Shown here piece by piece: positions 1-58,671 of a stretch of DNA of 58,671 nucleotides (the stretch's first letter is position 1; each line of letters begins with the position of its first letter). Location of the stretch: NCBI GenBank assembly GCA_016124795.1, contig WGNB01000065.1:1-58671 (forward strand), in the 5' to 3' direction. Both the position numbers and the translations under genes were made by a program. Below the pieces are notes generated by a model, which saw only the letters and a program-made list of their open reading frames with translations, searched no databases and was not told the origin of the DNA. This DNA is from Rhodopseudomonas sp. (GTDB taxonomy: Bacteria; Pseudomonadota; Alphaproteobacteria; Rhizobiales; Xanthobacteraceae).

Positions 1-86
1 CGGACTGTCCCAATCGCGCGAAAGAGCTCCCCCCGCGTCCGAAAGCGCACATACTCGTCCAGATTTTCGCAGCGTGAACAGGTCAT
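1..86 (-). CDS. Partial small cysteine-pair protein (cut by window edge)
   Basis: An open frame starts at an ATG (84-86) and runs without a stop off the left edge, giving only about 28 residues. They begin MTCSRCENLDEYVRF, so a CxxC pair sits at residues 3-6 and could be half of a zinc knuckle. The start is preceded by a weak GGGTTTGAG. The function is unknown. The fragment is short and could be spurious. Confidence 0.35.
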   Translation of the reverse strand, partial: MTCSRCENLDEYVRFRTRGELFRAIGTV

Positions 87-137
87 CTCAAACCCGAATA
101 GCAAATCTGCTGGCCGCAGCCAATTTGTCCACGCCGC

Positions 138-1115
138 CTAGGGCACCAGAATGGTCGAGCCGGTCGTGCCGCGGCCTTCCAGATCCTCATGGGCCTTGCG
201 GGCATCCTTTAGGGCGTAGGTCTGGTTGACCGGAATCTTGACCGCCCCGGAGCCGACCTTGTCGAACAGATCGTTGGCGGTCATCACCAGATCCGACCGC
301 GACGCGGCGTAATGGTTGAGGGTCGGCCGGGTGGCGAACAGCGAACCCTTGTGCTGCAAGAGATTGATATCGAAAGCCTTGATCGGGCCGGAAGCCGAGC
401 CGAAGCTGACGAAATAGCCAAGCGGTCGCAGGCAGTCGAGCGACTTCGGGAAGGTGTCGTTGCCGATGCCGTCATAGACCACGTCGCACATCTTGCCGCC
501 GGTGATCTCCTTCACCTTCTCGGCGAAATCTTCCTTGCGATAAAGGATCGTGTGGTCGCAGCCATTCGCCTTGGCGATAGCCGCCTTGTCTTCCGATCCA
601 ACCGTCCCGATCACGGTCGCGCCGAGGTGCTTGGCCCATTGGCACAGAATGACGCCGACGCCGCCAGCGGCGGCATGCATCAGAACGGTCGTGCCCTTCT
701 CGACCTTGAAGGTGCGGTTGAGCAGATATTGCGCGGTCATGCCCTTGAGCATCATGCCGGCGGCCTGCTCGTAGCTGATGTTGTCCGGCATCTTCACCGC
801 GCGCGCGGCCGGCAGCAGGCGTTCGGCGGCATAAGCGCCGAGCGGCACGACATAGGCGACGCGATCGCCAACCTTGATATCGGTGACGCCGGGACCGACT
901 TCGGTCACCTGACCGGCGCCTTCGTTACCGGCGACGAAAGGAAGCCCGACCGGCGACGGATAAAGACCCGTGCGGAAATAGGTGTCGATGAAGTTCACGC
1001 CGCAGGCATATTGCTTGATCTTGACCTGGCCCTCGCCCGGCGCGCCGATCGCGATGTCCTCATAGGTCAGGACTTCCGGACCGCCGACTTTGTGAACGCG
1101 CACTGCTGCGACCAT
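138..1115 (-). CDS. Quinone oxidoreductase (zeta-crystallin type), NADPH-dependent
   Basis: The product has 325 residues, the usual length of the medium-chain dehydrogenase/reductase quinone-reductase subfamily. The N-terminal GroES-like half carries the substrate cleft (GNEGAGQVTEVGPGV near residue 65). The Rossmann half starts with HAAAGGVGVILCQWAKHLGA near residue 147, the subfamily's nucleotide-binding AAxGGVG loop. No structural-zinc cysteine cluster is visible, as expected for zinc-free quinone reductases. Family members reduce quinones with NADPH in the cytosol. It stands alone upstream of an SDR gene on the same strand, 105 bp away. The exact substrate cannot be told from sequence. 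Confidence 0.88.
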   Translation of the reverse strand: MVAAVRVHKVGGPEVLTYEDIAIGAPGEGQVKIKQYACGVNFIDTYFRTGLYPSPVGLPFVAGNEGAGQVTEVGPGVTDIKVGDRVAYVVPLGAYAAERLLPAARAVKMPDNISYEQAAGMMLKGMTAQYLLNRTFKVEKGTTVLMHAAAGGVGVILCQWAKHLGATVIGTVGSEDKAAIAKANGCDHTILYRKEDFAEKVKEITGGKMCDVVYDGIGNDTFPKSLDCLRPLGYFVSFGSASGPIKAFDINLLQHKGSLFATRPTLNHYAASRSDLVMTANDLFDKVGSGAVKIPVNQTYALKDARKAHEDLEGRGTTGSTILVP

Positions 1116-1220
1116 GTTTCACCCCTTGAATGAATTGTAATCAGCGCATGGCTGACCGGTTTCGGCGGCGATCATAGGCAGCCGGCCGTCAAGTGCAAGC
1201 CATGCCGACCGAAGCCCGCT

Positions 1221-1958
1221 CTAGCGTCCGCCCGACACCCGAAGGTTGGCGCCATTGATGTAGGACGCCGCATTCGACAGCAGAAACATGATCGCCTCCG
1301 CCACTTCGGGCGCCTGCCCCGCACGCCCCATCGGCAACATCGGCGACACGCGCTCGACCCGCCCGGGCGGCTGAATATCGGTGTCGATAACGCCGGGCGA
1401 CACCGCGTTGACACGCATGCCTTCCTTGGCGACTTCACGCGCGATGCCGACAACCATGGAGTCGACTCCGCCTTTGGCCGCGGCATACCAAACGCAATCG
1501 CCGCCGGCGCCCAGGGTGGCGGCCATCGAGGACAGCATCACCACCGCGCCGCCTTTGCCGCCATGCTTGGTCGACATCGCCCGCACGCAGGACCGAAGAC
1601 ACAGCAGCGCGCCGATCGTATCGACGGTGATGACGTCGCGGATCTTGTCGGCGGAGGCTTCGTCGAGGCGCGAATACTCGCCATTGATGCCGGCCGAATG
1701 CACGAAGTGCGTGATCGGTCCGAGTTGCTCGATGGTTTGCGCGAAGACGCGCTCGATATCGGCCTCCACGCCCATGTCGCCTTGCAGCGCGACCGAACGG
1801 CCGCCGGCGGCCTTGACCGCGTCGACCACCGACGCCGCGGCCTTGGCATTGCCTTTGTAGTTGACGGCAACATCGTATCCGGCAGCGGCGGCGAGCTTCG
1901 CGGTCGCGGCGCCGATGCCACGACTGCCGCCGGCGATCAAAAGAACGGGACGCGACAT
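1221..1958 (-). CDS. SDR-family oxidoreductase
   Basis: The product has 245 residues. The classical short-chain dehydrogenase pattern is complete: a nucleotide loop AGGSRGIG near residue 9, HSAGIN near residue 85, a catalytic Ser in VVMLSSMAA and the YxxxK pair in WYAAAKGG. I chose the ATG at 1956-1958 because it directly precedes the Rossmann strand and has an AAGGAG ribosome-binding site; a longer frame upstream adds unrelated sequence. It resembles glucose-1-dehydrogenase or FabG-like enzymes, but the substrate is not predictable. The pcs gene upstream ends 34 bp away on the same strand, so co-transcription is possible. Confidence 0.85.
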   Translation of the reverse strand: MSRPVLLIAGGSRGIGAATAKLAAAAGYDVAVNYKGNAKAAASVVDAVKAAGGRSVALQGDMGVEADIERVFAQTIEQLGPITHFVHSAGINGEYSRLDEASADKIRDVITVDTIGALLCLRSCVRAMSTKHGGKGGAVVMLSSMAATLGAGGDCVWYAAAKGGVDSMVVGIAREVAKEGMRVNAVSPGVIDTDIQPPGRVERVSPMLPMGRAGQAPEVAEAIMFLLSNAASYINGANLRVSGGR

Positions 1959-1992
1959 GATAACTCCTTGCAACGATTGACGGCGGACAAGA

Positions 1993-2676
1993 TCAGGCCG
2001 GACGGCGTAACAAACCGGCCAACATAAAGTAAAGCCCAATCGCCAGCAGCGCCGCGCGCACATAAGCGCCGGGCTCCAGATTGGTCATCAGCGCAAACAG
2101 CGACAGCAGCCCCCACAGGATCAGCAAGGCAATATTCAGAGGCCGCGCCTGCTTGACCCGCAAAGGATGCAGAAAACGAATGGGAACGAAGGTCAGGATC
2201 GCCAGCGCGATGACGGCGCTCGCCGCCAGCCAGGGCGGCGGCGCCATGACATAGAGATAAAACGCCGCCAGGTTCCACACCGCCGGAAAGCCACGAAAAT
2301 AGCTGTCGTCGGTTTTCATGTTTCGGTCGGCGAAATAGATCGCGCCGGTGACGACGATCACCAGACTGAGCGGCACCGCGAAGGCAAACGGCAGATAGCC
2401 GGATGCCGCGATCGCATAAGCCGGCACGAAGACATAAGTGACGAAATCGACGACAAGGTCGAGGGCCTCGCCGTTCCAGCGTGGCAAGGCTTCGCCGACC
2501 TTGAAGCGGCGCGCCATCGGCCCGTCGATGCCGTCAACCAGCAGCGCCAGCCCGAGGCTGGCGAACATCATGGTCCAGTGACCGCCAGTGGCCAGGATCA
2601 ACGCCAACAGCCCAAGCGCCGCGCCGCAGGCGGTGAAGACGTGAACGGCGAAGGCGCGCAACGTGATGAAACTCAT
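1993..2676 (-). CDS. pcs: Phosphatidylcholine synthase (Pcs)
   Basis: The product has 227 residues and about eight hydrophobic segments. It carries the CDP-alcohol phosphotransferase motif in the Pcs spacing: DGIDGPMARR near residue 48, then a Gly and LDLVVDFVTY, matching DG(x)2AR(x)12G(x)3D(x)3D. Pcs condenses CDP-diacylglycerol with choline in the inner membrane and gives phosphatidylcholine in one step. It is typical of rhizobia and of other bacteria that live with eukaryotes. The flanking genes are not lipid genes. The longer Pcs spacing argues against phosphatidylglycerophosphate or phosphatidylserine synthase. Confidence 0.88.
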   Translation of the reverse strand: MSFITLRAFAVHVFTACGAALGLLALILATGGHWTMMFASLGLALLVDGIDGPMARRFKVGEALPRWNGEALDLVVDFVTYVFVPAYAIAASGYLPFAFAVPLSLVIVVTGAIYFADRNMKTDDSYFRGFPAVWNLAAFYLYVMAPPPWLAASAVIALAILTFVPIRFLHPLRVKQARPLNIALLILWGLLSLFALMTNLEPGAYVRAALLAIGLYFMLAGLLRRPA

Positions 2677-2713
2677 ACCTGTGGTCCGCGCCGCCGTGAC
2701 GTCCGAAGAAAAC

Positions 2714-3325
2714 CTATTGATTGCCCCAGTCGAGCTTGACGATTTCCGCCGAACGCCCGCCGAGATTCCAGTTGCGGCCGAAACCGCGGAACCGCGACTT
2801 GCCGGACTTCGCCACGATGATATCGGGGCCGATCCAGTAAGCGCTATTGCGGATCACGACATTATCGCCTTTGTCATGGCCCGGCACCGGCGTGATGTCG
2901 CCGTCGACATATTTCTCGATGCGGATGCGGCGGGTTTCGCCATCGGTCTCGTAACTGATCGGTGTCTGGTGAACGCCGAGAAACTGACCGACCAGAATCG
3001 ACAACAGATGCGTGGTGCCGCCGACCCGTCCGGTAAAAATCCGGGTCAGCCCCTTCACCGCCTGGATCGGCGCCTTGTCGTCGATGAACAGCGCCGCGGT
3101 CCAGTTGCCGCGTGACATGATGCCGGGCAGATCCATCATCAGGCCGACATTGATGCCCGACAGATCGACATTGTCGAAGTGCCCCTGATCGATGCGCACG
3201 CCGGCCCAGGTCTGACACCGGCCCTCGGTCGGCGGATGGTCGCCGAGCGACAGGACGCAGGGACAGAACACCGTGCAATTGCACGACAAGGCCATCTCGC
3301 CTTTCAGGCTCCAGGCTTCGGTCAC
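2714..3325 (-). CDS. DUF1326 domain protein with Cys-rich CPC motif
   Basis: The product has 203 residues from a GTG start at 3323-3325. I preferred it to an upstream start because AAGGGAG lies just before it and the DUF1326 domain begins at once (TEAWSLKGEMALSCNC). The motif CNCTVFCPC near residues 15-23, followed by GRCQTW, is the family hallmark and suggests metal or thiol chemistry. The rest is a beta-rich domain without a signal peptide. The next gene on the same strand encodes DUF2182. The two families recur as neighbours in proteobacteria, which argues for one shared and still unassigned function. Confidence 0.85.
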   Translation of the reverse strand: MTEAWSLKGEMALSCNCTVFCPCVLSLGDHPPTEGRCQTWAGVRIDQGHFDNVDLSGINVGLMMDLPGIMSRGNWTAALFIDDKAPIQAVKGLTRIFTGRVGGTTHLLSILVGQFLGVHQTPISYETDGETRRIRIEKYVDGDITPVPGHDKGDNVVIRNSAYWIGPDIIVAKSGKSRFRGFGRNWNLGGRSAEIVKLDWGNQ

Positions 3326-3395
3326 GATTTCACTCCCTTGCTCGCATGATCCTGCGATTCTTATTCTGACGGCCGCCGCTCGTGCGATTGTTAGC

Positions 3396-4319
3396 TCAAA
3401 TCGGATGCCCCGGCCAATGGGCGAGTACCGACGACACCACGAAGGCGAGACCCGCGGCAATCGACGCAACCCCGATCGCGTAAGTGAAGCCCCGCCCCTG
3501 ACCGATTTTCTCGATTGTCATGACGACGCCGAGCGCCGCCATCCAGACCACGTTCATGATGCCGACCGCGAACATCACCGCCATCATCGCCCAGCAGCAG
3601 CCAAGGCAGAACAGACCCTGCTTGATGCCAAGACGAAACACGCCCTTCGGCGTCGTCGCCCAGTTGGCGAAGAAAAACGGAAACGGCGATTGGCATTGCT
3701 TGAGGCAGGCAAGCTTGAGCGCCGAGAACTGATAAACGCCAGCGGCGATGAAGATCGCGCCCGAGAACAAGCCGCTGACCGAGGCCATGCCGGGATCGAG
3801 CAGGCTCGCGCGGGTCAGGGTGAACTGCGCGACAGTCGCGACCAGCGCGAAACCCAGCCAGATCACGGTATAGCCGGCCGCCAGCATGAACGGCGTCACC
3901 ACCGGCTCGCCTTTGGCGGCGGCGGTATCGGCGATCTCGGCATAAGTGAAAATCATCGGCGCCGCGCTCGGCAACATCATCGCCAGCGTCATTGCCGCCC
4001 ACATCAGGCCAACCAGTGCGAATCCCGTCGGCCCCCAGACGCCATCCGGCATCAAGGTCATGCCGAAGGTCGGGCTACACAGCACCGCGACCGTGCGCGG
4101 CAACAAGTCGAGCGTCGCCATGCCCGGGCCCAATGCCGCCAGACTGCCGCCCATGCCCGCCATCAACAGCCCGAGATAAAGCCAACCCAGACCGGTAAGC
4201 AGGAAGATGCACATAATCGCCAGCCGCTTCGGCCGCGCGAAAATCGCGCCAAGCCGGCTGGCCGCCGGCGGCAAATGGTCCAGATTGCGGTCCAGACTGT
4301 GGTCTACGGCCTCTGTCAT
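3396..4319 (-). CDS. DUF2182 polytopic membrane protein (predicted metal-binding)
   Basis: The product has 307 residues from the ATG at 4317-4319. Starts at 4352 or 4379 would add 11 or 20 residues, and the ribosome-binding evidence does not separate them well. Seven or more membrane segments are visible. The family marks are present: YQFSALKLACLKQCQSPFPF near residue 195 and a Gly-Leu-Phe followed by CLGCCWAMM near residue 232. They place four cysteines at the ends of membrane helices. Family databases describe DUF2182 as a predicted metal-binding integral membrane protein. It lies upstream of and co-directional with the DUF1326 gene, 70 bp away, probably in one operon. Confidence 0.85.
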   Translation of the reverse strand: MTEAVDHSLDRNLDHLPPAASRLGAIFARPKRLAIMCIFLLTGLGWLYLGLLMAGMGGSLAALGPGMATLDLLPRTVAVLCSPTFGMTLMPDGVWGPTGFALVGLMWAAMTLAMMLPSAAPMIFTYAEIADTAAAKGEPVVTPFMLAAGYTVIWLGFALVATVAQFTLTRASLLDPGMASVSGLFSGAIFIAAGVYQFSALKLACLKQCQSPFPFFFANWATTPKGVFRLGIKQGLFCLGCCWAMMAVMFAVGIMNVVWMAALGVVMTIEKIGQGRGFTYAIGVASIAAGLAFVVSSVLAHWPGHPI

Positions 4320-4431
4320 GCGCCTTGCGTTAGCCTCACCTCTGCGCGTCATCTTTGCAGCTTCTGACCGGTAGCGCATCGGGTCCCGGCCATGCTAGTC
4401 GAGATTAACGCGAAATGGGTCGGATGCTTTG

Positions 4432-5667
4432 ATGCCGGACAAATCCGCCGCCGAAACCGGCTTTAACAATGCCCCCTGCCGAGCCATTGTGGTCGGAGGC
4501 GGGCCGGCTGGCCTGACCGCCGCCATCGCCCTGGCTCAAGGCGGCATCGCCACAATCCTGGCCGGCAAGCGACCGGCCAAGGCCGATAACCGCACGACGG
4601 CCCTGCTCGGCGGTTCCGTCACCGCGCTGGAAACGCTCGGTGTCTGGGAACTTTGCGCCGCGCGGTCCGCCCCGCTGAAGGTTATGCGCATTGTCGACGA
4701 CACCGGCCGACTGTGGCGCGCGCCTGAGGTCAAGTTTGACTGTGGCGAGATCGGGCTCGAGGCTTTCGGCCACAATATCGCCAATCGCGATCTGGTGTCG
4801 GCGCTGGAGCAACGCGCGCGCGATTACACCAATCTGCAACTGATCGATGCCGAGGTGACGGCGGTGACGCCCGGCGACGATGACGTCGCGGTTACGCTCG
4901 CCGATGGCACGACGTTGCACGCACCCTTGGCCATTGGCGCCGACGGCCGGCATTCGCTCAGCCGCAAGGCGGCCGGCATCGGCACCCAGCATCACGACTA
5001 CAGCCAGGTGGCGCTGACGGTGTGCCTGACCCATACCCGTCCGCACCGTGACACGTCGACCGAGTTTCACACCCCGAGCGGCCCCTTCACGCTGGTGCCG
5101 CTGCCGGGGCTGCGCTCCAGCCTGGTCTGGGTGCTGACACCCGATAAGGCCGATGAACTCGCCGCGCTCGACGACGCCGAACTCGGTCTGACCATCGAAC
5201 GCGCCGCCCATTCGATCCTCGGCAAGATGACGGTCGAACCGGGCCGCGGCCTGTTTCTGCTGTCGACCGCGACCGCGCAACGTTTCGGCGCGAGCCGCAT
5301 CGCGCTGGTCGGCGAAGCGGCCCATGTGATCCCGCCGATCGGCGCGCAAGGCCTCAACCTCGGCCTGCGCGATGCCGCCGCCATTGGCGAACTGGCCGCC
5401 GCCGCCATGCGCGACGGTCGCGATATTGGTGGCGACGACGTGCTGGCGGCCTATGACAAGATGCGTCGAAGCGACGTTACCAGCCGGGGCGTGGCGATCG
5501 ATGTGTTGAACCGGACATTGCTCACCGATTTTCTGCCGGTGCAGGGGCTGCGCGGCCTCGGCATGTACATGCTCGACCGCATCGGGCCGCTGCGCCGCGC
5601 GGTGATGCGCGAAGGAATCGCACCACGCTCGGCCGTACCGCGCCTGATGCGCGACAACGTCGCCTAG
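4432..5667 (+). CDS. UbiH/UbiF-family FAD monooxygenase
   Basis: The product has 411 residues. FAD-binding motifs are in order: VVGGGPAGLTAAIALAQGG near residue 20, the DG motif GADGRHSLSRKAAGI near residue 172 and LVGEAAHVIPPIGAQGLN near residue 294. The HVIPPIGAQGLN stretch is the mark of the ubiquinone hydroxylases, which add ring hydroxyl groups during ubiquinone synthesis. Alphaproteobacterial homologues differ in ring position (UbiH, UbiF, UbiL, UbiM), and I cannot assign one. The start is the ATG at 4432; a TTG three bases upstream is less likely. It is divergent from the DUF2182 gene and converges on the CoA-transferase gene. Confidence 0.85.
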   Translation: MPDKSAAETGFNNAPCRAIVVGGGPAGLTAAIALAQGGIATILAGKRPAKADNRTTALLGGSVTALETLGVWELCAARSAPLKVMRIVDDTGRLWRAPEVKFDCGEIGLEAFGHNIANRDLVSALEQRARDYTNLQLIDAEVTAVTPGDDDVAVTLADGTTLHAPLAIGADGRHSLSRKAAGIGTQHHDYSQVALTVCLTHTRPHRDTSTEFHTPSGPFTLVPLPGLRSSLVWVLTPDKADELAALDDAELGLTIERAAHSILGKMTVEPGRGLFLLSTATAQRFGASRIALVGEAAHVIPPIGAQGLNLGLRDAAAIGELAAAAMRDGRDIGGDDVLAAYDKMRRSDVTSRGVAIDVLNRTLLTDFLPVQGLRGLGMYMLDRIGPLRRAVMREGIAPRSAVPRLMRDNVA

Positions 5668-5684
5668 ACCGCTCTCCTCGTCAT

Positions 5685-6743
5685 TCATTTTTGCCGAAAC
5701 ATCGGTGCGATCGGCACCGGCAAGGCCGGTACCGTCACGCCCGTATCGGTCGCAATCGATTGCGCGAAAATGCCCCGTTCGACGAAATGTGGATCGCGCA
5801 TCGCTTCCTCCAGCGGCACGACCACCGTCACACAGCAATCGGCCTTGGCGAAGACAGGCCGCCACGCATCGGCGTCGCGCGCGACAATCGCGGCCGCCAC
5901 CGCGTGGCGGGTCGCATCCGGATCGCGCCGGTCATCGATGAACGCCTCCGGCAGTGCGATGGCCGCGCAAAACGTCTCCCAGAATTTCTCTTCGAGCGCC
6001 CCGCAGGCGACGATGCGGCCGTCACGCGTCGGATATAATTGATAGCGCGGTGAGCCGCCAACCAATGACATCGCGCCCGGCGCGGGGAAGCCGCCGGCCA
6101 CGCTGCCCAGCGCCAGCGCGTACCAGGCAAAGGTGAACATCGCGTCGGTCATGGCAATGTCGATACAGACGCCCTGCCCGCTGCGATCACGCGCGCGCAG
6201 CGCCAGCAGAATGTTGATGACCGCCGGAAAACTGCCGCCGGCAATATCGGCGATCAAGGCCGGCGGCAGCACCGGCGCACCGGCCGGGCCGGGCTGCAAA
6301 TCAAGCAAGCCCGTATTGGCGATGTAATTGACATCGTGACCGGCCTCGCCGGCGCGCGGACCTGACTGTCCGTAGCCGGAGATCGAGCAATAGATCAGCT
6401 TCGGGTTGATCGCCTTGAGCGCGTCATAGCCGAGACCGAAACGCGCCATCACGCCCGGCCGGAACTGCTCGATCACGATATCGGCACGCGCGATCAACGG
6501 CATCAGACGGTCACGATCGGCTTGCGACTTGAGATCGAGGGTGAGCACCTGCTTGCCGCGATTGAGCATTGCGAATGCCACGCTCTCGCCGCCGATGAAG
6601 GGCGGAAAACGCCGCATGTCCTCGCCGCCGGGCCGCTCGATCTTGATCACCTCGGCGCCGGCCTCGGCCAGCATCAGACCGGCCAGCGGCCCCGGCAACA
6701 GCGTCGAGAAATCGAGCACCAGAAGACCGGACAAGGGCTGCAT
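5685..6743 (-). CDS. CaiB/BaiF family III CoA-transferase
   Basis: The product has 352 residues. The N-terminus LDFSTLLPGPLAGLMLAEAG and the block GGEDMRRFPPF are family III hallmarks. A conserved Asp in GEAGHDVNYIANTGLL near residue 150 is the expected nucleophile that carries the acyl-CoA intermediate. alpha-Methylacyl-CoA racemases share this fold and the HDxNY block, so racemase activity is the main alternative. The start is the ATG at 6741-6743, preceded by GGGGACGAG. The gene follows the AEC carrier by 17 bp, and a malyl-CoA-lyase-like gene starts divergently beyond it. This suggests activation and cleavage of a small dicarboxylic acid (inference). Confidence 0.85.
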   Translation of the reverse strand: MQPLSGLLVLDFSTLLPGPLAGLMLAEAGAEVIKIERPGGEDMRRFPPFIGGESVAFAMLNRGKQVLTLDLKSQADRDRLMPLIARADIVIEQFRPGVMARFGLGYDALKAINPKLIYCSISGYGQSGPRAGEAGHDVNYIANTGLLDLQPGPAGAPVLPPALIADIAGGSFPAVINILLALRARDRSGQGVCIDIAMTDAMFTFAWYALALGSVAGGFPAPGAMSLVGGSPRYQLYPTRDGRIVACGALEEKFWETFCAAIALPEAFIDDRRDPDATRHAVAAAIVARDADAWRPVFAKADCCVTVVVPLEEAMRDPHFVERGIFAQSIATDTGVTVPALPVPIAPMFRQK

Positions 6744-6760
6744 GGCGTCGCTCGTCCCCG

Positions 6761-7723
6761 CTACTGAAACAGCAGTTGCGGCAACGCGCCGGATTTCACC
6801 ATCCACATGACGCTGGTCAGCGTCAGCACCGAGACGACCGTACCGATCAGCACCGCGCTCGAGGCCTGCTCGACCCAGGTGTCGTATTGCCGGGCGAAGA
6901 CAAAGACGTTGAGCGCCGGCGGCAGCGCCGCCATCAGCACCGCCGCCTCGACCCAGATCCGTTCGAACGGCCCGAACGCCGACAGCAGCAGGAACATGAT
7001 GATCGGATGCAGCGCCAGTTTGATCACGGTGAGAAACGGCACCTCCCACGGCATCTTCTTCAAGGGACGCAGCGCCACCGTGACGCCGAGGGTAAACAAG
7101 GCACAGGGCGCGGCGGCGTTCTGCAAGAACTGCATCAGACGGTCGAGCGCCACCGGCGGCTGGAAATGAATCGCCGCCGACAGAATGCCAAGCGCGGTCG
7201 CGATCACCAGCGGGTTGGTGCCGATGCGCCAGGCGACTTCGCGGGCCACCGAGCCGACGCTTTTCTTGTCGGGGCTGGCAATCGCCATCAGGAACGGCAC
7301 CAGCGAAAACAGCAGCAGCGTGTCGAAACAGAAAATCAGCGCCACCGGCACCGCCGCGCTCGGCCCGAGCGTCGCCAGCGCCAGGCCCGGCCCCATATAG
7401 CCGATATTGCCATAACCGCCGGCAAGGCCGGCTATGGTCGCTTCGTCGATCCGGCCGGCGCGGAACGCCATGCCAACGCCGAAAGCGATCGCGAATGCGG
7501 AAAAGGTCGACAGCGTGGTCGCGACAACGAAATTGATCTGGGCCAGTTGCTCGAGCGGGGTTTGCGCCAGAATGCGATAGAACAACGCCGGCAGCGACAC
7601 GTAGACGATGAAGAAGTTCATCCAGGCGAGCGCGGTGTCGGGGATCTGTTTGATCTTGCCGCAGGCAAAGCCGATGAAGATGAGCCCGAAAAATGGCAGC
7701 GCGAGATTGAGAACGTCGATCAT
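6761..7723 (-). CDS. AEC-family transporter (auxin efflux carrier / malonate-malate type)
   Basis: The product has 320 residues and ten hydrophobic segments in two halves, starting MIDVLNLALPFFGLIFIGFA, which is typical of the AEC (PIN-like, MdcF/MleP) carriers. AGLAGGYGNIGYMGPGLAL near residue 95 is the conserved unwound-helix region. Bacterial relatives move malonate, malate or other small carboxylates across the inner membrane. It probably shares a transcript with the CoA-transferase gene 17 bp downstream. The 128 bp between it and the lyase gene must hold two divergent promoters, which I could not place. The substrate is an inference from context. Confidence 0.85.
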   Translation of the reverse strand: MIDVLNLALPFFGLIFIGFACGKIKQIPDTALAWMNFFIVYVSLPALFYRILAQTPLEQLAQINFVVATTLSTFSAFAIAFGVGMAFRAGRIDEATIAGLAGGYGNIGYMGPGLALATLGPSAAVPVALIFCFDTLLLFSLVPFLMAIASPDKKSVGSVAREVAWRIGTNPLVIATALGILSAAIHFQPPVALDRLMQFLQNAAAPCALFTLGVTVALRPLKKMPWEVPFLTVIKLALHPIIMFLLLSAFGPFERIWVEAAVLMAALPPALNVFVFARQYDTWVEQASSAVLIGTVVSVLTLTSVMWMVKSGALPQLLFQ

Positions 7724-7851
7724 TTGCGGTCTCCGGCGGCGCCCGCGGTCTGGTATATTCGACCGATTTTTTGGCTGTTGACGCCAGCATCTTGGCGCGG
7801 CCTTTGCTTTCCTCTAAACGGCAGCGCAGGCTTTTGGAAGGGATGTAGACC

Positions 7852-8892
7852 GTGAAATTACCCCGCCAGTTCTTTCAGCCTTTGGCCATTGGCGCCCCCG
7901 CCCCGATGCGTGAGTTGCCGGTGCGGCTCGAACGCATGATCCATTTCGTGCCGCCCCACCTGGAGAAGCTGCGCGCCAAGGTGCCGGAGCTGGCCAAATC
8001 CGTCGACGTCGTGCTCGGCAATCTGGAAGACGCCATTCCGATCGACGCCAAGGAAGCGGCCCGCAAGGGCTTCATCGAGATGGCCAAATCGGTGGATTTC
8101 GGGCCGACCGGTCTGTGGACCCGGATTAACGCGCTCAATTCGCCCTGGGCGCTCGACGACGTCATCGAGATCGTCGGCAGCGTCGGCGACAAGCTCGACG
8201 TCATCATGCTGCCCAAGGTCGACGGCCCCTGGGACATTCATTACCTCGACCAGCTGCTGGCCCAGCTTGAGGCCCGCCACAAGATCGGCAAGCCGATCCT
8301 GATCCACGCCATTCTCGAGACCGCGCAAGGGGTCAACAATGTCGAGGCCATCGCCTCGGCCTCGCCGCGCATGCACGGCATGAGCCTGGGCCCGGCCGAC
8401 CTGGCCGCCTCGCGCGCCATGAAGACAACGCGGGTCGGCGGCGGCCACCCCGAATACAAGGTGCTGGCCGACGGGTCCGGTGACGCGCCGCGCGCCGCTT
8501 ATCAACAGGATTTGTGGCACTACACCGTCGGCCGGATGGTCGACGCCTGCGCGGCGGCCGGGATCAAGCCGTTTTATGGCCCATTCGGCGACTTCTCCGA
8601 TCCGGCGGCCTGCGAGGCGCAGTTCCGCAATGCCTTCCTGATGGGGTGCCTCGGCGCCTGGTCGCTGCACCCGACCCAGATCGCAATCGCCAAAACAGTC
8701 TATTCGCCCGATCCGGAGGAAGTCGCTTTTGCCCGGAAGATCGTCGACGCAATGCCGGACGGCGCCGGCGCGGTGATGATCGACGGCAAAATGCAGGACG
8801 ACGCCACCTGGAAACAGGCCAAGGTCCTGCTCGATCTGGCGAAACTGGTCGCCGCCAAGGACCCGGAGATGGCCGCCCGTTACGGCTTTTAG
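7852..8892 (+). CDS. HpcH/HpaI-family CoA ester lyase (malyl-CoA lyase-like)
   Basis: The product has 346 residues and a TIM-barrel citrate-lyase-beta fold. [19 protein letters not shown] near residue 46 holds the acidic residues typical of malyl-CoA lyases. [16 protein letters not shown] supplies the conserved Arg, and [19 protein letters not shown] near residue 144 supplies the metal-binding Glu. [13 protein letters not shown] is the conserved C-terminal block. Such enzymes split malyl-CoA or methylmalyl-CoA into glyoxylate and an acyl-CoA. The start is a GTG after GGAAGGG. Genes for a carboxylate carrier and a CoA-transferase lie divergently next to it, and together they would make an uptake-activation-cleavage set (inference). 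Confidence 0.82.
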
Positions 8893-8964
8893 GCGGTGCG
8901 GCGACGTCCCGGCCGGCGTTTTGGGACTAGCCAATAGCCTTGCAAAGCACTAACTGGTCACCCC

Positions 8965-9297
8965 ATGAGTAAGATGCACACCGCAAAATTCACGATCGGC
9001 CAGGTGGTCAAACACCGGCTGTTCTCATTCCGTGGCGTGATCTTCGATATCGACCCGGTGTTCAACAATACCGAGGAATGGTGGGAGGCGATCCCGGCCG
9101 AGTCACGGCCGAAGAAGGATCAGCCATTCTATCATTTGTACGCCGAGAACGCGGAAACCGAATACATTGCCTATGTCTCGGAGCAGAACCTGCTGGCGGA
9201 CAATTCCGGCGCGCCGATCCGCCATCCGCAGGTCGATGAAGTGTTCGAATGGGACGACAGCGGCAATTATCGGCCGCTCAACAGTTTGTTGAACTGA
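8965..9297 (+). CDS. hspQ: Heat shock protein HspQ (hemimethylated-DNA-binding YccV-like domain)
   Basis: The product has 110 residues and is almost entirely the YccV-like domain: KFTIGQVVKHRLFSFRGVIF near residue 9, then YHLYAENAETEYIAYVSEQN and a closing VFEWDDSGNYRPLN. In enterobacteria HspQ is a specificity-enhancing factor for Lon protease; an older report gives binding to hemimethylated DNA. Two in-frame ATGs (8965 and 8974) are possible. No strong ribosome-binding site is seen for either. It follows the lyase gene by 72 bp but is probably independent. Confidence 0.88.
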   Translation: MSKMHTAKFTIGQVVKHRLFSFRGVIFDIDPVFNNTEEWWEAIPAESRPKKDQPFYHLYAENAETEYIAYVSEQNLLADNSGAPIRHPQVDEVFEWDDSGNYRPLNSLLN

Positions 9298-9414
9298 CCG
9301 TCTCCGACCTTTCTCGCACGAACAATCGAAAGCCCGACCCTGCGGCGTTATTGATCGGCCACCGACGGCTCAACGCCGCCGGCCGGTCGCCGGAACCGAG
9401 GCCCCTGGGCCCCA

Positions 9415-9451
9415 ACAAAAAAGAAAAAGGCGCGGCCGATGCCGCGCCTTT
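9415..9451 (-). terminator. Rho-independent terminator after the IalB-like gene
   Basis: A perfect 11-bp stem pairs 9426-9436 with 9441-9451 around a 4-base loop. Read on the minus strand it is followed by a T-rich run (9425 down to 9415, TTTTCTTTTTT). It lies 36 bp past the stop of the IalB-like gene. On the plus strand it could also stop hspQ transcription, with a weaker tail. Confidence 0.88.
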
Positions 9452-9486
9452 CGTTTTGTCGGGTTTCGCCTGGAAGCGTCCGAAGG

Positions 9487-10203
9487 CTACTTCTTGGCCG
9501 GGGCCGCCGGCGTCTGGGCTTCCAGCTTCTTGCGCGCCTCTTCCGCCTTCTTCTGCAGCTCTTCCTGCAGCTTGCGCTGCTGCGCTTCGAAGACTTTCGG
9601 ATCGGTCGCCGGCCCGTCGAACGCCTTGGCGAAGTCGGTCAGCGGCAGCGGCAGGCTGATCGGCGTACCCTGCATGTTGATCGCCTGCACGGTCAGCATC
9701 TGACCCTTCTTCATCTTGGCGATCATGTCATCGGTGACCGGATAATCGGACATACAACCGACCGGGAAGCAGATCTTGTAGGGCTGCTGCTGCGGCTGTT
9801 CATTGTCGATGATCATGCGGGTTCCCTGCGCCAGCTGCATGCCGAGCGGAACGGTGACCCGCAGAACCTTCTGCTGGCCTTCCGGATCGAACAGCTGAAC
9901 GATGGCGACCGGCATGCCGTTCTCGAGACGGCCATCCTTGGTGATGACGCAGACCTGCTTGCCGCCGGTGTCGGGGCCCTTGCCGCAAATTTTCATCCAC
10001 GGCGAATACATCAGTTGCGGAGGAGCAGCAGCAGCGGGAGCAGCCGGTGCCGGCGCGGCCGCCGCCGGTTTCTTCGCGGCCGGTTTGGGCTGCTGCGCCG
10101 AAGCCGGCTGCGCCACCAAGACTGCCGCGACAAGTCCAGCCACCGCCAACATGGCGGTCAGCGCGCGGCCCCCAAACCGGGCCGGAGCGATGCGATGATC
10201 CAT
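9487..10203 (-). CDS. IalB-family (invasion-associated locus B) secreted protein
   Basis: The product has 238 residues. A signal peptide covers about residues 1-35 (hydrophobic run LTAMLAVAGLVAAVLVAQPA). A low-complexity Ala/Pro/Lys linker follows. The IalB domain then starts at YSPWMKICGKGP, with cysteines in KICGKG, KQVCVI, YKICFPVGC, which are probably paired in the periplasm. The C-terminus is charged and rich in Glu, Lys and Ala. The family is named after a Bartonella invasion factor but is widespread in free-living Hyphomicrobiales, where its role is unclear. The gene stands alone, has its own terminator, and is divergent from the binding-protein gene. Confidence 0.86.
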   Translation of the reverse strand: MDHRIAPARFGGRALTAMLAVAGLVAAVLVAQPASAQQPKPAAKKPAAAAPAPAAPAAAAPPQLMYSPWMKICGKGPDTGGKQVCVITKDGRLENGMPVAIVQLFDPEGQQKVLRVTVPLGMQLAQGTRMIIDNEQPQQQPYKICFPVGCMSDYPVTDDMIAKMKKGQMLTVQAINMQGTPISLPLPLTDFAKAFDGPATDPKVFEAQQRKLQEELQKKAEEARKKLEAQTPAAPAKK

Positions 10204-10418
10204 TCTATCGTCCTTACGTTTTAGCCGTCAGCGGTTTGCCGCCACCCCGGCCGTTGGCGGCACAAAGCCGCGAAATATTGGCGTTTCGGCTCTCTCCGTG
10301 CGAAATACGGCGGGAGCGTGACTTTCGACCTGCGACCGCTGCCTGATAGCCGATATCGTGGCGGCAATAAAGCCACGAATACGGCGAAAATGCCGGGTCG
10401 GACGAGCTTCCCCCGGCT

Positions 10419-12422
10419 ATGTTAACGTCGGAAGAAACGGGACAAATCGCCATTCGTAACTTGTTCAAAAGCTTCACGGCGCAGCGCCGTTCCGCCCTGT
10501 CTGGCGTGACGCGCGACGGCGAAATTCAACCCGTTGAAACGATCTCCGGCCCGGCGTTCCGTCCGGTTTCGCGTCGGGAGATGATCGCCAGCGCCGTCGG
10601 TGGCGTCCTTGCCGCCGGCCTGGCGCCGATTGCCGGCCGTGACGCCTTGGCCGATTCGCCGCCAGCGATAACCGACGCCACACCTGCGCCCGCGCCGGCA
10701 TCCCATGCGATCGCCATGCACGGCCAGCCGGCCTGGCCGCCCGGTTTCGACCACCCGAGTTACGCCAACGCCGCCGCGCCGCAAGGCGGATTACTGACGC
10801 AAGGCGTGCTTGGCACCTTCGACAGTCTCAACCCCTTCATCGTCAAAGGCCTGCCCGCCGCCAATATCCGTGGCTATATCGTCGAAAGCCTGCTGGCGCG
10901 CGGCTACGACGAACCGTTCACGCTCTATGGCCTGATCGCCGACAGCGTCGTCACCGATCCGGCGCGCAGCCACGTCACCTTTACGATCCATCCGAAGGCG
11001 CGCTTTGCCGACGGCAAAGCGATCACCCCCGCCGACGTGGTCTTCTCATTCGAGCTGCTGCGCGATCACGGCCGTCCGCTGTTCGGGATTTATTACGGCA
11101 AGGTCACCAAGGTCCAGGCTGTCGACGGACGCACGGTGCGTTTCGATCTCGCCGCCAGCGACGACCGGGAACTGCCGCTGATCCTCGGGCTGATGCCGAT
11201 CCTGCCGCAACACGCCACCGACGCCGCGAAGTTCGAGGACACCAGTTTCGAACCGCTCACCGGCAGCGGGCCCTATCGCGTCACCGCTGTGCGTCCGGGG
11301 GAAAGCGTCACTTTCACCCGCGACCCCAACTATTGGGGCCGCGATCTGCCGATCAATCGCGGCCTGTGGAATTTCGACACCGTCAAGTTCGACTACTACC
11401 GCGACGGCAACACTTATTTCGAAGCCTTCAAGAAAGGCCTCTACGATCTGCGCCTCGAGACCGATCCCGGCCGTTGGCAGACGGCTTACGACTTCCCGGC
11501 GTTGCGTGACGGCAGCGTCGTCAAGGAAGCCTTTCCCTACGGTCTGCCGAAAGGCATGCAGGGCCTCGTATTCAACACCCGGCGCGCGATCTTCGCGGAT
11601 GTAAGGATGCGAGAGGCGATCCTGCAATTGTTCGATTTCGAGTGGATCAATCACAATTACTTCTTCGATCTTTACAAGCGCACCGCCAGTTATTTCGACG
11701 GCTGCGATCTGTCGGCGCATGGTGTGGCTGCCAATGCGCGCGAACGAGAATTGCTGGCGCCGTTTCCCGGCGTCGTGCGCGATGACATCATGGCCGGCAC
11801 ATGGACGCCGCCGGTGACCGACGGCTCCGGCCGCGACCGTAAAGCCCTGCGCCGCGCCTTCGACCTGTTCGCGCAGGCCGGCTACGGACTGCAAGGTACG
11901 CAACTGGTGCACCGCGCCAGTGGCCGGCCGTTCGGCTTTGAAATTCTCACCTCCACCCGCGATCAGGAACGGCTCGCCCTCGCCTTCGCGCGCAGCCTCA
12001 GGCGCGCGGGTATCGCCGCGCAAGTGCGCAATGTCGACGCCACACAGTTCGAGCGCCGACGCATTACCTTCGACTTCGACATGATGGATTATCGCTGGGA
12101 ACAATCGCTGTCGCCCGGCAACGAGCAACTGTTTTACTGGGGTTCGGAAGCCGCCGATCAACAAGGCAGCCGCAACTACATGGGCGTCAAATCGAAGGCA
12201 GTCGACGCCATGATCGCCGCCATGTTACGCGCAACCGAACGGCCGGATTTCGTCGCGGCCACGCGTGCACTGGATCGGGTACTATTGTCCGGCTTCTACG
12301 TGGTACCGTTGTATTTTCCACCGCGCCAATGGGTCGCCCGCTGGACGCGAATCGAACATCCACAGACAACATCGTTATTCGGCTATCTGCCGGAAACCTG
12401 GTGGCATAGAAACGCAAAATGA
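10419..12422 (+). CDS. ABC-type substrate-binding protein, family 5 (YejA/DppA-like), Tat-exported
   Basis: The product has 667 residues. An unusual leader of about 50 residues precedes a twin-arginine signal (VSRREMIASAVGGVLAAGLA near residues 50-70). The mature part matches SBP family 5: SLLARGYDEPFTLYGLIADS, then FTIHPKARFADGKAITPADVVFSFELL near residue 190 and GSGPYRVT near residue 285. Relatives such as YejA bind oligopeptides or opines in the periplasm. A start further downstream, closer to the Tat motif, is possible. No permease or ATPase gene is nearby, so it is an orphan binding protein. Its stop overlaps the next gene's start (ATGA), implying translational coupling. Confidence 0.86.
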   Translation: MLTSEETGQIAIRNLFKSFTAQRRSALSGVTRDGEIQPVETISGPAFRPVSRREMIASAVGGVLAAGLAPIAGRDALADSPPAITDATPAPAPASHAIAMHGQPAWPPGFDHPSYANAAAPQGGLLTQGVLGTFDSLNPFIVKGLPAANIRGYIVESLLARGYDEPFTLYGLIADSVVTDPARSHVTFTIHPKARFADGKAITPADVVFSFELLRDHGRPLFGIYYGKVTKVQAVDGRTVRFDLAASDDRELPLILGLMPILPQHATDAAKFEDTSFEPLTGSGPYRVTAVRPGESVTFTRDPNYWGRDLPINRGLWNFDTVKFDYYRDGNTYFEAFKKGLYDLRLETDPGRWQTAYDFPALRDGSVVKEAFPYGLPKGMQGLVFNTRRAIFADVRMREAILQLFDFEWINHNYFFDLYKRTASYFDGCDLSAHGVAANARERELLAPFPGVVRDDIMAGTWTPPVTDGSGRDRKALRRAFDLFAQAGYGLQGTQLVHRASGRPFGFEILTSTRDQERLALAFARSLRRAGIAAQVRNVDATQFERRRITFDFDMMDYRWEQSLSPGNEQLFYWGSEAADQQGSRNYMGVKSKAVDAMIAAMLRATERPDFVAATRALDRVLLSGFYVVPLYFPPRQWVARWTRIEHPQTTSLFGYLPETWWHRNAK

Positions 12423-14065
12423 TCTTGCGAAGCGCCAAGGACAAAACAGGCCAGCAGGCGGTCGGTAATCGCGCCACGCTCGATGAGTTGTTCACGCGCG
12501 CGGCTCAGCGCGCGGCATCGCCGTCCACGCTGGCGCTCATCGATCCGCCCAATCGCGCCAGCTTTACCGACGGTATGCCGCGCCGGCTGACCTACGCCGA
12601 AGCCGATCGTGCGATCTCGGCAATGGCCGCGAAACTGTCCGGCCTGGGCCTGCCGCTCGATAGCGTTGTCGCGATCCAGTTACCGAACACCGTCGAAGCT
12701 ATCGTCACGTTATTGGCGGTGCTGCGGGCCGGGCTGATCGCCGCGCCGCTGCCGCTGTTATGGCGCAAGCACGAGATTGTAGCCGGCCTGTCTCGCATCG
12801 GCGCCAAGGCCATCGTCACGACCGCCCGGATCGCCGACGTCGCCCATGCCGAAGTCGCGATGACGGCTGCCGCCGAACTGTTTCCGGTCCGCTACATTTG
12901 CGCCTTCGGACGCAACCTACCCGATGGCATCGTGCCGCTCGACGATATCTTCGACGAGGACGCCACCGTCGAAGCGCCGGCTCAAGACCCTAATGGCCGG
13001 CCCGGCGACCACGCCGCCGACCACGTCGCCGTGGTGACGCTCGATATGACCTCGGCCGGTATCGTGCCGGTCGCGCGCAATCACATGGAATTGCTGGCCG
13101 GCGGCACGGCGATCTATCTCGAAGCCGGCGCACCGCGCGACGGCCGTATGCTGTCGACGATCCCGCCCACCTCCTTTGCCGGCATCGCCGCCACGGTTCT
13201 GGTATGGCTGGCCGGCGGCGGCACGCTGTCGCTGCATCACGGTTTCGATGCCGCGACCTTTGCCGCTCAGATCAAGGAACAGGACAAGCACCCGCCCGGT
13301 CATCAGGCGCGCGGTTATCGCGGCGGTGTCGTCGTGTTGCCGGGACCGGCGCTTGCCCCGCTTGCCCGCGCCGGCCTGCTCGACGCCGACGATCAGATGA
13401 TCCTGGCGCTGTGGCGGTCGCCGGAACAACTGGCGACCACGTCATCGTGGAACGGACCGGCCCGGCTAGCCGACATATCGTGCTTTGGCGAGGTCGGCTT
13501 GCTGGCGGCGCGGCGCGGCAGCGACAACCTGCCAGCCGATCATCCGCTGGGCCGGATCGGCGCGCCGCGTTCCAGCGGCACCATCGCGGTCGCCGAAACC
13601 GCGCGTTCGAGAAGCGGCACCTTGCAACTACGGGGACCGATGGTGCCGGTCCACGCCTTCCCCCCCGGCGCCGAACTCGGATCGGACCCGCGGCTTGATG
13701 CCGACGGCGCGGGCTATATCGATACCGGCTTCACCTGCCGCCTGGATGGCGCCCACCTGACGGTCACGGGGCCGCCCGGCGGGCTCGCCACCATCGGCGG
13801 CTACCGTTTCCGGTCGACCGACGTCGACGATCAGGCCGAGGCCGCCGATCCCGACGCGATTGTCGCCGCCTTGCCCGACGGCGTGCTGGCGCTGCGCCTC
13901 GCCGGCAGCGCCACCGACCCAGCGGCGGTCCGCGGCCGACTTGCCGACCGCGGCGTCAACCCCTTGATCGCCGATGCGTTTCGGCCGCGTGGCCGGACCG
14001 CGAATGAGACCGGCGACCAGACCGCGGCCGAGAGCGAGAGCCCGGTCGAAAGCAAGACCGCCTGA
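12419..14065 (+). CDS. ANL-superfamily (acyl-CoA synthetase-like) protein lacking the ATP loop
   Basis: The product has 548 residues. The N-terminal half is recognisably AMP-ligase-like (RRLTYAEADRAISAMAAKL near residue 57; VAIQLPNTVEAIVTLLAVLR near residue 85; LSTIPPTSFAGIAATVLVWL near residue 245). The phosphate-binding loop, normally TSGTTGxPKG, reads TLDMTSAGIVPVARNH near residues 205-220 and has lost its Gly-rich core and Lys. The YRTGD-type motif is replaced by YIDTGFTCRL, and the C-terminal lid is reduced with no catalytic Lys seen. It is probably not an ATP-dependent ligase. It overlaps the upstream binding-protein gene by 4 bp. The tail is rich in Glu, Thr and Ser. Function unknown. 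Confidence 0.75.
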   Translation: MILRSAKDKTGQQAVGNRATLDELFTRAAQRAASPSTLALIDPPNRASFTDGMPRRLTYAEADRAISAMAAKLSGLGLPLDSVVAIQLPNTVEAIVTLLAVLRAGLIAAPLPLLWRKHEIVAGLSRIGAKAIVTTARIADVAHAEVAMTAAAELFPVRYICAFGRNLPDGIVPLDDIFDEDATVEAPAQDPNGRPGDHAADHVAVVTLDMTSAGIVPVARNHMELLAGGTAIYLEAGAPRDGRMLSTIPPTSFAGIAATVLVWLAGGGTLSLHHGFDAATFAAQIKEQDKHPPGHQARGYRGGVVVLPGPALAPLARAGLLDADDQMILALWRSPEQLATTSSWNGPARLADISCFGEVGLLAARRGSDNLPADHPLGRIGAPRSSGTIAVAETARSRSGTLQLRGPMVPVHAFPPGAELGSDPRLDADGAGYIDTGFTCRLDGAHLTVTGPPGGLATIGGYRFRSTDVDDQAEAADPDAIVAALPDGVLALRLAGSATDPAAVRGRLADRGVNPLIADAFRPRGRTANETGDQTAAESESPVESKTA

Positions 14066-14196
14066 ACCGCCTCGTCGGTGTCACCGCCGCATTAAAACGA
14101 TCATCGTCGTTGACGAGGCATTAAGGCCCGGACGCTTAAGGTTACGGTTATCGCGCAGGCTGACCTTTGGGCATGCGCCTGTAACGAGTAACCAGC

Positions 14197-15489
14197 GTGC
14201 CCACCATGTCGCTGCAAGGTCCGTTGATCGTCGTCGCCGAGCAACCGGCAACCGCCTTGATTGAAGCCCTCGGCGCGGCCGGGGCCTTTCCCATCATCGA
14301 AACAAACTGGGCCGACGCTCCGACCGCCTTTGTCTCGGTCAAGCCGTCTGCCGTGGTGATCGCCGAGCCGGGGCTCCCGGCCGACGACACGGCCGCACGC
14401 ACATTATGCCTCCAGCTTTCGACCGCCGAAGGCCCCTACGTGCCGGCGATCGCAATGGCCGACGAAATTCATGACGTCGCCATTCCGGTGGCGTTGACCG
14501 TCGACGTTCATCGGCCGGTCACGCATGTGATCGACCGCCTGCGGTCGGCGCTGCGGGTCCGTGCGCTGCACGACACCGTATTGCGCCGCACCGAACTGTT
14601 TGCCGCTCCAAGCGGCCCACGGCCTGAAATGCCGATCGGCGACCCGCTCGAAGACGCCACGGTTCTGATCGCCGGCCGGGGACCGCTCTATCCGGCGCTC
14701 AGCGTCGCCATCGGCGAACAGGCCAAGGTGATCGGCGTGCTGAGCATCGAGGCCGCTGTTAGCCAGCTCAACGAGCACGACATCGACGGCATCGTGATCG
14801 GCGACGGCTTTTCCCGTCGCATCGTCGACTCCTTTCTGACCATGCTGGCCCAGGATCGACGCTTCTCCGATATCCCGGTGGCCGTGGTCGGCGATGTCGC
14901 GCCGGCCTTGATCGACAGCCTGCCTCATCTCGACTGCATCGATGGCGATCCCGACCGGTTGGTGGCCCGTCTCGTTCCGATGCTGCGCTTGCGTGCTTTC
15001 GAAGCCCGGCTCAAGCGCATGCTCAAGACACTCGACGCCGAAGGCATTTACGATCCGGCCACCGGCCTGCTGACCCGCGATGCGTTCTGGCGCGAATTGA
15101 ACAAAGCGGTGATCGATGCCGCCGACCGCAGCCAAGCGCTGTCGGTGGCGCGCTTCTCGTTCGATGGCCCGGTCAACGACCGCGCCCATCGTGACGGCGC
15201 CCGCTCGGCCACCCGGTTGATCCGCAATATCGATTTCGCCTGTCGCGACGATGATGGCGCGATCCTGATCGCTTTCACCCAGACCAATTTGCGCAGCGCC
15301 CATGTCGTCGCCCGCCGCATTGCCGGCATGCTCAAGAGCGCGCTGCTGACGCCGGGGCTCGGCCACGAGCGCGGCGCCATCCAGGACCGCATCACCGCCA
15401 ATGTGACGCTGGCGGCCTATAAAAACGCCGATACCGCCGAAAGCCTGATGCAGCGGGTTCTCGGCAGCCACATGGTTGCGGCCGAATAG
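14197..15489 (+). CDS. Degenerate GGDEF protein with receiver-like N-terminal regions
   Basis: The product has about 430 residues from a GTG; an ATG at 14206 is equally good. Two alpha/beta regions of response-regulator type are visible (about 1-125 and 145-265), but neither has a clear phospho-acceptor Asp in context. The third region begins GIYDPATGLLTRDAFWREL near residue 287, the classic lead-in (D-x-LTGL-x-NR) of diguanylate cyclases. Where GG(D/E)EF should be, it reads CRDDDGAILIAF, so cyclase activity is unlikely. This suggests a scaffold or sensor. It lies 131 bp downstream of the ANL-like gene on the same strand. Confidence 0.7.
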   Translation: MPTMSLQGPLIVVAEQPATALIEALGAAGAFPIIETNWADAPTAFVSVKPSAVVIAEPGLPADDTAARTLCLQLSTAEGPYVPAIAMADEIHDVAIPVALTVDVHRPVTHVIDRLRSALRVRALHDTVLRRTELFAAPSGPRPEMPIGDPLEDATVLIAGRGPLYPALSVAIGEQAKVIGVLSIEAAVSQLNEHDIDGIVIGDGFSRRIVDSFLTMLAQDRRFSDIPVAVVGDVAPALIDSLPHLDCIDGDPDRLVARLVPMLRLRAFEARLKRMLKTLDAEGIYDPATGLLTRDAFWRELNKAVIDAADRSQALSVARFSFDGPVNDRAHRDGARSATRLIRNIDFACRDDDGAILIAFTQTNLRSAHVVARRIAGMLKSALLTPGLGHERGAIQDRITANVTLAAYKNADTAESLMQRVLGSHMVAAE

Positions 15490-15528
15490 CCGAGTGATTA
15501 GGTTGGCTCGAAACAGGAGCCAACCGCC

Positions 15529-16209
15529 ATGTCCGACACCGTCACCGACACGCCGATTGAGCCCGTCCGCATCGATGTCGTCTCGGACGTGGTCTGCCCG
15601 TGGTGCTTCATCGGCAAGCACCGGCTGGAAAAAGCCCTGGCGATGACCGACGGCATTCCGGTGGAAGTCCATTACCGGCCTTATTTTCTCAATGACTGGA
15701 TCCCGCGCGAGGGCATTTCCCGCGAACAATATCTGACGACCAAATTCGGCTCGCCCGAACGCTACGAAGGCATCGCCACCCGCGTGCGCGCCGCCGCCGC
15801 CGAGGAAGGTCTGGTCTACGATTCAGCCAAGATGAAAAGCCAGCCGAACACGCTCGACTGCCATCGCCTGATCCGCTGGGCCGGCGGCATCGGCAAGTCG
15901 GCCGAGATGAAACAGCGGCTGATGGACCTCTATTTCACCGAAGGCGCGGACCTGACCCATCACGCCGTGCTGGTGCAGGCGGCCGTCGATGTCGGGCTCG
16001 ACCGCGACAATATCGCCGCCGCGCTCAACAGCGATCAGGATGTCGAGCAGATCGAGATGGAAGCCCAGTCGGCGAAGAACGCCGGCATCGAGGGCGTGCC
16101 CTGCTTCATCTTCGCCGGCAAGTTCGCGGTGTCCGGCGCGCAATCGCCGGAATATCTCGCCCAGGCCATCGCCCGCGTCGCCAGCGGCGAAGCCGACGCC
16201 GCCGAGTAA
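15529..16209 (+). CDS. DsbA-family oxidoreductase (FrnE-like)
   Basis: The product has 226 residues and no signal peptide. A thioredoxin-fold CPWC motif sits at residues 23-26 (DVVCPWCFIGKHRLEKAL). The helical insertion follows, and the C-terminal GVPCFIFAGKFAVSGAQSPE holds the cis-Pro strand typical of the cytosolic FrnE / 2-hydroxychromene-carboxylate-isomerase-like branch. Family members act as cytoplasmic thiol-disulfide oxidoreductases in stress. The start is the ATG after ACAGGAG. It converges on mfd, with only two bases between the stops. Confidence 0.86.
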   Translation: MSDTVTDTPIEPVRIDVVSDVVCPWCFIGKHRLEKALAMTDGIPVEVHYRPYFLNDWIPREGISREQYLTTKFGSPERYEGIATRVRAAAAEEGLVYDSAKMKSQPNTLDCHRLIRWAGGIGKSAEMKQRLMDLYFTEGADLTHHAVLVQAAVDVGLDRDNIAAALNSDQDVEQIEMEAQSAKNAGIEGVPCFIFAGKFAVSGAQSPEYLAQAIARVASGEADAAE

Positions 16210-16211
16210 CG

Positions 16212-19200
16212 CTAGGCCGCCTTGGCCCGCTCGGCGATCTTCGCCAGCCGGCGGACCACGGCGGTCGCACCCTTGAGCCGCTCCTCCGGCTTCTCCCAGT
16301 CGTCAAGGATGACGAGCTTCTGGCCGCTCTTGTCGTTGCGCATCTTCACCGACGCGCCCTGCTCGCGGATGAAGCCGAACAGGCCATCCGGATTGGCGAA
16401 GTGATTGTCGCGGAACGACAGCACGACGCCCTTCGGGCCGGCGTCGAGCTTCTCGACATTGGCGCGGCGACACAGCGACTTGATGGTCACGATCTGCAAC
16501 AGATGTTCGACCTCGACCGGTAACGGACCGAAGCGGTCGACCATCTCGGCGGCAAAGCCCTCGATCTCGCGTTCGTCTTCCATGTCGGCGAGCCGGCGAT
16601 AAAGCGCCAGCCGCACCGCCAGGTCGGTGACGTAATCTTCCGGAATGAGGATCGGCGTGCCGATGGTGATCTGCGGCGACCAGCGGTCCTCGACCACCGT
16701 CGTCAGGCCGGCCTTCGCGCTGACCACGGCCTCCTCCAGCATCTGCTGATACAGCTCGAAGCCGACTTCCTTGATATGGCCGGACTGTTCGTCGCCGAGC
16801 AGATTGCCGGCGCCGCGAATGTCGAGATCGTGCGAGGCAAGCTGGAAGCCGGCGCCCAGCGTGTCGAGCGATTGCAGCACTTTCAGCCGGCGCTCGGCCT
16901 GCGCGGTGATCTTCTGCTGCGCCGGCAAGGTCAGCAGCGCATAGGCCCGCAGCTTCGAACGTCCGACACGGCCGCGCAATTGATAAAGCTGCGCCAGACC
17001 GAACATGTCGGCACGGTGAACGATCAGCGTATTGGCGCTGGGAATATCGAGGCCGGATTCGACGATGGTCGTCGACAGCAGCACGTCGTACTTGCCGTCG
17101 TAGAACGCGGTCATGATGTCGTCGAGCACCGCCGGCGACATCTGGCCGTGCGCGACGACGACGCGGACTTCCGGCACATGCTTGTCGAGGAAATCCTTGG
17201 CCTCGGCGAGGTTCTCGATGCGCGGGCAGACATAGAAGGCCTGACCGCCGCGATACTTCTCGCGCAGCAGCGCCTCGCGCACCACCAGCGGATCGAACGG
17301 CGAGATGAACGTACGCACCGCCAGCCGGTCGACCGGCGGCGAGGCGATGATCGACAGGTCGCGCACCCCGGTCAGCGCCAGTTGCAGCGTGCGCGGGATC
17401 GGCGTCGCCGTCAGCGTCAGCACATGAACCTCGGCGCGCAGCGTCTTCAGCCGCTCCTTATGCGCGACGCCGAAATGCTGCTCTTCGTCGACCACGACCA
17501 GCCCTAGGTCCTTGAACTTGATCGCCTTGCCGAGCACGGCGTGGGTACCGACCACGATATCGACCGTTCCGTTGGCCAGTCCGGCCTTGGTCGCCGTCTG
17601 CTGCGAAGCCGGCACCAGCCGTGACAATTGCCCGACATTGATCGGGAATCCGCGGAAGCGCTCGGTGAAGTTCTTGAAATGCTGACGCGCCAGCAAGGTG
17701 GTCGGCACCACCACGGCCACCTGCTTGCCGTTGATCGCGGCGTCGAAGGCGGCGCGCATCGCCACTTCGGTCTTGCCGAAGCCGACATCGCCGCAGACCA
17801 GCCGGTCCATCGGACGGCCGGAGGCGAGATCCTTGAGCGTGGCATCGATCGCCGAGAGTTGATCCTCGGTTTCCTCGTAAGGAAAGCCGGCGGCGAATTC
17901 GTCGTAAGCCCCCGGCCCGACCGCAAGCTTCGGCGCTTCGCGCAATTGCCGCTCGGCGGCGATCTTGATCAGTTCACCCGCGATCTCGCGGATGCGGCTC
18001 TTCATCTTGGCCTTGCGGGCCTGCCAGTTGCCCGAACCGAGACGGTCGAGTTCGACATTGGCGCCTTCATTGCCATAGCGCGACAGCAGGTCGACGTTCT
18101 CGACCGGCAGGAACAGCTTGGCGGCGTCGGCGTAATGGATCTCGAGGCAATCGTGCGGCGCGCCGGCCGCCATGATCGCCTGCAAGCCGACGAAGCGGCC
18201 GATGCCGTGATCGACGTGAACGACCAGATCGCCGGTCGACAGCGAGGTCGCTTCCTTGATGAAATTGTCGGCGCGGCGGGCGGCGCGGCGCGGCCGCACC
18301 AGCCGGTCGCCAAGAATGTCCTGCTCGCTAATGATCGCCACGTCGTCGGTCACGAAACCGGACTCGATGCCAAGCACGGCCAGCGCGACCGCGTGTTTCG
18401 GCACCGCCAGCGCCTCCGGCCACGACGCGACATTGTGCAGGTTATGCAGCTTGTGGTCGGCCAGCACATGGCTCATGCGCTCGCGCGCGCCATCGCTCCA
18501 CAGCGCGATCGACACCCGCTTGCCGTCGCCCTGCAACGCCATCACATGCTTGCTCAGCGCCTCGAACACGTTGGCGCCGGCTTCGGCGCGTTCGGCGACA
18601 AAGTTGTGGCCCGGCGTCGCGGCGATATCGACAACGTCGGCGGCGGCCGGCACATCGAAGGGTGTCAGTTTGGCGACGGCGCAATCGCCGAGGCGCTTCT
18701 GCCATTCGACCTGCGTGATGTAGAGCCGCGCCGGCGGCATCGGCTTGTAGGCCGGCTGCACGCCGTCTTTCAGCGCTTCCTGGCGCGCCTCGTAATAGTC
18801 GTTGATCTGGGTGAACCGCTCCTGCACCGCGTCGTCGGCCAGCGATTCAAGCACCACTGGCGTCCCCGGCAGATAATCGAACAGCGTGTCGAGCTTGTCG
18901 TGGAACAGCGGCAACCAGTGTTCCATGCCGGGATAGCGCCGGCCTTCGCTCACCGCCTCGTAGAGCAGGTCGTCGGGCGTCGCCGCGCCGAATTGCGCGA
19001 CATAGCCGGTGCGGAATTTGCGGATCGTTTCAGTGATGAGCTGGAATTCGGCGACCGGCACCAGATCGAGGCCGCGCAACGGCGTTTCGCTGCGCTGGGT
19101 CTGCGGATCGAAGGTCTTGATGGTCTCCAGCGCGTCGCCGAAAAAGTCGAACCGCACCGGCATGTCCATGCCGGGCGGAAACAGATCGAGGATGCCGCCG

Positions 19201-19733
19201 CGCACCGCATATTCGCCGGGCTCGCGCACCGTCGAGGCGCGCAGGAAGCCATTAAGTTCCAGCCAGTTCACGACCCCGGCCATGCCGAGGACGTTGCCGG
19301 GGGCCACCGACAGCGCATGCGTCGCGGTGAAGTCGCGCGCCGGCACCCGTTGCGACGCGGCGTTCACCGTCGTCAGCAGGATCGACGGCTTGTCGCGCCC
19401 CTTGACCCGCGCCAGCCGCGACAACGTCGTCATGCGCTGGGCGACGACGCCGGCATGCGGCGACACCCGGTCGTAGGGCAGACAGTCCCAGGCCGGGAAT
19501 TCCATCACCTGAATATCCGGACCGAAAAACGACAAGGCCCGCGACAACGCCGCCAGTCGCTGGCCGTCGCGACAGATCACGGTGAGCGAAATCGCCGGCG
19601 CGACCGGCCGCGCCGCCACCGCCCGCGCCAGATCGGCCAGCACCATGCCCTCGGCGCCTTCGGCGACCTGCGCCAAGGTCAGCGCCTTGCCGGCCTGCAA
19701 TTTCTCTGCGGGGGATTTCGCCAATTTGCTCAT
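16212..19733 (-). CDS. mfd: Transcription-repair coupling factor Mfd
   Basis: The product has 1173 residues, full length for Mfd. A UvrB-like N-terminal module is followed by the RNA-polymerase-interacting domain (GDLVVHVDHGIGRFVGLQ near residue 500). The RecG-like translocase follows: Walker A GDVGFGKTEVAMRAAF near 645, VVDEEQHFGV near 748, LTATPIPRTLQLAL near 770 and QLRGRVGRSKLRAYA near 917. A TRCF C-terminal domain follows. Mfd removes RNA polymerase stalled at lesions and recruits UvrA. It starts 19 bp after the sdhE stop, and the two are probably co-transcribed, an arrangement common in alphaproteobacteria. Confidence 0.97.
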   Translation of the reverse strand: MSKLAKSPAEKLQAGKALTLAQVAEGAEGMVLADLARAVAARPVAPAISLTVICRDGQRLAALSRALSFFGPDIQVMEFPAWDCLPYDRVSPHAGVVAQRMTTLSRLARVKGRDKPSILLTTVNAASQRVPARDFTATHALSVAPGNVLGMAGVVNWLELNGFLRASTVREPGEYAVRGGILDLFPPGMDMPVRFDFFGDALETIKTFDPQTQRSETPLRGLDLVPVAEFQLITETIRKFRTGYVAQFGAATPDDLLYEAVSEGRRYPGMEHWLPLFHDKLDTLFDYLPGTPVVLESLADDAVQERFTQINDYYEARQEALKDGVQPAYKPMPPARLYITQVEWQKRLGDCAVAKLTPFDVPAAADVVDIAATPGHNFVAERAEAGANVFEALSKHVMALQGDGKRVSIALWSDGARERMSHVLADHKLHNLHNVASWPEALAVPKHAVALAVLGIESGFVTDDVAIISEQDILGDRLVRPRRAARRADNFIKEATSLSTGDLVVHVDHGIGRFVGLQAIMAAGAPHDCLEIHYADAAKLFLPVENVDLLSRYGNEGANVELDRLGSGNWQARKAKMKSRIREIAGELIKIAAERQLREAPKLAVGPGAYDEFAAGFPYEETEDQLSAIDATLKDLASGRPMDRLVCGDVGFGKTEVAMRAAFDAAINGKQVAVVVPTTLLARQHFKNFTERFRGFPINVGQLSRLVPASQQTATKAGLANGTVDIVVGTHAVLGKAIKFKDLGLVVVDEEQHFGVAHKERLKTLRAEVHVLTLTATPIPRTLQLALTGVRDLSIIASPPVDRLAVRTFISPFDPLVVREALLREKYRGGQAFYVCPRIENLAEAKDFLDKHVPEVRVVVAHGQMSPAVLDDIMTAFYDGKYDVLLSTTIVESGLDIPSANTLIVHRADMFGLAQLYQLRGRVGRSKLRAYALLTLPAQQKITAQAERRLKVLQSLDTLGAGFQLASHDLDIRGAGNLLGDEQSGHIKEVGFELYQQMLEEAVVSAKAGLTTVVEDRWSPQITIGTPILIPEDYVTDLAVRLALYRRLADMEDEREIEGFAAEMVDRFGPLPVEVEHLLQIVTIKSLCRRANVEKLDAGPKGVVLSFRDNHFANPDGLFGFIREQGASVKMRNDKSGQKLVILDDWEKPEERLKGATAVVRRLAKIAERAKAA

Positions 19734-19752
19734 CGGGAGTCACGCGCTTCGC

Positions 19753-20043
19753 TTAGACGGAGGAACCGGGGCTGTGAAAGCCCCGCAGACGGCGGAACAA
19801 CGGCGTGTCGATCTCGGCTGGTGCCGGCTCGGCGCCGTTGACCCAGGCGAACATCTTCTGGTCGGGAATATCGAGCCAGGTTTCGACCTCGCTCAATTCC
19901 GCGTCGTTCAATGACGCCAGTTCGGCATCGGCAAAGCCGCCGAGCACCAAATCCATCTCGCGGATGCCGCGATGCCACAGCCGGAATTTCAGCCGCCGCC
20001 GCCGCGGATCGAGGCCCGCGCTCGAAACTGTCGTACCGCTCAA
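19753..20043 (-). CDS. sdhE: FAD assembly factor SdhE (succinate dehydrogenase assembly factor 2)
   Basis: The product has 96 residues. The hallmark RGxxE motif is present (WHRGIREMDLVLGGFAD near residue 24), followed by LSEVETWLDIPDQKMFAWV near residue 50. SdhE promotes covalent flavinylation of SdhA in the cytosol. The position just upstream of mfd supports the call. The C-terminus is slightly extended (FRRLRGFHSPGSSV). Confidence 0.92.
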   Translation of the reverse strand: MSGTTVSSAGLDPRRRRLKFRLWHRGIREMDLVLGGFADAELASLNDAELSEVETWLDIPDQKMFAWVNGAEPAPAEIDTPLFRRLRGFHSPGSSV

Positions 20044-20238
20044 CCGTTTGCTCCAACGCCAAAAACCCGGACGGGGCCGGGACCGGCTTCATACCCCCTC
20101 GGCCGCGCGAAGTCAGCGAAATTCGGGGAAAGGAAGACGATGTCCCGGATCCAGTACGGCCGGCGGCGATGCCGCCACCTGCCCGCCCCGTCAATGCTTC
20201 TTGGCTTTTTGCCAGATGACGGCAATATCAATCATAGA

Positions 20239-20266
20239 TTGAATTTTTATTTTTTACTATTATACC
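20239..20266 (+). promoter_or_regulatory. Possible promoter upstream of the FAD oxidoreductase gene
   Basis: An AT-rich patch stands out in this GC-rich window. TTGAAT (20239-20244) and TATACC (20261-20266) have a 16-base spacer and lie about 40 bp before the oxidoreductase start. This is judged by eye only. Confidence 0.35.
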
Positions 20267-20303
20267 GTGAGCGCTGCTGACTCACCCGCCATTGGAGCGG
20301 ACC

Positions 20304-21896
20304 ATGCCCGTCGCCAACTCGCCGCAACTCCACCGCCGCAGCTTTCTCACTGGCGCCGCCGCGCTTGGCTTCGGGGCCGGCCTGGCTGGCCAGGGCCTGT
20401 TCGATCCCGCCGCCCTCCAGGCCACGGCCAAAGCCGTCGTCAGTCCGCGCTGGGACAGCCTTGCCAAAGCGCTTGCCGGCCCGCTGCTTCGGCCACACGA
20501 CTCGCCTTACGACCGCTATGCCGCCTTCTACAATCTGGCCTATGCCCGGCAGCGCCGCAAACCGGCGGCGATCGCACTCTGCGCCAGCACCGCCGACGTC
20601 AAGACCGCGATCGGCTGGGCGCGCGACAACCGGGTTCCCTTGGTGGCGCGCGGTGGCGGTCATTCTTATGCCGGCTATTCGACCACGCCCGGCCTGATGA
20701 TCGACATCTCGACCCTTCGTGGCGCTTACTGGAGCAAGCCTGACGAACTGACCTTCGGCGCCGGCAATCGCAACGCCAATCTCTACGCCGCGCTCAAAGC
20801 CGCCAACCGCACGGTGACCCATGGCCGCTGCCCGACAGTCGGGGCATCCGGCTTCCTGCTCGGCGGCGGCATCGGCTTCAACATGCGCCTGCACGGCGTT
20901 GCCAGCGATCAGATGACGGCGAGCGAAATCGTCACCGCGCAAGGCGACATCCTGCAATTATCGGAAACCGAAAATGCCGATCTGTTCTGGGCCTGCCGTG
21001 GTGGCGGCGGCGGCAATTTCGGCATCAACACCGCTTTCACGCTCAAGACCTTTCCGACCCAGAAGATCACCTTCTTCAAGGCGTCGTGGTCGGGCACGCG
21101 CCAGGACATGGCCAACGTCGCGACCTTGTTGATGGCGTCTTTGAACAACGCGCCCAATGCCCTGGGCTCGCGCTTTGCACTGACCGCGCCGAACCGGATC
21201 GGCCAGGACAGGCAATTCGGCGTCAACATCGTCGGCCAGTATCAAAGCGACGCCGACATGACCAAAGCCGTCGAGGACTACTTGGCGCCGGCCTTGCAGG
21301 CGGTGAAGACCTGCGAACGAGTGTCGGAATGGCCGGCCAAGCCGGGGCCCTGCACCTATCAGATCCTGTTCGTCGACTACTGGACGGCGCAGCTTAAGTA
21401 TCTCATCGACAACGATCGGCCATTCGCCTTTCATGAACGCTCGGCCTATCTGACCGCGCCGCTCGACGGCGACACCTTCGACCAGGCCAGCGCAATCATG
21501 GAACGCTGGCATGGCACCAACGACCACGGCGGACCTGCCCTCAACGCCGACTTCCGCTTCTTTCAAACCGGCGGCGCCATCAATGACATGCCAGCCGAGA
21601 AAACCGCCTTCGTGCATCGCGACAATGTCTGGCTGGCCGATATCGGGCTGCCCTGGAATACGCGCGACAGCCAGGCCCGCATCGACGCCAATATCCGGTG
21701 GCAGAACGGGTTCTATGCCGAACTGATCAAGTTCAAGGCCTGCAACGGCATGGCCTATCAGAATTTCATCGACCCGGCGCTCAAGGACTACGCGCAAGCC
21801 TATTACGGCGACAACCTCGATCGCCTCCGCAAGATCAAGGCCAGCGTCGATCCCGCCAACCTGTTCCGGTTTCCCCAACAAATCTTGCCCAGCTGA
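20304..21896 (+). CDS. Tat-exported FAD-linked oxidoreductase (berberine-bridge type)
   Basis: The product has 530 residues from the ATG at 20304 (GGAG six bases upstream; an upstream TTG is less likely). A twin-arginine signal LHRRSFLTGAAALGFGAGLA lies at residues 9-28. The PCMH-type FAD domain has LVARGGGHSYAGYSTTPG, whose His is the expected covalent FAD attachment site. GRCPTVGASGFLLGGGIG contains the Cys of bicovalently flavinylated members. The C-terminal YYGDNLDRLRKIKASVDP is the typical BBE end. Relatives oxidise sugars or alcohols using oxygen. The substrate is unknown. It is inserted between sdhE-mfd and recG. Confidence 0.86.
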   Translation: MPVANSPQLHRRSFLTGAAALGFGAGLAGQGLFDPAALQATAKAVVSPRWDSLAKALAGPLLRPHDSPYDRYAAFYNLAYARQRRKPAAIALCASTADVKTAIGWARDNRVPLVARGGGHSYAGYSTTPGLMIDISTLRGAYWSKPDELTFGAGNRNANLYAALKAANRTVTHGRCPTVGASGFLLGGGIGFNMRLHGVASDQMTASEIVTAQGDILQLSETENADLFWACRGGGGGNFGINTAFTLKTFPTQKITFFKASWSGTRQDMANVATLLMASLNNAPNALGSRFALTAPNRIGQDRQFGVNIVGQYQSDADMTKAVEDYLAPALQAVKTCERVSEWPAKPGPCTYQILFVDYWTAQLKYLIDNDRPFAFHERSAYLTAPLDGDTFDQASAIMERWHGTNDHGGPALNADFRFFQTGGAINDMPAEKTAFVHRDNVWLADIGLPWNTRDSQARIDANIRWQNGFYAELIKFKACNGMAYQNFIDPALKDYAQAYYGDNLDRLRKIKASVDPANLFRFPQQILPS

Positions 21897-21965
21897 CCGC
21901 GCAACCCGGTCTGCGATCGGGTCCGGGCTCGCTTCCGGCCGGAGGCTGCGGCTAGAGTGGCCGCC

Positions 21966-24062
21966 ATGCGCCCGCTTGTCCTCAATCCCTTGTTCGCCTC
22001 GCTCACCAGCCTGCCCGGCGTCGGCACGAAGCTGGAACAGCTATATGGCCGCCTGTTGGGACGCGAGCAGCCGCGCGTCATCGACCTCCTGCTGCATATG
22101 CCGTCCGGCATCATCGACCGGCGCGCCCGGCCGAAACTGCGCGACGTGCGCGACGGTCAATTGGTCACGGTCGCGGTCAGGGTCGAAGAGCACCGGCCGC
22201 CGCCACCCAGCCGCGGCCGCGCGCCCTATCGTGTGGTGACCAGCGACGACACCAATACGCTGACGCTGACCTTCTTCCACGCCCGCAAGGACTATCTCGA
22301 AAAGCTGCTGCCGGTCGGCGAGACCCGTTACGTGTCCGGCGTCGCCGAATTCTATGACGGCAATCTGCAAATGGTGCACCCCGACCGCGTCGTCGACGAA
22401 AAGGGATTCGCCGACCTGCCGCTGGTCGAGCCGGTCTATCCGCTGACCGAAGGTCTGACGCTTGGCGTGGTGCGACGGGCGATGGACGGGGCGCTGGCCC
22501 GCCTGCCCGATCTGCCGGAATGGCAGGACGAGGCCTGGGCATCACGCGAACAGTTTCCGGGTTTTGCCGCCGCGCTGCATCACGTCCATCGGCCGACCGA
22601 GCCGCATGATATCGCGCCGGAAAGCCGGGCTTTCACGCGGCTCGCCTTCGACGAATTGCTCGCCGGCCAATTGGCGCTCGCGTTATTGCGCGCGCACATG
22701 CGGCGCGAGGCCGGGCGCGGTTCGTCGAGCGAGGGCCGGCTGCGCGCCAAGGTGATGAAGGCGCTGCCTTATGCACTCACCCATTCGCAGCAGCAGGCGG
22801 TCAACGACATCATCAACGACCTGGCGCTGCCGCAACGGATGCTGCGGCTGCTACAAGGCGACGTCGGCTCCGGCAAAACCGTTGTGGCGCTGATCGCGGC
22901 CTCAGCGGTGATCGAGGCCGGGCGGCAAGCCGCAATCATGGCGCCGACCGAGATTCTGGCGCGTCAGCATCTTGCCACCATCGCGCCTCTGGCCGAGGCC
23001 GCCGGTATTCGCGTCGCGTTGCTCACCGGGCGCGATCGCGGCGGCGAACGCGATGCGATCCTCGACCGCCTTGTGCTCGGCGATATCGATCTGGTGATCG
23101 GCACGCATGCGCTGTTTCAAGAGGACGTCGCCTTCCACGACCTGGCGCTGGCGATCGTCGATGAGCAGCATCGCTTCGGCGTCCATCAACGTCTGGCTTT
23201 GACCCAGAAAGGCAACGCGGTCGACGTCCTGGTGCTGACCGCGACGCCGATCCCGCGCACGTTGGTGCTGACTTACTTCGGCGACATGGACGTCTCCGAA
23301 TTGCGCGAAAAGCCGGCCGGCCGTCAGCCGATCGACACCCGCACCATAGCCCTCGACCGCATCGCCGACGTCGAGGACGCCATCGGCCGCGCCATCGACG
23401 AAGGCAAACGGGCCTACTGGGTCTGCCCGCTGGTCGAGGAATCCGAAAAGATCGATCTGGCCGCCGCCGAAGCCCGATACAAGGAATTGCGCAAGCGCTT
23501 CGGCGCCAAGGTCGATCTGATCCACGGCAAGATGAAGAGCGCCGAGAAGGACGCCGCGATGGCGCGCTTTGCCGCCGGCGACAGCCAGCTTCTGATCGCC
23601 ACCACCGTGATCGAAGTCGGCGTCGACGTGCCCGAAGCCACCATCATGGTGATCGAACACGCCGAACGCTTTGGGCTCGCGCAACTCCACCAGTTGCGGG
23701 GCCGGGTCGGACGCGGCGCCGGCAAATCCACTTGTCTGCTGCTTTACAAGGGCCCGCTCGGCGAAACCGCCAAGGCGCGGCTCGCCATCCTGCGCGAAAG
23801 CGAGGACGGCTTCCGCATCGCCGAGGAGGATTTAAAGCTGCGCGGCGAAGGCGACCTGCTCGGCACCCGGCAAAGCGGTCTGCCCGGCTTTCACATCGCG
23901 CGGCCGGAAACGCACGGCAAATACTTGAGCGTGGCGCGCGACGACGCCGCTTTGGTGCTGACGCGCGACCCAAATCTGGAGACGCCGCGCGGCCAGGCGC
24001 TGCGCGATCTGCTCTATCTGTTCGGCAAGGACGAAGCGATCAAGCTGATCCGGGCCGGCTGA
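21966..24062 (+). CDS. recG: ATP-dependent DNA helicase RecG
   Basis: The product has 698 residues from the ATG at 21966 (MRPLVLNPLFASLTSLPGVG). An in-frame GTG nine bases upstream is better spaced from a GGAGG and is an alternative. A wedge/OB domain fills about residues 1-250. Helicase motifs are Walker A LLQGDVGSGKTVVAL near 298, AIVDEQHRFGVHQR near 397, LTATPIPRTLVLTYF near 423 and QLRGRVGRGAGKSTCLLLY near 575. RecG regresses and remodels stalled forks and Holliday junctions. Confidence 0.96.
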   Translation: MRPLVLNPLFASLTSLPGVGTKLEQLYGRLLGREQPRVIDLLLHMPSGIIDRRARPKLRDVRDGQLVTVAVRVEEHRPPPPSRGRAPYRVVTSDDTNTLTLTFFHARKDYLEKLLPVGETRYVSGVAEFYDGNLQMVHPDRVVDEKGFADLPLVEPVYPLTEGLTLGVVRRAMDGALARLPDLPEWQDEAWASREQFPGFAAALHHVHRPTEPHDIAPESRAFTRLAFDELLAGQLALALLRAHMRREAGRGSSSEGRLRAKVMKALPYALTHSQQQAVNDIINDLALPQRMLRLLQGDVGSGKTVVALIAASAVIEAGRQAAIMAPTEILARQHLATIAPLAEAAGIRVALLTGRDRGGERDAILDRLVLGDIDLVIGTHALFQEDVAFHDLALAIVDEQHRFGVHQRLALTQKGNAVDVLVLTATPIPRTLVLTYFGDMDVSELREKPAGRQPIDTRTIALDRIADVEDAIGRAIDEGKRAYWVCPLVEESEKIDLAAAEARYKELRKRFGAKVDLIHGKMKSAEKDAAMARFAAGDSQLLIATTVIEVGVDVPEATIMVIEHAERFGLAQLHQLRGRVGRGAGKSTCLLLYKGPLGETAKARLAILRESEDGFRIAEEDLKLRGEGDLLGTRQSGLPGFHIARPETHGKYLSVARDDAALVLTRDPNLETPRGQALRDLLYLFGKDEAIKLIRAG

Positions 24063-24086
24063 CCCGACCCGGACCTGCCGGTTCGC

Positions 24087-24434
24087 CTAGCCGAGCGGAT
24101 CGGCGCCGAAGCGGTTCGGGCCAGCGGTGCCTTTCATGCAATCCCAGATCAGCAGCAGAATGATGCCGATGCCGGTGAAGATCAGCAGCAGCCACCAGCC
24201 GGTGCGATCAAGATCGTGCAGCCGCCGCACCGACACCGCCAGTCCCGGGATCAGCAAAGCCAGCGACACCACCAGATCGATCAGGCCCAGACCGAGGACG
24301 GCGTCGAGAATGCTGGCGACCAGATTGGCCAGAATGGAAAACAGCGTCCAGAACCAGAATTCGGACCGGGCCGCGCGACCGGAGAACGTCGCGTATTTGT
24401 TAAATCCGGTTTTGATTGCATCCGCGAAAGTCAT
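24087..24434 (-). CDS. DUF805 inner-membrane protein
   Basis: The product has 115 residues from the ATG at 24432-24434, which begins the family N-terminus MTFADAIKTGFNKYATFSGR. It has the amphipathic entry segment with RAARSEFWFW, three to four hydrophobic helices, and the conserved VRRLHDLDRTGWWLLL near residue 70. The end, GPNRFGADPLG, matches the usual family close (G-N-x-F/Y-G-x-D/N-P). DUF805 proteins are small inner-membrane proteins of unknown role. The gene converges on recG. Confidence 0.87.
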   Translation of the reverse strand: MTFADAIKTGFNKYATFSGRAARSEFWFWTLFSILANLVASILDAVLGLGLIDLVVSLALLIPGLAVSVRRLHDLDRTGWWLLLIFTGIGIILLLIWDCMKGTAGPNRFGADPLG

Positions 24435-24533
24435 CGAACTGCCCCGTTTAAAATAATAACGGGCGAACGGTAGCAACGCGCCGCAATTCCGAATAGCGAC
24501 GCCACCGGTAAATGCTGTGGAACCGACTGACCT

Positions 24534-25301
24534 TTATTGGGGGTCGGCGGCGGCTTTCGCTGCCCGGGCCGCCTTGGCGCTGGCGGCCATGCCGGCCAGT
24601 TTCTTCTGGGCATTGGCGTCGGGCTGGACCATGCCGGCGGAAATCAGCAACGTCATCGCGTTTTCGACGCTGACGTCGAGTTCGATCAGGTCCTTGCGCT
24701 GCACGAAGAAAAAGAAGCCCGTGGTCGGGTTCGGCGTACAGGCCAGAAATACCGAAACGTAATCGCCGTCCTTGACCGGCAGTTTCTCGGCGACATCGCC
24801 GCTCGGCGGCTGCGAAATAAACACCAACGACCACATGCCCGGCGCCGGAAACTCGACCAGCGCCACCTTGCGGAAACTCGAACCGTCTTTCGAGAACAGG
24901 GTCTCGAAAATCTGTTTCATGGTCTTGTAGACCGGCCGGACGATCGGCATCCGGTTCAACAGGCTTTCGCCGAGTTCGACGAGCGAGCGGCCGACCAGAT
25001 TGGCGGTCAGGAAACCGAGCAGCGTCAGCGCGATAACCGCGATGACCAGGCCGGTGCCGGGGATCGGCCAGGGCAGATAAGTCTCCGGCCGATACGTCGG
25101 CGGGATCACCGGGCGGACCAGATCGTCCACCCAGGTGACGAAGGACCAGGTCAGATAGGCGGTGATCGCCAGCGGACCGGCCACCACCAGACCGGTGAGG
25201 AAATAATTGCGAATCCGCGAAGCGAAGCCGCCATGCGATGCGGTCATCTTGGCGACGTCCGCACTCAGTTCGTCGCCCGACTTCTGGTCCATGTCACTCA
25301 T
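24534..25301 (-). CDS. DUF502 membrane protein
   Basis: The product has 255 residues. Two membrane helices are visible (YFLTGLVVAGPLAITAYLTW near 33 and GLVIAVIALTLLGFLTANLV near 83). The DUF502 core is NRMPIVRPVYKTMKQIFETL near 118, FRKVALVEFPAPGMWSLVF and CTPNPTTGFFFFVQR. The tail is Ala/Lys-rich. The plant LCV/COV1 family shares this domain; the bacterial role is unknown. The gene follows glmS by 9 bp and is probably in the same transcript. Confidence 0.87.
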   Translation of the reverse strand: MSDMDQKSGDELSADVAKMTASHGGFASRIRNYFLTGLVVAGPLAITAYLTWSFVTWVDDLVRPVIPPTYRPETYLPWPIPGTGLVIAVIALTLLGFLTANLVGRSLVELGESLLNRMPIVRPVYKTMKQIFETLFSKDGSSFRKVALVEFPAPGMWSLVFISQPPSGDVAEKLPVKDGDYVSVFLACTPNPTTGFFFFVQRKDLIELDVSVENAMTLLISAGMVQPDANAQKKLAGMAASAKAARAAKAAADPQ

Positions 25302-25310
25302 GGGCCGATA

Positions 25311-27137
<1,827 letters not shown>

Positions 27138-27297
27138 CCGCTTGGCCGGTCCCTGTTTATTGCACGCGAGCGTTAACCGTCATCAGCTTTAGCGGCCATC
27201 GCTCGATTTACGGAAATCAAAACCTATTGCGACTTATGTCAGGTCGGGTGACGGTCAAGCTCTTCAGCGCTGCCGGCGCGCGCCGCGCCAGCGGTTG

Positions 27298-28659
27298 CTA
27301 CGATTTCTTGGCACCGGCCTTCCGCGCCGCCTTGAGTTCGCGCAGCCGTGCGGCCCAACCTTCCTTGATCACTTGAATGCCGCGGCCCAGCGCCAGCGCG
27401 CCGGCCGGCACATCCTTGGTCACCACCGAGCCAGAACCGATATAGGCGCCGTCGCCGATCTTGACCGGCGCGACCAATGACGAATTGGTGCCGACGAAGG
27501 CGTCGCTGCCGATATCGGTGCGATGCTTGTCGGTGCCGTCGTAATTGCAGGTGATGGCGCCGGCCCCGACATTGGCGCGTTCGCCGACGCGGGCATCGCC
27601 GATATAAGCGAGATGGTTGGCCTTGGCGCCCGCCTCGAGCGTGGCCTGTTTGATCTCGACGAAATTGCCGACGTGAACGTCGGCGCCGAGTTTGGCGCCC
27701 GGCCGCAGCCGCGCAAAAGGTCCGACCCGCGCACCGACGCCGACATGGGCGCCTTCGAGATGCGAGAACGAACGAATGATAGCGCCATCCTCGACGGTGA
27801 CGCCCGGCGCGAACACCACGTTCGGTTCGATCGTGACATCGCGACCCAACTTGGTGTCGAACGACAAGAACACGGTCTCCGGCGCAATCAACGTCACGCC
27901 GGCCTCCATCGCCGCGGCGCGCAGGCGGCGCTGCAACACGGCTTCCGCCTCGGCGAGCTGCGCCTTGGTATTGATGCCGCGCACGTCATCCTCCGCGGTC
28001 TCGATCGCCACCGCCTTCAGACCGAGTTGCCGCGCGATGGCGACCGCATCGGTGAGATAGTATTCGCCCTTGGCGTTGTCATTGCCGATACGTTCGAGAA
28101 TGGCGAGCGCGTGCTGACCGGCCAGCGCCATCAGACCGCCATTGCAGAAGCCGATCTTGCGTTCCTCGGGACTGGCGTCCTTTTCCTCGCGGATCGCCAC
28201 CAGATCCTCACCCTGCATCACCAGACGGCCATAGCCGCCTGGATCCTGCGGTCGGAAGCCAAGCACGGCGACCGCCGCGCCGCCGGCCAGTGCGTCGCGC
28301 AGCAGACGCAACGTCTCGGCCCGGACCAACGGCGTATCGGCAAACATCACCAGAATGTCGTCGGCGGCCGGTTCTAAAGCCGCCCGCGCCGCCAGCACGG
28401 CATGCGCCGTGCCGAGCCGTTCGCGCTGCTCGAAAACGCGGGCCTGCGGCGCAACTTGTCGCGCCACCGCACCGACATCGTCGCGTCCGGGGCCCACCAC
28501 CACGGCGATCTCCGCGCCGCCGGCATCGATCGCAGCGCCGAGGACATGAGCGATCAGCGGACGGCCGCCGACAGCATGAAGCACCTTGGGCAATGACGAC
28601 CGCATGCGGGTCCCCTCGCCGGCCGCCAACACAATCGCGAGACAGTTTCGTTGCTGCAT
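27298..28659 (-). CDS. glmU: Bifunctional GlcNAc-1-P uridylyltransferase / GlcN-1-P acetyltransferase GlmU
   Basis: The product has 453 residues from the ATG at 28657-28659; upstream in-frame sequence does not resemble GlmU. The uridylyltransferase half begins [20 protein letters not shown]. The second half is a left-handed beta-helix acetyltransferase with hexapeptide repeats ([40 protein letters not shown], with the catalytic region following). It ends in a Lys/Ala-rich tail. GlmU makes UDP-GlcNAc from the GlmS product after GlmM, and glmS lies downstream on the same strand. Confidence 0.96.
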
Positions 28660-28886
28660 CGGTTTCTTAAAACTCAAGACAATCGCCCGGCCGCGGTGAA
28701 CCGCCGCCCTGAGCGCCTGAAGGGACAAGGGATAACGCCGCGCCCGGCGCGACGCGCAACCGGGAAATACCACCCGGCCATGCTTCCGCGCCATCAATAG
28801 CCGTTAAAGGGTCGCAAAGAAAGCCAGCATTGCCGGATTCTGCTAGTGTTTTCAATGACCTGATTCGCAGCTTTTGGGGATGTCCG

Positions 28887-29990
28887 ATGGCGCGCGATAA
28901 CGAGGGTGCCAGCATTTCAAAGTTCGGAACCCAGTTGTCGGAATTGATGAAATTGGCCGACACCAGCACGCTTTGGCACATTGCCGGCTGGGGCGGCGCG
29001 ACGACGTTCGCCCTGGCGGTGGCCGCCCTGATTTCGACCACCAATATCGGCACGCAACGCCTGCAAACCGCCTTCGCCCCCGAGGCCACATCAACCGTCG
29101 TTGCCGGCGGCGAGGCGCCACGCGGCGTTCAAATGGCGCGAACGTCCGATGACGACCGGACCGGATCGATCTCCCGGCAGCGACAGGTCGTCACCCCGAT
29201 TCCGCAATCCGTGTCGCCCGCCGATACCGCACGGCTGGAGGCCGAAATCCGTCAACTTGCCGCGGACCGCGACCGTCTGAAACAGCGGGTCGCCAGTCTG
29301 GAACAAAACCTCAACGACATGACCGGCTCGATCAAACGCGAACTCGCGTTGGTGGCCTCCACAGCGTCCGCGGCACCGCCCGCCATTGCCGCGCCGCCGA
29401 CCCAGAAGCCGACCGAATCCGGCCGCGCCGAAGCGGACAAGATGGCGGATGCGAAAGGCGACACCGGCGAGGAAACCGCGCGTCAGGTCAATGCCAGCGG
29501 CAAAGCCGACGCCCGAACCAACGTCAAATCCGAAGCCCGTTTCGTGTCGAAGCCCGATGCGCCTTCGAGCGCCAAGCCGGAACCGGTCAAGGAGGCGCGC
29601 GCGGAGCCCGCTCCCGAGGCCAAACTCACCAGCGCGCCCGGCCTGCCGGTCGTCACGCTCGTGCCGCTTCCGCCGATCAAGGCGGGCAGCGCCCCGCCGC
29701 CGGTCGAAGATCCCAACAAGCCGGCGATCGGCATCGAACTCGGCGGCGCGCGCTCGATGGAAATTCTGAAAAAGCGCTGGGCCGCGGTGAAGCTCAATTT
29801 CGGCCCGTTGATCGAAGGCATGCATCCGCTGGTCACCTACGACCGTCGCAATCACGCCATTCCCTACCGGCTGAAAGTCGGTCCGCTGGCGAATGGCGCG
29901 GGCGCGGCCGCGCTCTGCAAACGCTTTGCCGCGTCGCGCGTATCCTGCCGCACCGTGGAATTTGTCGGCGACGTCTTCGCCGAAAAATAA
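28887..29990 (+). CDS. Membrane-anchored protein with C-terminal SPOR-like domain
   Basis: The product has 367 residues from the ATG at 28887 (GGGGA eight bases upstream). One membrane helix lies near residues 32-50 (GWGGATTFALAVAALIS). A predicted coiled coil follows near 115-150 (ARLEAEIRQLAADRDRLKQR), then a long Ala/Pro/Lys/Glu linker. The C-terminus YRLKVGPLANGAGAAALCKR with VSCRTVEF resembles SPOR repeats that bind denuded glycan strands. The topology suggests a periplasmic domain on a flexible tether, perhaps in cell division or envelope sensing. It is divergent from glmU. Confidence 0.75.
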   Translation: MARDNEGASISKFGTQLSELMKLADTSTLWHIAGWGGATTFALAVAALISTTNIGTQRLQTAFAPEATSTVVAGGEAPRGVQMARTSDDDRTGSISRQRQVVTPIPQSVSPADTARLEAEIRQLAADRDRLKQRVASLEQNLNDMTGSIKRELALVASTASAAPPAIAAPPTQKPTESGRAEADKMADAKGDTGEETARQVNASGKADARTNVKSEARFVSKPDAPSSAKPEPVKEARAEPAPEAKLTSAPGLPVVTLVPLPPIKAGSAPPPVEDPNKPAIGIELGGARSMEILKKRWAAVKLNFGPLIEGMHPLVTYDRRNHAIPYRLKVGPLANGAGAAALCKRFAASRVSCRTVEFVGDVFAEK

Positions 29991-30077
29991 GACGGCGCTC
30001 AACGTCAATTGCAGTCGCGCCGATAGGACGGCATAGTGCCGCCGGTCCGTCACCGTGAATTGTTGAAGACCGTTGCG

Positions 30078-30452
30078 ATGAAACTGTTTCTGCCGAGCGC
30101 GCGCGCCACCAATGTCCTGCTGATCGTCGGGTTCTGTTCGCTCGGCTATGCGCTCTATATGCGCTATCTCGGCGTCGAACAGTCCGGCGTCGGACTGGCT
30201 TGCGCCGCCGGGCTCGACACCTGGCTATGCTATACGCGCCATATCGCGGTCACGCTGTTCGACCGCTCGGTGTTCGGCATTGCCGCGCTCATGCTGGCAG
30301 CGCTCCATCTGTTGCGGCCGACACTCGTCATCTTCGCGCTGGCGCTCGCCGTCACCTGTCTCGGCGTTGTTCTCTACAACGTCATGCTGTCGTCGCTGGC
30401 GGCCGGCCTGCTGGTCCTCAGCCTGGCACGTCGCGCACCCGAACCAGACTGA
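30078..30452 (+). CDS. Small polytopic membrane protein, unknown
   Basis: The product has 124 residues from the ATG at 30078. A GTG at 30036 with an AGGA site would add 14 residues. Four hydrophobic segments fill the protein (NVLLIVGFCSLGYALYM; HIAVTLFDRSVFGIAALMLA; LVIFALALAVTCLGVVLY; MLSSLAAGLLVLSL). Cysteines sit near the helix ends, and WLCYTRHIAVTLFDRS between helices is a distinctive loop. No family is recognised. Its 3' end overlaps that of the convergent ndvC gene by 35 bp. Confidence 0.65.
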   Translation: MKLFLPSARATNVLLIVGFCSLGYALYMRYLGVEQSGVGLACAAGLDTWLCYTRHIAVTLFDRSVFGIAALMLAALHLLRPTLVIFALALAVTCLGVVLYNVMLSSLAAGLLVLSLARRAPEPD

Positions 30453-32040
30453 TCGCCATTAGCAGCAAGGCGGCGCAGAGCCAGATCGACTGCCAGTTGG
30501 CTAAGCCTTCGTTGGGAACAATATAGACCACCGACACCGCCAGCACGGCCGCCCCGGCGATTTCGGCGGCGCCGCGCGAACCGCTTGCGGCCGGACGCGA
30601 CCAGGACCGGCACAGGCTGTGGCTGAAGAATGCCACCGCCACCGCGGTCAACGGTGCAAACGGGAAATCGCGATAGCGCGGATCGAACACCAAGCCGAGC
30701 GCGGTCAGGATCGACAGCATCAGCGCGGCAATCGCGATCAGCCCGATCAGGATCGTCAGCGGATCGCGGGTGCGGCCCTGCACCGGCCCGATCAGACGCG
30801 ACAGGCGCGGCGTCGGCGTCGCCCGCATGGTGGCCGCCGCCAACGCCACCGGCGCCAGCACAGCAACGGCGGCCAATGCGAGCGAACGCGCCCAGCCGCC
30901 CCAGCCGAGGCTTTCCACAGGCACATTGGCCAGTGTCCATCCGACCGTCACGCCGCTGGCCAAGGCGTTGACGGCGACCGCCAGAACCGGCGGCCATCCC
31001 ACAGGCTCCGCCTTGCGCCGCGCGAACCAGGCCGCGCCGAATACGATCAAGGCGAGCGCCATGCCCTCGCCGGCCTGCATCATCCAGTCGGGATGATTGG
31101 AGACCGGCTGTCCCCATTGGAATTTCGGTTGCCGGGTCGCGTCGTCAAGCAGCCCCCAGTGGCCGCCGACCACTCCTTCCTGGGCGCGCTTCCACGGCTC
31201 GTCATAGGCTTCGATGACGTTCACCCGGAATTTGTCGCGTGCCGCCAGCGCCAGCACATCCTGAATGACCCGCGCCTGATTGGCCGGCGACGGCAGCGCG
31301 CCTTCGCGCATCCGGCCCTGGCTCGGCCAACCGACTTCGCCGATGATCACTTCCTTGGGCGCGAATTCGCGGGCGATCTTGCGCCGGATGGAATCGACAT
31401 GCGCGGCGGCTTGACGCGCCGGAATCGGGAAGTCCTCCCAATACGGCAGGATATGGATGGTGATGAAGTCGACGGCGGCGGCAATATCGCGGTTGCGCAG
31501 CCAGAACTCCCAGACATCGGCATAGGTCACCGGCACCTTCACCTGGGCCTTGACCGAGCGGATGGTGGCGGCGAGATCGGTCGCCGTCATGTCACCGCGC
31601 AGCAGCACTTCATTGCCGACGACAATCGCGATGATGGTGTTGGGATAGGTGGCAGCCAGCCGCACCGCGTCGGCGACCTGGGTGCGGTTCTTGATCGGAT
31701 CGCTCGACAGCCAGAGGCCCTGCAACACCTTGAGACCATGCCGGGCGGCAATCGCCGGCACCTGGTCGATGCCATAGTCGGTCGAATAGGTCCGCACGCA
31801 GCCGGTGATCTTGGCCAGTTGCGTCAGATCGGCCTCGATCTGGCTGGCCGGGATCATGGTGGTGGGATCGAGCGGCGTCTGGCTGCCCTTGAACGGCGCG
31901 TAAGACAGACAATAGAGCTTGTCGCCCTTGGCCAGAGGCGATTGCGGCATCGTTTCCGGCTGGCCGAGCCAGGTCCAGGTGGCGCCGATCCCAGCCAAGG
32001 TGGCCACAAGGCAGGACGCGAAAACGAAACCGAAGCGCAT
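30418..32040 (-). CDS. ndvC: NdvC-like membrane GH17 beta-glucosyltransferase
   Basis: The product has 540 residues. A signal-anchor lies at residues 1-25. A GH17-type barrel follows: KLYCLSYAPFKGSQTPLDP near 40, IVVGNEVLLRGDMTATD (putative acid/base Glu) and IIGEVGWPSQGRM (putative nucleophile Glu). The last 200 residues carry about six membrane helices. This layout and size fit Bradyrhizobium NdvC, which with NdvB makes the cyclic beta-(1,3)-(1,6)-glucan of the periplasm. The start is the ATG at 32038-32040. It is divergent from the secreted-protein gene and ndvB, so this is a split glucan locus. Confidence 0.78.
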   Translation of the reverse strand: MRFGFVFASCLVATLAGIGATWTWLGQPETMPQSPLAKGDKLYCLSYAPFKGSQTPLDPTTMIPASQIEADLTQLAKITGCVRTYSTDYGIDQVPAIAARHGLKVLQGLWLSSDPIKNRTQVADAVRLAATYPNTIIAIVVGNEVLLRGDMTATDLAATIRSVKAQVKVPVTYADVWEFWLRNRDIAAAVDFITIHILPYWEDFPIPARQAAAHVDSIRRKIAREFAPKEVIIGEVGWPSQGRMREGALPSPANQARVIQDVLALAARDKFRVNVIEAYDEPWKRAQEGVVGGHWGLLDDATRQPKFQWGQPVSNHPDWMMQAGEGMALALIVFGAAWFARRKAEPVGWPPVLAVAVNALASGVTVGWTLANVPVESLGWGGWARSLALAAVAVLAPVALAAATMRATPTPRLSRLIGPVQGRTRDPLTILIGLIAIAALMLSILTALGLVFDPRYRDFPFAPLTAVAVAFFSHSLCRSWSRPAASGSRGAAEIAGAAVLAVSVVYIVPNEGLANWQSIWLCAALLLMAISLVRVRDVPG

Positions 32041-32466
32041 GGACGAACCTGTTCCGGCAGAATTGGGCGCAAACGAAAGGCCATAACGGCTTATCGCGCG
32101 TGCCGACGCCTGCCAAGCGCCTAAAGCCGTCACCGCCAAGGCCCTTGTCACTTCGCCGCAGCCGGCAGACGCGAAACCGGCGCCGGCTGTCGCCGACCGA
32201 CGATTTACGACCTCGCCTTCCGACCATCTGTTGGCAGCCGCATCGGGACACTGGACAAAGCCGTGCCGTTAAGGCCAAGTTTTACCGCAGAGCTTGCCGC
32301 GACGGGACGGTCCGGGATGCTCTGGCCAACAACGGCTTCGGGGAACTTGAATTCAATTTGGGCTGTACGCCGAAGGACGCCGCATTGGCGTCTCAATCCG
32401 GTCTCACAGGAGAGCGGACTTCACAGGTGGACGGCCTCCATCAACACTGGCGGGAAACTATCGTTT
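32041..32466. other. Intergenic region between ndvC and the secreted-protein gene
   Basis: This stretch of 426 bp separates divergent genes. Open frames in it are shadows without ribosome-binding sites or recognisable content. It must hold two promoters, but I could not place them with confidence. Confidence 0.5.
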
Positions 32467-32952
32467 ATGACTTCGCTGCGTCAGTCTTTCGCCATGCTCT
32501 GCGTGGCAGCCTTTAGCGTGACTGCTTCCGCCGCCTTGGCTCAGAGCGGCGGCAAGCCGGCCGAGCCGCAAAAGCCGTCGACCGAAGCGGTGATCAAGGA
32601 AGGTCAGAAAAAGGCCGACGAAATCGCCGAAGCCACCCGCGTCCTGGTCGGCCCGGCCGGCAATCCGGAATGCGTCTGGCTCGGCCGCCGCATCGTCGGC
32701 CTGCTGTGGCGCGACGATCTCGATACGGCCTTCCGCCACCTCGACCTCTACGACCGGTTCGGCTGCCCGAGCGCCCATATCCAGGCGACGTTCCGCTGCC
32801 TGGTCCGGCAGGGCAATATCGATCCGAAGGCGCCGGAGACGCTGAATGGCCGCGTTCACGCCTGCTGGCTCAATCCCGGCCTGACGCCGACTGCGGAAAC
32901 CGCGCCGGCCACCCCTTCGGCGGCCACTTCGGGTGGAACGACCAAGCCCTGA
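32467..32952 (+). CDS. Small secreted protein of the beta-glucan locus
   Basis: The product has 161 residues from the ATG at 32467. A clear signal peptide (FAMLCVAAFSVTASAALAQ) is cleaved near residue 26. The mature part has an all-alpha look (EAVIKEGQKKADEIAEATRV; LLWRDDLDTAFRHLDLYDRF) with three spaced cysteines (NPECVW, FGCPS, FRCLV) and one more in HACWL. The Ala/Thr/Pro-rich tail looks disordered. Between ndvC and ndvB it is probably a periplasmic accessory factor for glucan synthesis; rhizobial genomes often carry a similar small protein named for that pathway. No catalytic motif is seen. Confidence 0.72.
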   Translation: MTSLRQSFAMLCVAAFSVTASAALAQSGGKPAEPQKPSTEAVIKEGQKKADEIAEATRVLVGPAGNPECVWLGRRIVGLLWRDDLDTAFRHLDLYDRFGCPSAHIQATFRCLVRQGNIDPKAPETLNGRVHACWLNPGLTPTAETAPATPSAATSGGTTKP

Positions 32953-33146
32953 CGTCGTTAAATCCCGACGAATATGAACGGCGCCATAACGGTGCCATGC
33001 GTTCGTCTTGGATTTGCCATGTCAAGGATTTACTTGAACAGATACCGGATGCCGAGCTATGCTGCACCACAGCAGATTAAGCTTTGGCTGAGCCCAGGGG
33101 ACGGGTTCACGGGTCTGCCATCCAGCCCCACTTGGTTTTGAACGCT

Positions 33147-35912
33147 ATGCGCACCGTCGCTGCCGTCGTCGCCCTCGTGGTGTGCGTGCATGCTGGTTTA
33201 TGGGCTCTCTTCCGCGATCAAATCAACGCTCCGGATTTTAACGGACAGTTAGCCAGCGTTTCCTACGCGCCGTTCCAGGGCAATTCCGACGTCGAACACG
33301 GCGGCACGGCCGACGCCGCCCGCATCCGCGCCGACCTCAAGCTGCTCGCCCCGATCACCAAGGCGGTCCGCACCTATTCGTCGACCGCGGGCGTCGAACT
33401 GGTCCCCGGCATTGCCGCCGAGTTCGGACTGCGCGCCACCATCGGCGCCTGGATCGACAAGGACAAGGACCGCAACGAGCGCGAAATCCGCTCGGTCGTC
33501 GACCTCGCCAAGCGTCACAGCAACGTCAACGGCATCTTCGTCGGCAACGAAACCATCTACCGCGGCGAACTGGCGCCGAAGCCGGGCGATGCGCTCGATC
33601 CGGAAGAAGCCAGCAAGCTCGAAAGCGCCCGGACCGAGGAAGAACGCAAGAAGGTCAGCGAAGACATCGGCGTTGCTCGCCTGATCAAGATGATCCAGCG
33701 GGTCAAGCGTCAGACCACCGTGCCGGTGACCACCGGCGAAATCTACAGCGTCTGGCTGGACCATCCCGAACTGGTGTCGTCGGTCGATTTCATCGCCGCG
33801 CACATCCTGCCCTATTGGGAAGGCTTCTCGCCGAGCCAGGTGGTCGATCAGGCTTTCGTCATCTACGACAAGCTGCGCCGCGCTTACCCCGGCAAGCGGA
33901 TCGTCATCGCCGAATTTGGCTGGCCGAGCGCCGGCTACAATTACCACAACGCCCAGCCCGGCCGCATCGAACAGGCCGAGTTGCTGCGCGACTTCGTGAC
34001 CCGCGCCGATGCCTACGGCGTCGATTACAATATCGTCGAAGCCATCGATCAGCCGTGGAAGATCTTCGAAGGCGGCGTCGGCCCGTACTGGGGCATCTAT
34101 GACGCCAATCGCCAGCCAAAGTTCGCCTGGACCGGTCCGATCGGCGATCCCGATCACTGGAAGCTCGCGGGTATCGCGCTTCTGGTCAGCGTTCTGCTAT
34201 CGCTGCCGATCCTGTCGGCGAGCGCGGTGACGGTCTGGCAGACGGCAATGCTCGCCGGCGCCGCCAATGCGGTCGGCGCCTGGTCGGCCGCCTTGTTCGG
34301 CTACTGGAACGGCCACTACTTCGTGCCCGGCGCGGCCTTCGCACTCGGCCTCGGCACCCTGCTGCTGCTGCCGCTGATCGTGATTGCCCTGGCACGGATC
34401 GAGGAAATTGCGGCGATTGCCTTTGGCCGCCGGCCGTCCCGTTTGATCCCGACGCTGCCGCAGGCACCTTCGATGGTGCCGCATGCCGGCATGCCGAAGG
34501 TCTCAATCCATATCCCGGCCTATCGCGAACCGCCGGAAATGCTCAAGCAGACGCTCGACGCGGTCGCCCGGCTCGACTACCCGAACCTGGAATGCGTCGT
34601 CGTCGTCAACAACACGCCGGACCCGGCGATGTGGCTGCCGGTCGAGCAGCATTGCGAAAGCCTCGGCGAGCGCTTTAAGTTCGTGCTGGCCAACAAGCTC
34701 GAAGGTTTCAAGGCCGGCGCCCTGCGGCTGGCGATGATGCACACCGCCGCCGACGCCGAAATCATTGGCGTCATTGACGCCGACTATGTCGTGACCCCCG
34801 ACTGGCTGCGCGATCTGGTGCCGATGTTCGACGACGCCCGCGTCGGTTTGGTGCAGGCGCCGCAGGATCACCGCGACGGCGACCGCAGCATCATGCATCA
34901 CGCGATGAACGCCGAATATGCCGGCTTCTTCGATATCGGCATGGTTCAGCGGAACGAAGTCAACGCCATTGTCGTCCACGGCACCATGTTCCTGGTGCGC
35001 CGCACGGCGCTCGAATCGGCCGGCGGCTGGTCGAGCGACACCATCTGCGAGGACACCGATCTCGGTCTGACGCTGCTGGAACAAGGCTGGGTGTCGCATT
35101 ACACCAATACGCGCTACGGCCACGGCCTGCTGCCCGATACTTACGACGCCTTCAAGAAGCAGCGCGATCGCTGGGCCTATGGCGGCCTGCAAATCCTCAA
35201 GAAGCACTGGCGCCGCTTCCTGCCGGGCGCGAGCCGGCTGACCCGCGACCAGAAGCGCGAATTCTCGCTCGGCTGGCTCAACTGGCTCGGCGCCGAAAGC
35301 GTCGGCGTGGTGGTCGCGATCCTCAACATCCTGTGGGTGCCGGTCATCGCCTTCCTCGACATCGCGGTGCCGGATCGCATCCTGACCGTGCCGATCATGG
35401 CGAGCTTTGTCGTCTCGATGGCGCATTTCGTGACGCTGTATCGTCTGCGCGTCGACACCGGCAAAGGTCAGATGGCCATCGCCGCGGTCGCCGCCATGTC
35501 GGTGCAATGGACGGTGGCGCGGGCGGTCGCGGTCGGTCTGGTCAAGGACCACCTGCCCTTCGTGCGCACCGACAAAGGTGGCGCAGGCCGGCGCAAGACC
35601 GACTTCCATGCGTTCTGGGAAGCGATCATGGCGGGCCTCTTGGTCACCTGCTCGATCGTGCTGGTCGAGACCAACTACAAGCAGGTCCACGAGATCTACA
35701 TCTTCGCCGCCGTGCTGCTGATCCAGAGCCTGCCCTTCGCATCGGCGGTCGCCATCGCCCTGCTCGAACGCTCGAAGTGGAACGACTTCGCTGCCTGGCG
35801 CGCGCTGAATGCGTCGATGGCCGGTCTGGTCAGCCGCCGTCAGCGCCTCGCCAAAGCCGCGGTTGCCGCGCAACCCGCGCTGCAGAAGCCGCAAACCGAG
35901 ATGGTGCAATAG
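33147..35912 (+). CDS. ndvB: NdvB-like cyclic beta-(1,3)-(1,6)-glucan synthase (GH17-GT2 fusion)
   Basis: The product has 921 residues from the ATG at 33147. After a signal-anchor helix comes a GH17 barrel (IFVGNETIYRGELAP and IVIAEFGWPSAGYN carry the two Glu residues). Membrane helices follow near residue 340. The cytosolic GT2 domain has IGVIDADYVVTPDWL near 543, TICEDTDLGLTLLEQ near 634 and KQRDRWAYGG near 671, the processive-synthase D, DxD, ED and QxxRW set. A C-terminal membrane bundle ends it. The roughly 100 kDa size fits Bradyrhizobium NdvB. The GT2 part builds the beta-glucan chain from UDP-glucose; the GH17 part probably rearranges or cyclises it. Confidence 0.83.
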   Translation: MRTVAAVVALVVCVHAGLWALFRDQINAPDFNGQLASVSYAPFQGNSDVEHGGTADAARIRADLKLLAPITKAVRTYSSTAGVELVPGIAAEFGLRATIGAWIDKDKDRNEREIRSVVDLAKRHSNVNGIFVGNETIYRGELAPKPGDALDPEEASKLESARTEEERKKVSEDIGVARLIKMIQRVKRQTTVPVTTGEIYSVWLDHPELVSSVDFIAAHILPYWEGFSPSQVVDQAFVIYDKLRRAYPGKRIVIAEFGWPSAGYNYHNAQPGRIEQAELLRDFVTRADAYGVDYNIVEAIDQPWKIFEGGVGPYWGIYDANRQPKFAWTGPIGDPDHWKLAGIALLVSVLLSLPILSASAVTVWQTAMLAGAANAVGAWSAALFGYWNGHYFVPGAAFALGLGTLLLLPLIVIALARIEEIAAIAFGRRPSRLIPTLPQAPSMVPHAGMPKVSIHIPAYREPPEMLKQTLDAVARLDYPNLECVVVVNNTPDPAMWLPVEQHCESLGERFKFVLANKLEGFKAGALRLAMMHTAADAEIIGVIDADYVVTPDWLRDLVPMFDDARVGLVQAPQDHRDGDRSIMHHAMNAEYAGFFDIGMVQRNEVNAIVVHGTMFLVRRTALESAGGWSSDTICEDTDLGLTLLEQGWVSHYTNTRYGHGLLPDTYDAFKKQRDRWAYGGLQILKKHWRRFLPGASRLTRDQKREFSLGWLNWLGAESVGVVVAILNILWVPVIAFLDIAVPDRILTVPIMASFVVSMAHFVTLYRLRVDTGKGQMAIAAVAAMSVQWTVARAVAVGLVKDHLPFVRTDKGGAGRRKTDFHAFWEAIMAGLLVTCSIVLVETNYKQVHEIYIFAAVLLIQSLPFASAVAIALLERSKWNDFAAWRALNASMAGLVSRRQRLAKAAVAAQPALQKPQTEMVQ

Positions 35913-35923
35913 CGGCATCGCGA

Positions 35924-35954
35924 ACATGACGCCGCGTCGAACGCGGCGTCATGT
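35924..35954 (+). terminator. Hairpin terminator between ndvB and ohr
   Basis: A perfect 14-bp stem pairs 35924-35937 with 35941-35954 around a 3-base loop. It lies between two convergent stops, so it may serve both strands. The T-tract is weak (GTTT on the plus strand). Confidence 0.75.
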
Positions 35955-35963
35955 GTTTACCGG

Positions 35964-36389
35964 TCAGACGACCGAGAGCTTCACATCGATATTGTTACGG
36001 GTCGCGTTCGAGTAAGGGCAAACCTCGTGCGCCTTGGCGACGAGGGCTTCGGCCGGTGCGCGGTCAATCCCCGGCAGCGACACCGCCAGCGCAATTTCAA
36101 GGCCAAAGCCGCCTTCCGACCGCGGCCCAATGCCGACGGTCGACGTCACGCTGGCGTCGGCCGGTACTTTCGGGCCGCCCTGCGACGCGACGAACTTCAT
36201 GGCGCCGAGGAAGCAGGCGGCATAGCCGGTCGCGAACAACTGCTCCGGATTGACGCCCTTGCCGCCAGCACCGCCCAGCTCCTTGGGCGTTGCCAAGATG
36301 ACGTCGACGGCGCCGTCGAGGGTGGCGGAGTGACCGTCGCGGCCTCCGGTGGCGCGGGCGGAAGTGCGATAGAGAACATTGACAGGCAT
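35964..36389 (-). CDS. ohr: Organic hydroperoxide resistance protein Ohr
   Basis: The product has 141 residues from the ATG at 36387-36389, where similarity to Ohr begins. The two redox cysteines are present: Cys59 in [10 protein letters not shown] and Cys124 in [11 protein letters not shown]. Ohr reduces organic hydroperoxides using lipoylated proteins. It is divergent from ohrR, and two palindromes between them match the regulation expected. Confidence 0.93.
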
Positions 36390-36437
36390 GGGGAGTGTCC
36401 TTTTGACGCCGGCGGTGACCGGAGGGGTTTGATAATA

Positions 36438-36456
36438 TACGCGATTAAATCGCGTA
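36438..36456. promoter_or_regulatory. OhrR operator, proximal to ohr
   Basis: A perfect palindrome with 9-base arms, TACGCGATT and AATCGCGTA, around one central A. It lies 49-67 bp upstream of the ohr start. The GATTaAATC core is shared with the second palindrome. OhrR proteins are known to bind AT-centred inverted repeats in this position. Confidence 0.72.
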
Positions 36457-36493
36457 CGACATAAATTGCCGTTTCGACCGCCATTGTCAATCT

Positions 36494-36508
36494 TGCGATT
36501 TAATCGCA
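36494..36508. promoter_or_regulatory. OhrR operator, proximal to ohrR
   Basis: A palindrome with 7-base arms, TGCGATT and AATCGCA, around one central T, 38 bp from the first. The same GCGATT half-sites are used, so one regulator probably controls both promoters, including its own. Confidence 0.68.
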
Positions 36509-36604
36509 CACGATTTATTATATCACGAAACGGTGAGCCGGCTGCGCCGCCTGTCGCAGCGGCCCTTCCGCCCCCGATCCGTCCCTCACTGCGCCGAGAC
36601 CGCT

Positions 36605-37063
36605 ATGTCGACTGCTCTTTCCGATACGAAACAAGCCGCCGCTGTCGACGATTTCCTCTGTTTTGCGATCTATTCCGCGGGTCACGCTTTCAACCGGGTC
36701 TACAAACCACTGCTCGAAGCGCTCGGCCTGACTTACCCGCAATACCTGGTCATGGTCGCGCTCTGGGCCAAGGACGACCAGACGGTCGGAAAACTCGGCG
36801 CCACGCTGTTTCTGGAATCGAGCACGCTGACACCGCTGCTCAAGCGTCTGGAGGCGCTCGGCCTGATCGCACGGCAACGCGACCCGGCCGACGAGCGACA
36901 GGTCCGCGTTCGCCTGACCGAGACTGGTTCAGCTTTGCGGGACAAGGCCCGCGACGTGCCGCAATGCCTCCTGGCGGCCAGCGGCATGTCGCTGGACGCC
37001 TTGCGCGGCTTGCAGGCGCAGATCTCGACGTTACGCGACAACCTGCTGAAATCGACGGGTTGA
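36605..37063 (+). CDS. ohrR: MarR-family organic-peroxide sensor OhrR
   Basis: The product has 152 residues from the ATG at 36605. The sensing Cys19 is in VDDFLCFAIYSAGHAFNRVY, the usual place for OhrR. The winged-helix region is GLTYPQYLVMVALWA, then LFLESSTLTPLLKRLEALGL and RDPADERQVRVRLTETG. It represses ohr until the cysteine is oxidised by organic peroxide. The divergent ohr gene and shared palindromes support the call. Confidence 0.92.
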   Translation: MSTALSDTKQAAAVDDFLCFAIYSAGHAFNRVYKPLLEALGLTYPQYLVMVALWAKDDQTVGKLGATLFLESSTLTPLLKRLEALGLIARQRDPADERQVRVRLTETGSALRDKARDVPQCLLAASGMSLDALRGLQAQISTLRDNLLKSTG

Positions 37064-37092
37064 GCCGAAAGGTAGCCGCGCTCTGCCGCCGC

Positions 37093-38259
37093 TCAGGCTG
37101 GCAGTGCGGTCTCGACCAGTTTGACCCAGTAAGACGTGCCCACCGGGATCGCGTCGTCGTTGAAATTATACGACGGGTGATGCAGGCCGGCGCTGTCGCC
37201 ATTGCCGACCCAGATGAATGCACCCGGCCGGGTGTTGAGCATGAAGGAAAAGTCCTCCGCGCCCATCATCGGCGGCAGATCGGTATCGACCCGCTCGCCG
37301 CCAACGATCTGGCTGGCGACCGACGCGGCAAAGGCGGTTTCCTTGTCGTGATTGACGAGGACCGGATAATTGCGCCGATAGGTCAAGGTCGCCTTGGCGC
37401 CGAAAGCGGCCGCGGTGTTTTCGACCAGCGTGCGCAGGCGTTGCTCGAGCATCACCCGCACGCCCTCGTCGAGGGTGCGGGCGGTGCCACGCAGCCGCAC
37501 CGTCTGCGGAATAACGTTATCGGCCGTACCGGCCTGAACGATGGTGATCGAGACCACAGCCGATTTCAACGGATCGACATTGCGCGACACGATCGACTGG
37601 ATCGCGGTGATGATATGCGCACCGACCAGCACCGTGTCGATGCCGAGATGCGGTCGTGCCGCGTGCGCGCCGACGCCTTCGATGTCGATGGTGATGTAAT
37701 CGGCCGCCGCCATGATCGGACCGGCGCGAATGCCAAATTCGCCGACCGGCATGCCGGGATAGTTGTGCATGCCGTAGACCTCATCGAGGCCGAAGCGGTC
37801 GGCCAGACCGTCGTCGAGCATCGCCTTGGCGCCGGCGCCCCCCTCTTCGGCCGGCTGGAAGATCACCACCACGGTGCCGTCGAAATTCCGGGTTTCGGCG
37901 AGATAACGCGCCGCGCCCAACAGCATGGCGGTGTGTCCGTCGTGGCCGCAGGCATGCATCTTGCCGGCAACCGTCGACTTGTACGGCAGATCGTTGGCCT
38001 CTTCGATCGGCAGCGCATCCATGTCGGCGCGCAGACCGATGGTCTTGCCGGAACTGCCTTTGCGTCCCTTGATGACGCCGACCACGCCGGTCTGGCCGAT
38101 CCCGGTCACCACCTCATCGCAACCGAAACTGCGAAGCTTGTCGGCCACCAGCGCGGCGGTCCGGTGCACGTCGTAGAGAAGTTCGGGATGGGCGTGAATC
38201 TCGCGCCGCCACGCGGTAATATCGGCATGGAACTCGGCGACACGATTGACGATCGGCAT
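37093..38259 (-). CDS. M20-family amidohydrolase (hippurate/IAA-amino-acid hydrolase type)
   Basis: The product has 388 residues. Metal-binding motifs are in order: KTIGLRADMDALPIEEANDL near 72, MHACGHDGHTAMLLGAARYL near 103 and FQPAEEGGAGAKAMLDDG near 135, with a late His in PPMMGAEDFSFML. The dimerisation domain is inserted between. Relatives remove acyl groups from amino acids (hippurate, N-acetyl amino acids, IAA conjugates). The start is the ATG at 38257-38259 after GGAGACC. It converges on ohrR. The substrate is unknown. Confidence 0.88.
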   Translation of the reverse strand: MPIVNRVAEFHADITAWRREIHAHPELLYDVHRTAALVADKLRSFGCDEVVTGIGQTGVVGVIKGRKGSSGKTIGLRADMDALPIEEANDLPYKSTVAGKMHACGHDGHTAMLLGAARYLAETRNFDGTVVVIFQPAEEGGAGAKAMLDDGLADRFGLDEVYGMHNYPGMPVGEFGIRAGPIMAAADYITIDIEGVGAHAARPHLGIDTVLVGAHIITAIQSIVSRNVDPLKSAVVSITIVQAGTADNVIPQTVRLRGTARTLDEGVRVMLEQRLRTLVENTAAAFGAKATLTYRRNYPVLVNHDKETAFAASVASQIVGGERVDTDLPPMMGAEDFSFMLNTRPGAFIWVGNGDSAGLHHPSYNFNDDAIPVGTSYWVKLVETALPA

Positions 38260-38601
38260 TTCGGTCTCCTGGCAGGCTTCCTGGATGGCCGCGCGGCGGC
38301 TCTAGCGCGACGGGCGCGAAATCGCGGGCGGATCCGCCGGTCCGTGGAGTTTAGCAAATTGCGACCGGCAGACGAGTTCAAGATATATGCACAGAGTCGG
38401 CGGTTCGGGGCACACTTTCGGGCCAATTCGGCTATCAACAGGCCCGTTTCGCCGGCGAGATTGCCGGGCCGGCCCTATTGACCGCCACGCCCTGTCCCCC
38501 TACACAGCCGTCCAGCGCATGATCCGACTTGGGACTGAACTCCCCGCCTTCGGTGATCCCGCTCGACGCGGGCCAATCGGATAAGATCATCGCATGGTGA
38601 C
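38260..38601. other. Intergenic region before tRNA-Lys
   Basis: 342 bp between the M20 gene start and the tRNA. It must hold a promoter for each direction. No conserved reading frame or strong hairpin is seen; a short frame at 38387-38584 lacks a ribosome-binding site. Confidence 0.45.
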
Positions 38602-38677
38602 GGGCGCGTAGCTCAGCTGGTAGAGCACACGACTTTTAATCGCGAGGTCCTGGGTTCGAGTCCCAGCGCGCTCACCA
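38602..38677 (+). tRNA. tRNA-Lys (anticodon TTT)
   Basis: A 76-base cloverleaf with encoded CCA end. The acceptor arm pairs GGGCGCG with CGCGCTC (one G-U). The D arm is GCTC/GAGC, the anticodon loop CTTTTAA with TTT, the T arm CTGGG/CCCAG with TTCGAGT. The anticodon stem CACGA/TCGCG has an A-C mismatch at the second pair (positions 28 and 42). Confidence 0.96.
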
Positions 38678-38793
38678 CATTTCAATCGGAAATTCCGGCT
38701 TCGATCGGACGGGCGCGTCGCCGGCCGTTTCCATTTTGTTAACCATTTCCATGCACACAGGAAGGTATTCTCCCGGGGGGCCGGAGTATATCC

Positions 38794-39141
38794 ATGCAAC
38801 TCAACGAAGAGACCTGTCCCGTACCTGAAAGCGTCCTCGGTCAGCTTTACCGAGTCAGTCCACACGGCCTGGCCGAACTGGTCGCCAGTGTGCCGCCTCA
38901 AATCCGCGCCCGGCTTGCGGTGTATTGTTACCGCCGCGCCCACCTCGCCTCGATCGGTCTGGCCATCGCCGCCAGCTGTGACGAGGACGATCTCGCCGAA
39001 TTCGGCGGCAATCTCGGCTCTGACCTTTTCGTGAGGTCCCGTCAGGCCGATACGATCACCGAAAGCCATCAGACCCAGCGCCGCAAGATCAGCCTGTCGA
39101 CGGGTCCGATCCGCGAATTGCCGCCGCTCGAAGACGATTGA
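38794..39141 (+). CDS. Conserved-looking small cytosolic protein, unknown
   Basis: The product has 115 residues with a good CGGAG ribosome-binding site eight or so bases before the ATG. It has a helical core (VLGQLYRVSPHGLAELVASV; IRARLAVYCYRRAHLASIGL) and an acidic run (CDEDDLAEFGGNLG). The C-terminus is polar and may be disordered. No family is recognised and no catalytic motif is seen. It stands alone between the tRNA and a gene-poor stretch. Confidence 0.68.
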   Translation: MQLNEETCPVPESVLGQLYRVSPHGLAELVASVPPQIRARLAVYCYRRAHLASIGLAIAASCDEDDLAEFGGNLGSDLFVRSRQADTITESHQTQRRKISLSTGPIRELPPLEDD

Positions 39142-39613
39142 TCCGGATCGTTGCTTCACCGAAGCCTGACGCTGGGCGCAACACGCGTCATTGTCTTTGC
39201 TTGCGGCACTGCATCAATTTATTTCAAGCCATCATGCACCGCGGCATGAACGACGCCGTGCTTTAAGAAATTCGTCAAAACTTTGTTCACCAGCGCGGCG
39301 CTTGGCGATTGAACGCCGCCGCGACCGCGTCATCATGATCGCATCGTTTGAGACCGCCCGCGCCGTGTCGTGCAGGCCTCATGATGCGGACTGAGCCGCG
39401 TCCCTTGCCCGTCACAAAACGTTATTGCGAACGCCTCCACAGTTTCACCAAACGGTCTCGGCTCCGCCACCATTGGCCCCTAGCAGAGAGTGACGAACGG
39501 CGATTGACCTGAGTGATTCTCCGACCCGGTTCATTCGGCAACTCATTTGACCGCGTCGCTTAAGTGACTGACCTCGGCCATTTACTTGAGCGATTCAATT
39601 GGAGGTTCCGATC
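39142..39613. other. Gene-poor 472-bp stretch
   Basis: This region is more AT-rich than its surroundings. A 67-codon frame (39191-39394) has an Arg-rich, unlikely product and no clear ribosome-binding site. Near its end, three imperfect copies of a short unit occur (TGAGTGATTC near 39507, TTAAGTGACTG near 39557, TTGAGCGATTC near 39585), just before the small zinc-knuckle gene. Confidence 0.5.
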
Positions 39614-39811
39614 ATGCAGCTTCAATGCAACCCGGCCAAACTCCCCGCCATGCGCAGCGTCGGTTTGTCGACCCGTTGCGCCCAGTGCCAGGAATGGGTG
39701 ATCGCTCCGCTGTTGACCGAATTCGTCGAGGGCAGCGAAATCCGCCATCACTGGGTCTGCGACGGTTGCGGCGAAACCACCCGCACCGTCGTTCAGCTCA
39801 GCAAGGACTGA
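39614..39811 (+). CDS. Small zinc-ribbon-like protein (two CxxC pairs)
   Basis: The product has 65 residues from the ATG at 39614, eight bases after a strong GGAGG. Two CxxC knuckles are present (TRCAQCQEWV near residue 22 and WVCDGCGETTRT near residue 48), which should bind one zinc. No other domain. Such small proteins often bind RNA, DNA or a larger partner. Function unknown. Confidence 0.75.
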   Translation: MQLQCNPAKLPAMRSVGLSTRCAQCQEWVIAPLLTEFVEGSEIRHHWVCDGCGETTRTVVQLSKD

Positions 39812-39923
39812 TCGCCGCCGCCACGCCGCAGGCCGATATATCGGGCGCATCGTCCCGAAATAAACGCTAGTCTGCGGTGTTATCGATAACGGCAGCGCAC
39901 AATGCCGCCACTGGAGGAACACG

Positions 39924-40379
39924 ATGAACCCGACTTTTAAGACCTCAACATTGCTGCGGTCCACTCTGGCCGCGATCGTTTGCACCGCCGCCGTCGGACT
40001 GGCCGGCCCGTCGATGGCCGCTGTGGTCAATCTGAAGGCCAATCTGTCGGCCGCCAGCGAGGTGCCGGCCAATGCCAGCAAAGGCACCGGTTCGGTCACC
40101 GCGACCTTCGACACCGCCAGCAAGAAGCTGACCTATAAAGGCACCTACAAGGATCTCTCTGGCCCGGCGACCGCTGCCCATTTCCACACCGGCGAACCCG
40201 GCAAGAACGGCGGCGTCGCGGTGCCGATATTCGGCGGCGCCAACGCCAAGTCGCCGTTCTCGGGCGAAGCGACCCTGACCGACGCGCAGGCCAGCGACCT
40301 CCTGGCCGGCAAGATGTATGTCAACATCCACACCGCGGCGAACAAGGCCGGCGAAATCCGCGGCCAGGTCACCAAGTAA
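39924..40379 (+). CDS. Secreted CHRD-domain protein
   Basis: The product has 151 residues with GGAGG before the ATG. A signal peptide ends near residue 33 (IVCTAAVGLAGPSMAA). The CHRD fold follows: LSAASEVPANASKGTGSVTA near 42, GPATAAHFHTGEPGKNGGVA near 80 and a closing MYVNIHTAANKAGEIRGQ. CHRD domains occur in animal chordin and in many secreted bacterial proteins without a known biochemical function. It has its own terminator. Confidence 0.9.
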   Translation: MNPTFKTSTLLRSTLAAIVCTAAVGLAGPSMAAVVNLKANLSAASEVPANASKGTGSVTATFDTASKKLTYKGTYKDLSGPATAAHFHTGEPGKNGGVAVPIFGGANAKSPFSGEATLTDAQASDLLAGKMYVNIHTAANKAGEIRGQVTK

Positions 40380-40418
40380 AGCCCAGTCAACGGTCGCCAG
40401 CCGACCGGTTCCAATCCG

Positions 40419-40450
40419 ACGCCCGCCGGCCCCACACCGGCGGGCGTTTT
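40419..40450 (+). terminator. Rho-independent terminator after the CHRD gene
   Basis: An 11-bp perfect stem pairs 40419-40429 with 40437-40447 around a 7-base loop and runs into TTTT (40447-40450). Confidence 0.88.
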
Positions 40451-40575
40451 GCGTCGCTCATCAACGGTTAAAAGCGACCCGGTTGCGCTTTGCGTCCCGG
40501 CGCGACGCGCATTATCGTGCCGGCCAACACGACACAGACTCGCAGATAAACCTGCACTTGCGACGAGGAATCCCC

Positions 40576-41763
40576 ATGGCGGCCAGCAACGGCTCATCGG
40601 CACCCATTCTCATCTCCGGCGGCGGGCTCGGTGGCCTGATCGCCGCCCATGCGCTTGCCCTCAAAGGCATTCCCGTCCGCCTGTTCGAGCAGGCCACCGA
40701 ATTCGGTGAAGTCGGCGCCGGCATCCAGCTCGGGCCCAATATTTTCCGGGCGCTCGAAAAGGTCGGCCTCAAGGACGCGGTGCTGGCCGATGCCCACATC
40801 CCGCCGGCGCAGGAGATGCGTAACGCGCTATCCGGCGCGCTGGTCACCAACATGCCGCTCGGCAAGGCTTTCATGGACCGGTTCGGCGGCCAGCCTTATG
40901 CGGTGACCCATCGCGCCGACATTCACGGCACCTACCTGAAGGCCTGCCGCGCCAATCCGTTGATTACGCTGGAGACCAGCCGCCGCGTCGAAAGTTATGT
41001 CGACCATGGCGATGGCGTCAGCATCACGCTCAACAATGGCGAAACGGTCAAGGGCCGCGCTTTGGTCGCGGCCGACGGCATGTGGTCGAAGATCCGCGAA
41101 CGCATCATCGGCGACGGCAAGCCGCGCGTCTCGGGCCATATCGCCTATCGCGGCGTGCTCAAGCGCAGCGAAGTGCCGGAAGACCTTTGGCGTCCGGACG
41201 TGGTGCTCTGGGCCGGCCCGCGCACGCACTTCGTGCATTACCCGTTGCGGCGCGGCGAACTCTACAATCTGGTCGCCGTGTTCCACTCCGACCATTACGA
41301 GGAAGGCTGGGACGCCGAAGGCAGCAAGGACCTGCTGTGGAAGCATTTCGAAGGTCAGGTGCCGCAAGTCACGCGCATGCTCGAGCGCATCAACACCTGG
41401 AAAATGTGGGTGCTGTGCGACCGGGAGCCGGTCAAGAACTGGTCGCAGGGCAACGTCACGCTGCTGGGCGACGCCGCCCACCCGATGCTGCAATATCTCG
41501 CGCAAGGTGCCGGCATGGCGACCGAGGACGCCATCGATCTCGCCGAAAAGGTCGGCGCGCAACCCGACAATATCCCGGCCGCTTTCAAGGCTTATGAACA
41601 GGCGCGCTATCTACGCACGGGCCGGGTGCAGATCATGGCCCGGGTCTATGGCGAGTTCTATCACGCGCGCGGCGTCACCGCCGAACTGCGCGACATCGCC
41701 GTCGGCGGCCGCACCGAAGAACAGGCGCGCGAAGGCATCGCCTGGCTTTATGGCGGCGGCTAA
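40576..41763 (+). CDS. 3-Hydroxybenzoate 6-monooxygenase-like FAD hydroxylase
   Basis: The product has 395 residues from the ATG at 40576 (GAGGAA site). FAD motifs: ILISGGGLGGLIAAHALALK, then FGEVGAGIQLGPNIFRAL near 49, the DG motif VAADGMWSKIRERI and VTLLGDAAHPMLQYLAQGAG near 295. The block YAVTHRADIHGTYLKAC and the overall order closely follow 3-hydroxybenzoate 6-hydroxylases, which make gentisate with NADH and oxygen. Salicylate hydroxylase is the alternative. No gentisate dioxygenase lies nearby. Confidence 0.82.
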   Translation: MAASNGSSAPILISGGGLGGLIAAHALALKGIPVRLFEQATEFGEVGAGIQLGPNIFRALEKVGLKDAVLADAHIPPAQEMRNALSGALVTNMPLGKAFMDRFGGQPYAVTHRADIHGTYLKACRANPLITLETSRRVESYVDHGDGVSITLNNGETVKGRALVAADGMWSKIRERIIGDGKPRVSGHIAYRGVLKRSEVPEDLWRPDVVLWAGPRTHFVHYPLRRGELYNLVAVFHSDHYEEGWDAEGSKDLLWKHFEGQVPQVTRMLERINTWKMWVLCDREPVKNWSQGNVTLLGDAAHPMLQYLAQGAGMATEDAIDLAEKVGAQPDNIPAAFKAYEQARYLRTGRVQIMARVYGEFYHARGVTAELRDIAVGGRTEEQAREGIAWLYGGG

Positions 41764-41856
41764 GCGCCCGATCGCGCTCAGCGAGATCCTTGGCTCAAAC
41801 CTGTCGGCTCGCATCGCAACGCGATAACGCGCAGCAATGCGGGCACGCAGCGACGC

Positions 41857-42330
41857 TCAAATCGATTTCAGGTCCCGGACCTCGGCCAGTTTCAGCAACC
41901 GCGCCGCCTGTCCGTCGTAATAGACGAAGCGCAGTTTGCGCCGCCGCGTCACCATCTGCGCCGGCAACGGATCGTAACGCAGGCTGCCGCCGCCGAGATG
42001 CGGCATCAGCGAACCGACATCGGTGACGGCCTCGCTCTCGACCCGCAGCAACACCAGTTTGGTGCCGGCCGCGTCCACCGCCTCGCTCGGAATATGCGCG
42101 AGTCGCAGGAAACTCGCCGGATCGCTGGTCGAGGCAAAGCTTTCGGCAAAGGCGGCTTCGACCAGATCGAGGTCGAGTTCGCCATGCTGATGATCGTCGT
42201 GATCATGGCTATGGGTCTTGTGCGGCGTCTGCCACTGAACGGTCCGCAGCGGCGTGACATGGTTGTGGCCGACGCCGCCGGTCGCGCCGTCGCCGTGATG
42301 ATGGTGGTGATGGTCGTGTCCCTGATGCAT
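41857..42330 (-). CDS. His-rich protein, candidate metal chaperone of the guanidine operon
   Basis: The product has 157 residues; 16 of the first 50 are His, including a run of six at 7-12 and HKTHSHDHDDHQHG near residue 37. The remaining 100 residues form a compact domain (SFLRLAHIPSEAVDAAGTKL; RRRKLRFVYYDGQAARLLKL) that I do not recognise. The ATG lies four bases past the ureohydrolase stop, and its GGAGG overlaps that stop, so translation is coupled. His-rich tails of this kind store or deliver nickel in HypB, UreE and SlyD. I infer metal supply to the neighbouring hydrolase. Confidence 0.78.
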   Translation of the reverse strand: MHQGHDHHHHHHGDGATGGVGHNHVTPLRTVQWQTPHKTHSHDHDDHQHGELDLDLVEAAFAESFASTSDPASFLRLAHIPSEAVDAAGTKLVLLRVESEAVTDVGSLMPHLGGGSLRYDPLPAQMVTRRRKLRFVYYDGQAARLLKLAEVRDLKSI

Positions 42331-42334
42331 GACA

Positions 42335-43546
42335 TTAACCTCCGAAGTTCACGGGCTTGTCGATGATGTGCTTGTGGCTGCCGAGCTTGCCATGCGCGAC
42401 CATCGAGCCGAGCGCCTCGACCACGACGCGCACGCCGACCAGCGCGGTAATGTCCGAGGTGTCGTAAGGCGGCGAGACCTCGACCACCTCCAGCCCGCAC
42501 AGGCCTTCGGCGGCGACCAGCCCGAGGATCTTCAACGCCTCGCGCGGCAGGAAACCGCCCGGCTCCGGCCAGCCCGTCCCCGGCACGAAGCCGCAATCGA
42601 GCGAGTCGACGTCGAACGAAATGTAGACGGCGTCGGCATCCTTCCACGCCAGTTCGAGCGCGATCTCGGCGGTCTTTTCCAGCCCGATCCGCTCGATATC
42701 GGCAATCGTCAGCACATTGGTGTTGCGCTCGCGGCCGACCTGCACGCCGGCGCGCGGCACCTGCCAGCCGCCGATGCCGAGTTGCACCAGATTGGTTGGC
42801 TTGACGTTCGGCATGTTGGTTGCCCAGAACCAGGGCGTCGTATGCATCCGCTCGTCGAGATCCTTTTCCTGGATATCGATATGACGATCGAAATGGATGA
42901 TGCCGATGCGCTTCGACGTGCATTCGGCGATGCCGCGCACGCAAGGGAAGCCGATCGAGTGATCGCCGCCGAGCATCACCGGCAGCGCCCCCGACGAGAA
43001 CACATGACTGACGCCACGGGTGATCTGGTCGAAGCTCTTCTCCAGATTGCCGGGAATGGTGAACACGTCACCGGCGTCGCATAGCGTCATCTGTTCGCGC
43101 AGGTCGACGCCCATCTCGTAGTTATATGGCGTATAGAGCGCGGAGATGCGACGGATGCCCTGCGGCCCAAAGCGGGTGCCGGGCCGATAGGTCGTGCCGC
43201 TGTCAAAAGGGATGCCCAGCACGGCCGCGTCGTATTTGGCGACGTCGCGCACGTTCTCGACATAGGGCGCCTTCAGGAAGGTGTTGATGCCGGCGAAATG
43301 CGGCAGCTCACCGCGCGAGAAGGTCGGGATCGACTTGTCGGTCAGCGAATCCGCGCCGGGCAGCCCCATGTCGAGCGCCCATTTCTGCTCCTTGCGCCAG
43401 CCGTCTTCCGACAATTTGCCTTCGGCGTCGAGCGCCTGCCAGCCCTGCGAATTGAGCTTGTCGAAATCCGGATGATGGCGCCGCGACCGTCGCGGCGCGG
43501 GAAACAGGCCGGCCCGGTGCGAGCGGCGACTGAAAGGATCACGCAT
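42335..43546 (-). CDS. Ureohydrolase-family enzyme, probable guanidine hydrolase (GdmH-like)
   Basis: The product has 403 residues, longer than agmatinase. The six dimetal ligands of the fold are present: His196 (MLGGDHSIGF), Asp220, His222 and Asp224 (HFDRHIDIQEKDLDERMHTT), Asp313 and Asp315 (SFDVDSLDCGFVPGTGWPEP). The DRHID in place of the usual DAHTD, the Trp326 in PGTGW and the N-terminal extension fit the Ni-dependent guanidine hydrolase branch (Synechocystis Sll1077 type), as far as I recall that family. It would split guanidine to ammonia and urea. A guanidine riboswitch heads its operon. The start has AAGGAG. Agmatinase or another guanidino-acid hydrolase is the alternative. Confidence 0.82.
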   Translation of the reverse strand: MRDPFSRRSHRAGLFPAPRRSRRHHPDFDKLNSQGWQALDAEGKLSEDGWRKEQKWALDMGLPGADSLTDKSIPTFSRGELPHFAGINTFLKAPYVENVRDVAKYDAAVLGIPFDSGTTYRPGTRFGPQGIRRISALYTPYNYEMGVDLREQMTLCDAGDVFTIPGNLEKSFDQITRGVSHVFSSGALPVMLGGDHSIGFPCVRGIAECTSKRIGIIHFDRHIDIQEKDLDERMHTTPWFWATNMPNVKPTNLVQLGIGGWQVPRAGVQVGRERNTNVLTIADIERIGLEKTAEIALELAWKDADAVYISFDVDSLDCGFVPGTGWPEPGGFLPREALKILGLVAAEGLCGLEVVEVSPPYDTSDITALVGVRVVVEALGSMVAHGKLGSHKHIIDKPVNFGG

Positions 43547-43600
43547 GAAGGCACTCCTTGTTGTTGTTTTCTATAGCAGCGGGCGCAGCGCGCGACCGTC

Positions 43601-44962
43601 CTAGAACAGATGGCTGTAGCGTTCCACTTCCCATGGGCTGACCGTGAGGTGATAGGATTCCCATTCCATCGTCTTGTACTTGATGAACTCGTCGCGCAAC
43701 TCGCGCCCGAGCACCGTCTCCATCAGCGGATCGGCGGCAAAGGCCGCGACCGCCTCCTGCAAGGTCTGCGGCAGGAAATCGATACCGCGCTGCCGCCGCT
43801 CGGCCTCGGAGATCGCATAGAGATTATCCTCGTTCGGCTTGCCGGGATCGATCTTTTCCCGAATGCCTTCGAGCCCGGCGGCCAGGGCGAGCGCAGCGGC
43901 CAGATAGGGATTGACCGCGCCGTCGGCGTTGCGCGACTCGCAACGCCCCCCGCCCATCGGCACCCGCACCGAATTGGTGCGGTTGTTCGAGCCGTAGGAG
44001 TTGAACACCGGCGCCCAGGTGAAGTAGCTCATCGCGCCTTGCCGCACGAGACGCTTGTAGCTGTTCACCGTCGGCGCGAAGGCGGCGCACAAGGCCCGGC
44101 CGTGTTTGAGGATGCCGCCGATGAAATGATAGCCGGTTTGCGACAGGCCGAGACCATGCGGGTCTTCGGCAGGCTCTCGCGCGAAGACGTTCCGGCCGCT
44201 GGCCAGGTCGTAAAGCGACATGTTGAAATGCGCGCCATTGCCGGTCTTGTCGGCGAAGGGCTTGGGCATCATCGTCGCCAGCAGCCCCTCTTCCTTGGCG
44301 TAATGCTTGGTCATGGTGCGGAAGAAGATCAGCCGGTCGCACATCGTCAGCGCGTCGGCATATTTGAAATCGAACTCGTATTGGCCGTTGGCGTCCTCGT
44401 GATCGAATGAATAGAGGTCCCAGCCGAGATCGTTGATGCAGGTGGCGACCTTGTCGAGCCAGGTGAAGTTGTCGAGGAACGGCTGCAAGTCGTAACAGGG
44501 CTTGACCAGCTTGTCGTTCGGGTTGGGCACCGACAGCGTTCCATCGGCATTCTGCCGCAACACGAACACTTCGCATTCGATGCCGAGATTGAAACCGAAT
44601 CCCATCGCGGCGGCCTGCGCCAGCACGTTCTTGAGCGCGACGCGGGTATTGAGCGGATAGGGCTCGCCGCGAAACGTATTGTCCGCCGGCATCCAGGCCA
44701 GTTTCGGTTCCCAGGGCAGCTGGATGATATGATCGAGGTCGGGCACCGACGCGATTTCGTCGTCGTTGGGCGCCTGACCCAGGCCGTCCAGCGCGTAGCC
44801 GGTATACATCTCCGATCCGTGCGCCATGTGGCCGAGATGATCGAGCGGCACCACCTTGGCCTTCGGCACGCCATGAATGTCGACATAGGCGCCGATGCAG
44901 TACTTCACGCCCTTGGCGCGCAAGGCATCCTGCGTCTGCCGGATCTTTTCGTCGCTGACCAT
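43601..44962 (-). CDS. glnT: Glutamine synthetase, GlnT (type III)-like
   Basis: The product has 453 residues from the ATG at 44960-44962. The N-terminal beta-grasp includes [19 protein letters not shown] near 25. Catalytic motifs follow: [45 protein letters not shown] and [17 protein letters not shown] with [10 protein letters not shown]. The sequence is closer to GlnT and gamma-glutamylamide synthetases than to housekeeping GlnA. In this operon it could assimilate the ammonia set free from guanidine (inference); gamma-glutamylation of another amine is the alternative. 54 bp separate it from the ureohydrolase gene. Confidence 0.85.
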
Positions 44963-44984
44963 CGCTACCCGTAACCTTTCCGCG

Positions 44985-45746
44985 CTATTCGACCGCTTCG
45001 AAATAGGACCGATCGAGCGGCGGCGTTTCCCGCAAGCCACGCGCGATCAGTCCGCTCAAATCCTCGACCATCCACTCGAACCAGCGCTGTCCCTTGGACG
45101 CGGTCGCGGCGCTCGGCAGTCCGGTGACGCCGTTGCGGCTGGTCCGGTTGACCGGATGGGCGAAGACCAGACCCTGGGTGCGGTCGGGATCGTCGGCATC
45201 GGCCATTTGATCGGGCCGCACCATTTCGGGCGCGACCGCCAGCATCAGCGAGGTCTCGGCGTCATTGGCATGCCAGTCGCGGGCGTCGGCGAAATGGAAA
45301 TCGCGCACGCGCGGGCTCAGTTCCGCCGAATTGAACAGCGCCACCATCAGATCGTCATGCGCCGCACGCAACGTCTCCAGCGCGCAGCGCAGCGGCGCGG
45401 CATTGGTGACATGGCTGTTGACGATGAACAGCCGCCGCACGCCGGAGTGATAGGCGCCCTCACCCAGTTCGGTGACCAGCGCGATCAAGGTCGCCGGCTG
45501 AACCGGAATGGTGCCCGGCCAGCGCCGGCTGTGTCCCAGCGAACAGCCATAAGGCAGCACCGGCAACATCGGCACCTGGGTCCGCGCCGCCACGGCCGCG
45601 CACAGGCGCTCGGCCAGCACGCTGTCCATGCCGCAGCCCATATGCGGGCCGTGCTGCTCGGTCGCGCCGACCGGCAGGATCGCGGCGTGCGACACCGCGG
45701 CAAGGTCGCCGGGCAGTTCAGCCCATGTGCGTTCGGCCCACAGCAT
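44985..45746 (-). CDS. Creatininase-family amidohydrolase
   Basis: The product has 253 residues from the ATG at 45744-45746, two bases past the ATPase stop (a TTG at 45752 would overlap it). Family motifs: [20 protein letters not shown] near 22 with Glu and His ligands, [11 protein letters not shown] (NSHVTN where NGHGGN is usual) near 110, and [17 protein letters not shown] near 150. The family hydrolyses cyclic or linear amides such as creatinine, some formylated intermediates, or mycofactocin peptides. Here it might act on a guanidine-derived or guanidine-yielding compound (inference). The altered NGHGGN block makes the substrate uncertain. Confidence 0.83.
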
Positions 45747-45748
45747 GG

Positions 45749-46684
45749 TCAATCGATGTCGTCCGCGATGTCGGTCATCCGCGCCACCATCGAATAGGTC
45801 CCGCTGTCCTCCTCGTCCGGCGCCTCGCCTTTATGGATGAGCTCTTCCAGCCGGGCTTTGGTCGCGAGGAATTCCGGCGAAATGAATTGCGCGCTGCTGC
45901 GTGGATGCGGCACCGGCACCTCGATCAGTTCCTGCACCTGACCCGGATGCGCCGACAGCACCAGAATGCGGTCGGCCAGGAAAATCGCCTCGTCGAGATC
46001 GTGGGTGATGAAGACGATGGTGATGTCGATCTTGCGCCAGATTTCGAGGAGATGCGCCTGCATGCGGCTTCGGGTCTGGGCATCGAGCGCGCCGAAGGGT
46101 TCATCCATCAACAGGATACGCGGCTGGTTGGCGAGCGCGCGCACGATCGCGACCCGTTGTTTCATGCCGCCGGATAACTGGTTGGGATAGGCGTCGGCGA
46201 ACTTTTCCAGACCGATCAATTGCAGCCATTGCAGCGCCTGCTTCTCGGCCTCGTAGGCGCCGCTGCCATTGACCTCGAGCCCGAACATGACGTTCTTCTT
46301 GACCGTCAGCCACGGAAACAAAGTGTAGCCCTGAAACACCATGCCACGGTCGCGGCCCGGCTCGCTCACCGGCTCGCCCAGCAGCAATACGTCGCCGGAG
46401 GTGTGTTCTTCCAGCCCGGCCAGAATCCGGACCAAGGTCGACTTGCCGCAGCCCGACGGCCCGACCACGCACAAGAACTCGCGGCGGTGGGTCTCGAAAC
46501 TGATGTCGCTCAGCGCCAATGTCTCGCGCTGGCCACTGCTGAACACCTTGTTGAGCCCGTCGACCTTGAGGATCACCTCGCGCTGTTTCAGGCGCTCGAA
46601 ACGCGCGCGAACGGCATCCGACTGGTCGAGATAAGACGGCAGCGCGGGCAGACCGACGGGCTTGTTCATGGCGGTGTCACTCAT
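45749..46684 (-). CDS. ABC transporter ATPase, nitrate/sulfonate/taurine type
   Basis: The product has 311 residues. Walker [22 protein letters not shown]-loop [16 protein letters not shown], signature [17 protein letters not shown], Walker [17 protein letters not shown] and H-loop [14 protein letters not shown] are all intact. It belongs with SsuB/TauB. Its ATG overlaps the permease stop (ATGA at 46681-46684). The acidic C-terminal extension ([12 protein letters not shown]) is unusual. With the adjacent permease and binding protein it makes a complete importer, probably for guanidine or a guanidino compound given the riboswitch. Confidence 0.93.
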
Positions 46685-47778
46685 GCGCTCTTGTCCAGCG
46701 ATCGCTCCCAGGGAAACAGGCGCCGGCCAAGCAGCGCCAGCAGCATGTCGGTGCCGAGACCGATGATGCCGATCATCATGATCGCGGCGTAGACATTGGC
46801 GAAATGCTGATACCGCGCCTGCTGGGTGATGAACCAGGTGATGCCGGTCGTCGTGCCGATCAGTTCGGCGACGATCAGATAGGTCCAGGCCCAGCCGAGC
46901 AGAATGCGCTGGTCGCGATAGAGGTCCGGCAGGATGCCGGGGATGACCACCCGCCACAGCAACTGGAAACGCTTGGTGCCAAGCGTCAACGCCGCTTCCA
47001 CCAGACCGACGTCGAGCTTGCGCGTGGTATTGGCGATGATCAGCACCTGCTGGAAGAACGTGCCGATGACGATGATTGTGATTTTCGGCCCGTCATAGAT
47101 GCCGAGGATCGCCACCGCCAACGCGCCGAAGGCCGGCGCCGGCAGATAGCGGAAGAACTCGACGAAGGGTTCGGTGAGACGGGCAAAGGCCGCATAAGTG
47201 CCGCACAGAATGCCGATCGGCACGCCGAAGATCGACGAGATCACGAAGCCCCAGAAAATCACCTGGATCGAGTGCCAGAGACTCTGATGCAGCCAGGGCT
47301 GGTCCTTGGTCGCCGGCGGCGTGACGAACGAGGTATAGAACGCCGCGGCGACCTCGTGCGGCGCCGGCAAATAGATCGGGTTCGAGGCATAGCCCTGCGG
47401 CGGTGCCTTGTGATCGGCCTTCGCCTCGGCGACGACGTCATCGAACGCCGCCTTGTTCATGCGCATCCCGACCTGAAGGTAATCGGTCGCGCCGGGATCG
47501 GTGATCGCGATCTGCGGATGCCAGACGTAAGGCACATAAGAGACCACGCACCAGGCCGCGATCGGCAGCACGAAGGACAGCATGCCGAGCAGGAGCCGGG
47601 CGCGTGGCGTCAGCGGCCGTAACACCTGGAACCAACCCTTGCGATTGCGGGCCTTGCCCGCCCCGGTCGGACGCAGCGTGGCACCGTCGCGCTTCTCCAA
47701 CAGAGGCGCGGCGTCGCCGGGGCCAACGACTCCCACAGGCTCCGACCGCATCGCGTTATCGCTGTCCGTCAGCGCCAT
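46681..47778 (-). CDS. ABC transporter permease, nitrate/sulfonate/taurine type
   Basis: The product has 365 residues from the ATG at 47776-47778, overlapping the oxygenase gene by 23 bp. A cytosolic N-terminus of about 60 residues and a first helix ([20 protein letters not shown]) precede a periplasmic insert (residues 90-150) and the SsuC-like core with the EAA loop ([20 protein letters not shown] near 280). The insert between helix 1 and the core is longer than in SsuC. It should pair with the downstream ATPase. Confidence 0.92.
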
Positions 47779-48799
47779 GGCGCGCCTCCTGTCCGAACGA
47801 CGACAATGCCATTGTTGTCTCCGGTAACTGAATTTCGCCGCGCGCCAGCCGTTCCTTCTGATAGCGGAAGCTCTGCGCGGTCTGGGCAAACAGATGTTCG
47901 CCGGCAATCAGCCCTGCCCGCGCCGGCCGCGCCGGGGTCACGAAGCGTGGCAGCGGGCTCACCCGGGTGTGGTAGTCGACGGCAAAGAACAGCGGGAACG
48001 AGTAGCGTTCCTCCTTCACCGGGCGGACCCGATGCGAGGTCGCGATGAATTCGCCATTGGTCCAGACCTCCATCATGTCGCCGATATTGATGATCAACGC
48101 GCCGGGGACCGGCGGTGCGTCGACCCACTGCCCGGCGCTATTGAGCACTTCCAGGCCGGGCGCGGTGGAGCGCAGCAAGGTCACGCATTCGTAGTCGCTG
48201 TGCGAACCGATGCCCATCGCGTCGCCAGCCTCGGGATTGTACGGGTAATGAATGAGGCGTAGCTGGCTTGGCGGCTTTTGCAGATAAGGCTCGAAGAACT
48301 CCGGCGCTTCACCGAGCGCCATTGCAAAGCCGCGCATGACGGCGCGGCCGGCGGCGAAGGCGGCGCGGTAATAGGTCATCACCGCCGTGTCGAAGCCTTC
48401 CAGCGGCGGCCACTGGTTCGGCCCCAGCAAGGGATTGCCGCCCAGATAGTCGGCATCGTCCACCGGCAGATCGCGCCCCAGATCGAAGGCCTCCTTGCGG
48501 TCCTTCGAGCCAACCGAGAACACCTCCTCGCCTTCCGGCACGTAGCCGCGGTGGTTACGGGAGCGCCCGATATAGACCTGCATCTTCTCCGACATCGGCA
48601 GCGCGAAGAACCGCTGGCTCGCCGCCAGCAGACCGTCGAAGGCGGCATCGGGAATGCCGTGCCCGGTCACATAGCAAAAGCCGACCTCGCGCGCCGCACG
48701 GCCCAGTTGGTCCGCGGCCGCGGTGGCGGCGTCGCACTGTCCGCTCATCAGCGCGCTGATGTCGACGATCGGCAGCGCGGTGAAGGCAGCCTTGCTCAT
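47756..48799 (-). CDS. 2-Oxoglutarate/Fe(II)-dependent oxygenase (isopenicillin-N-synthase-like)
   Basis: The product has 347 residues from the ATG at 48797-48799, in ATGA overlap with the upstream gene. The DIOX_N region starts ALPIVDISALM and has GFCYVTGHGIPDAAFDGLLA near 40. The iron triad is His200, Asp202 (GSHSDYECVTLL) and His256 (ATSHRVRP), and Arg265-Tyr-Ser267 binds 2-oxoglutarate. The block RNHRGYVPEGEEV is shared with the group that holds the ethylene-forming enzyme and homoarginine hydroxylases, some of which release guanidine. It may hydroxylate a guanidino compound so that guanidine is released (inference). Confidence 0.87.
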   Translation of the reverse strand: MSKAAFTALPIVDISALMSGQCDAATAAADQLGRAAREVGFCYVTGHGIPDAAFDGLLAASQRFFALPMSEKMQVYIGRSRNHRGYVPEGEEVFSVGSKDRKEAFDLGRDLPVDDADYLGGNPLLGPNQWPPLEGFDTAVMTYYRAAFAAGRAVMRGFAMALGEAPEFFEPYLQKPPSQLRLIHYPYNPEAGDAMGIGSHSDYECVTLLRSTAPGLEVLNSAGQWVDAPPVPGALIINIGDMMEVWTNGEFIATSHRVRPVKEERYSFPLFFAVDYHTRVSPLPRFVTPARPARAGLIAGEHLFAQTAQSFRYQKERLARGEIQLPETTMALSSFGQEARHGADGQR

Positions 48800-49656
48800 C
48801 GCGACGCCCCTGGCCATTCGACAAGGGTCCCGCGCCGGCCGCCCTCACCGCCATGCGCGCCAAACCACAGCGCCAGCGGCGCGTCGGGCGCGCTCTCGAA
48901 GGCGGCAATCCGCCAGGTTCGTTTGAACGGGGCACCGTCGGACGTGAGGTCATCGACCGACAAGTAGCCGTTCACGTCATCCAGCAAAGGCGACAGCGCC
49001 GCTCCTTCCCGAAAACCATGACTGGACCGCGCGATGCGCCAGTCGCCACCATCTTCGCTGCAATGGCGGTGCCCAAATGAAATCTCGCAGTCGAACAGGT
49101 TCTGAGCGGCCGCGAGCGAGGCCGCGTCTTCGATCAGTTGCTCGAGCGTGCTGCCGGCCGGCAGCGGCGTCGCGCGACCGCGCGCATAGATGAAAGCGTC
49201 GCCGGCGACGACGAGACAGCCGGGGACGCCGCTATCGGCGGTCAACGACAATGCCACGACCTGACGCGACCCGGCTTCGCGCAGCCAATGCTCGATATAA
49301 GGCTGTTCAATGCCGCGTTCGATCAAGACGCCATCCTCGAACGCCAGCGATCCGCGGTCGGCAATGCCCGTATCCGGCCGATAATCGAAATCCCGATGCC
49401 AGCAGGCGACCGACCGCATGACATCAAGTGTGCCGAAAAAACCCTCCTGTCGCGCCATCGCCCGTAACCGGTCCCTGTCGAGATCGCGCAGGCAGGCGAT
49501 CTCGGCATCGCTCGGCCGGCCGGCGGGAATACGCAGGTCGGCGTAGCGATGCGGGCCCTGAAGCCAGAACACCTCCGTATCGGTGTCGGTTCGGCCGTCG
49601 GGCCAGGCGATCGATCGCCGCCGCCAGAGTCCGGTCAGATCTTGAAGTCCAATCAT
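48796..49656 (-). CDS. Beta-barrel (HRI1/lipocalin-like) protein of the guanidine operon
   Basis: The product has 286 residues from the ATG at 49654-49656. The start LTGLWRRRSIAWPDG and VFWLQGPHRYADLRIPAGRP resemble the paired beta-barrels of the fungal HRI1 family, which has lipocalin-like halves. The second half repeats the pattern (DWRIARSSHGFREGA; FKRTWRIAAFESAPDAPL). No signal peptide and no catalytic motif is obvious. It follows the binding-protein gene by 111 bp and overlaps the oxygenase start by 4 bp. A small-ligand binding role is possible; the function is unknown. Confidence 0.72.
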   Translation of the reverse strand: MIGLQDLTGLWRRRSIAWPDGRTDTDTEVFWLQGPHRYADLRIPAGRPSDAEIACLRDLDRDRLRAMARQEGFFGTLDVMRSVACWHRDFDYRPDTGIADRGSLAFEDGVLIERGIEQPYIEHWLREAGSRQVVALSLTADSGVPGCLVVAGDAFIYARGRATPLPAGSTLEQLIEDAASLAAAQNLFDCEISFGHRHCSEDGGDWRIARSSHGFREGAALSPLLDDVNGYLSVDDLTSDGAPFKRTWRIAAFESAPDAPLALWFGAHGGEGGRRGTLVEWPGASR

Positions 49657-49767
49657 GCTCTCGACCGCGCTGTGAAGTGAGCCATCGGGCCGCCGATCCG
49701 GCGCAGGTCCCGGGTCCGGCCTCAGCCGAACCCGGAAACCCACGTCGCAGGGGGAAACCCGGTTTGC

Positions 49768-50754
49768 CTATTTCGCGGCTCCGGCAACGAAAGACGGATC
49801 GATGTAGGAATCGACGTCTTCGTGCTTCTTGTAGACGGCGTTCTCGACGTTGAAGTCGTCGGAGATCTTGGTCGAGCCGTACATCGACGCCAGCCCCTCG
49901 GCCTTCTTGAACACCGCGAGATTGGCCTTCAGGTCGAGCAGCTTGGTGCCGCCGAGCAAGGGCTTGTAGGCCTCGGGCGTCAGACCGACGCGCGCCGACA
50001 TCATCTTCAGCGCATCCGGCTGGGTCTTGGGATCGTTGATGTAGCTCACGACCTTGCCCCAGACCTTGATCAGCTTGATCCACTCGGCCTTGTTGGCGGC
50101 GAGCTTGGCCGGCGCCACCGCAAGCACGTCATAGATCAGACCCGGCGACTGATGCGAGGTCCAGACCGGCCGCGATCCCGGCACGCCCTTCATCGCCTGT
50201 CCGGAAATCGGCTGCCAGCAGGCGACCGCGTCGACCTGACCGGAAGCGAGCACCTGCGGCAACTCGTTGGTCTTCGAGTTGATCAAGGTGACGTCCTTCG
50301 GGTTCATGCCGGTTTTCTTGAAGGCGTCCATCAGCAACAGATGATCGACAAGACCGATCTCGACGCCGACCTTCTTGCCCTTCAGCGCCTTGATGTCCTT
50401 GATGCCCGGCTTGGCGACGACCATGTCGTTGCCGTTCGAATAGTCGGTCGCCATGATGATGACACCCTTGCCGCCACCGGAACCGGTCACGAGCGTGTCG
50501 CCATTGGTCATCAGGTTGGCGTCGATCTTGCCGGCGGCGAAGGCATCCATCGACGCCGAATAGTCGAACCATTGAAATTTGACGTCGAGGCCGGCGTCCT
50601 TCAGCCAGCCTTTGTCGATCGCCACCTGCCAGGCGACCCAACCAGGCCAATCGCTATACCCAATCGTCAACGGCGCAGCGGCACTGGGCCGCACGCCGAT
50701 CATGGCAAACAAGGCGAGGCTTAGAATGAATCCGGCGCTAAATTTGCGAACCAT
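49768..50754 (-). CDS. ABC substrate-binding protein (NMT1/SsuA-like), first gene of the guanidine operon
   Basis: The product has 328 residues. A signal peptide ends near residue 26 (FILSLALFAMIGVRPSAAAP). The SsuA/NMT1 fold follows: LTIGYSDWPGWVAWQVAIDK near 29, AGKIDANLMTNGDTLVTGSG near 73 and LKGKKVGVEIGLVDHLLLMD near 123. It should capture the substrate in the periplasm for the permease and ATPase downstream. The ATG is preceded by CAGGAGATCGCG, and its leader carries a guanidine-I aptamer, so guanidine probably controls its synthesis. Confidence 0.92.
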   Translation of the reverse strand: MVRKFSAGFILSLALFAMIGVRPSAAAPLTIGYSDWPGWVAWQVAIDKGWLKDAGLDVKFQWFDYSASMDAFAAGKIDANLMTNGDTLVTGSGGGKGVIIMATDYSNGNDMVVAKPGIKDIKALKGKKVGVEIGLVDHLLLMDAFKKTGMNPKDVTLINSKTNELPQVLASGQVDAVACWQPISGQAMKGVPGSRPVWTSHQSPGLIYDVLAVAPAKLAANKAEWIKLIKVWGKVVSYINDPKTQPDALKMMSARVGLTPEAYKPLLGGTKLLDLKANLAVFKKAEGLASMYGSTKISDDFNVENAVYKKHEDVDSYIDPSFVAGAAK

Positions 50755-50758
50755 CGCG

Positions 50759-50802
50759 ATCTCCTGGGTTGCGTTTTACAACGTGCTGGAGATGCAACAC
50801 CC
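50759..50802 (-). promoter_or_regulatory. Possible ribosome-site sequestering hairpins (expression platform)
   Basis: On the minus strand the GGAGAT of the ribosome-binding site (50764-50759) can pair with ATCTCC (50793-50788). A competing stem pairs GGGTGTTGC (50802-50794) with GCAACCC (50772-50766). The two overlap, so the structure could switch between open and closed ribosome access. This is by-eye pairing without folding energies. Confidence 0.4.
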
Positions 50803-50962
50803 GCGGGCCCGCCCCCTGCCGAGCCGTGGCTGCCGCCACGTCCCAGCGAGACAGAGATCAAAAGTGTTAGCGAAAAACGATGCGAGCGATGCACGTCCAG
50901 TCCTCATGGATAGCTCACCGCAGACTGGCGCATAGAACCTCGTCGCCAACCACGGCTACTGA

Positions 50963-51067
50963 GGTCTCCCGGGCTTTTATCCCGCCGTGCACCCGGACTG
51001 ACATGTTCCGGGCGGTGGCTCTCGGACCTGCGTTCCCCGCAAAGCGGAAACCGGAACCCTAGCCACC
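50963..51067 (-). ncRNA. Guanidine-I (ykkC subtype 1) riboswitch aptamer
   Basis: Read on the minus strand, all class hallmarks are in order. P1 pairs GGTGGCT (51067-51061) with AGCCACC (51020-51014). CTAGGGTTCCGG (51062-51051) follows P1, then a P2 hairpin, then GGTCCGAGAGC just before the P1 3' strand. After P3 the conserved core ACGGCGGGATAAAAGCCC and GGGAGA is reached (50989-50965). Guanidine-I RNAs bind guanidinium and usually switch on guanidine transport and breakdown genes. The next gene, 209 bp downstream, is an ABC binding protein heading nine genes with a GdmH-like enzyme, which supports subtype 1 over the ppGpp, PRPP and nucleotide subtypes. Confidence 0.94.
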
Positions 51068-51242
51068 AACTCGATTTATTATCAGCAAGGATTGTGCCAG
51101 CGAAAAAACACGCTGGTGGCGTCGTTGCCGCACCGAACAAGCCTAATCGGCGGGCAGAATGGCACGATAGAAGGCAGACCGTCGTACCGATCGGCGAAGC
51201 CCTCGAATATCACATGCCGCGCAGGCACTCTAAACTCTTCAA

Positions 51243-51277
51243 ACAAAATGGGGACGCGGCACGGCGCCGCGTCCCCG
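51243..51277 (-). terminator. Rho-independent terminator after the NicC-like gene
   Basis: A perfect 11-bp stem pairs 51251-51261 with 51267-51277. On the minus strand it is followed by ATTTTGTT (51250-51243). It isolates the NicC-like gene from the riboswitch operon downstream. Confidence 0.85.
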
Positions 51278-51298
51278 CTACCACGTTTACACAGGCGG

Positions 51299-52468
51299 TC
51301 AGGCCGCCTTGTTGGTCTGCGGGTTGGACGCCGGCCGATCGAGATCGGCATTCCAGGCGTCGTAGCCATAAAGCCAACTTGTGTCGTGATCGCCGCCCTG
51401 CATCCAGGTATTGGCGCTCGAGATTGCCTGCACCATCGAGGTGCGCGGTTTGCGGTGGGCTTCGTAGCGCTTGAACGCGGCTTCGATGTCGGCCGCGCCG
51501 ACATCCTTGAGGCAACGCGCCAGGATCGCCGAATCCTCGATCGACGTCGCCGCGCCTTGCGCCATGTAAGGCGTCATCGGGTGCGCGGAATCGCCGAGCA
51601 GCGCTACCCGGCCCTTGCTCCAGGTCGGCAGCGGCTCACGTTCCAGGATCGCCCATTTATGACAGTCCGGGCAGGCATTGAGCACATTGCGCACATCCTG
51701 ATGGAAGCCGGCATAGGCTTCGCGCAATTCGTTGACGTCGCCCTTGGCCGACCAGGATTCCTTGGTCATCCAGCCGGCGTCTTCCGGCACACTGGTGACG
51801 AAGTACAATTCGCTTTTGTCGCGCGCGGTGTAATAGATCACGATATGGCGATCCTTGCCCCACCATTTGGTGCGCGACGGACCGATATCGAAACCGCCCA
51901 TCAGATCGGCGCGGAACACCGCGCGATAGGCAATGCGTCCCTTGTGCACCGGCGCATCCGGCCCGACGACGATGTCACGCACCACCGAATGCACGCCGTC
52001 GGCGCCGATCACGGCATCGGCCGTCGCTGTGGTGCCGTCGGCAAATTGAAGCGTCACCGGTCCGCCGTTCTGCTCCAGGCCGGTCAGCTTCTTGTTGAGA
52101 TGGATAATGTCGCTCGGCACCACGGAGGCCAGCGCATCATGCAGGTCGGCGCGATGCATGCATAGATAGGGCGCGCCATAGAGCGCCTCCGGCATCGGCA
52201 GTTCGCGCATGATCTCGCCGGTATCGCCGACCCGGTTGAGATGCGAATAAGGCGCAAAGGCCACCTGGCGCAGCTTGTCCTCGACGCCGATGCCGCGCAG
52301 CACCTTCATCGAATTCGGCATCATCTGAATGCCGGCGCCGATCCGTCCGAACCGGCTCGCCTGCTCGTAGACCGCGACCTCGATGCCGACCTGTCGCAGT
52401 GTCGCGGCTACCGCAAGACCACCCATGCCAGCGCCGACGATTGCGATTTTCAATTTGTTATCACTCAT
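51299..52468 (-). CDS. NicC-like FAD monooxygenase (6-hydroxynicotinate 3-monooxygenase-like)
   Basis: The product has 389 residues. FAD motifs: KIAIVGAGMGGLAVAATLRQ at the N-terminus, DAVIGADGVHSVVRDIVVG near 152 and VALLGDSAHPMTPYMAQGA near 290. Marks shared with NicC are KWWGKDRHIVIYYTARDKSE near 200 and the C-terminal ISSANTWMQGGDHDTSWLYG. NicC decarboxylates and hydroxylates 6-hydroxynicotinate to 2,5-dihydroxypyridine. No other nic gene is nearby, so another heteroaromatic or hydroxybenzoate substrate is possible. Confidence 0.8.
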   Translation of the reverse strand: MSDNKLKIAIVGAGMGGLAVAATLRQVGIEVAVYEQASRFGRIGAGIQMMPNSMKVLRGIGVEDKLRQVAFAPYSHLNRVGDTGEIMRELPMPEALYGAPYLCMHRADLHDALASVVPSDIIHLNKKLTGLEQNGGPVTLQFADGTTATADAVIGADGVHSVVRDIVVGPDAPVHKGRIAYRAVFRADLMGGFDIGPSRTKWWGKDRHIVIYYTARDKSELYFVTSVPEDAGWMTKESWSAKGDVNELREAYAGFHQDVRNVLNACPDCHKWAILEREPLPTWSKGRVALLGDSAHPMTPYMAQGAATSIEDSAILARCLKDVGAADIEAAFKRYEAHRKPRTSMVQAISSANTWMQGGDHDTSWLYGYDAWNADLDRPASNPQTNKAA

Positions 52469-52495
52469 GCTGCGTCCTGCTTGCTGATATGCCGG

Positions 52496-52523
52496 TCATG
52501 CCGGGCGTTTCCGCCCGGCATGA
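52496..52523 (-). terminator. Hairpin between the first TTT binding-protein gene and the NicC-like gene
   Basis: A perfect 12-bp stem pairs 52496-52507 with 52512-52523 around a TTTC loop. No T-tract follows on the minus strand, so it may be a processing or attenuating hairpin and not a full terminator. Confidence 0.55.
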
Positions 52524-52533
52524 TCCTCGCCAT

Positions 52534-53529
52534 TTACTTCTTCGGAATGCCGGCCTTGTCGATGACGGCGCTCCACTTCGTGATGTCTTCCTTGAGCTGG
52601 GTCATCAGCTCCGCCGGGCTGCTGGCATGGGCTTCAACACCCAGCTTGGCGAATTGCTGCACCACATCGGGCATGGCCAGCACCTCGCGCATCGCCTTGT
52701 TCATGGTGTCGATGGCTTCCTGCGGCGTTCCCTTGGGCGCGAACACGCCGTTCCACGAGGTCACGACATAGCCCTTGATACCCGCCTCCTGAACCGTCGG
52801 CACGTCCGGCAGCAATTTCGACCGGGTCGGCGACGACGTGGCGAGAATGCGCAACTCACCGGCGGCCACCTGACCTTTCACCGCCGGCGGGAACTCGACC
52901 AGCAACTGCACATCGTTGCGCAGCAAGGCGACAACGATGTCAGGCGAGCGCTTGTAGGCAACGATCTGCACCTTGACGTCGGCCAACGATTTCAGCAATT
53001 CGGCGCCGAGGTTCTGCGTGCCGCCGACCGCGATCGTGCCGATATTGAGCTTGCCCGGATTGGCCTTGGCCGCCTTGATGAAATCGCCGAGCGTCTTGTA
53101 TTCCGATTTGGCGTTGACGACGAAGACCAGATCGAACTGGCCCAGCATCGACACCATCGCAAAATCGTTGACCGGATCGAACGGCAACTGCTTGAAAGCG
53201 CCGACGCTGATCGCGGTGCCGTTGGTCACCAGACCCATGGTATAGCCGTCCGGCGGCGCGGTCGTGACCGAGCGCGCGGCGTTGATGCCGCCCGGCCCCG
53301 GCATGTTCTCGATCACGACGCGCTGGCCGAGCTTGTCGGACAACTTGTCGGCCAGAATGCGCGAGGTCACGTCGGCCACGCCACCGGCGCCGAAAGGCAG
53401 AACGATCTTGACCGGCTTCTCCGGCCACTTCGCCTCAGCCGAACTCACGGGCGCCAGCGCCAGCAGCAAAGCCGCGGGCAGCCCAAGCAGCGCCGCGCGC
53501 CGCATACCGTCAAAAAGCCGTTTGGTCAT
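52534..53529 (-). CDS. TTT-system (Bug-family) substrate-binding protein, copy 1
   Basis: The product has 331 residues. A signal peptide ends near residue 32 (LLLALAPVSSAEA). The mature protein starts KWPEKPVKIVLPFGAGGVAD and has the Bug-family GQRVVIENMPGPGGINAARS near 68 and GYTMGLVTNGTAISVGAF. Family members bind carboxylates or aromatic acids for TctAB-type carriers; no TctA or TctB gene is here. It is very similar along its full length, without gaps, to the protein at 53913-54908. Confidence 0.9.
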   Translation of the reverse strand: MTKRLFDGMRRAALLGLPAALLLALAPVSSAEAKWPEKPVKIVLPFGAGGVADVTSRILADKLSDKLGQRVVIENMPGPGGINAARSVTTAPPDGYTMGLVTNGTAISVGAFKQLPFDPVNDFAMVSMLGQFDLVFVVNAKSEYKTLGDFIKAAKANPGKLNIGTIAVGGTQNLGAELLKSLADVKVQIVAYKRSPDIVVALLRNDVQLLVEFPPAVKGQVAAGELRILATSSPTRSKLLPDVPTVQEAGIKGYVVTSWNGVFAPKGTPQEAIDTMNKAMREVLAMPDVVQQFAKLGVEAHASSPAELMTQLKEDITKWSAVIDKAGIPKK

Positions 53530-53871
53530 CGAATGGTTCCTCCCGTTATATTTCTTGCCGTCGCCTGCGCGATTCGAAGCTTTAGAGCCTGGGCGGATTG
53601 TCCATCATGTGGCCGCTGCGCGCCACCATTTCGATCGGAAATTACGGCTAAAGATCGGACAGATCGGCCGTATTTGCCAAAAAAGGCATCACTGCCCAAG
53701 ACCAAAGCGAAGACCACAGCGAAGACCGCGACATCGGCTTTAGCGACGATTTGAAGATATGAAACTGGCGCGACGGCAATCCATCACCGCCGATATTCAG
53801 GCGTCCATCGTGCGACGCAGACGTCAGGCAATTGAAAGATTTCGTTAAGTAATAAATTCTTGAAAGTGTCA
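53530..53871. other. Intergenic region between the two TTT binding-protein genes
   Basis: About 340 bp. A 74-codon frame at 53648-53872 has no supporting ribosome-binding site and no recognisable product. A 12-base unit (AGCGAAGACC plus two) is directly repeated near 53705-53728. The promoter of the first copy must lie here. Confidence 0.45.
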
Positions 53872-53900
53872 CACCGGGCGTGCCATCGGCACGCCCGGTG
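53872..53900 (-). terminator. Hairpin after the second TTT binding-protein gene
   Basis: A perfect 13-bp stem pairs 53872-53884 with 53888-53900 around a 3-base loop, 12 bp past the stop at 53913. The downstream tail (TGACACTTTC) is only weakly T-rich. Confidence 0.65.
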
Positions 53901-53912
53901 CGCGCGATGCCG

Positions 53913-54908
53913 CTACTTCTTCGGGATACCGGCCTTGTCGATCACCGCGCCCCATTTGGCGATGTCGCTCTTGAGACGGTTCATCAGTTCATCGGGCGTG
54001 CTGTCCTTGGCCTGCACGCCAAGCTTGGCGAACTGCTCGATCACATCCGGCATGGCCAGCACTTCGTGCATCGCCTTGCCCATGGTGTCGATGACTTCCT
54101 TCGGCGTTCCCTTCGGCGCGAAGACGCCGTTCCAGGAACTGACCACGTAATCCTTGACGCCGGCTTCCTGAATCGTCGGCACATCCGGCAACTGCTTCGA
54201 GCGGGTCGCCGCCGACGTCGCCAGAATGCGCAGTTCGCCGGCCGACACCTGACCCTGCACCGCCGGCGGGAATTCGACCATCAACTGCACGTCGTTACGC
54301 AGCAAGGCCACCACGATGTCGGGCGAACGCTTGTAAGGCACGATCTGGACATTGATGTCCGCCGACGACTTCAGCAATTCGGCGCCGAGGTTCTGCGTGC
54401 TGCCGACCGCGATGGTGCCGACATTCATCTTGCCGGGCGCGGCCTTGGCGGCCTTAACGAAATCGCCGAAAGTCTTGTAATCGGACTTGGCGTTGACGAC
54501 GAAGACGAGATCGAATTCGCCCATCAAGGAGATCATCGCGAAATCTTTGACCGGATCGAACGGCAGCTTGCGGAAGCTGTCGACGCTGATCGCGGTGCCG
54601 TTGGACAAAAGGCCCATGGTGTAGCCGTCCGGCGTCGCGGTCACGACGGTGCGCGCGGCGTTGATACCGCCCGGCCCCGGCATGTTCTCGACCACGACGC
54701 GCTGACCGAGCTTGTCGGACAGCTTGTCGGCCAGAATGCGCGCGGTCACGTCGGCCACGCCGCCGGCGCCGAAGGGCAGCACCAGCCGGACAGGCTTGTC
54801 GGGCCATTTGGCCTGCGCCTGGGTCACCGGCGTCAAAGCCAGCAACAGGGCTCCCGCCGTCGCCAGCAACAGGCCGCGGCGCGCGGCATCGAATAGACGC
54901 TTCGTCAT
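53913..54908 (-). CDS. TTT-system (Bug-family) substrate-binding protein, copy 2
   Basis: The product has 331 residues from the ATG at 54906-54908, the start that aligns with copy 1. A signal peptide ends near residue 32 (LLALTPVTQAQA). The core GQRVVVENMPGPGGINAART and GYTMGLLSNGTAISVDSF match copy 1; about three quarters of positions agree by eye. The next upstream gene encodes a LigI-like lactonase 34 bp away, so this copy may bind an aromatic-breakdown intermediate. The pair looks like a tandem duplication. Confidence 0.9.
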   Translation of the reverse strand: MTKRLFDAARRGLLLATAGALLLALTPVTQAQAKWPDKPVRLVLPFGAGGVADVTARILADKLSDKLGQRVVVENMPGPGGINAARTVVTATPDGYTMGLLSNGTAISVDSFRKLPFDPVKDFAMISLMGEFDLVFVVNAKSDYKTFGDFVKAAKAAPGKMNVGTIAVGSTQNLGAELLKSSADINVQIVPYKRSPDIVVALLRNDVQLMVEFPPAVQGQVSAGELRILATSAATRSKQLPDVPTIQEAGVKDYVVSSWNGVFAPKGTPKEVIDTMGKAMHEVLAMPDVIEQFAKLGVQAKDSTPDELMNRLKSDIAKWGAVIDKAGIPKK

Positions 54909-54942
54909 CAATCGTTTTCCTTTGTGGTAACCGGCCCGGTTG

Positions 54943-55818
54943 TTACTCAACCGGACCGAAGTCGTAGAGTTTGGCCGGATTGTCGACCAACAGCCGGTGC
55001 TGAAGCGCCGGGTCACTGGTGAATTGCGGAACGAGATCGACCAGATCGGCCTCGTCGGCTTCATGGCTGGCGTTCGGATGCGGGAAGTCGGTGCCCCACA
55101 GCACGCGATCCGGGGCCACCGCCATGATCGCCTGCGCGATCGGCACGGCCTCCGAATAAGGCGGAAACGAAATGCGCTCGGAACCGCAGACCTTGACCCA
55201 GCCGTTCGGCAGCTTGGCCAGTTCGAGCAGCGCCTTGAGCGGTTCCTGGTTGACGCCGTCCTTGCCCGGCACCCGGCCCATATGGTCGATGACGAAGGTC
55301 ACCGGCAACTTGCGGATCATGTCCGACAAGGGAACGATGCTCGGCGCATCGACGTGCAGCACGACATGCCAGCCACGGCCCTTGATCCGGTCCATGGTGC
55401 GATGAAACACCGCCATGTCCGGCGTGCCGCCGAGATGCTTGACGAAATTGAAACGAACGCCGCGCACGCCGCCGGCATGCAGCGTATCGAACTGCGCATC
55501 GCCGAAGCTGTCGTCGACGATGGCCACGCCGCGGTAACGCTTCGGGTCGGACGCGAGGCAGTCCATCATCGCGGCGTTATCGGTGCCGTGGCAGCTCGCC
55601 TGCACGATGACGGCGCGCGAAATGCCGAGATGATCGTGCAGCGCGCGCAGCATCTCCTTCGGCGCGTCTTCCGGCGTATAGCGGCGGTTCGGCGCATAGG
55701 GAAAAATCGCGCCCGGTCCGAAGACATGACAATGCGCATCGGTCGCACCCGCCGGCAGTTTAAACTTCGGCGTGCGGCGCTTGGCTAAAAAACTGGCAAA
55801 TTCCGATGGCGCGTTCAT
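54943..55818 (-). CDS. ligI: 2-Pyrone-4,6-dicarboxylate lactonase-like amidohydrolase (LigI-like)
   Basis: The product has 291 residues. The amidohydrolase start ATDAHCHVFGPGAIFPYAPN near 26, the block IVQASCHGTDNAAMMDCLA near 72, GVRGVRFNFVKHLGG near 117, VIDHMGRVPG near 174 and VLWGTDFPHPNAS near 243 follow LigI in order. LigI opens the lactone of 2-pyrone-4,6-dicarboxylate in the protocatechuate 4,5-cleavage path, without a metal. Related lactonases for other pyrones or sugar lactones are alternatives. No lig genes for the other steps are here. Confidence 0.8.
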   Translation of the reverse strand: MNAPSEFASFLAKRRTPKFKLPAGATDAHCHVFGPGAIFPYAPNRRYTPEDAPKEMLRALHDHLGISRAVIVQASCHGTDNAAMMDCLASDPKRYRGVAIVDDSFGDAQFDTLHAGGVRGVRFNFVKHLGGTPDMAVFHRTMDRIKGRGWHVVLHVDAPSIVPLSDMIRKLPVTFVIDHMGRVPGKDGVNQEPLKALLELAKLPNGWVKVCGSERISFPPYSEAVPIAQAIMAVAPDRVLWGTDFPHPNASHEADEADLVDLVPQFTSDPALQHRLLVDNPAKLYDFGPVE

Positions 55819-55905
55819 GCGTTTTCTCTCTGTCGTTTATGGATTTTCCGATAGCCAAACATGGCGGTTTAGACAACCCGCCTAATCGCCGACCAGAACT
55901 GCGTA

Positions 55906-57042
55906 TCACAAGGGCGCGATATCGCCGCCCTGCCAACCCGACAGCGTCGCGTCGCGAAACGCGGCAAAACGTCCGGCGGGGATCGCCTCGCGCATGCCGG
56001 CCATCAGCGCCTGGTAATAAGCGATATTGATGGTCGACAGCAGCACCTGGCCGAGGATCTCGTTGGCCTTGGTCAGGTGATGCAGATAGGCGCGCGAGTA
56101 AGTTCGCGCCGCCGGGTGTGGGCTCTGCTCGTCGAGCGGACGCGGATCGTTGGCGTGCCGGGCATTCGACAGGTTGATGGTGCCGAAGCGCGTGAACGCC
56201 ATGCCGTGACGGCCGTTACGCGTCGGCATAACGCAATCGAACATGTCAACGCCGCGCCCCACCGCTTCCAGCATGTCGTGCGGTGTCCCGACACCCATCA
56301 GATAGCGCGGGCGATCGGCCGGCAAAACCGGCGTGGTTTCCTCGACCACCTTCAACATCACATCCTGCGGTTCGCCGACCGCCAGGCCGCCGATGGCGTA
56401 GCCGTGAAAGCCGATATCCGCGAGCTTGCGCGCGCTCTCTTGCCGCAGGCCGATGTCGTCGCCGCCCTGCACGATGCCGAACAGTGCGTAGCCGTCGCGG
56501 GCACGCGACTCGAAGGCGCGCTTCGAGCGCTCCGCCCAGCGCAGCGACAACAGCATGGCGCGCTCAATTTCTTCGGTCGTGGCCGGCAGCTTGAGACATT
56601 CATCGAGTTGCATCGTGATGTCGGTGCCGAGCAGCGCCTGGATCTCGATCGAGCGTTCCGGCGTCAGTTCATATTTGGTGCCGTCGAGATGCGACCGGAA
56701 AGTAACGCCCTGCTCGGTCAGCTTGCGCAAGGACGCCAGCGACATCACCTGAAATCCGCCGCTGTCGGTCAGGATCGGATACGGCCAGTTCATGAACTTG
56801 TGCAGGCCGCCGAGCGCGGCGATGCGCTCGGCGCCCGGCCGCAGCATCAGGTGATAGGTATTGCCGAGCAGGATTTCCGCGCCGGTCTCGCGCACCGCTT
56901 CCGGATACAGCCCCTTGACGGTCGCCTGCGTGCCGACCGGCATGAAGGCCGGCGTCTGCACCTTGCCGTGCGGCGTCGTCACTTCGCCGCGCCGCGCCAT
57001 GCCGTCGGTCTTCAGCAGTGAAAATGAAAAAGGCTCGGACAT
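55906..57042 (-). CDS. tgt: Queuine tRNA-ribosyltransferase Tgt, zinc site lost
   Basis: The product has 378 residues, normal for Tgt. Catalytic parts are intact: [20 protein letters not shown] near 31, [20 protein letters not shown] near 91, LFGIVQGG and the nucleophile region [19 protein letters not shown] near 263. The zinc motif, normally CxCxxC plus His, reads [19 protein letters not shown], with Ser, His and Ala for the three Cys, and the later His is Asn (STINIAYYQ). The enzyme swaps guanine 34 for preQ1 in tRNA. queA lies 66 bp upstream on the same strand. Confidence 0.93.
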
Positions 57043-57053
57043 TGGTTTCTTTC

Positions 57054-57090
57054 GTCATTCCGCGATGCGCCACCGGCGCGACCCCGGAAT
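57054..57090. repeat. Half copy of a palindromic repeat upstream of tgt
   Basis: GTCATTCCG at one end and CCCCGGAAT at the other, with GGCGC-type arms between, resemble the outer and inner arms of the larger repeat at 58248-58353. It fills most of the gap between queA and tgt. Confidence 0.55.
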
Positions 57091-57108
57091 TAAGACACGC
57101 CGCATTCT

Positions 57109-58233
57109 CTATCGGGATTTCGGGTCCGGCGCTGACGCGCCATTTCGCATTGCCAGATCGGGATACAGCAAACACGCATCGCCATAGGAATAGAACCGAT
57201 AACCGGTCGTGATCGCATGTCGATAGGCGCGCTGCATGACATCCAGCCCGCTCAAGGCCGAGACCAGCATGAACAGCGTCGAACGCGGCAGATGGAAATT
57301 GGTCAGCATCAGGTCGACCGCCTTGAAGCGGTAACCGGGGGTGATGAAGATCGCGGTATCGCCGGCGAATTCACGAACAAGGCCATCGTCGCCGGCCGCG
57401 GTTTCCAGCGTCCGCAGCGCCGTCGAGCCGACCGCGACGATGCGGCCGCCTTTGGCCCGCGCCGCGTTGAGCGCATCGGCGGTTTCGGCGGAAATGACCC
57501 CGAATTCGGCGTGCATCTTGTGGTCCGCGATATCGTCGACCTTGACCGGCAGGAAGGTGCCGGCGCCGACATGCAGCGTGACCTTATGGACGGCCACACC
57601 GCGCGCGGCGAGCCTGGCCAGCAGTTCAGGGGTAAAATGAAGCCCCGCCGTCGGGGCCGCCACCGAGCCGTCTTCGCGGGCGAATACCGTCTGGTAGTCG
57701 GCCTTGTCCTGCTCGTCGGTCGGGCGTTTGGAAGCGATATAGGGCGGCAAAGGCATCGCCCCACGCTCGGCGATCGCCTGGTCCAGCACCGGACCATGGA
57801 AGGAAAATGAGAGGGTTACCTCGCCATTCTCATGTTTCTCAGAAACTTGAGCATCGAGTTCGCCGAGGAAGCAGACCTGCCCCTCGTCGCCAAACCGCAG
57901 GGTGTCGCCTTCCCGCACCTTCTTGGCGCCGAGAATGAAAGCCCGCCAATGCGAGCCGTCGATCCGCTTGTGCAGGGTCGCCTCGACCGAAGGCTCCAGG
58001 TCGCCACGCCCGATCCGGCGGCCTTTCAGCCGCGCCGCGATCACCCGGCTGTCATTGACCACCAGACAATCGCCGGGCTGCAACAGGTCCGGCAAATCGC
58101 CGACGTGACGGTCGTCCAGTTCCGGCGATGCCCCCGGCCGCACCACCAGAAGCCTCGCCTGCTCGCGCGGATGAACGGGCCTGAGCGCAATGCGCTCGGG
58201 CGGCAGGTCGAAGTCGAACAGGTCGGTTTTCAT
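57109..58233 (-). CDS. queA: S-adenosylmethionine:tRNA ribosyltransferase-isomerase QueA
   Basis: The product has 374 residues. The family signature is complete: [20 protein letters not shown] at the N-terminus, [16 protein letters not shown] near 56, [20 protein letters not shown] near 193 and a late [15 protein letters not shown] with [14 protein letters not shown]. QueA transfers ribose from SAM to preQ1 in tRNA, giving epoxyqueuosine, after Tgt has inserted the base. It is followed by tgt and preceded by a cyclophilin gene, a common alphaproteobacterial order. Confidence 0.95.
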
Positions 58234-58247
58234 GGGCTCTAAACGCA

Positions 58248-58353
58248 GTCATTCCGGGGCGCGGGCTATAGCCCGCGAACCCGGAATCCAGAAACATTTA
58301 CAGTGCTTGTATCTGGATTCCGGGTTCGGCGCTTCGCGCCGCCCCGGAATGAC
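58248..58353. repeat. Structured palindromic (REP/ERIC-like) intergenic repeat
   Basis: Nested perfect inverted repeats fill the gap between queA and the cyclophilin gene. GTCATTCCGGGGC (58248-58260) pairs with 58341-58353, and GAACCCGGAATCCAG (58277-58291) with 58313-58327. Two inner hairpins, GCGGGCTATAGCCCGC (58261-58276) and GGCGCTTCGCGCC (58328-58340), sit on the arms. It could form a cruciform or a long RNA stem between the genes. Confidence 0.88.
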
Positions 58354-58362
58354 GAATGAGGC

Positions 58363-58671
58363 TTACGCCCCCATCGTCGCCTTGATGATCTTGTCGGGGT
58401 TCTGCACCGGCTCGCCGCGCTTGATCTTGTCGACGTTCTCCATACCCTCGATGACATTGCCCCAGGCGGTGTACTGGTTGTCGAGGAACGTGGCGTCGCC
58501 GAAGCAGATGAAGAACTGGCTGTCGCCGGAATCCGGATTGGAGGCGCGCGCCATCGACACGGTGCCGCGGACGTGCGGCTCATTGTTGAACTCGGCCTTG
58601 AGCTTCTTGCCCGAACCGCCCATGCCGGTGCCATCCGGGCAGCCGGTCTGCGCCATGAAGCCGTCGATCAC
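58363..58671 (-). CDS. Cyclophilin-type peptidyl-prolyl isomerase (5' end beyond window)
   Basis: The C-terminal 102 residues are present; the start lies to the right of the window. The active-site block FMAQTGCPDGTGMGGSG, then FNNEPHVRGTVSMARASNPD and DSQFFICFGDATFLDNQYTA, is typical of PpiB-type cyclophilins. They catalyse cis-trans isomerisation before proline. The residues here do not show whether a signal peptide precedes them. It lies upstream of queA on the same strand. Confidence 0.93.
   Translation of the reverse strand: MIDGFMAQTGCPDGTGMGGSGKKLKAEFNNEPHVRGTVSMARASNPDSGDSQFFICFGDATFLDNQYTAWGNVIEGMENVDKIKRGEPVQNPDKIIKATMGA

Follow-up and report, generated by a model that had tools for sequence, protein, structure and literature searches.

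The window analysed here is a stretch of 58,671 nt from Rhodopseudomonas sp. (GCA_016124795.1, contig WGNB01000065.1, positions 1 to 58,671). Its ORF listing contains nine tightly packed minus-strand ORFs downstream of a Guanidine-I riboswitch aptamer (50964..51073, minus strand), which encode, in order, an ABC substrate-binding protein (SBP), an HRI1-like protein, a 2OG/Fe(II) oxygenase, an ABC permease, an ABC ATPase, a creatininase-family amidohydrolase, the glutamine synthetase-like GlnT, a GdmH-type ureohydrolase and a His-rich protein. From the SBP gene onward, the ORF coordinates give junctions with a gap of 111 bp, overlaps of 4, 23, 4 and 4 bp, and gaps of 22, 54 and 4 bp. An earlier note on this DNA had described nine same-strand genes behind the aptamer, joined by 4 bp overlaps, a 23 bp overlap and short gaps (the longest 111 bp), and the coordinates bear this out. 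At 51276-51250 a terminator-like hairpin separates the aptamer from the FAD monooxygenase gene upstream of it, and the operon is therefore probably transcribed as a unit of its own.

The covariance-model search with RF00442 aligned the full model (1-107) to positions 51073-50964 on the minus strand with a score of 89.4 bits (E = 9.3e-15; gathering threshold 63 bits), and the 5.14 Mb genome has no other Guanidine-I match. The earlier note had placed the aptamer at 50963-51067 and had named this search as the check; the ends of the match agree with its reading within six bases. The scan that located the hairpin found neither a sigma-70-type promoter nor an intrinsic terminator between the aptamer and the first gene. 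A leader segment of 136 nt folded no better than shuffled versions of itself (z = 0.51). No expression platform was recognised by these scans and the leader folding, which counts against the reading of the operon as guanidine-induced that is developed below.

The genes for the 2OG oxygenase and the HRI1-like protein match, and are predicted to be the counterparts of, a pair published in 2025 from Vreelandella boliviensis, the methylguanidine hydroxylase MgdH and the N-(hydroxymethyl)guanidine lyase MgdL, which in the published account supplies guanidine carboxylase (PMC12508155). The window oxygenase (47756..48799, minus strand) shares 58.7% identity with VbMgdH over 341 amino acids, groups with it in one clade of the tree (support 95/97) and contains the Pfam domains DIOX_N and 2OG-FeII_Oxy, so that it combines close relation to VbMgdH with the 2OG oxygenase domains. 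Residues H200, D202 and H256, which we take to be the iron ligands, are invariant in nine sequences. The direct identity of the HRI1-like protein (48796..49656, minus strand) to VbMgdL is low (35.4% over 113 amino acids and 25% over the alignment), a further point against the main reading. The profile comparison with hhalign, using alignment A1 (the window protein and those of 11 of 14 related loci; L021, L024 and L033 left out), matched VbMgdL over 203 columns (E = 5.7e-28). In the alignment, D40 and R42 occupy the positions of the catalytic D49 and R51 of VbMgdL, and this D-x-R motif is present in the window protein, in VbMgdL and in 14/14 of the related loci fetched. The structure model is of the barrel type (pLDDT 89.7), and the protein thus shows both homology to VbMgdL and equivalents of Asp49 and Arg51 in a β-barrel. 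Its Pfam HRI1 match (E = 0.0096) is below the family cut-off. Since the best PDB match of the model is yeast Hri1 (3rby, deposited as uncharacterized), Hri1 may gain an enzymatic lead from this comparison.

The 14 related MgdL loci include a close MgdH gene in six cases, the guanidine carboxylase pathway in five, GdmH in two and a Guanidine-I riboswitch in six. Against the main reading, six of the 14 have no MgdH in the stretch, two have a divergent MgdH only, and MgdL lies upstream of the switch in L023 and L025.

The window ureohydrolase (42335..43546, minus strand; Pfam Arginase) scores 539 bits to the solved guanidinases 7esr/7oi1 and 529 bits to 9fek, compared with 169 bits to the guanidinobutyrase 3nio as the next kind. 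The matches to the solved guanidinases start at residues 33 and 26 and include the N-terminal region. The enzyme is therefore nearer to the solved guanidinases than to other ureohydrolases and, judged by its sequence, is GdmH-type, in agreement with the earlier description of it as GdmH-like. A urease alpha subunit is encoded in the genome outside the operon.

The riboswitch, the identity and clade of MgdH, the MgdL profile match with its D-x-R motif, the GdmH scores and the genomic urease alpha, together with the linkage of the His-rich gene and the related module at locus L125 described below, argue for a guanidine-induced operon that would allow methylguanidine and guanidine to be used as nitrogen source; we give this reading a probability of about 0.7. 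The ABC importer would take up a guanidino compound, most likely methylguanidine in view of the match to MgdH and MgdL. MgdH would use O2 and 2-oxoglutarate to hydroxylate methylguanidine at its methyl group, GdmH, a nickel ureohydrolase, would split guanidine into urea and ammonia, and the urease encoded elsewhere in the genome would process the urea; the MgdH, GdmH and urease steps are published for homologues and are carried over here by homology. The earlier proposal, that guanidine is imported or freed from a guanidino compound and then hydrolysed, holds for the switch, the importer, the GdmH-type hydrolysis and the possible release of guanidine, but the methylguanidine demethylation step was missing from it. 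Binding of guanidine to the aptamer would switch the operon on. The Guanidine-I class in V. boliviensis is reported not to have bound methylguanidine (PMC12508155) and the window contains no Guanidine-II match, and for these reasons methylguanidine would be expected to induce the operon only after its partial demethylation. A Guanidine-I switch and GdmH are described as sufficient for guanidine use (PMC12186494), and the score of GlnT exceeds the cut-off for type III glutamate-ammonia ligase, which would suit plain assimilation, with import of guanidine, hydrolysis by GdmH, ammonia assimilation by GlnT, and an oxygenase and HRI1-like protein unrelated to methylguanidine. The assignment of MgdH and MgdL and the repeated occurrence of the two next to Gca or GdmH genes, as well as the GlnT pocket changes and the pairing of GlnT with the creatininase-family gene, make this scheme very improbable.

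The His-rich protein (41857..42330, minus strand) is encoded next to GdmH. Of 45 alphaproteobacterial genomes with GdmH, 43 have the same arrangement, with the His-rich gene downstream of GdmH (G833, G856 and G858, found via the His-rich profile, are excluded from this count), and the gene is a near-constant neighbour of GdmH and not a loose extra. In both exceptions GdmH itself has a His-rich N-terminal tail (His residues were counted in the GdmH N-termini of 41 loci, without L085, L110, L111 and L113). HupE nickel-permease genes lie near GdmH in 15 of the 45 loci and no HypA match was found near GdmH in 47 sequences, where the short loci L095, L099, L110, L113, L134, L136 and L137 limit the neighbourhood comparison, including both of these counts. 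The linkage of the His-rich gene to GdmH appears to be new.

No Pfam family was found in any of the 29 members of the His-rich family (29/29, E 0.01), and the protein contains no HypA or CobW/HypB domain that would place it with the HypA/HypB-type nickel chaperones. Alignment A3 (the window protein and those of 28 of 38 loci) and the structure model indicate a folded, conserved C-terminal domain. On the basis of the 43/45 linkage, the GdmH tails in the exceptions, and the HupE and HypA counts, we read the protein as a candidate nickel-delivery factor, the His-rich tail of which would most likely carry nickel and help to load GdmH instead of HypA/HypB-type chaperones. Against this, the genome has HypA and, by eye, an adjoining HypB-like ORF, so GdmH might use those. 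The protein could alternatively store or buffer nickel (or zinc) and be dispensable for GdmH, which HypA/HypB or free nickel would load. Besides the HypA in the genome, such a role would fit the variation in tail length and His content (the L103 and L108 ORFs are almost tail-less as read, their start codons being uncertain) and the fact that the fold comparison matched no known chaperone; it is rather unlikely given the conserved C-terminal domain, the close linkage to GdmH and the tail on GdmH in both exceptions.

The importer consists of an SBP of the NMT1/SsuA type (49768..50754; Pfam NMT1), a permease (46681..47778; Pfam BPD_transp_1) and an ATPase (45749..46684; Pfam ABC_tran), all on the minus strand, with identities of 59, 64 and 69%, respectively, to those of L125, whereas the SBP is only 27-32% identical to SBPs of other GdmH operons. 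This importer is thus unlike those usual in GdmH operons and its substrate may differ, which counts against the main reading. At L125 an importer, creatininase and GlnT module stands ahead of the guanidine carboxylase pathway and a Guanidine-II riboswitch, with no MgdH or MgdL matches.

The creatininase-family protein (44985..45752, minus strand; Pfam Creatininase, 229 bits) reaches 114.3 bits against the creatininase equivalog TIGR04448 (cut-off 235); a true creatininase (creatinine amidohydrolase) was rejected and the protein is placed in the Pfam superfamily only. GlnT (43601..44962, minus strand, start codon uncertain; Pfam Gln-synt_C), a type III glutamine synthetase-like γ-glutamyl ligase, belongs to TIGR03105 (type III glutamate-ammonia ligase) with 652.8 bits (cut-off 469.6), and its nearest solved relatives are the glutamate-methylamine ligases 9qur and 7cql. 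Because 7cql, described as GmaS (PMC7948447), also carries the PDB name type III glutamate-ammonia ligase, the TIGR03105 match does not fix the amine used by GlnT. Compared with the GmaS amine-pocket residues given in PMC7948447 (without Tyr147 and Lys30), Asp177, Glu179 and Glu186 are kept, Gln175 is replaced by Ser and Asn188 by Asp. Both changes are common to the window GlnT and six creatininase-linked GlnT sequences; assignment as GmaS was rejected on these two residues.

The creatininase-family and GlnT genes are a recurring pair in related loci, a pairing that looks new, and would probably go with this importer type and act on a further amide or amine; the module points to a further compound entering guanidine pathways. 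The main import could then be another guanidino compound first handled by these two enzymes (a cyclic or acylated guanidine, for example a creatinine derivative, or an amine for γ-glutamylation), with MgdH and MgdL treating methylguanidine that arises along this route and GdmH completing the breakdown. This would accord with the importer similarity to L125, with the position of the L125 module, and with abiotic creatinine decay as a described methylguanidine source (PMC12508155). MgdL is also present in five of seven genomes with a creatininase homologue, although two of those five are from one genus (the co-occurrence probabilities depend on the assumption that a particular 249 genomes were searched and carry no weight here). 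The creatininase-family score is far below the equivalog cut-off, and L126-L131 carry the pair with no guanidine riboswitch at gathering level; overall we consider this alternative unlikely. A wider proposal, which we put forward tentatively and at slightly less than even odds, is that the His-rich protein represents a new class of GdmH-devoted nickel-insertion factor, replacing HypA/HypB in alphaproteobacteria and shrunk to the GdmH His-rich tail in a few lineages, and that the paired creatininase-family and GlnT genes, together with an importer of their own, form an undescribed third entry to guanidine catabolism, ahead of GdmH or guanidine carboxylase.

On the main reading, methylguanidine demethylation is joined to an ATP-free guanidinase route, a combination not found in the literature searched. 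The published V. boliviensis operon (PMC12508155) shares the Guanidine-I riboswitch, ABC importer, MgdH and MgdL with the window but processes guanidine via Gca/CgdAB/AtzF, with an internal Guanidine-II switch, rather than via GdmH; the window has the order mgdL-mgdH and additional creatininase-family, GlnT and His-rich genes. The Synechocystis gdmH operon, as described (PMC12186494), shares the Guanidine-I riboswitch, ABC importer and nickel-dependent GdmH; it has accessory nickel-delivery protein genes where the window has the His-rich protein, and the window adds MgdH/MgdL, the creatininase-family enzyme and GlnT. The comammox Nitrospira guanidinase locus resembles the window in its Guanidine-I riboswitch and GdmH-type enzyme without adjoining HypA/HypB genes, but has an APC permease in place of the ABC importer (PMC11410670). 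Nickel loading of that guanidinase is called unclear, with no dedicated loading protein found, and the His-rich protein is a candidate answer, for alphaproteobacteria, to the nickel supply of guanidinases without neighbouring HypA/HypB that was left open for Nitrospira (PMC11410670). The metformin and dimethylguanidine hydrolase operons reported in PMC11399263 likewise encode nickel ureohydrolases for guanidine compounds, with HypA, HypB and HupE as nickel helpers, but these are two-subunit enzymes, unlike that of the window. Outside the window, at L021 and L022, two ureohydrolase genes of the metformin/dimethylguanidine hydrolase type adjoin the MgdL relative.

The earlier note had claimed a nine-gene operon led by a Guanidine-I riboswitch (41857-51067, minus strand), and the covariance-model match and the gene coordinates bear this out almost to the base. 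The aptamer (51073-50964, minus strand) scores 89.4 bits, above the cut-off of 63, and is the sole one of its class found in the 5.14 Mb genome (76 contigs, of which the window is one complete contig); a Guanidine-II riboswitch gave no match in the window. The aptamer is followed by nine genes in the same orientation, joined by small overlaps or short gaps, and a terminator-like hairpin lies between the run and the upstream FAD monooxygenase gene. Named by eye, the neighbours are two FAD-dependent monooxygenase-like genes (51299-52468 and 52534-53529) and a gene for a tripartite-transporter-type binding protein (40318-41763).

The ureohydrolase scores highly against the solved guanidinases (539 bits for 7esr/7oi1 and 529 bits for 9fek), compared with 169 bits for the next kind, guanidinobutyrase. 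Of 397 genomes in the order Rhizobiales, 42 carry a gene for a hydrolase of this type, GdmH (E up to 1e-90). A simple Guanidine-I pattern is present upstream of 29 of 45 gdmH genes, which is a lower bound because the pattern overlooked the Rfam match of one locus (L028).

A His-rich gene lies 3' of GdmH, on the same strand and no more than about 0.5 kb away, in 40 of the 42 genomes of the order and in three GdmH genomes outside it (phylum sample, n = 398), giving 43 of 45. In both exceptions (L092 7847-9076 and L112 7176-8507) GdmH, of 53% identity, is itself His-rich over an N-terminal stretch, with eight and six His residues, respectively, per 20-residue window compared with two to five in 39 others, and is followed by a HupE/UreJ gene (assigned by Pfam in L112). 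HupE-like genes are near GdmH in 15 of the 45 loci. No HypA match was seen in the 47 sequences scanned, a scan that a divergent HypA could escape, and weak HypB-like matches (29-31%) lie near four. The His-rich protein is modelled as a low-confidence His-rich tail and a well modelled C-terminal domain with nine invariant positions across 29 sequences; it gave no Pfam family and no clear fold match in structure searches. Away from GdmH genes, its matches were one marginal case in the order (G347) and one remnant of the C-terminal domain in a class sample (n = 142; G857, L143 7103-7351). The latter is preceded by an ABC ATPase gene and a permease-like ORF, and the surrounding 16 kb stretch gave no match to GdmH. 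Synechocystis GdmH is reported to require accessory nickel-delivery proteins for activity (PMC12186494), and nickel loading of the Nitrospira guanidinase is described as unclear (PMC11410670). We infer that the His-rich protein is a candidate nickel-delivery factor for GdmH. The genome of the window encodes HypA elsewhere, beside a HypB-looking ORF, and redundancy between these and the His-rich protein is therefore possible. No description of this near-constant partner and its fused alternative was found in the open-licence papers searched.

Of the 397 genomes of the order, 15 contain a relative of MgdL, the N-(hydroxymethyl)guanidine lyase. In the 14 loci besides the window, the methylguanidine hydroxylase MgdH is present as a close gene in six and a divergent one in two, with none within the stretch in six; among the last are L023 and L025, where MgdL lies upstream of the switch. 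Five of the 14 contain the guanidine carboxylase pathway, two GdmH and two a pair of other ureohydrolase genes; six have Guanidine-I, two of them with Guanidine-II too. Demethylation therefore appears to be coupled to one of two routes, carboxylation or, in the window, L027 and L028, hydrolysis. In L021 (9629-14316) and L022 (8312-12996) two ureohydrolase genes sharing 32-34% identity with GdmH stand immediately before an MgdL relative. The operon-like run also includes a creatininase-family gene and genes of an ABC importer and lacks MgdH; it is perhaps a dimethylguanidine-hydrolase-type operon. The MgdL relative of G269 (L024 9630-10378) is broken across two frames with a stop, a sign of either gene decay or a sequencing error. 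The best PDB match of the MgdL model (window 48796-49656) is yeast Hri1 (YLR301w), an entry titled uncharacterized, and offers a lead on Hri1 function. Taken singly, the switch, the hydrolase and the demethylase pair are already known; no description of their combination was found in the open-licence papers searched.

Sequence membership, gene neighbourhoods and conserved residues suggest how the operon most likely works. The ABC importer would take up a guanidino compound, and MgdH and MgdL would convert methylguanidine to guanidine and formaldehyde. GdmH, probably supplied with nickel by the His-rich protein, would split guanidine into urea and ammonia, the products predicted by homology (PMC12186494), and urease, whose alpha gene is present elsewhere in the genome, would then finish the breakdown. 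Guanidine is the most likely inducer. Over the range tested, methylguanidine is reported not to be a ligand of the Guanidine-I switch of Vreelandella boliviensis (PMC12508155). As the window also lacks a Guanidine-II match, methylguanidine should induce the operon only once demethylated.

Creatininase-family homologues were found in seven of 249 genomes (E up to 1e-40), five of which also have MgdL (two of the five being of one genus). A glnT homologue is close by in all seven fetched loci besides the window: it is the immediate neighbour in six (about 45-79% identity; opposite orientation in three) and a more distant homologue (29-30%) one gene away in L128. In L125 the importer (59, 64 and 69% identity to the window), creatininase (74%) and GlnT (79%) genes lie ahead of a Guanidine-II riboswitch and the genes of the carboxylase pathway. 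Other GdmH operons have importers of lower identity to that of the window (binding protein 27-32%, permease 24-35%, ATPase 37-51%). No description of a movable importer-creatininase-GlnT module was found in the open-licence papers searched. The window enzyme does not pass the creatininase equivalog model. The window GlnT scores above the cut-off of the type III glutamine synthetase model; its nearest solved relatives are glutamate-methylamine ligases, from which it differs at two pocket positions, as does GlnT in six of the seven other loci. In L129 (4968-10290) the creatininase-GlnT pair adjoins an amidase gene and an M24/creatinase-N gene.
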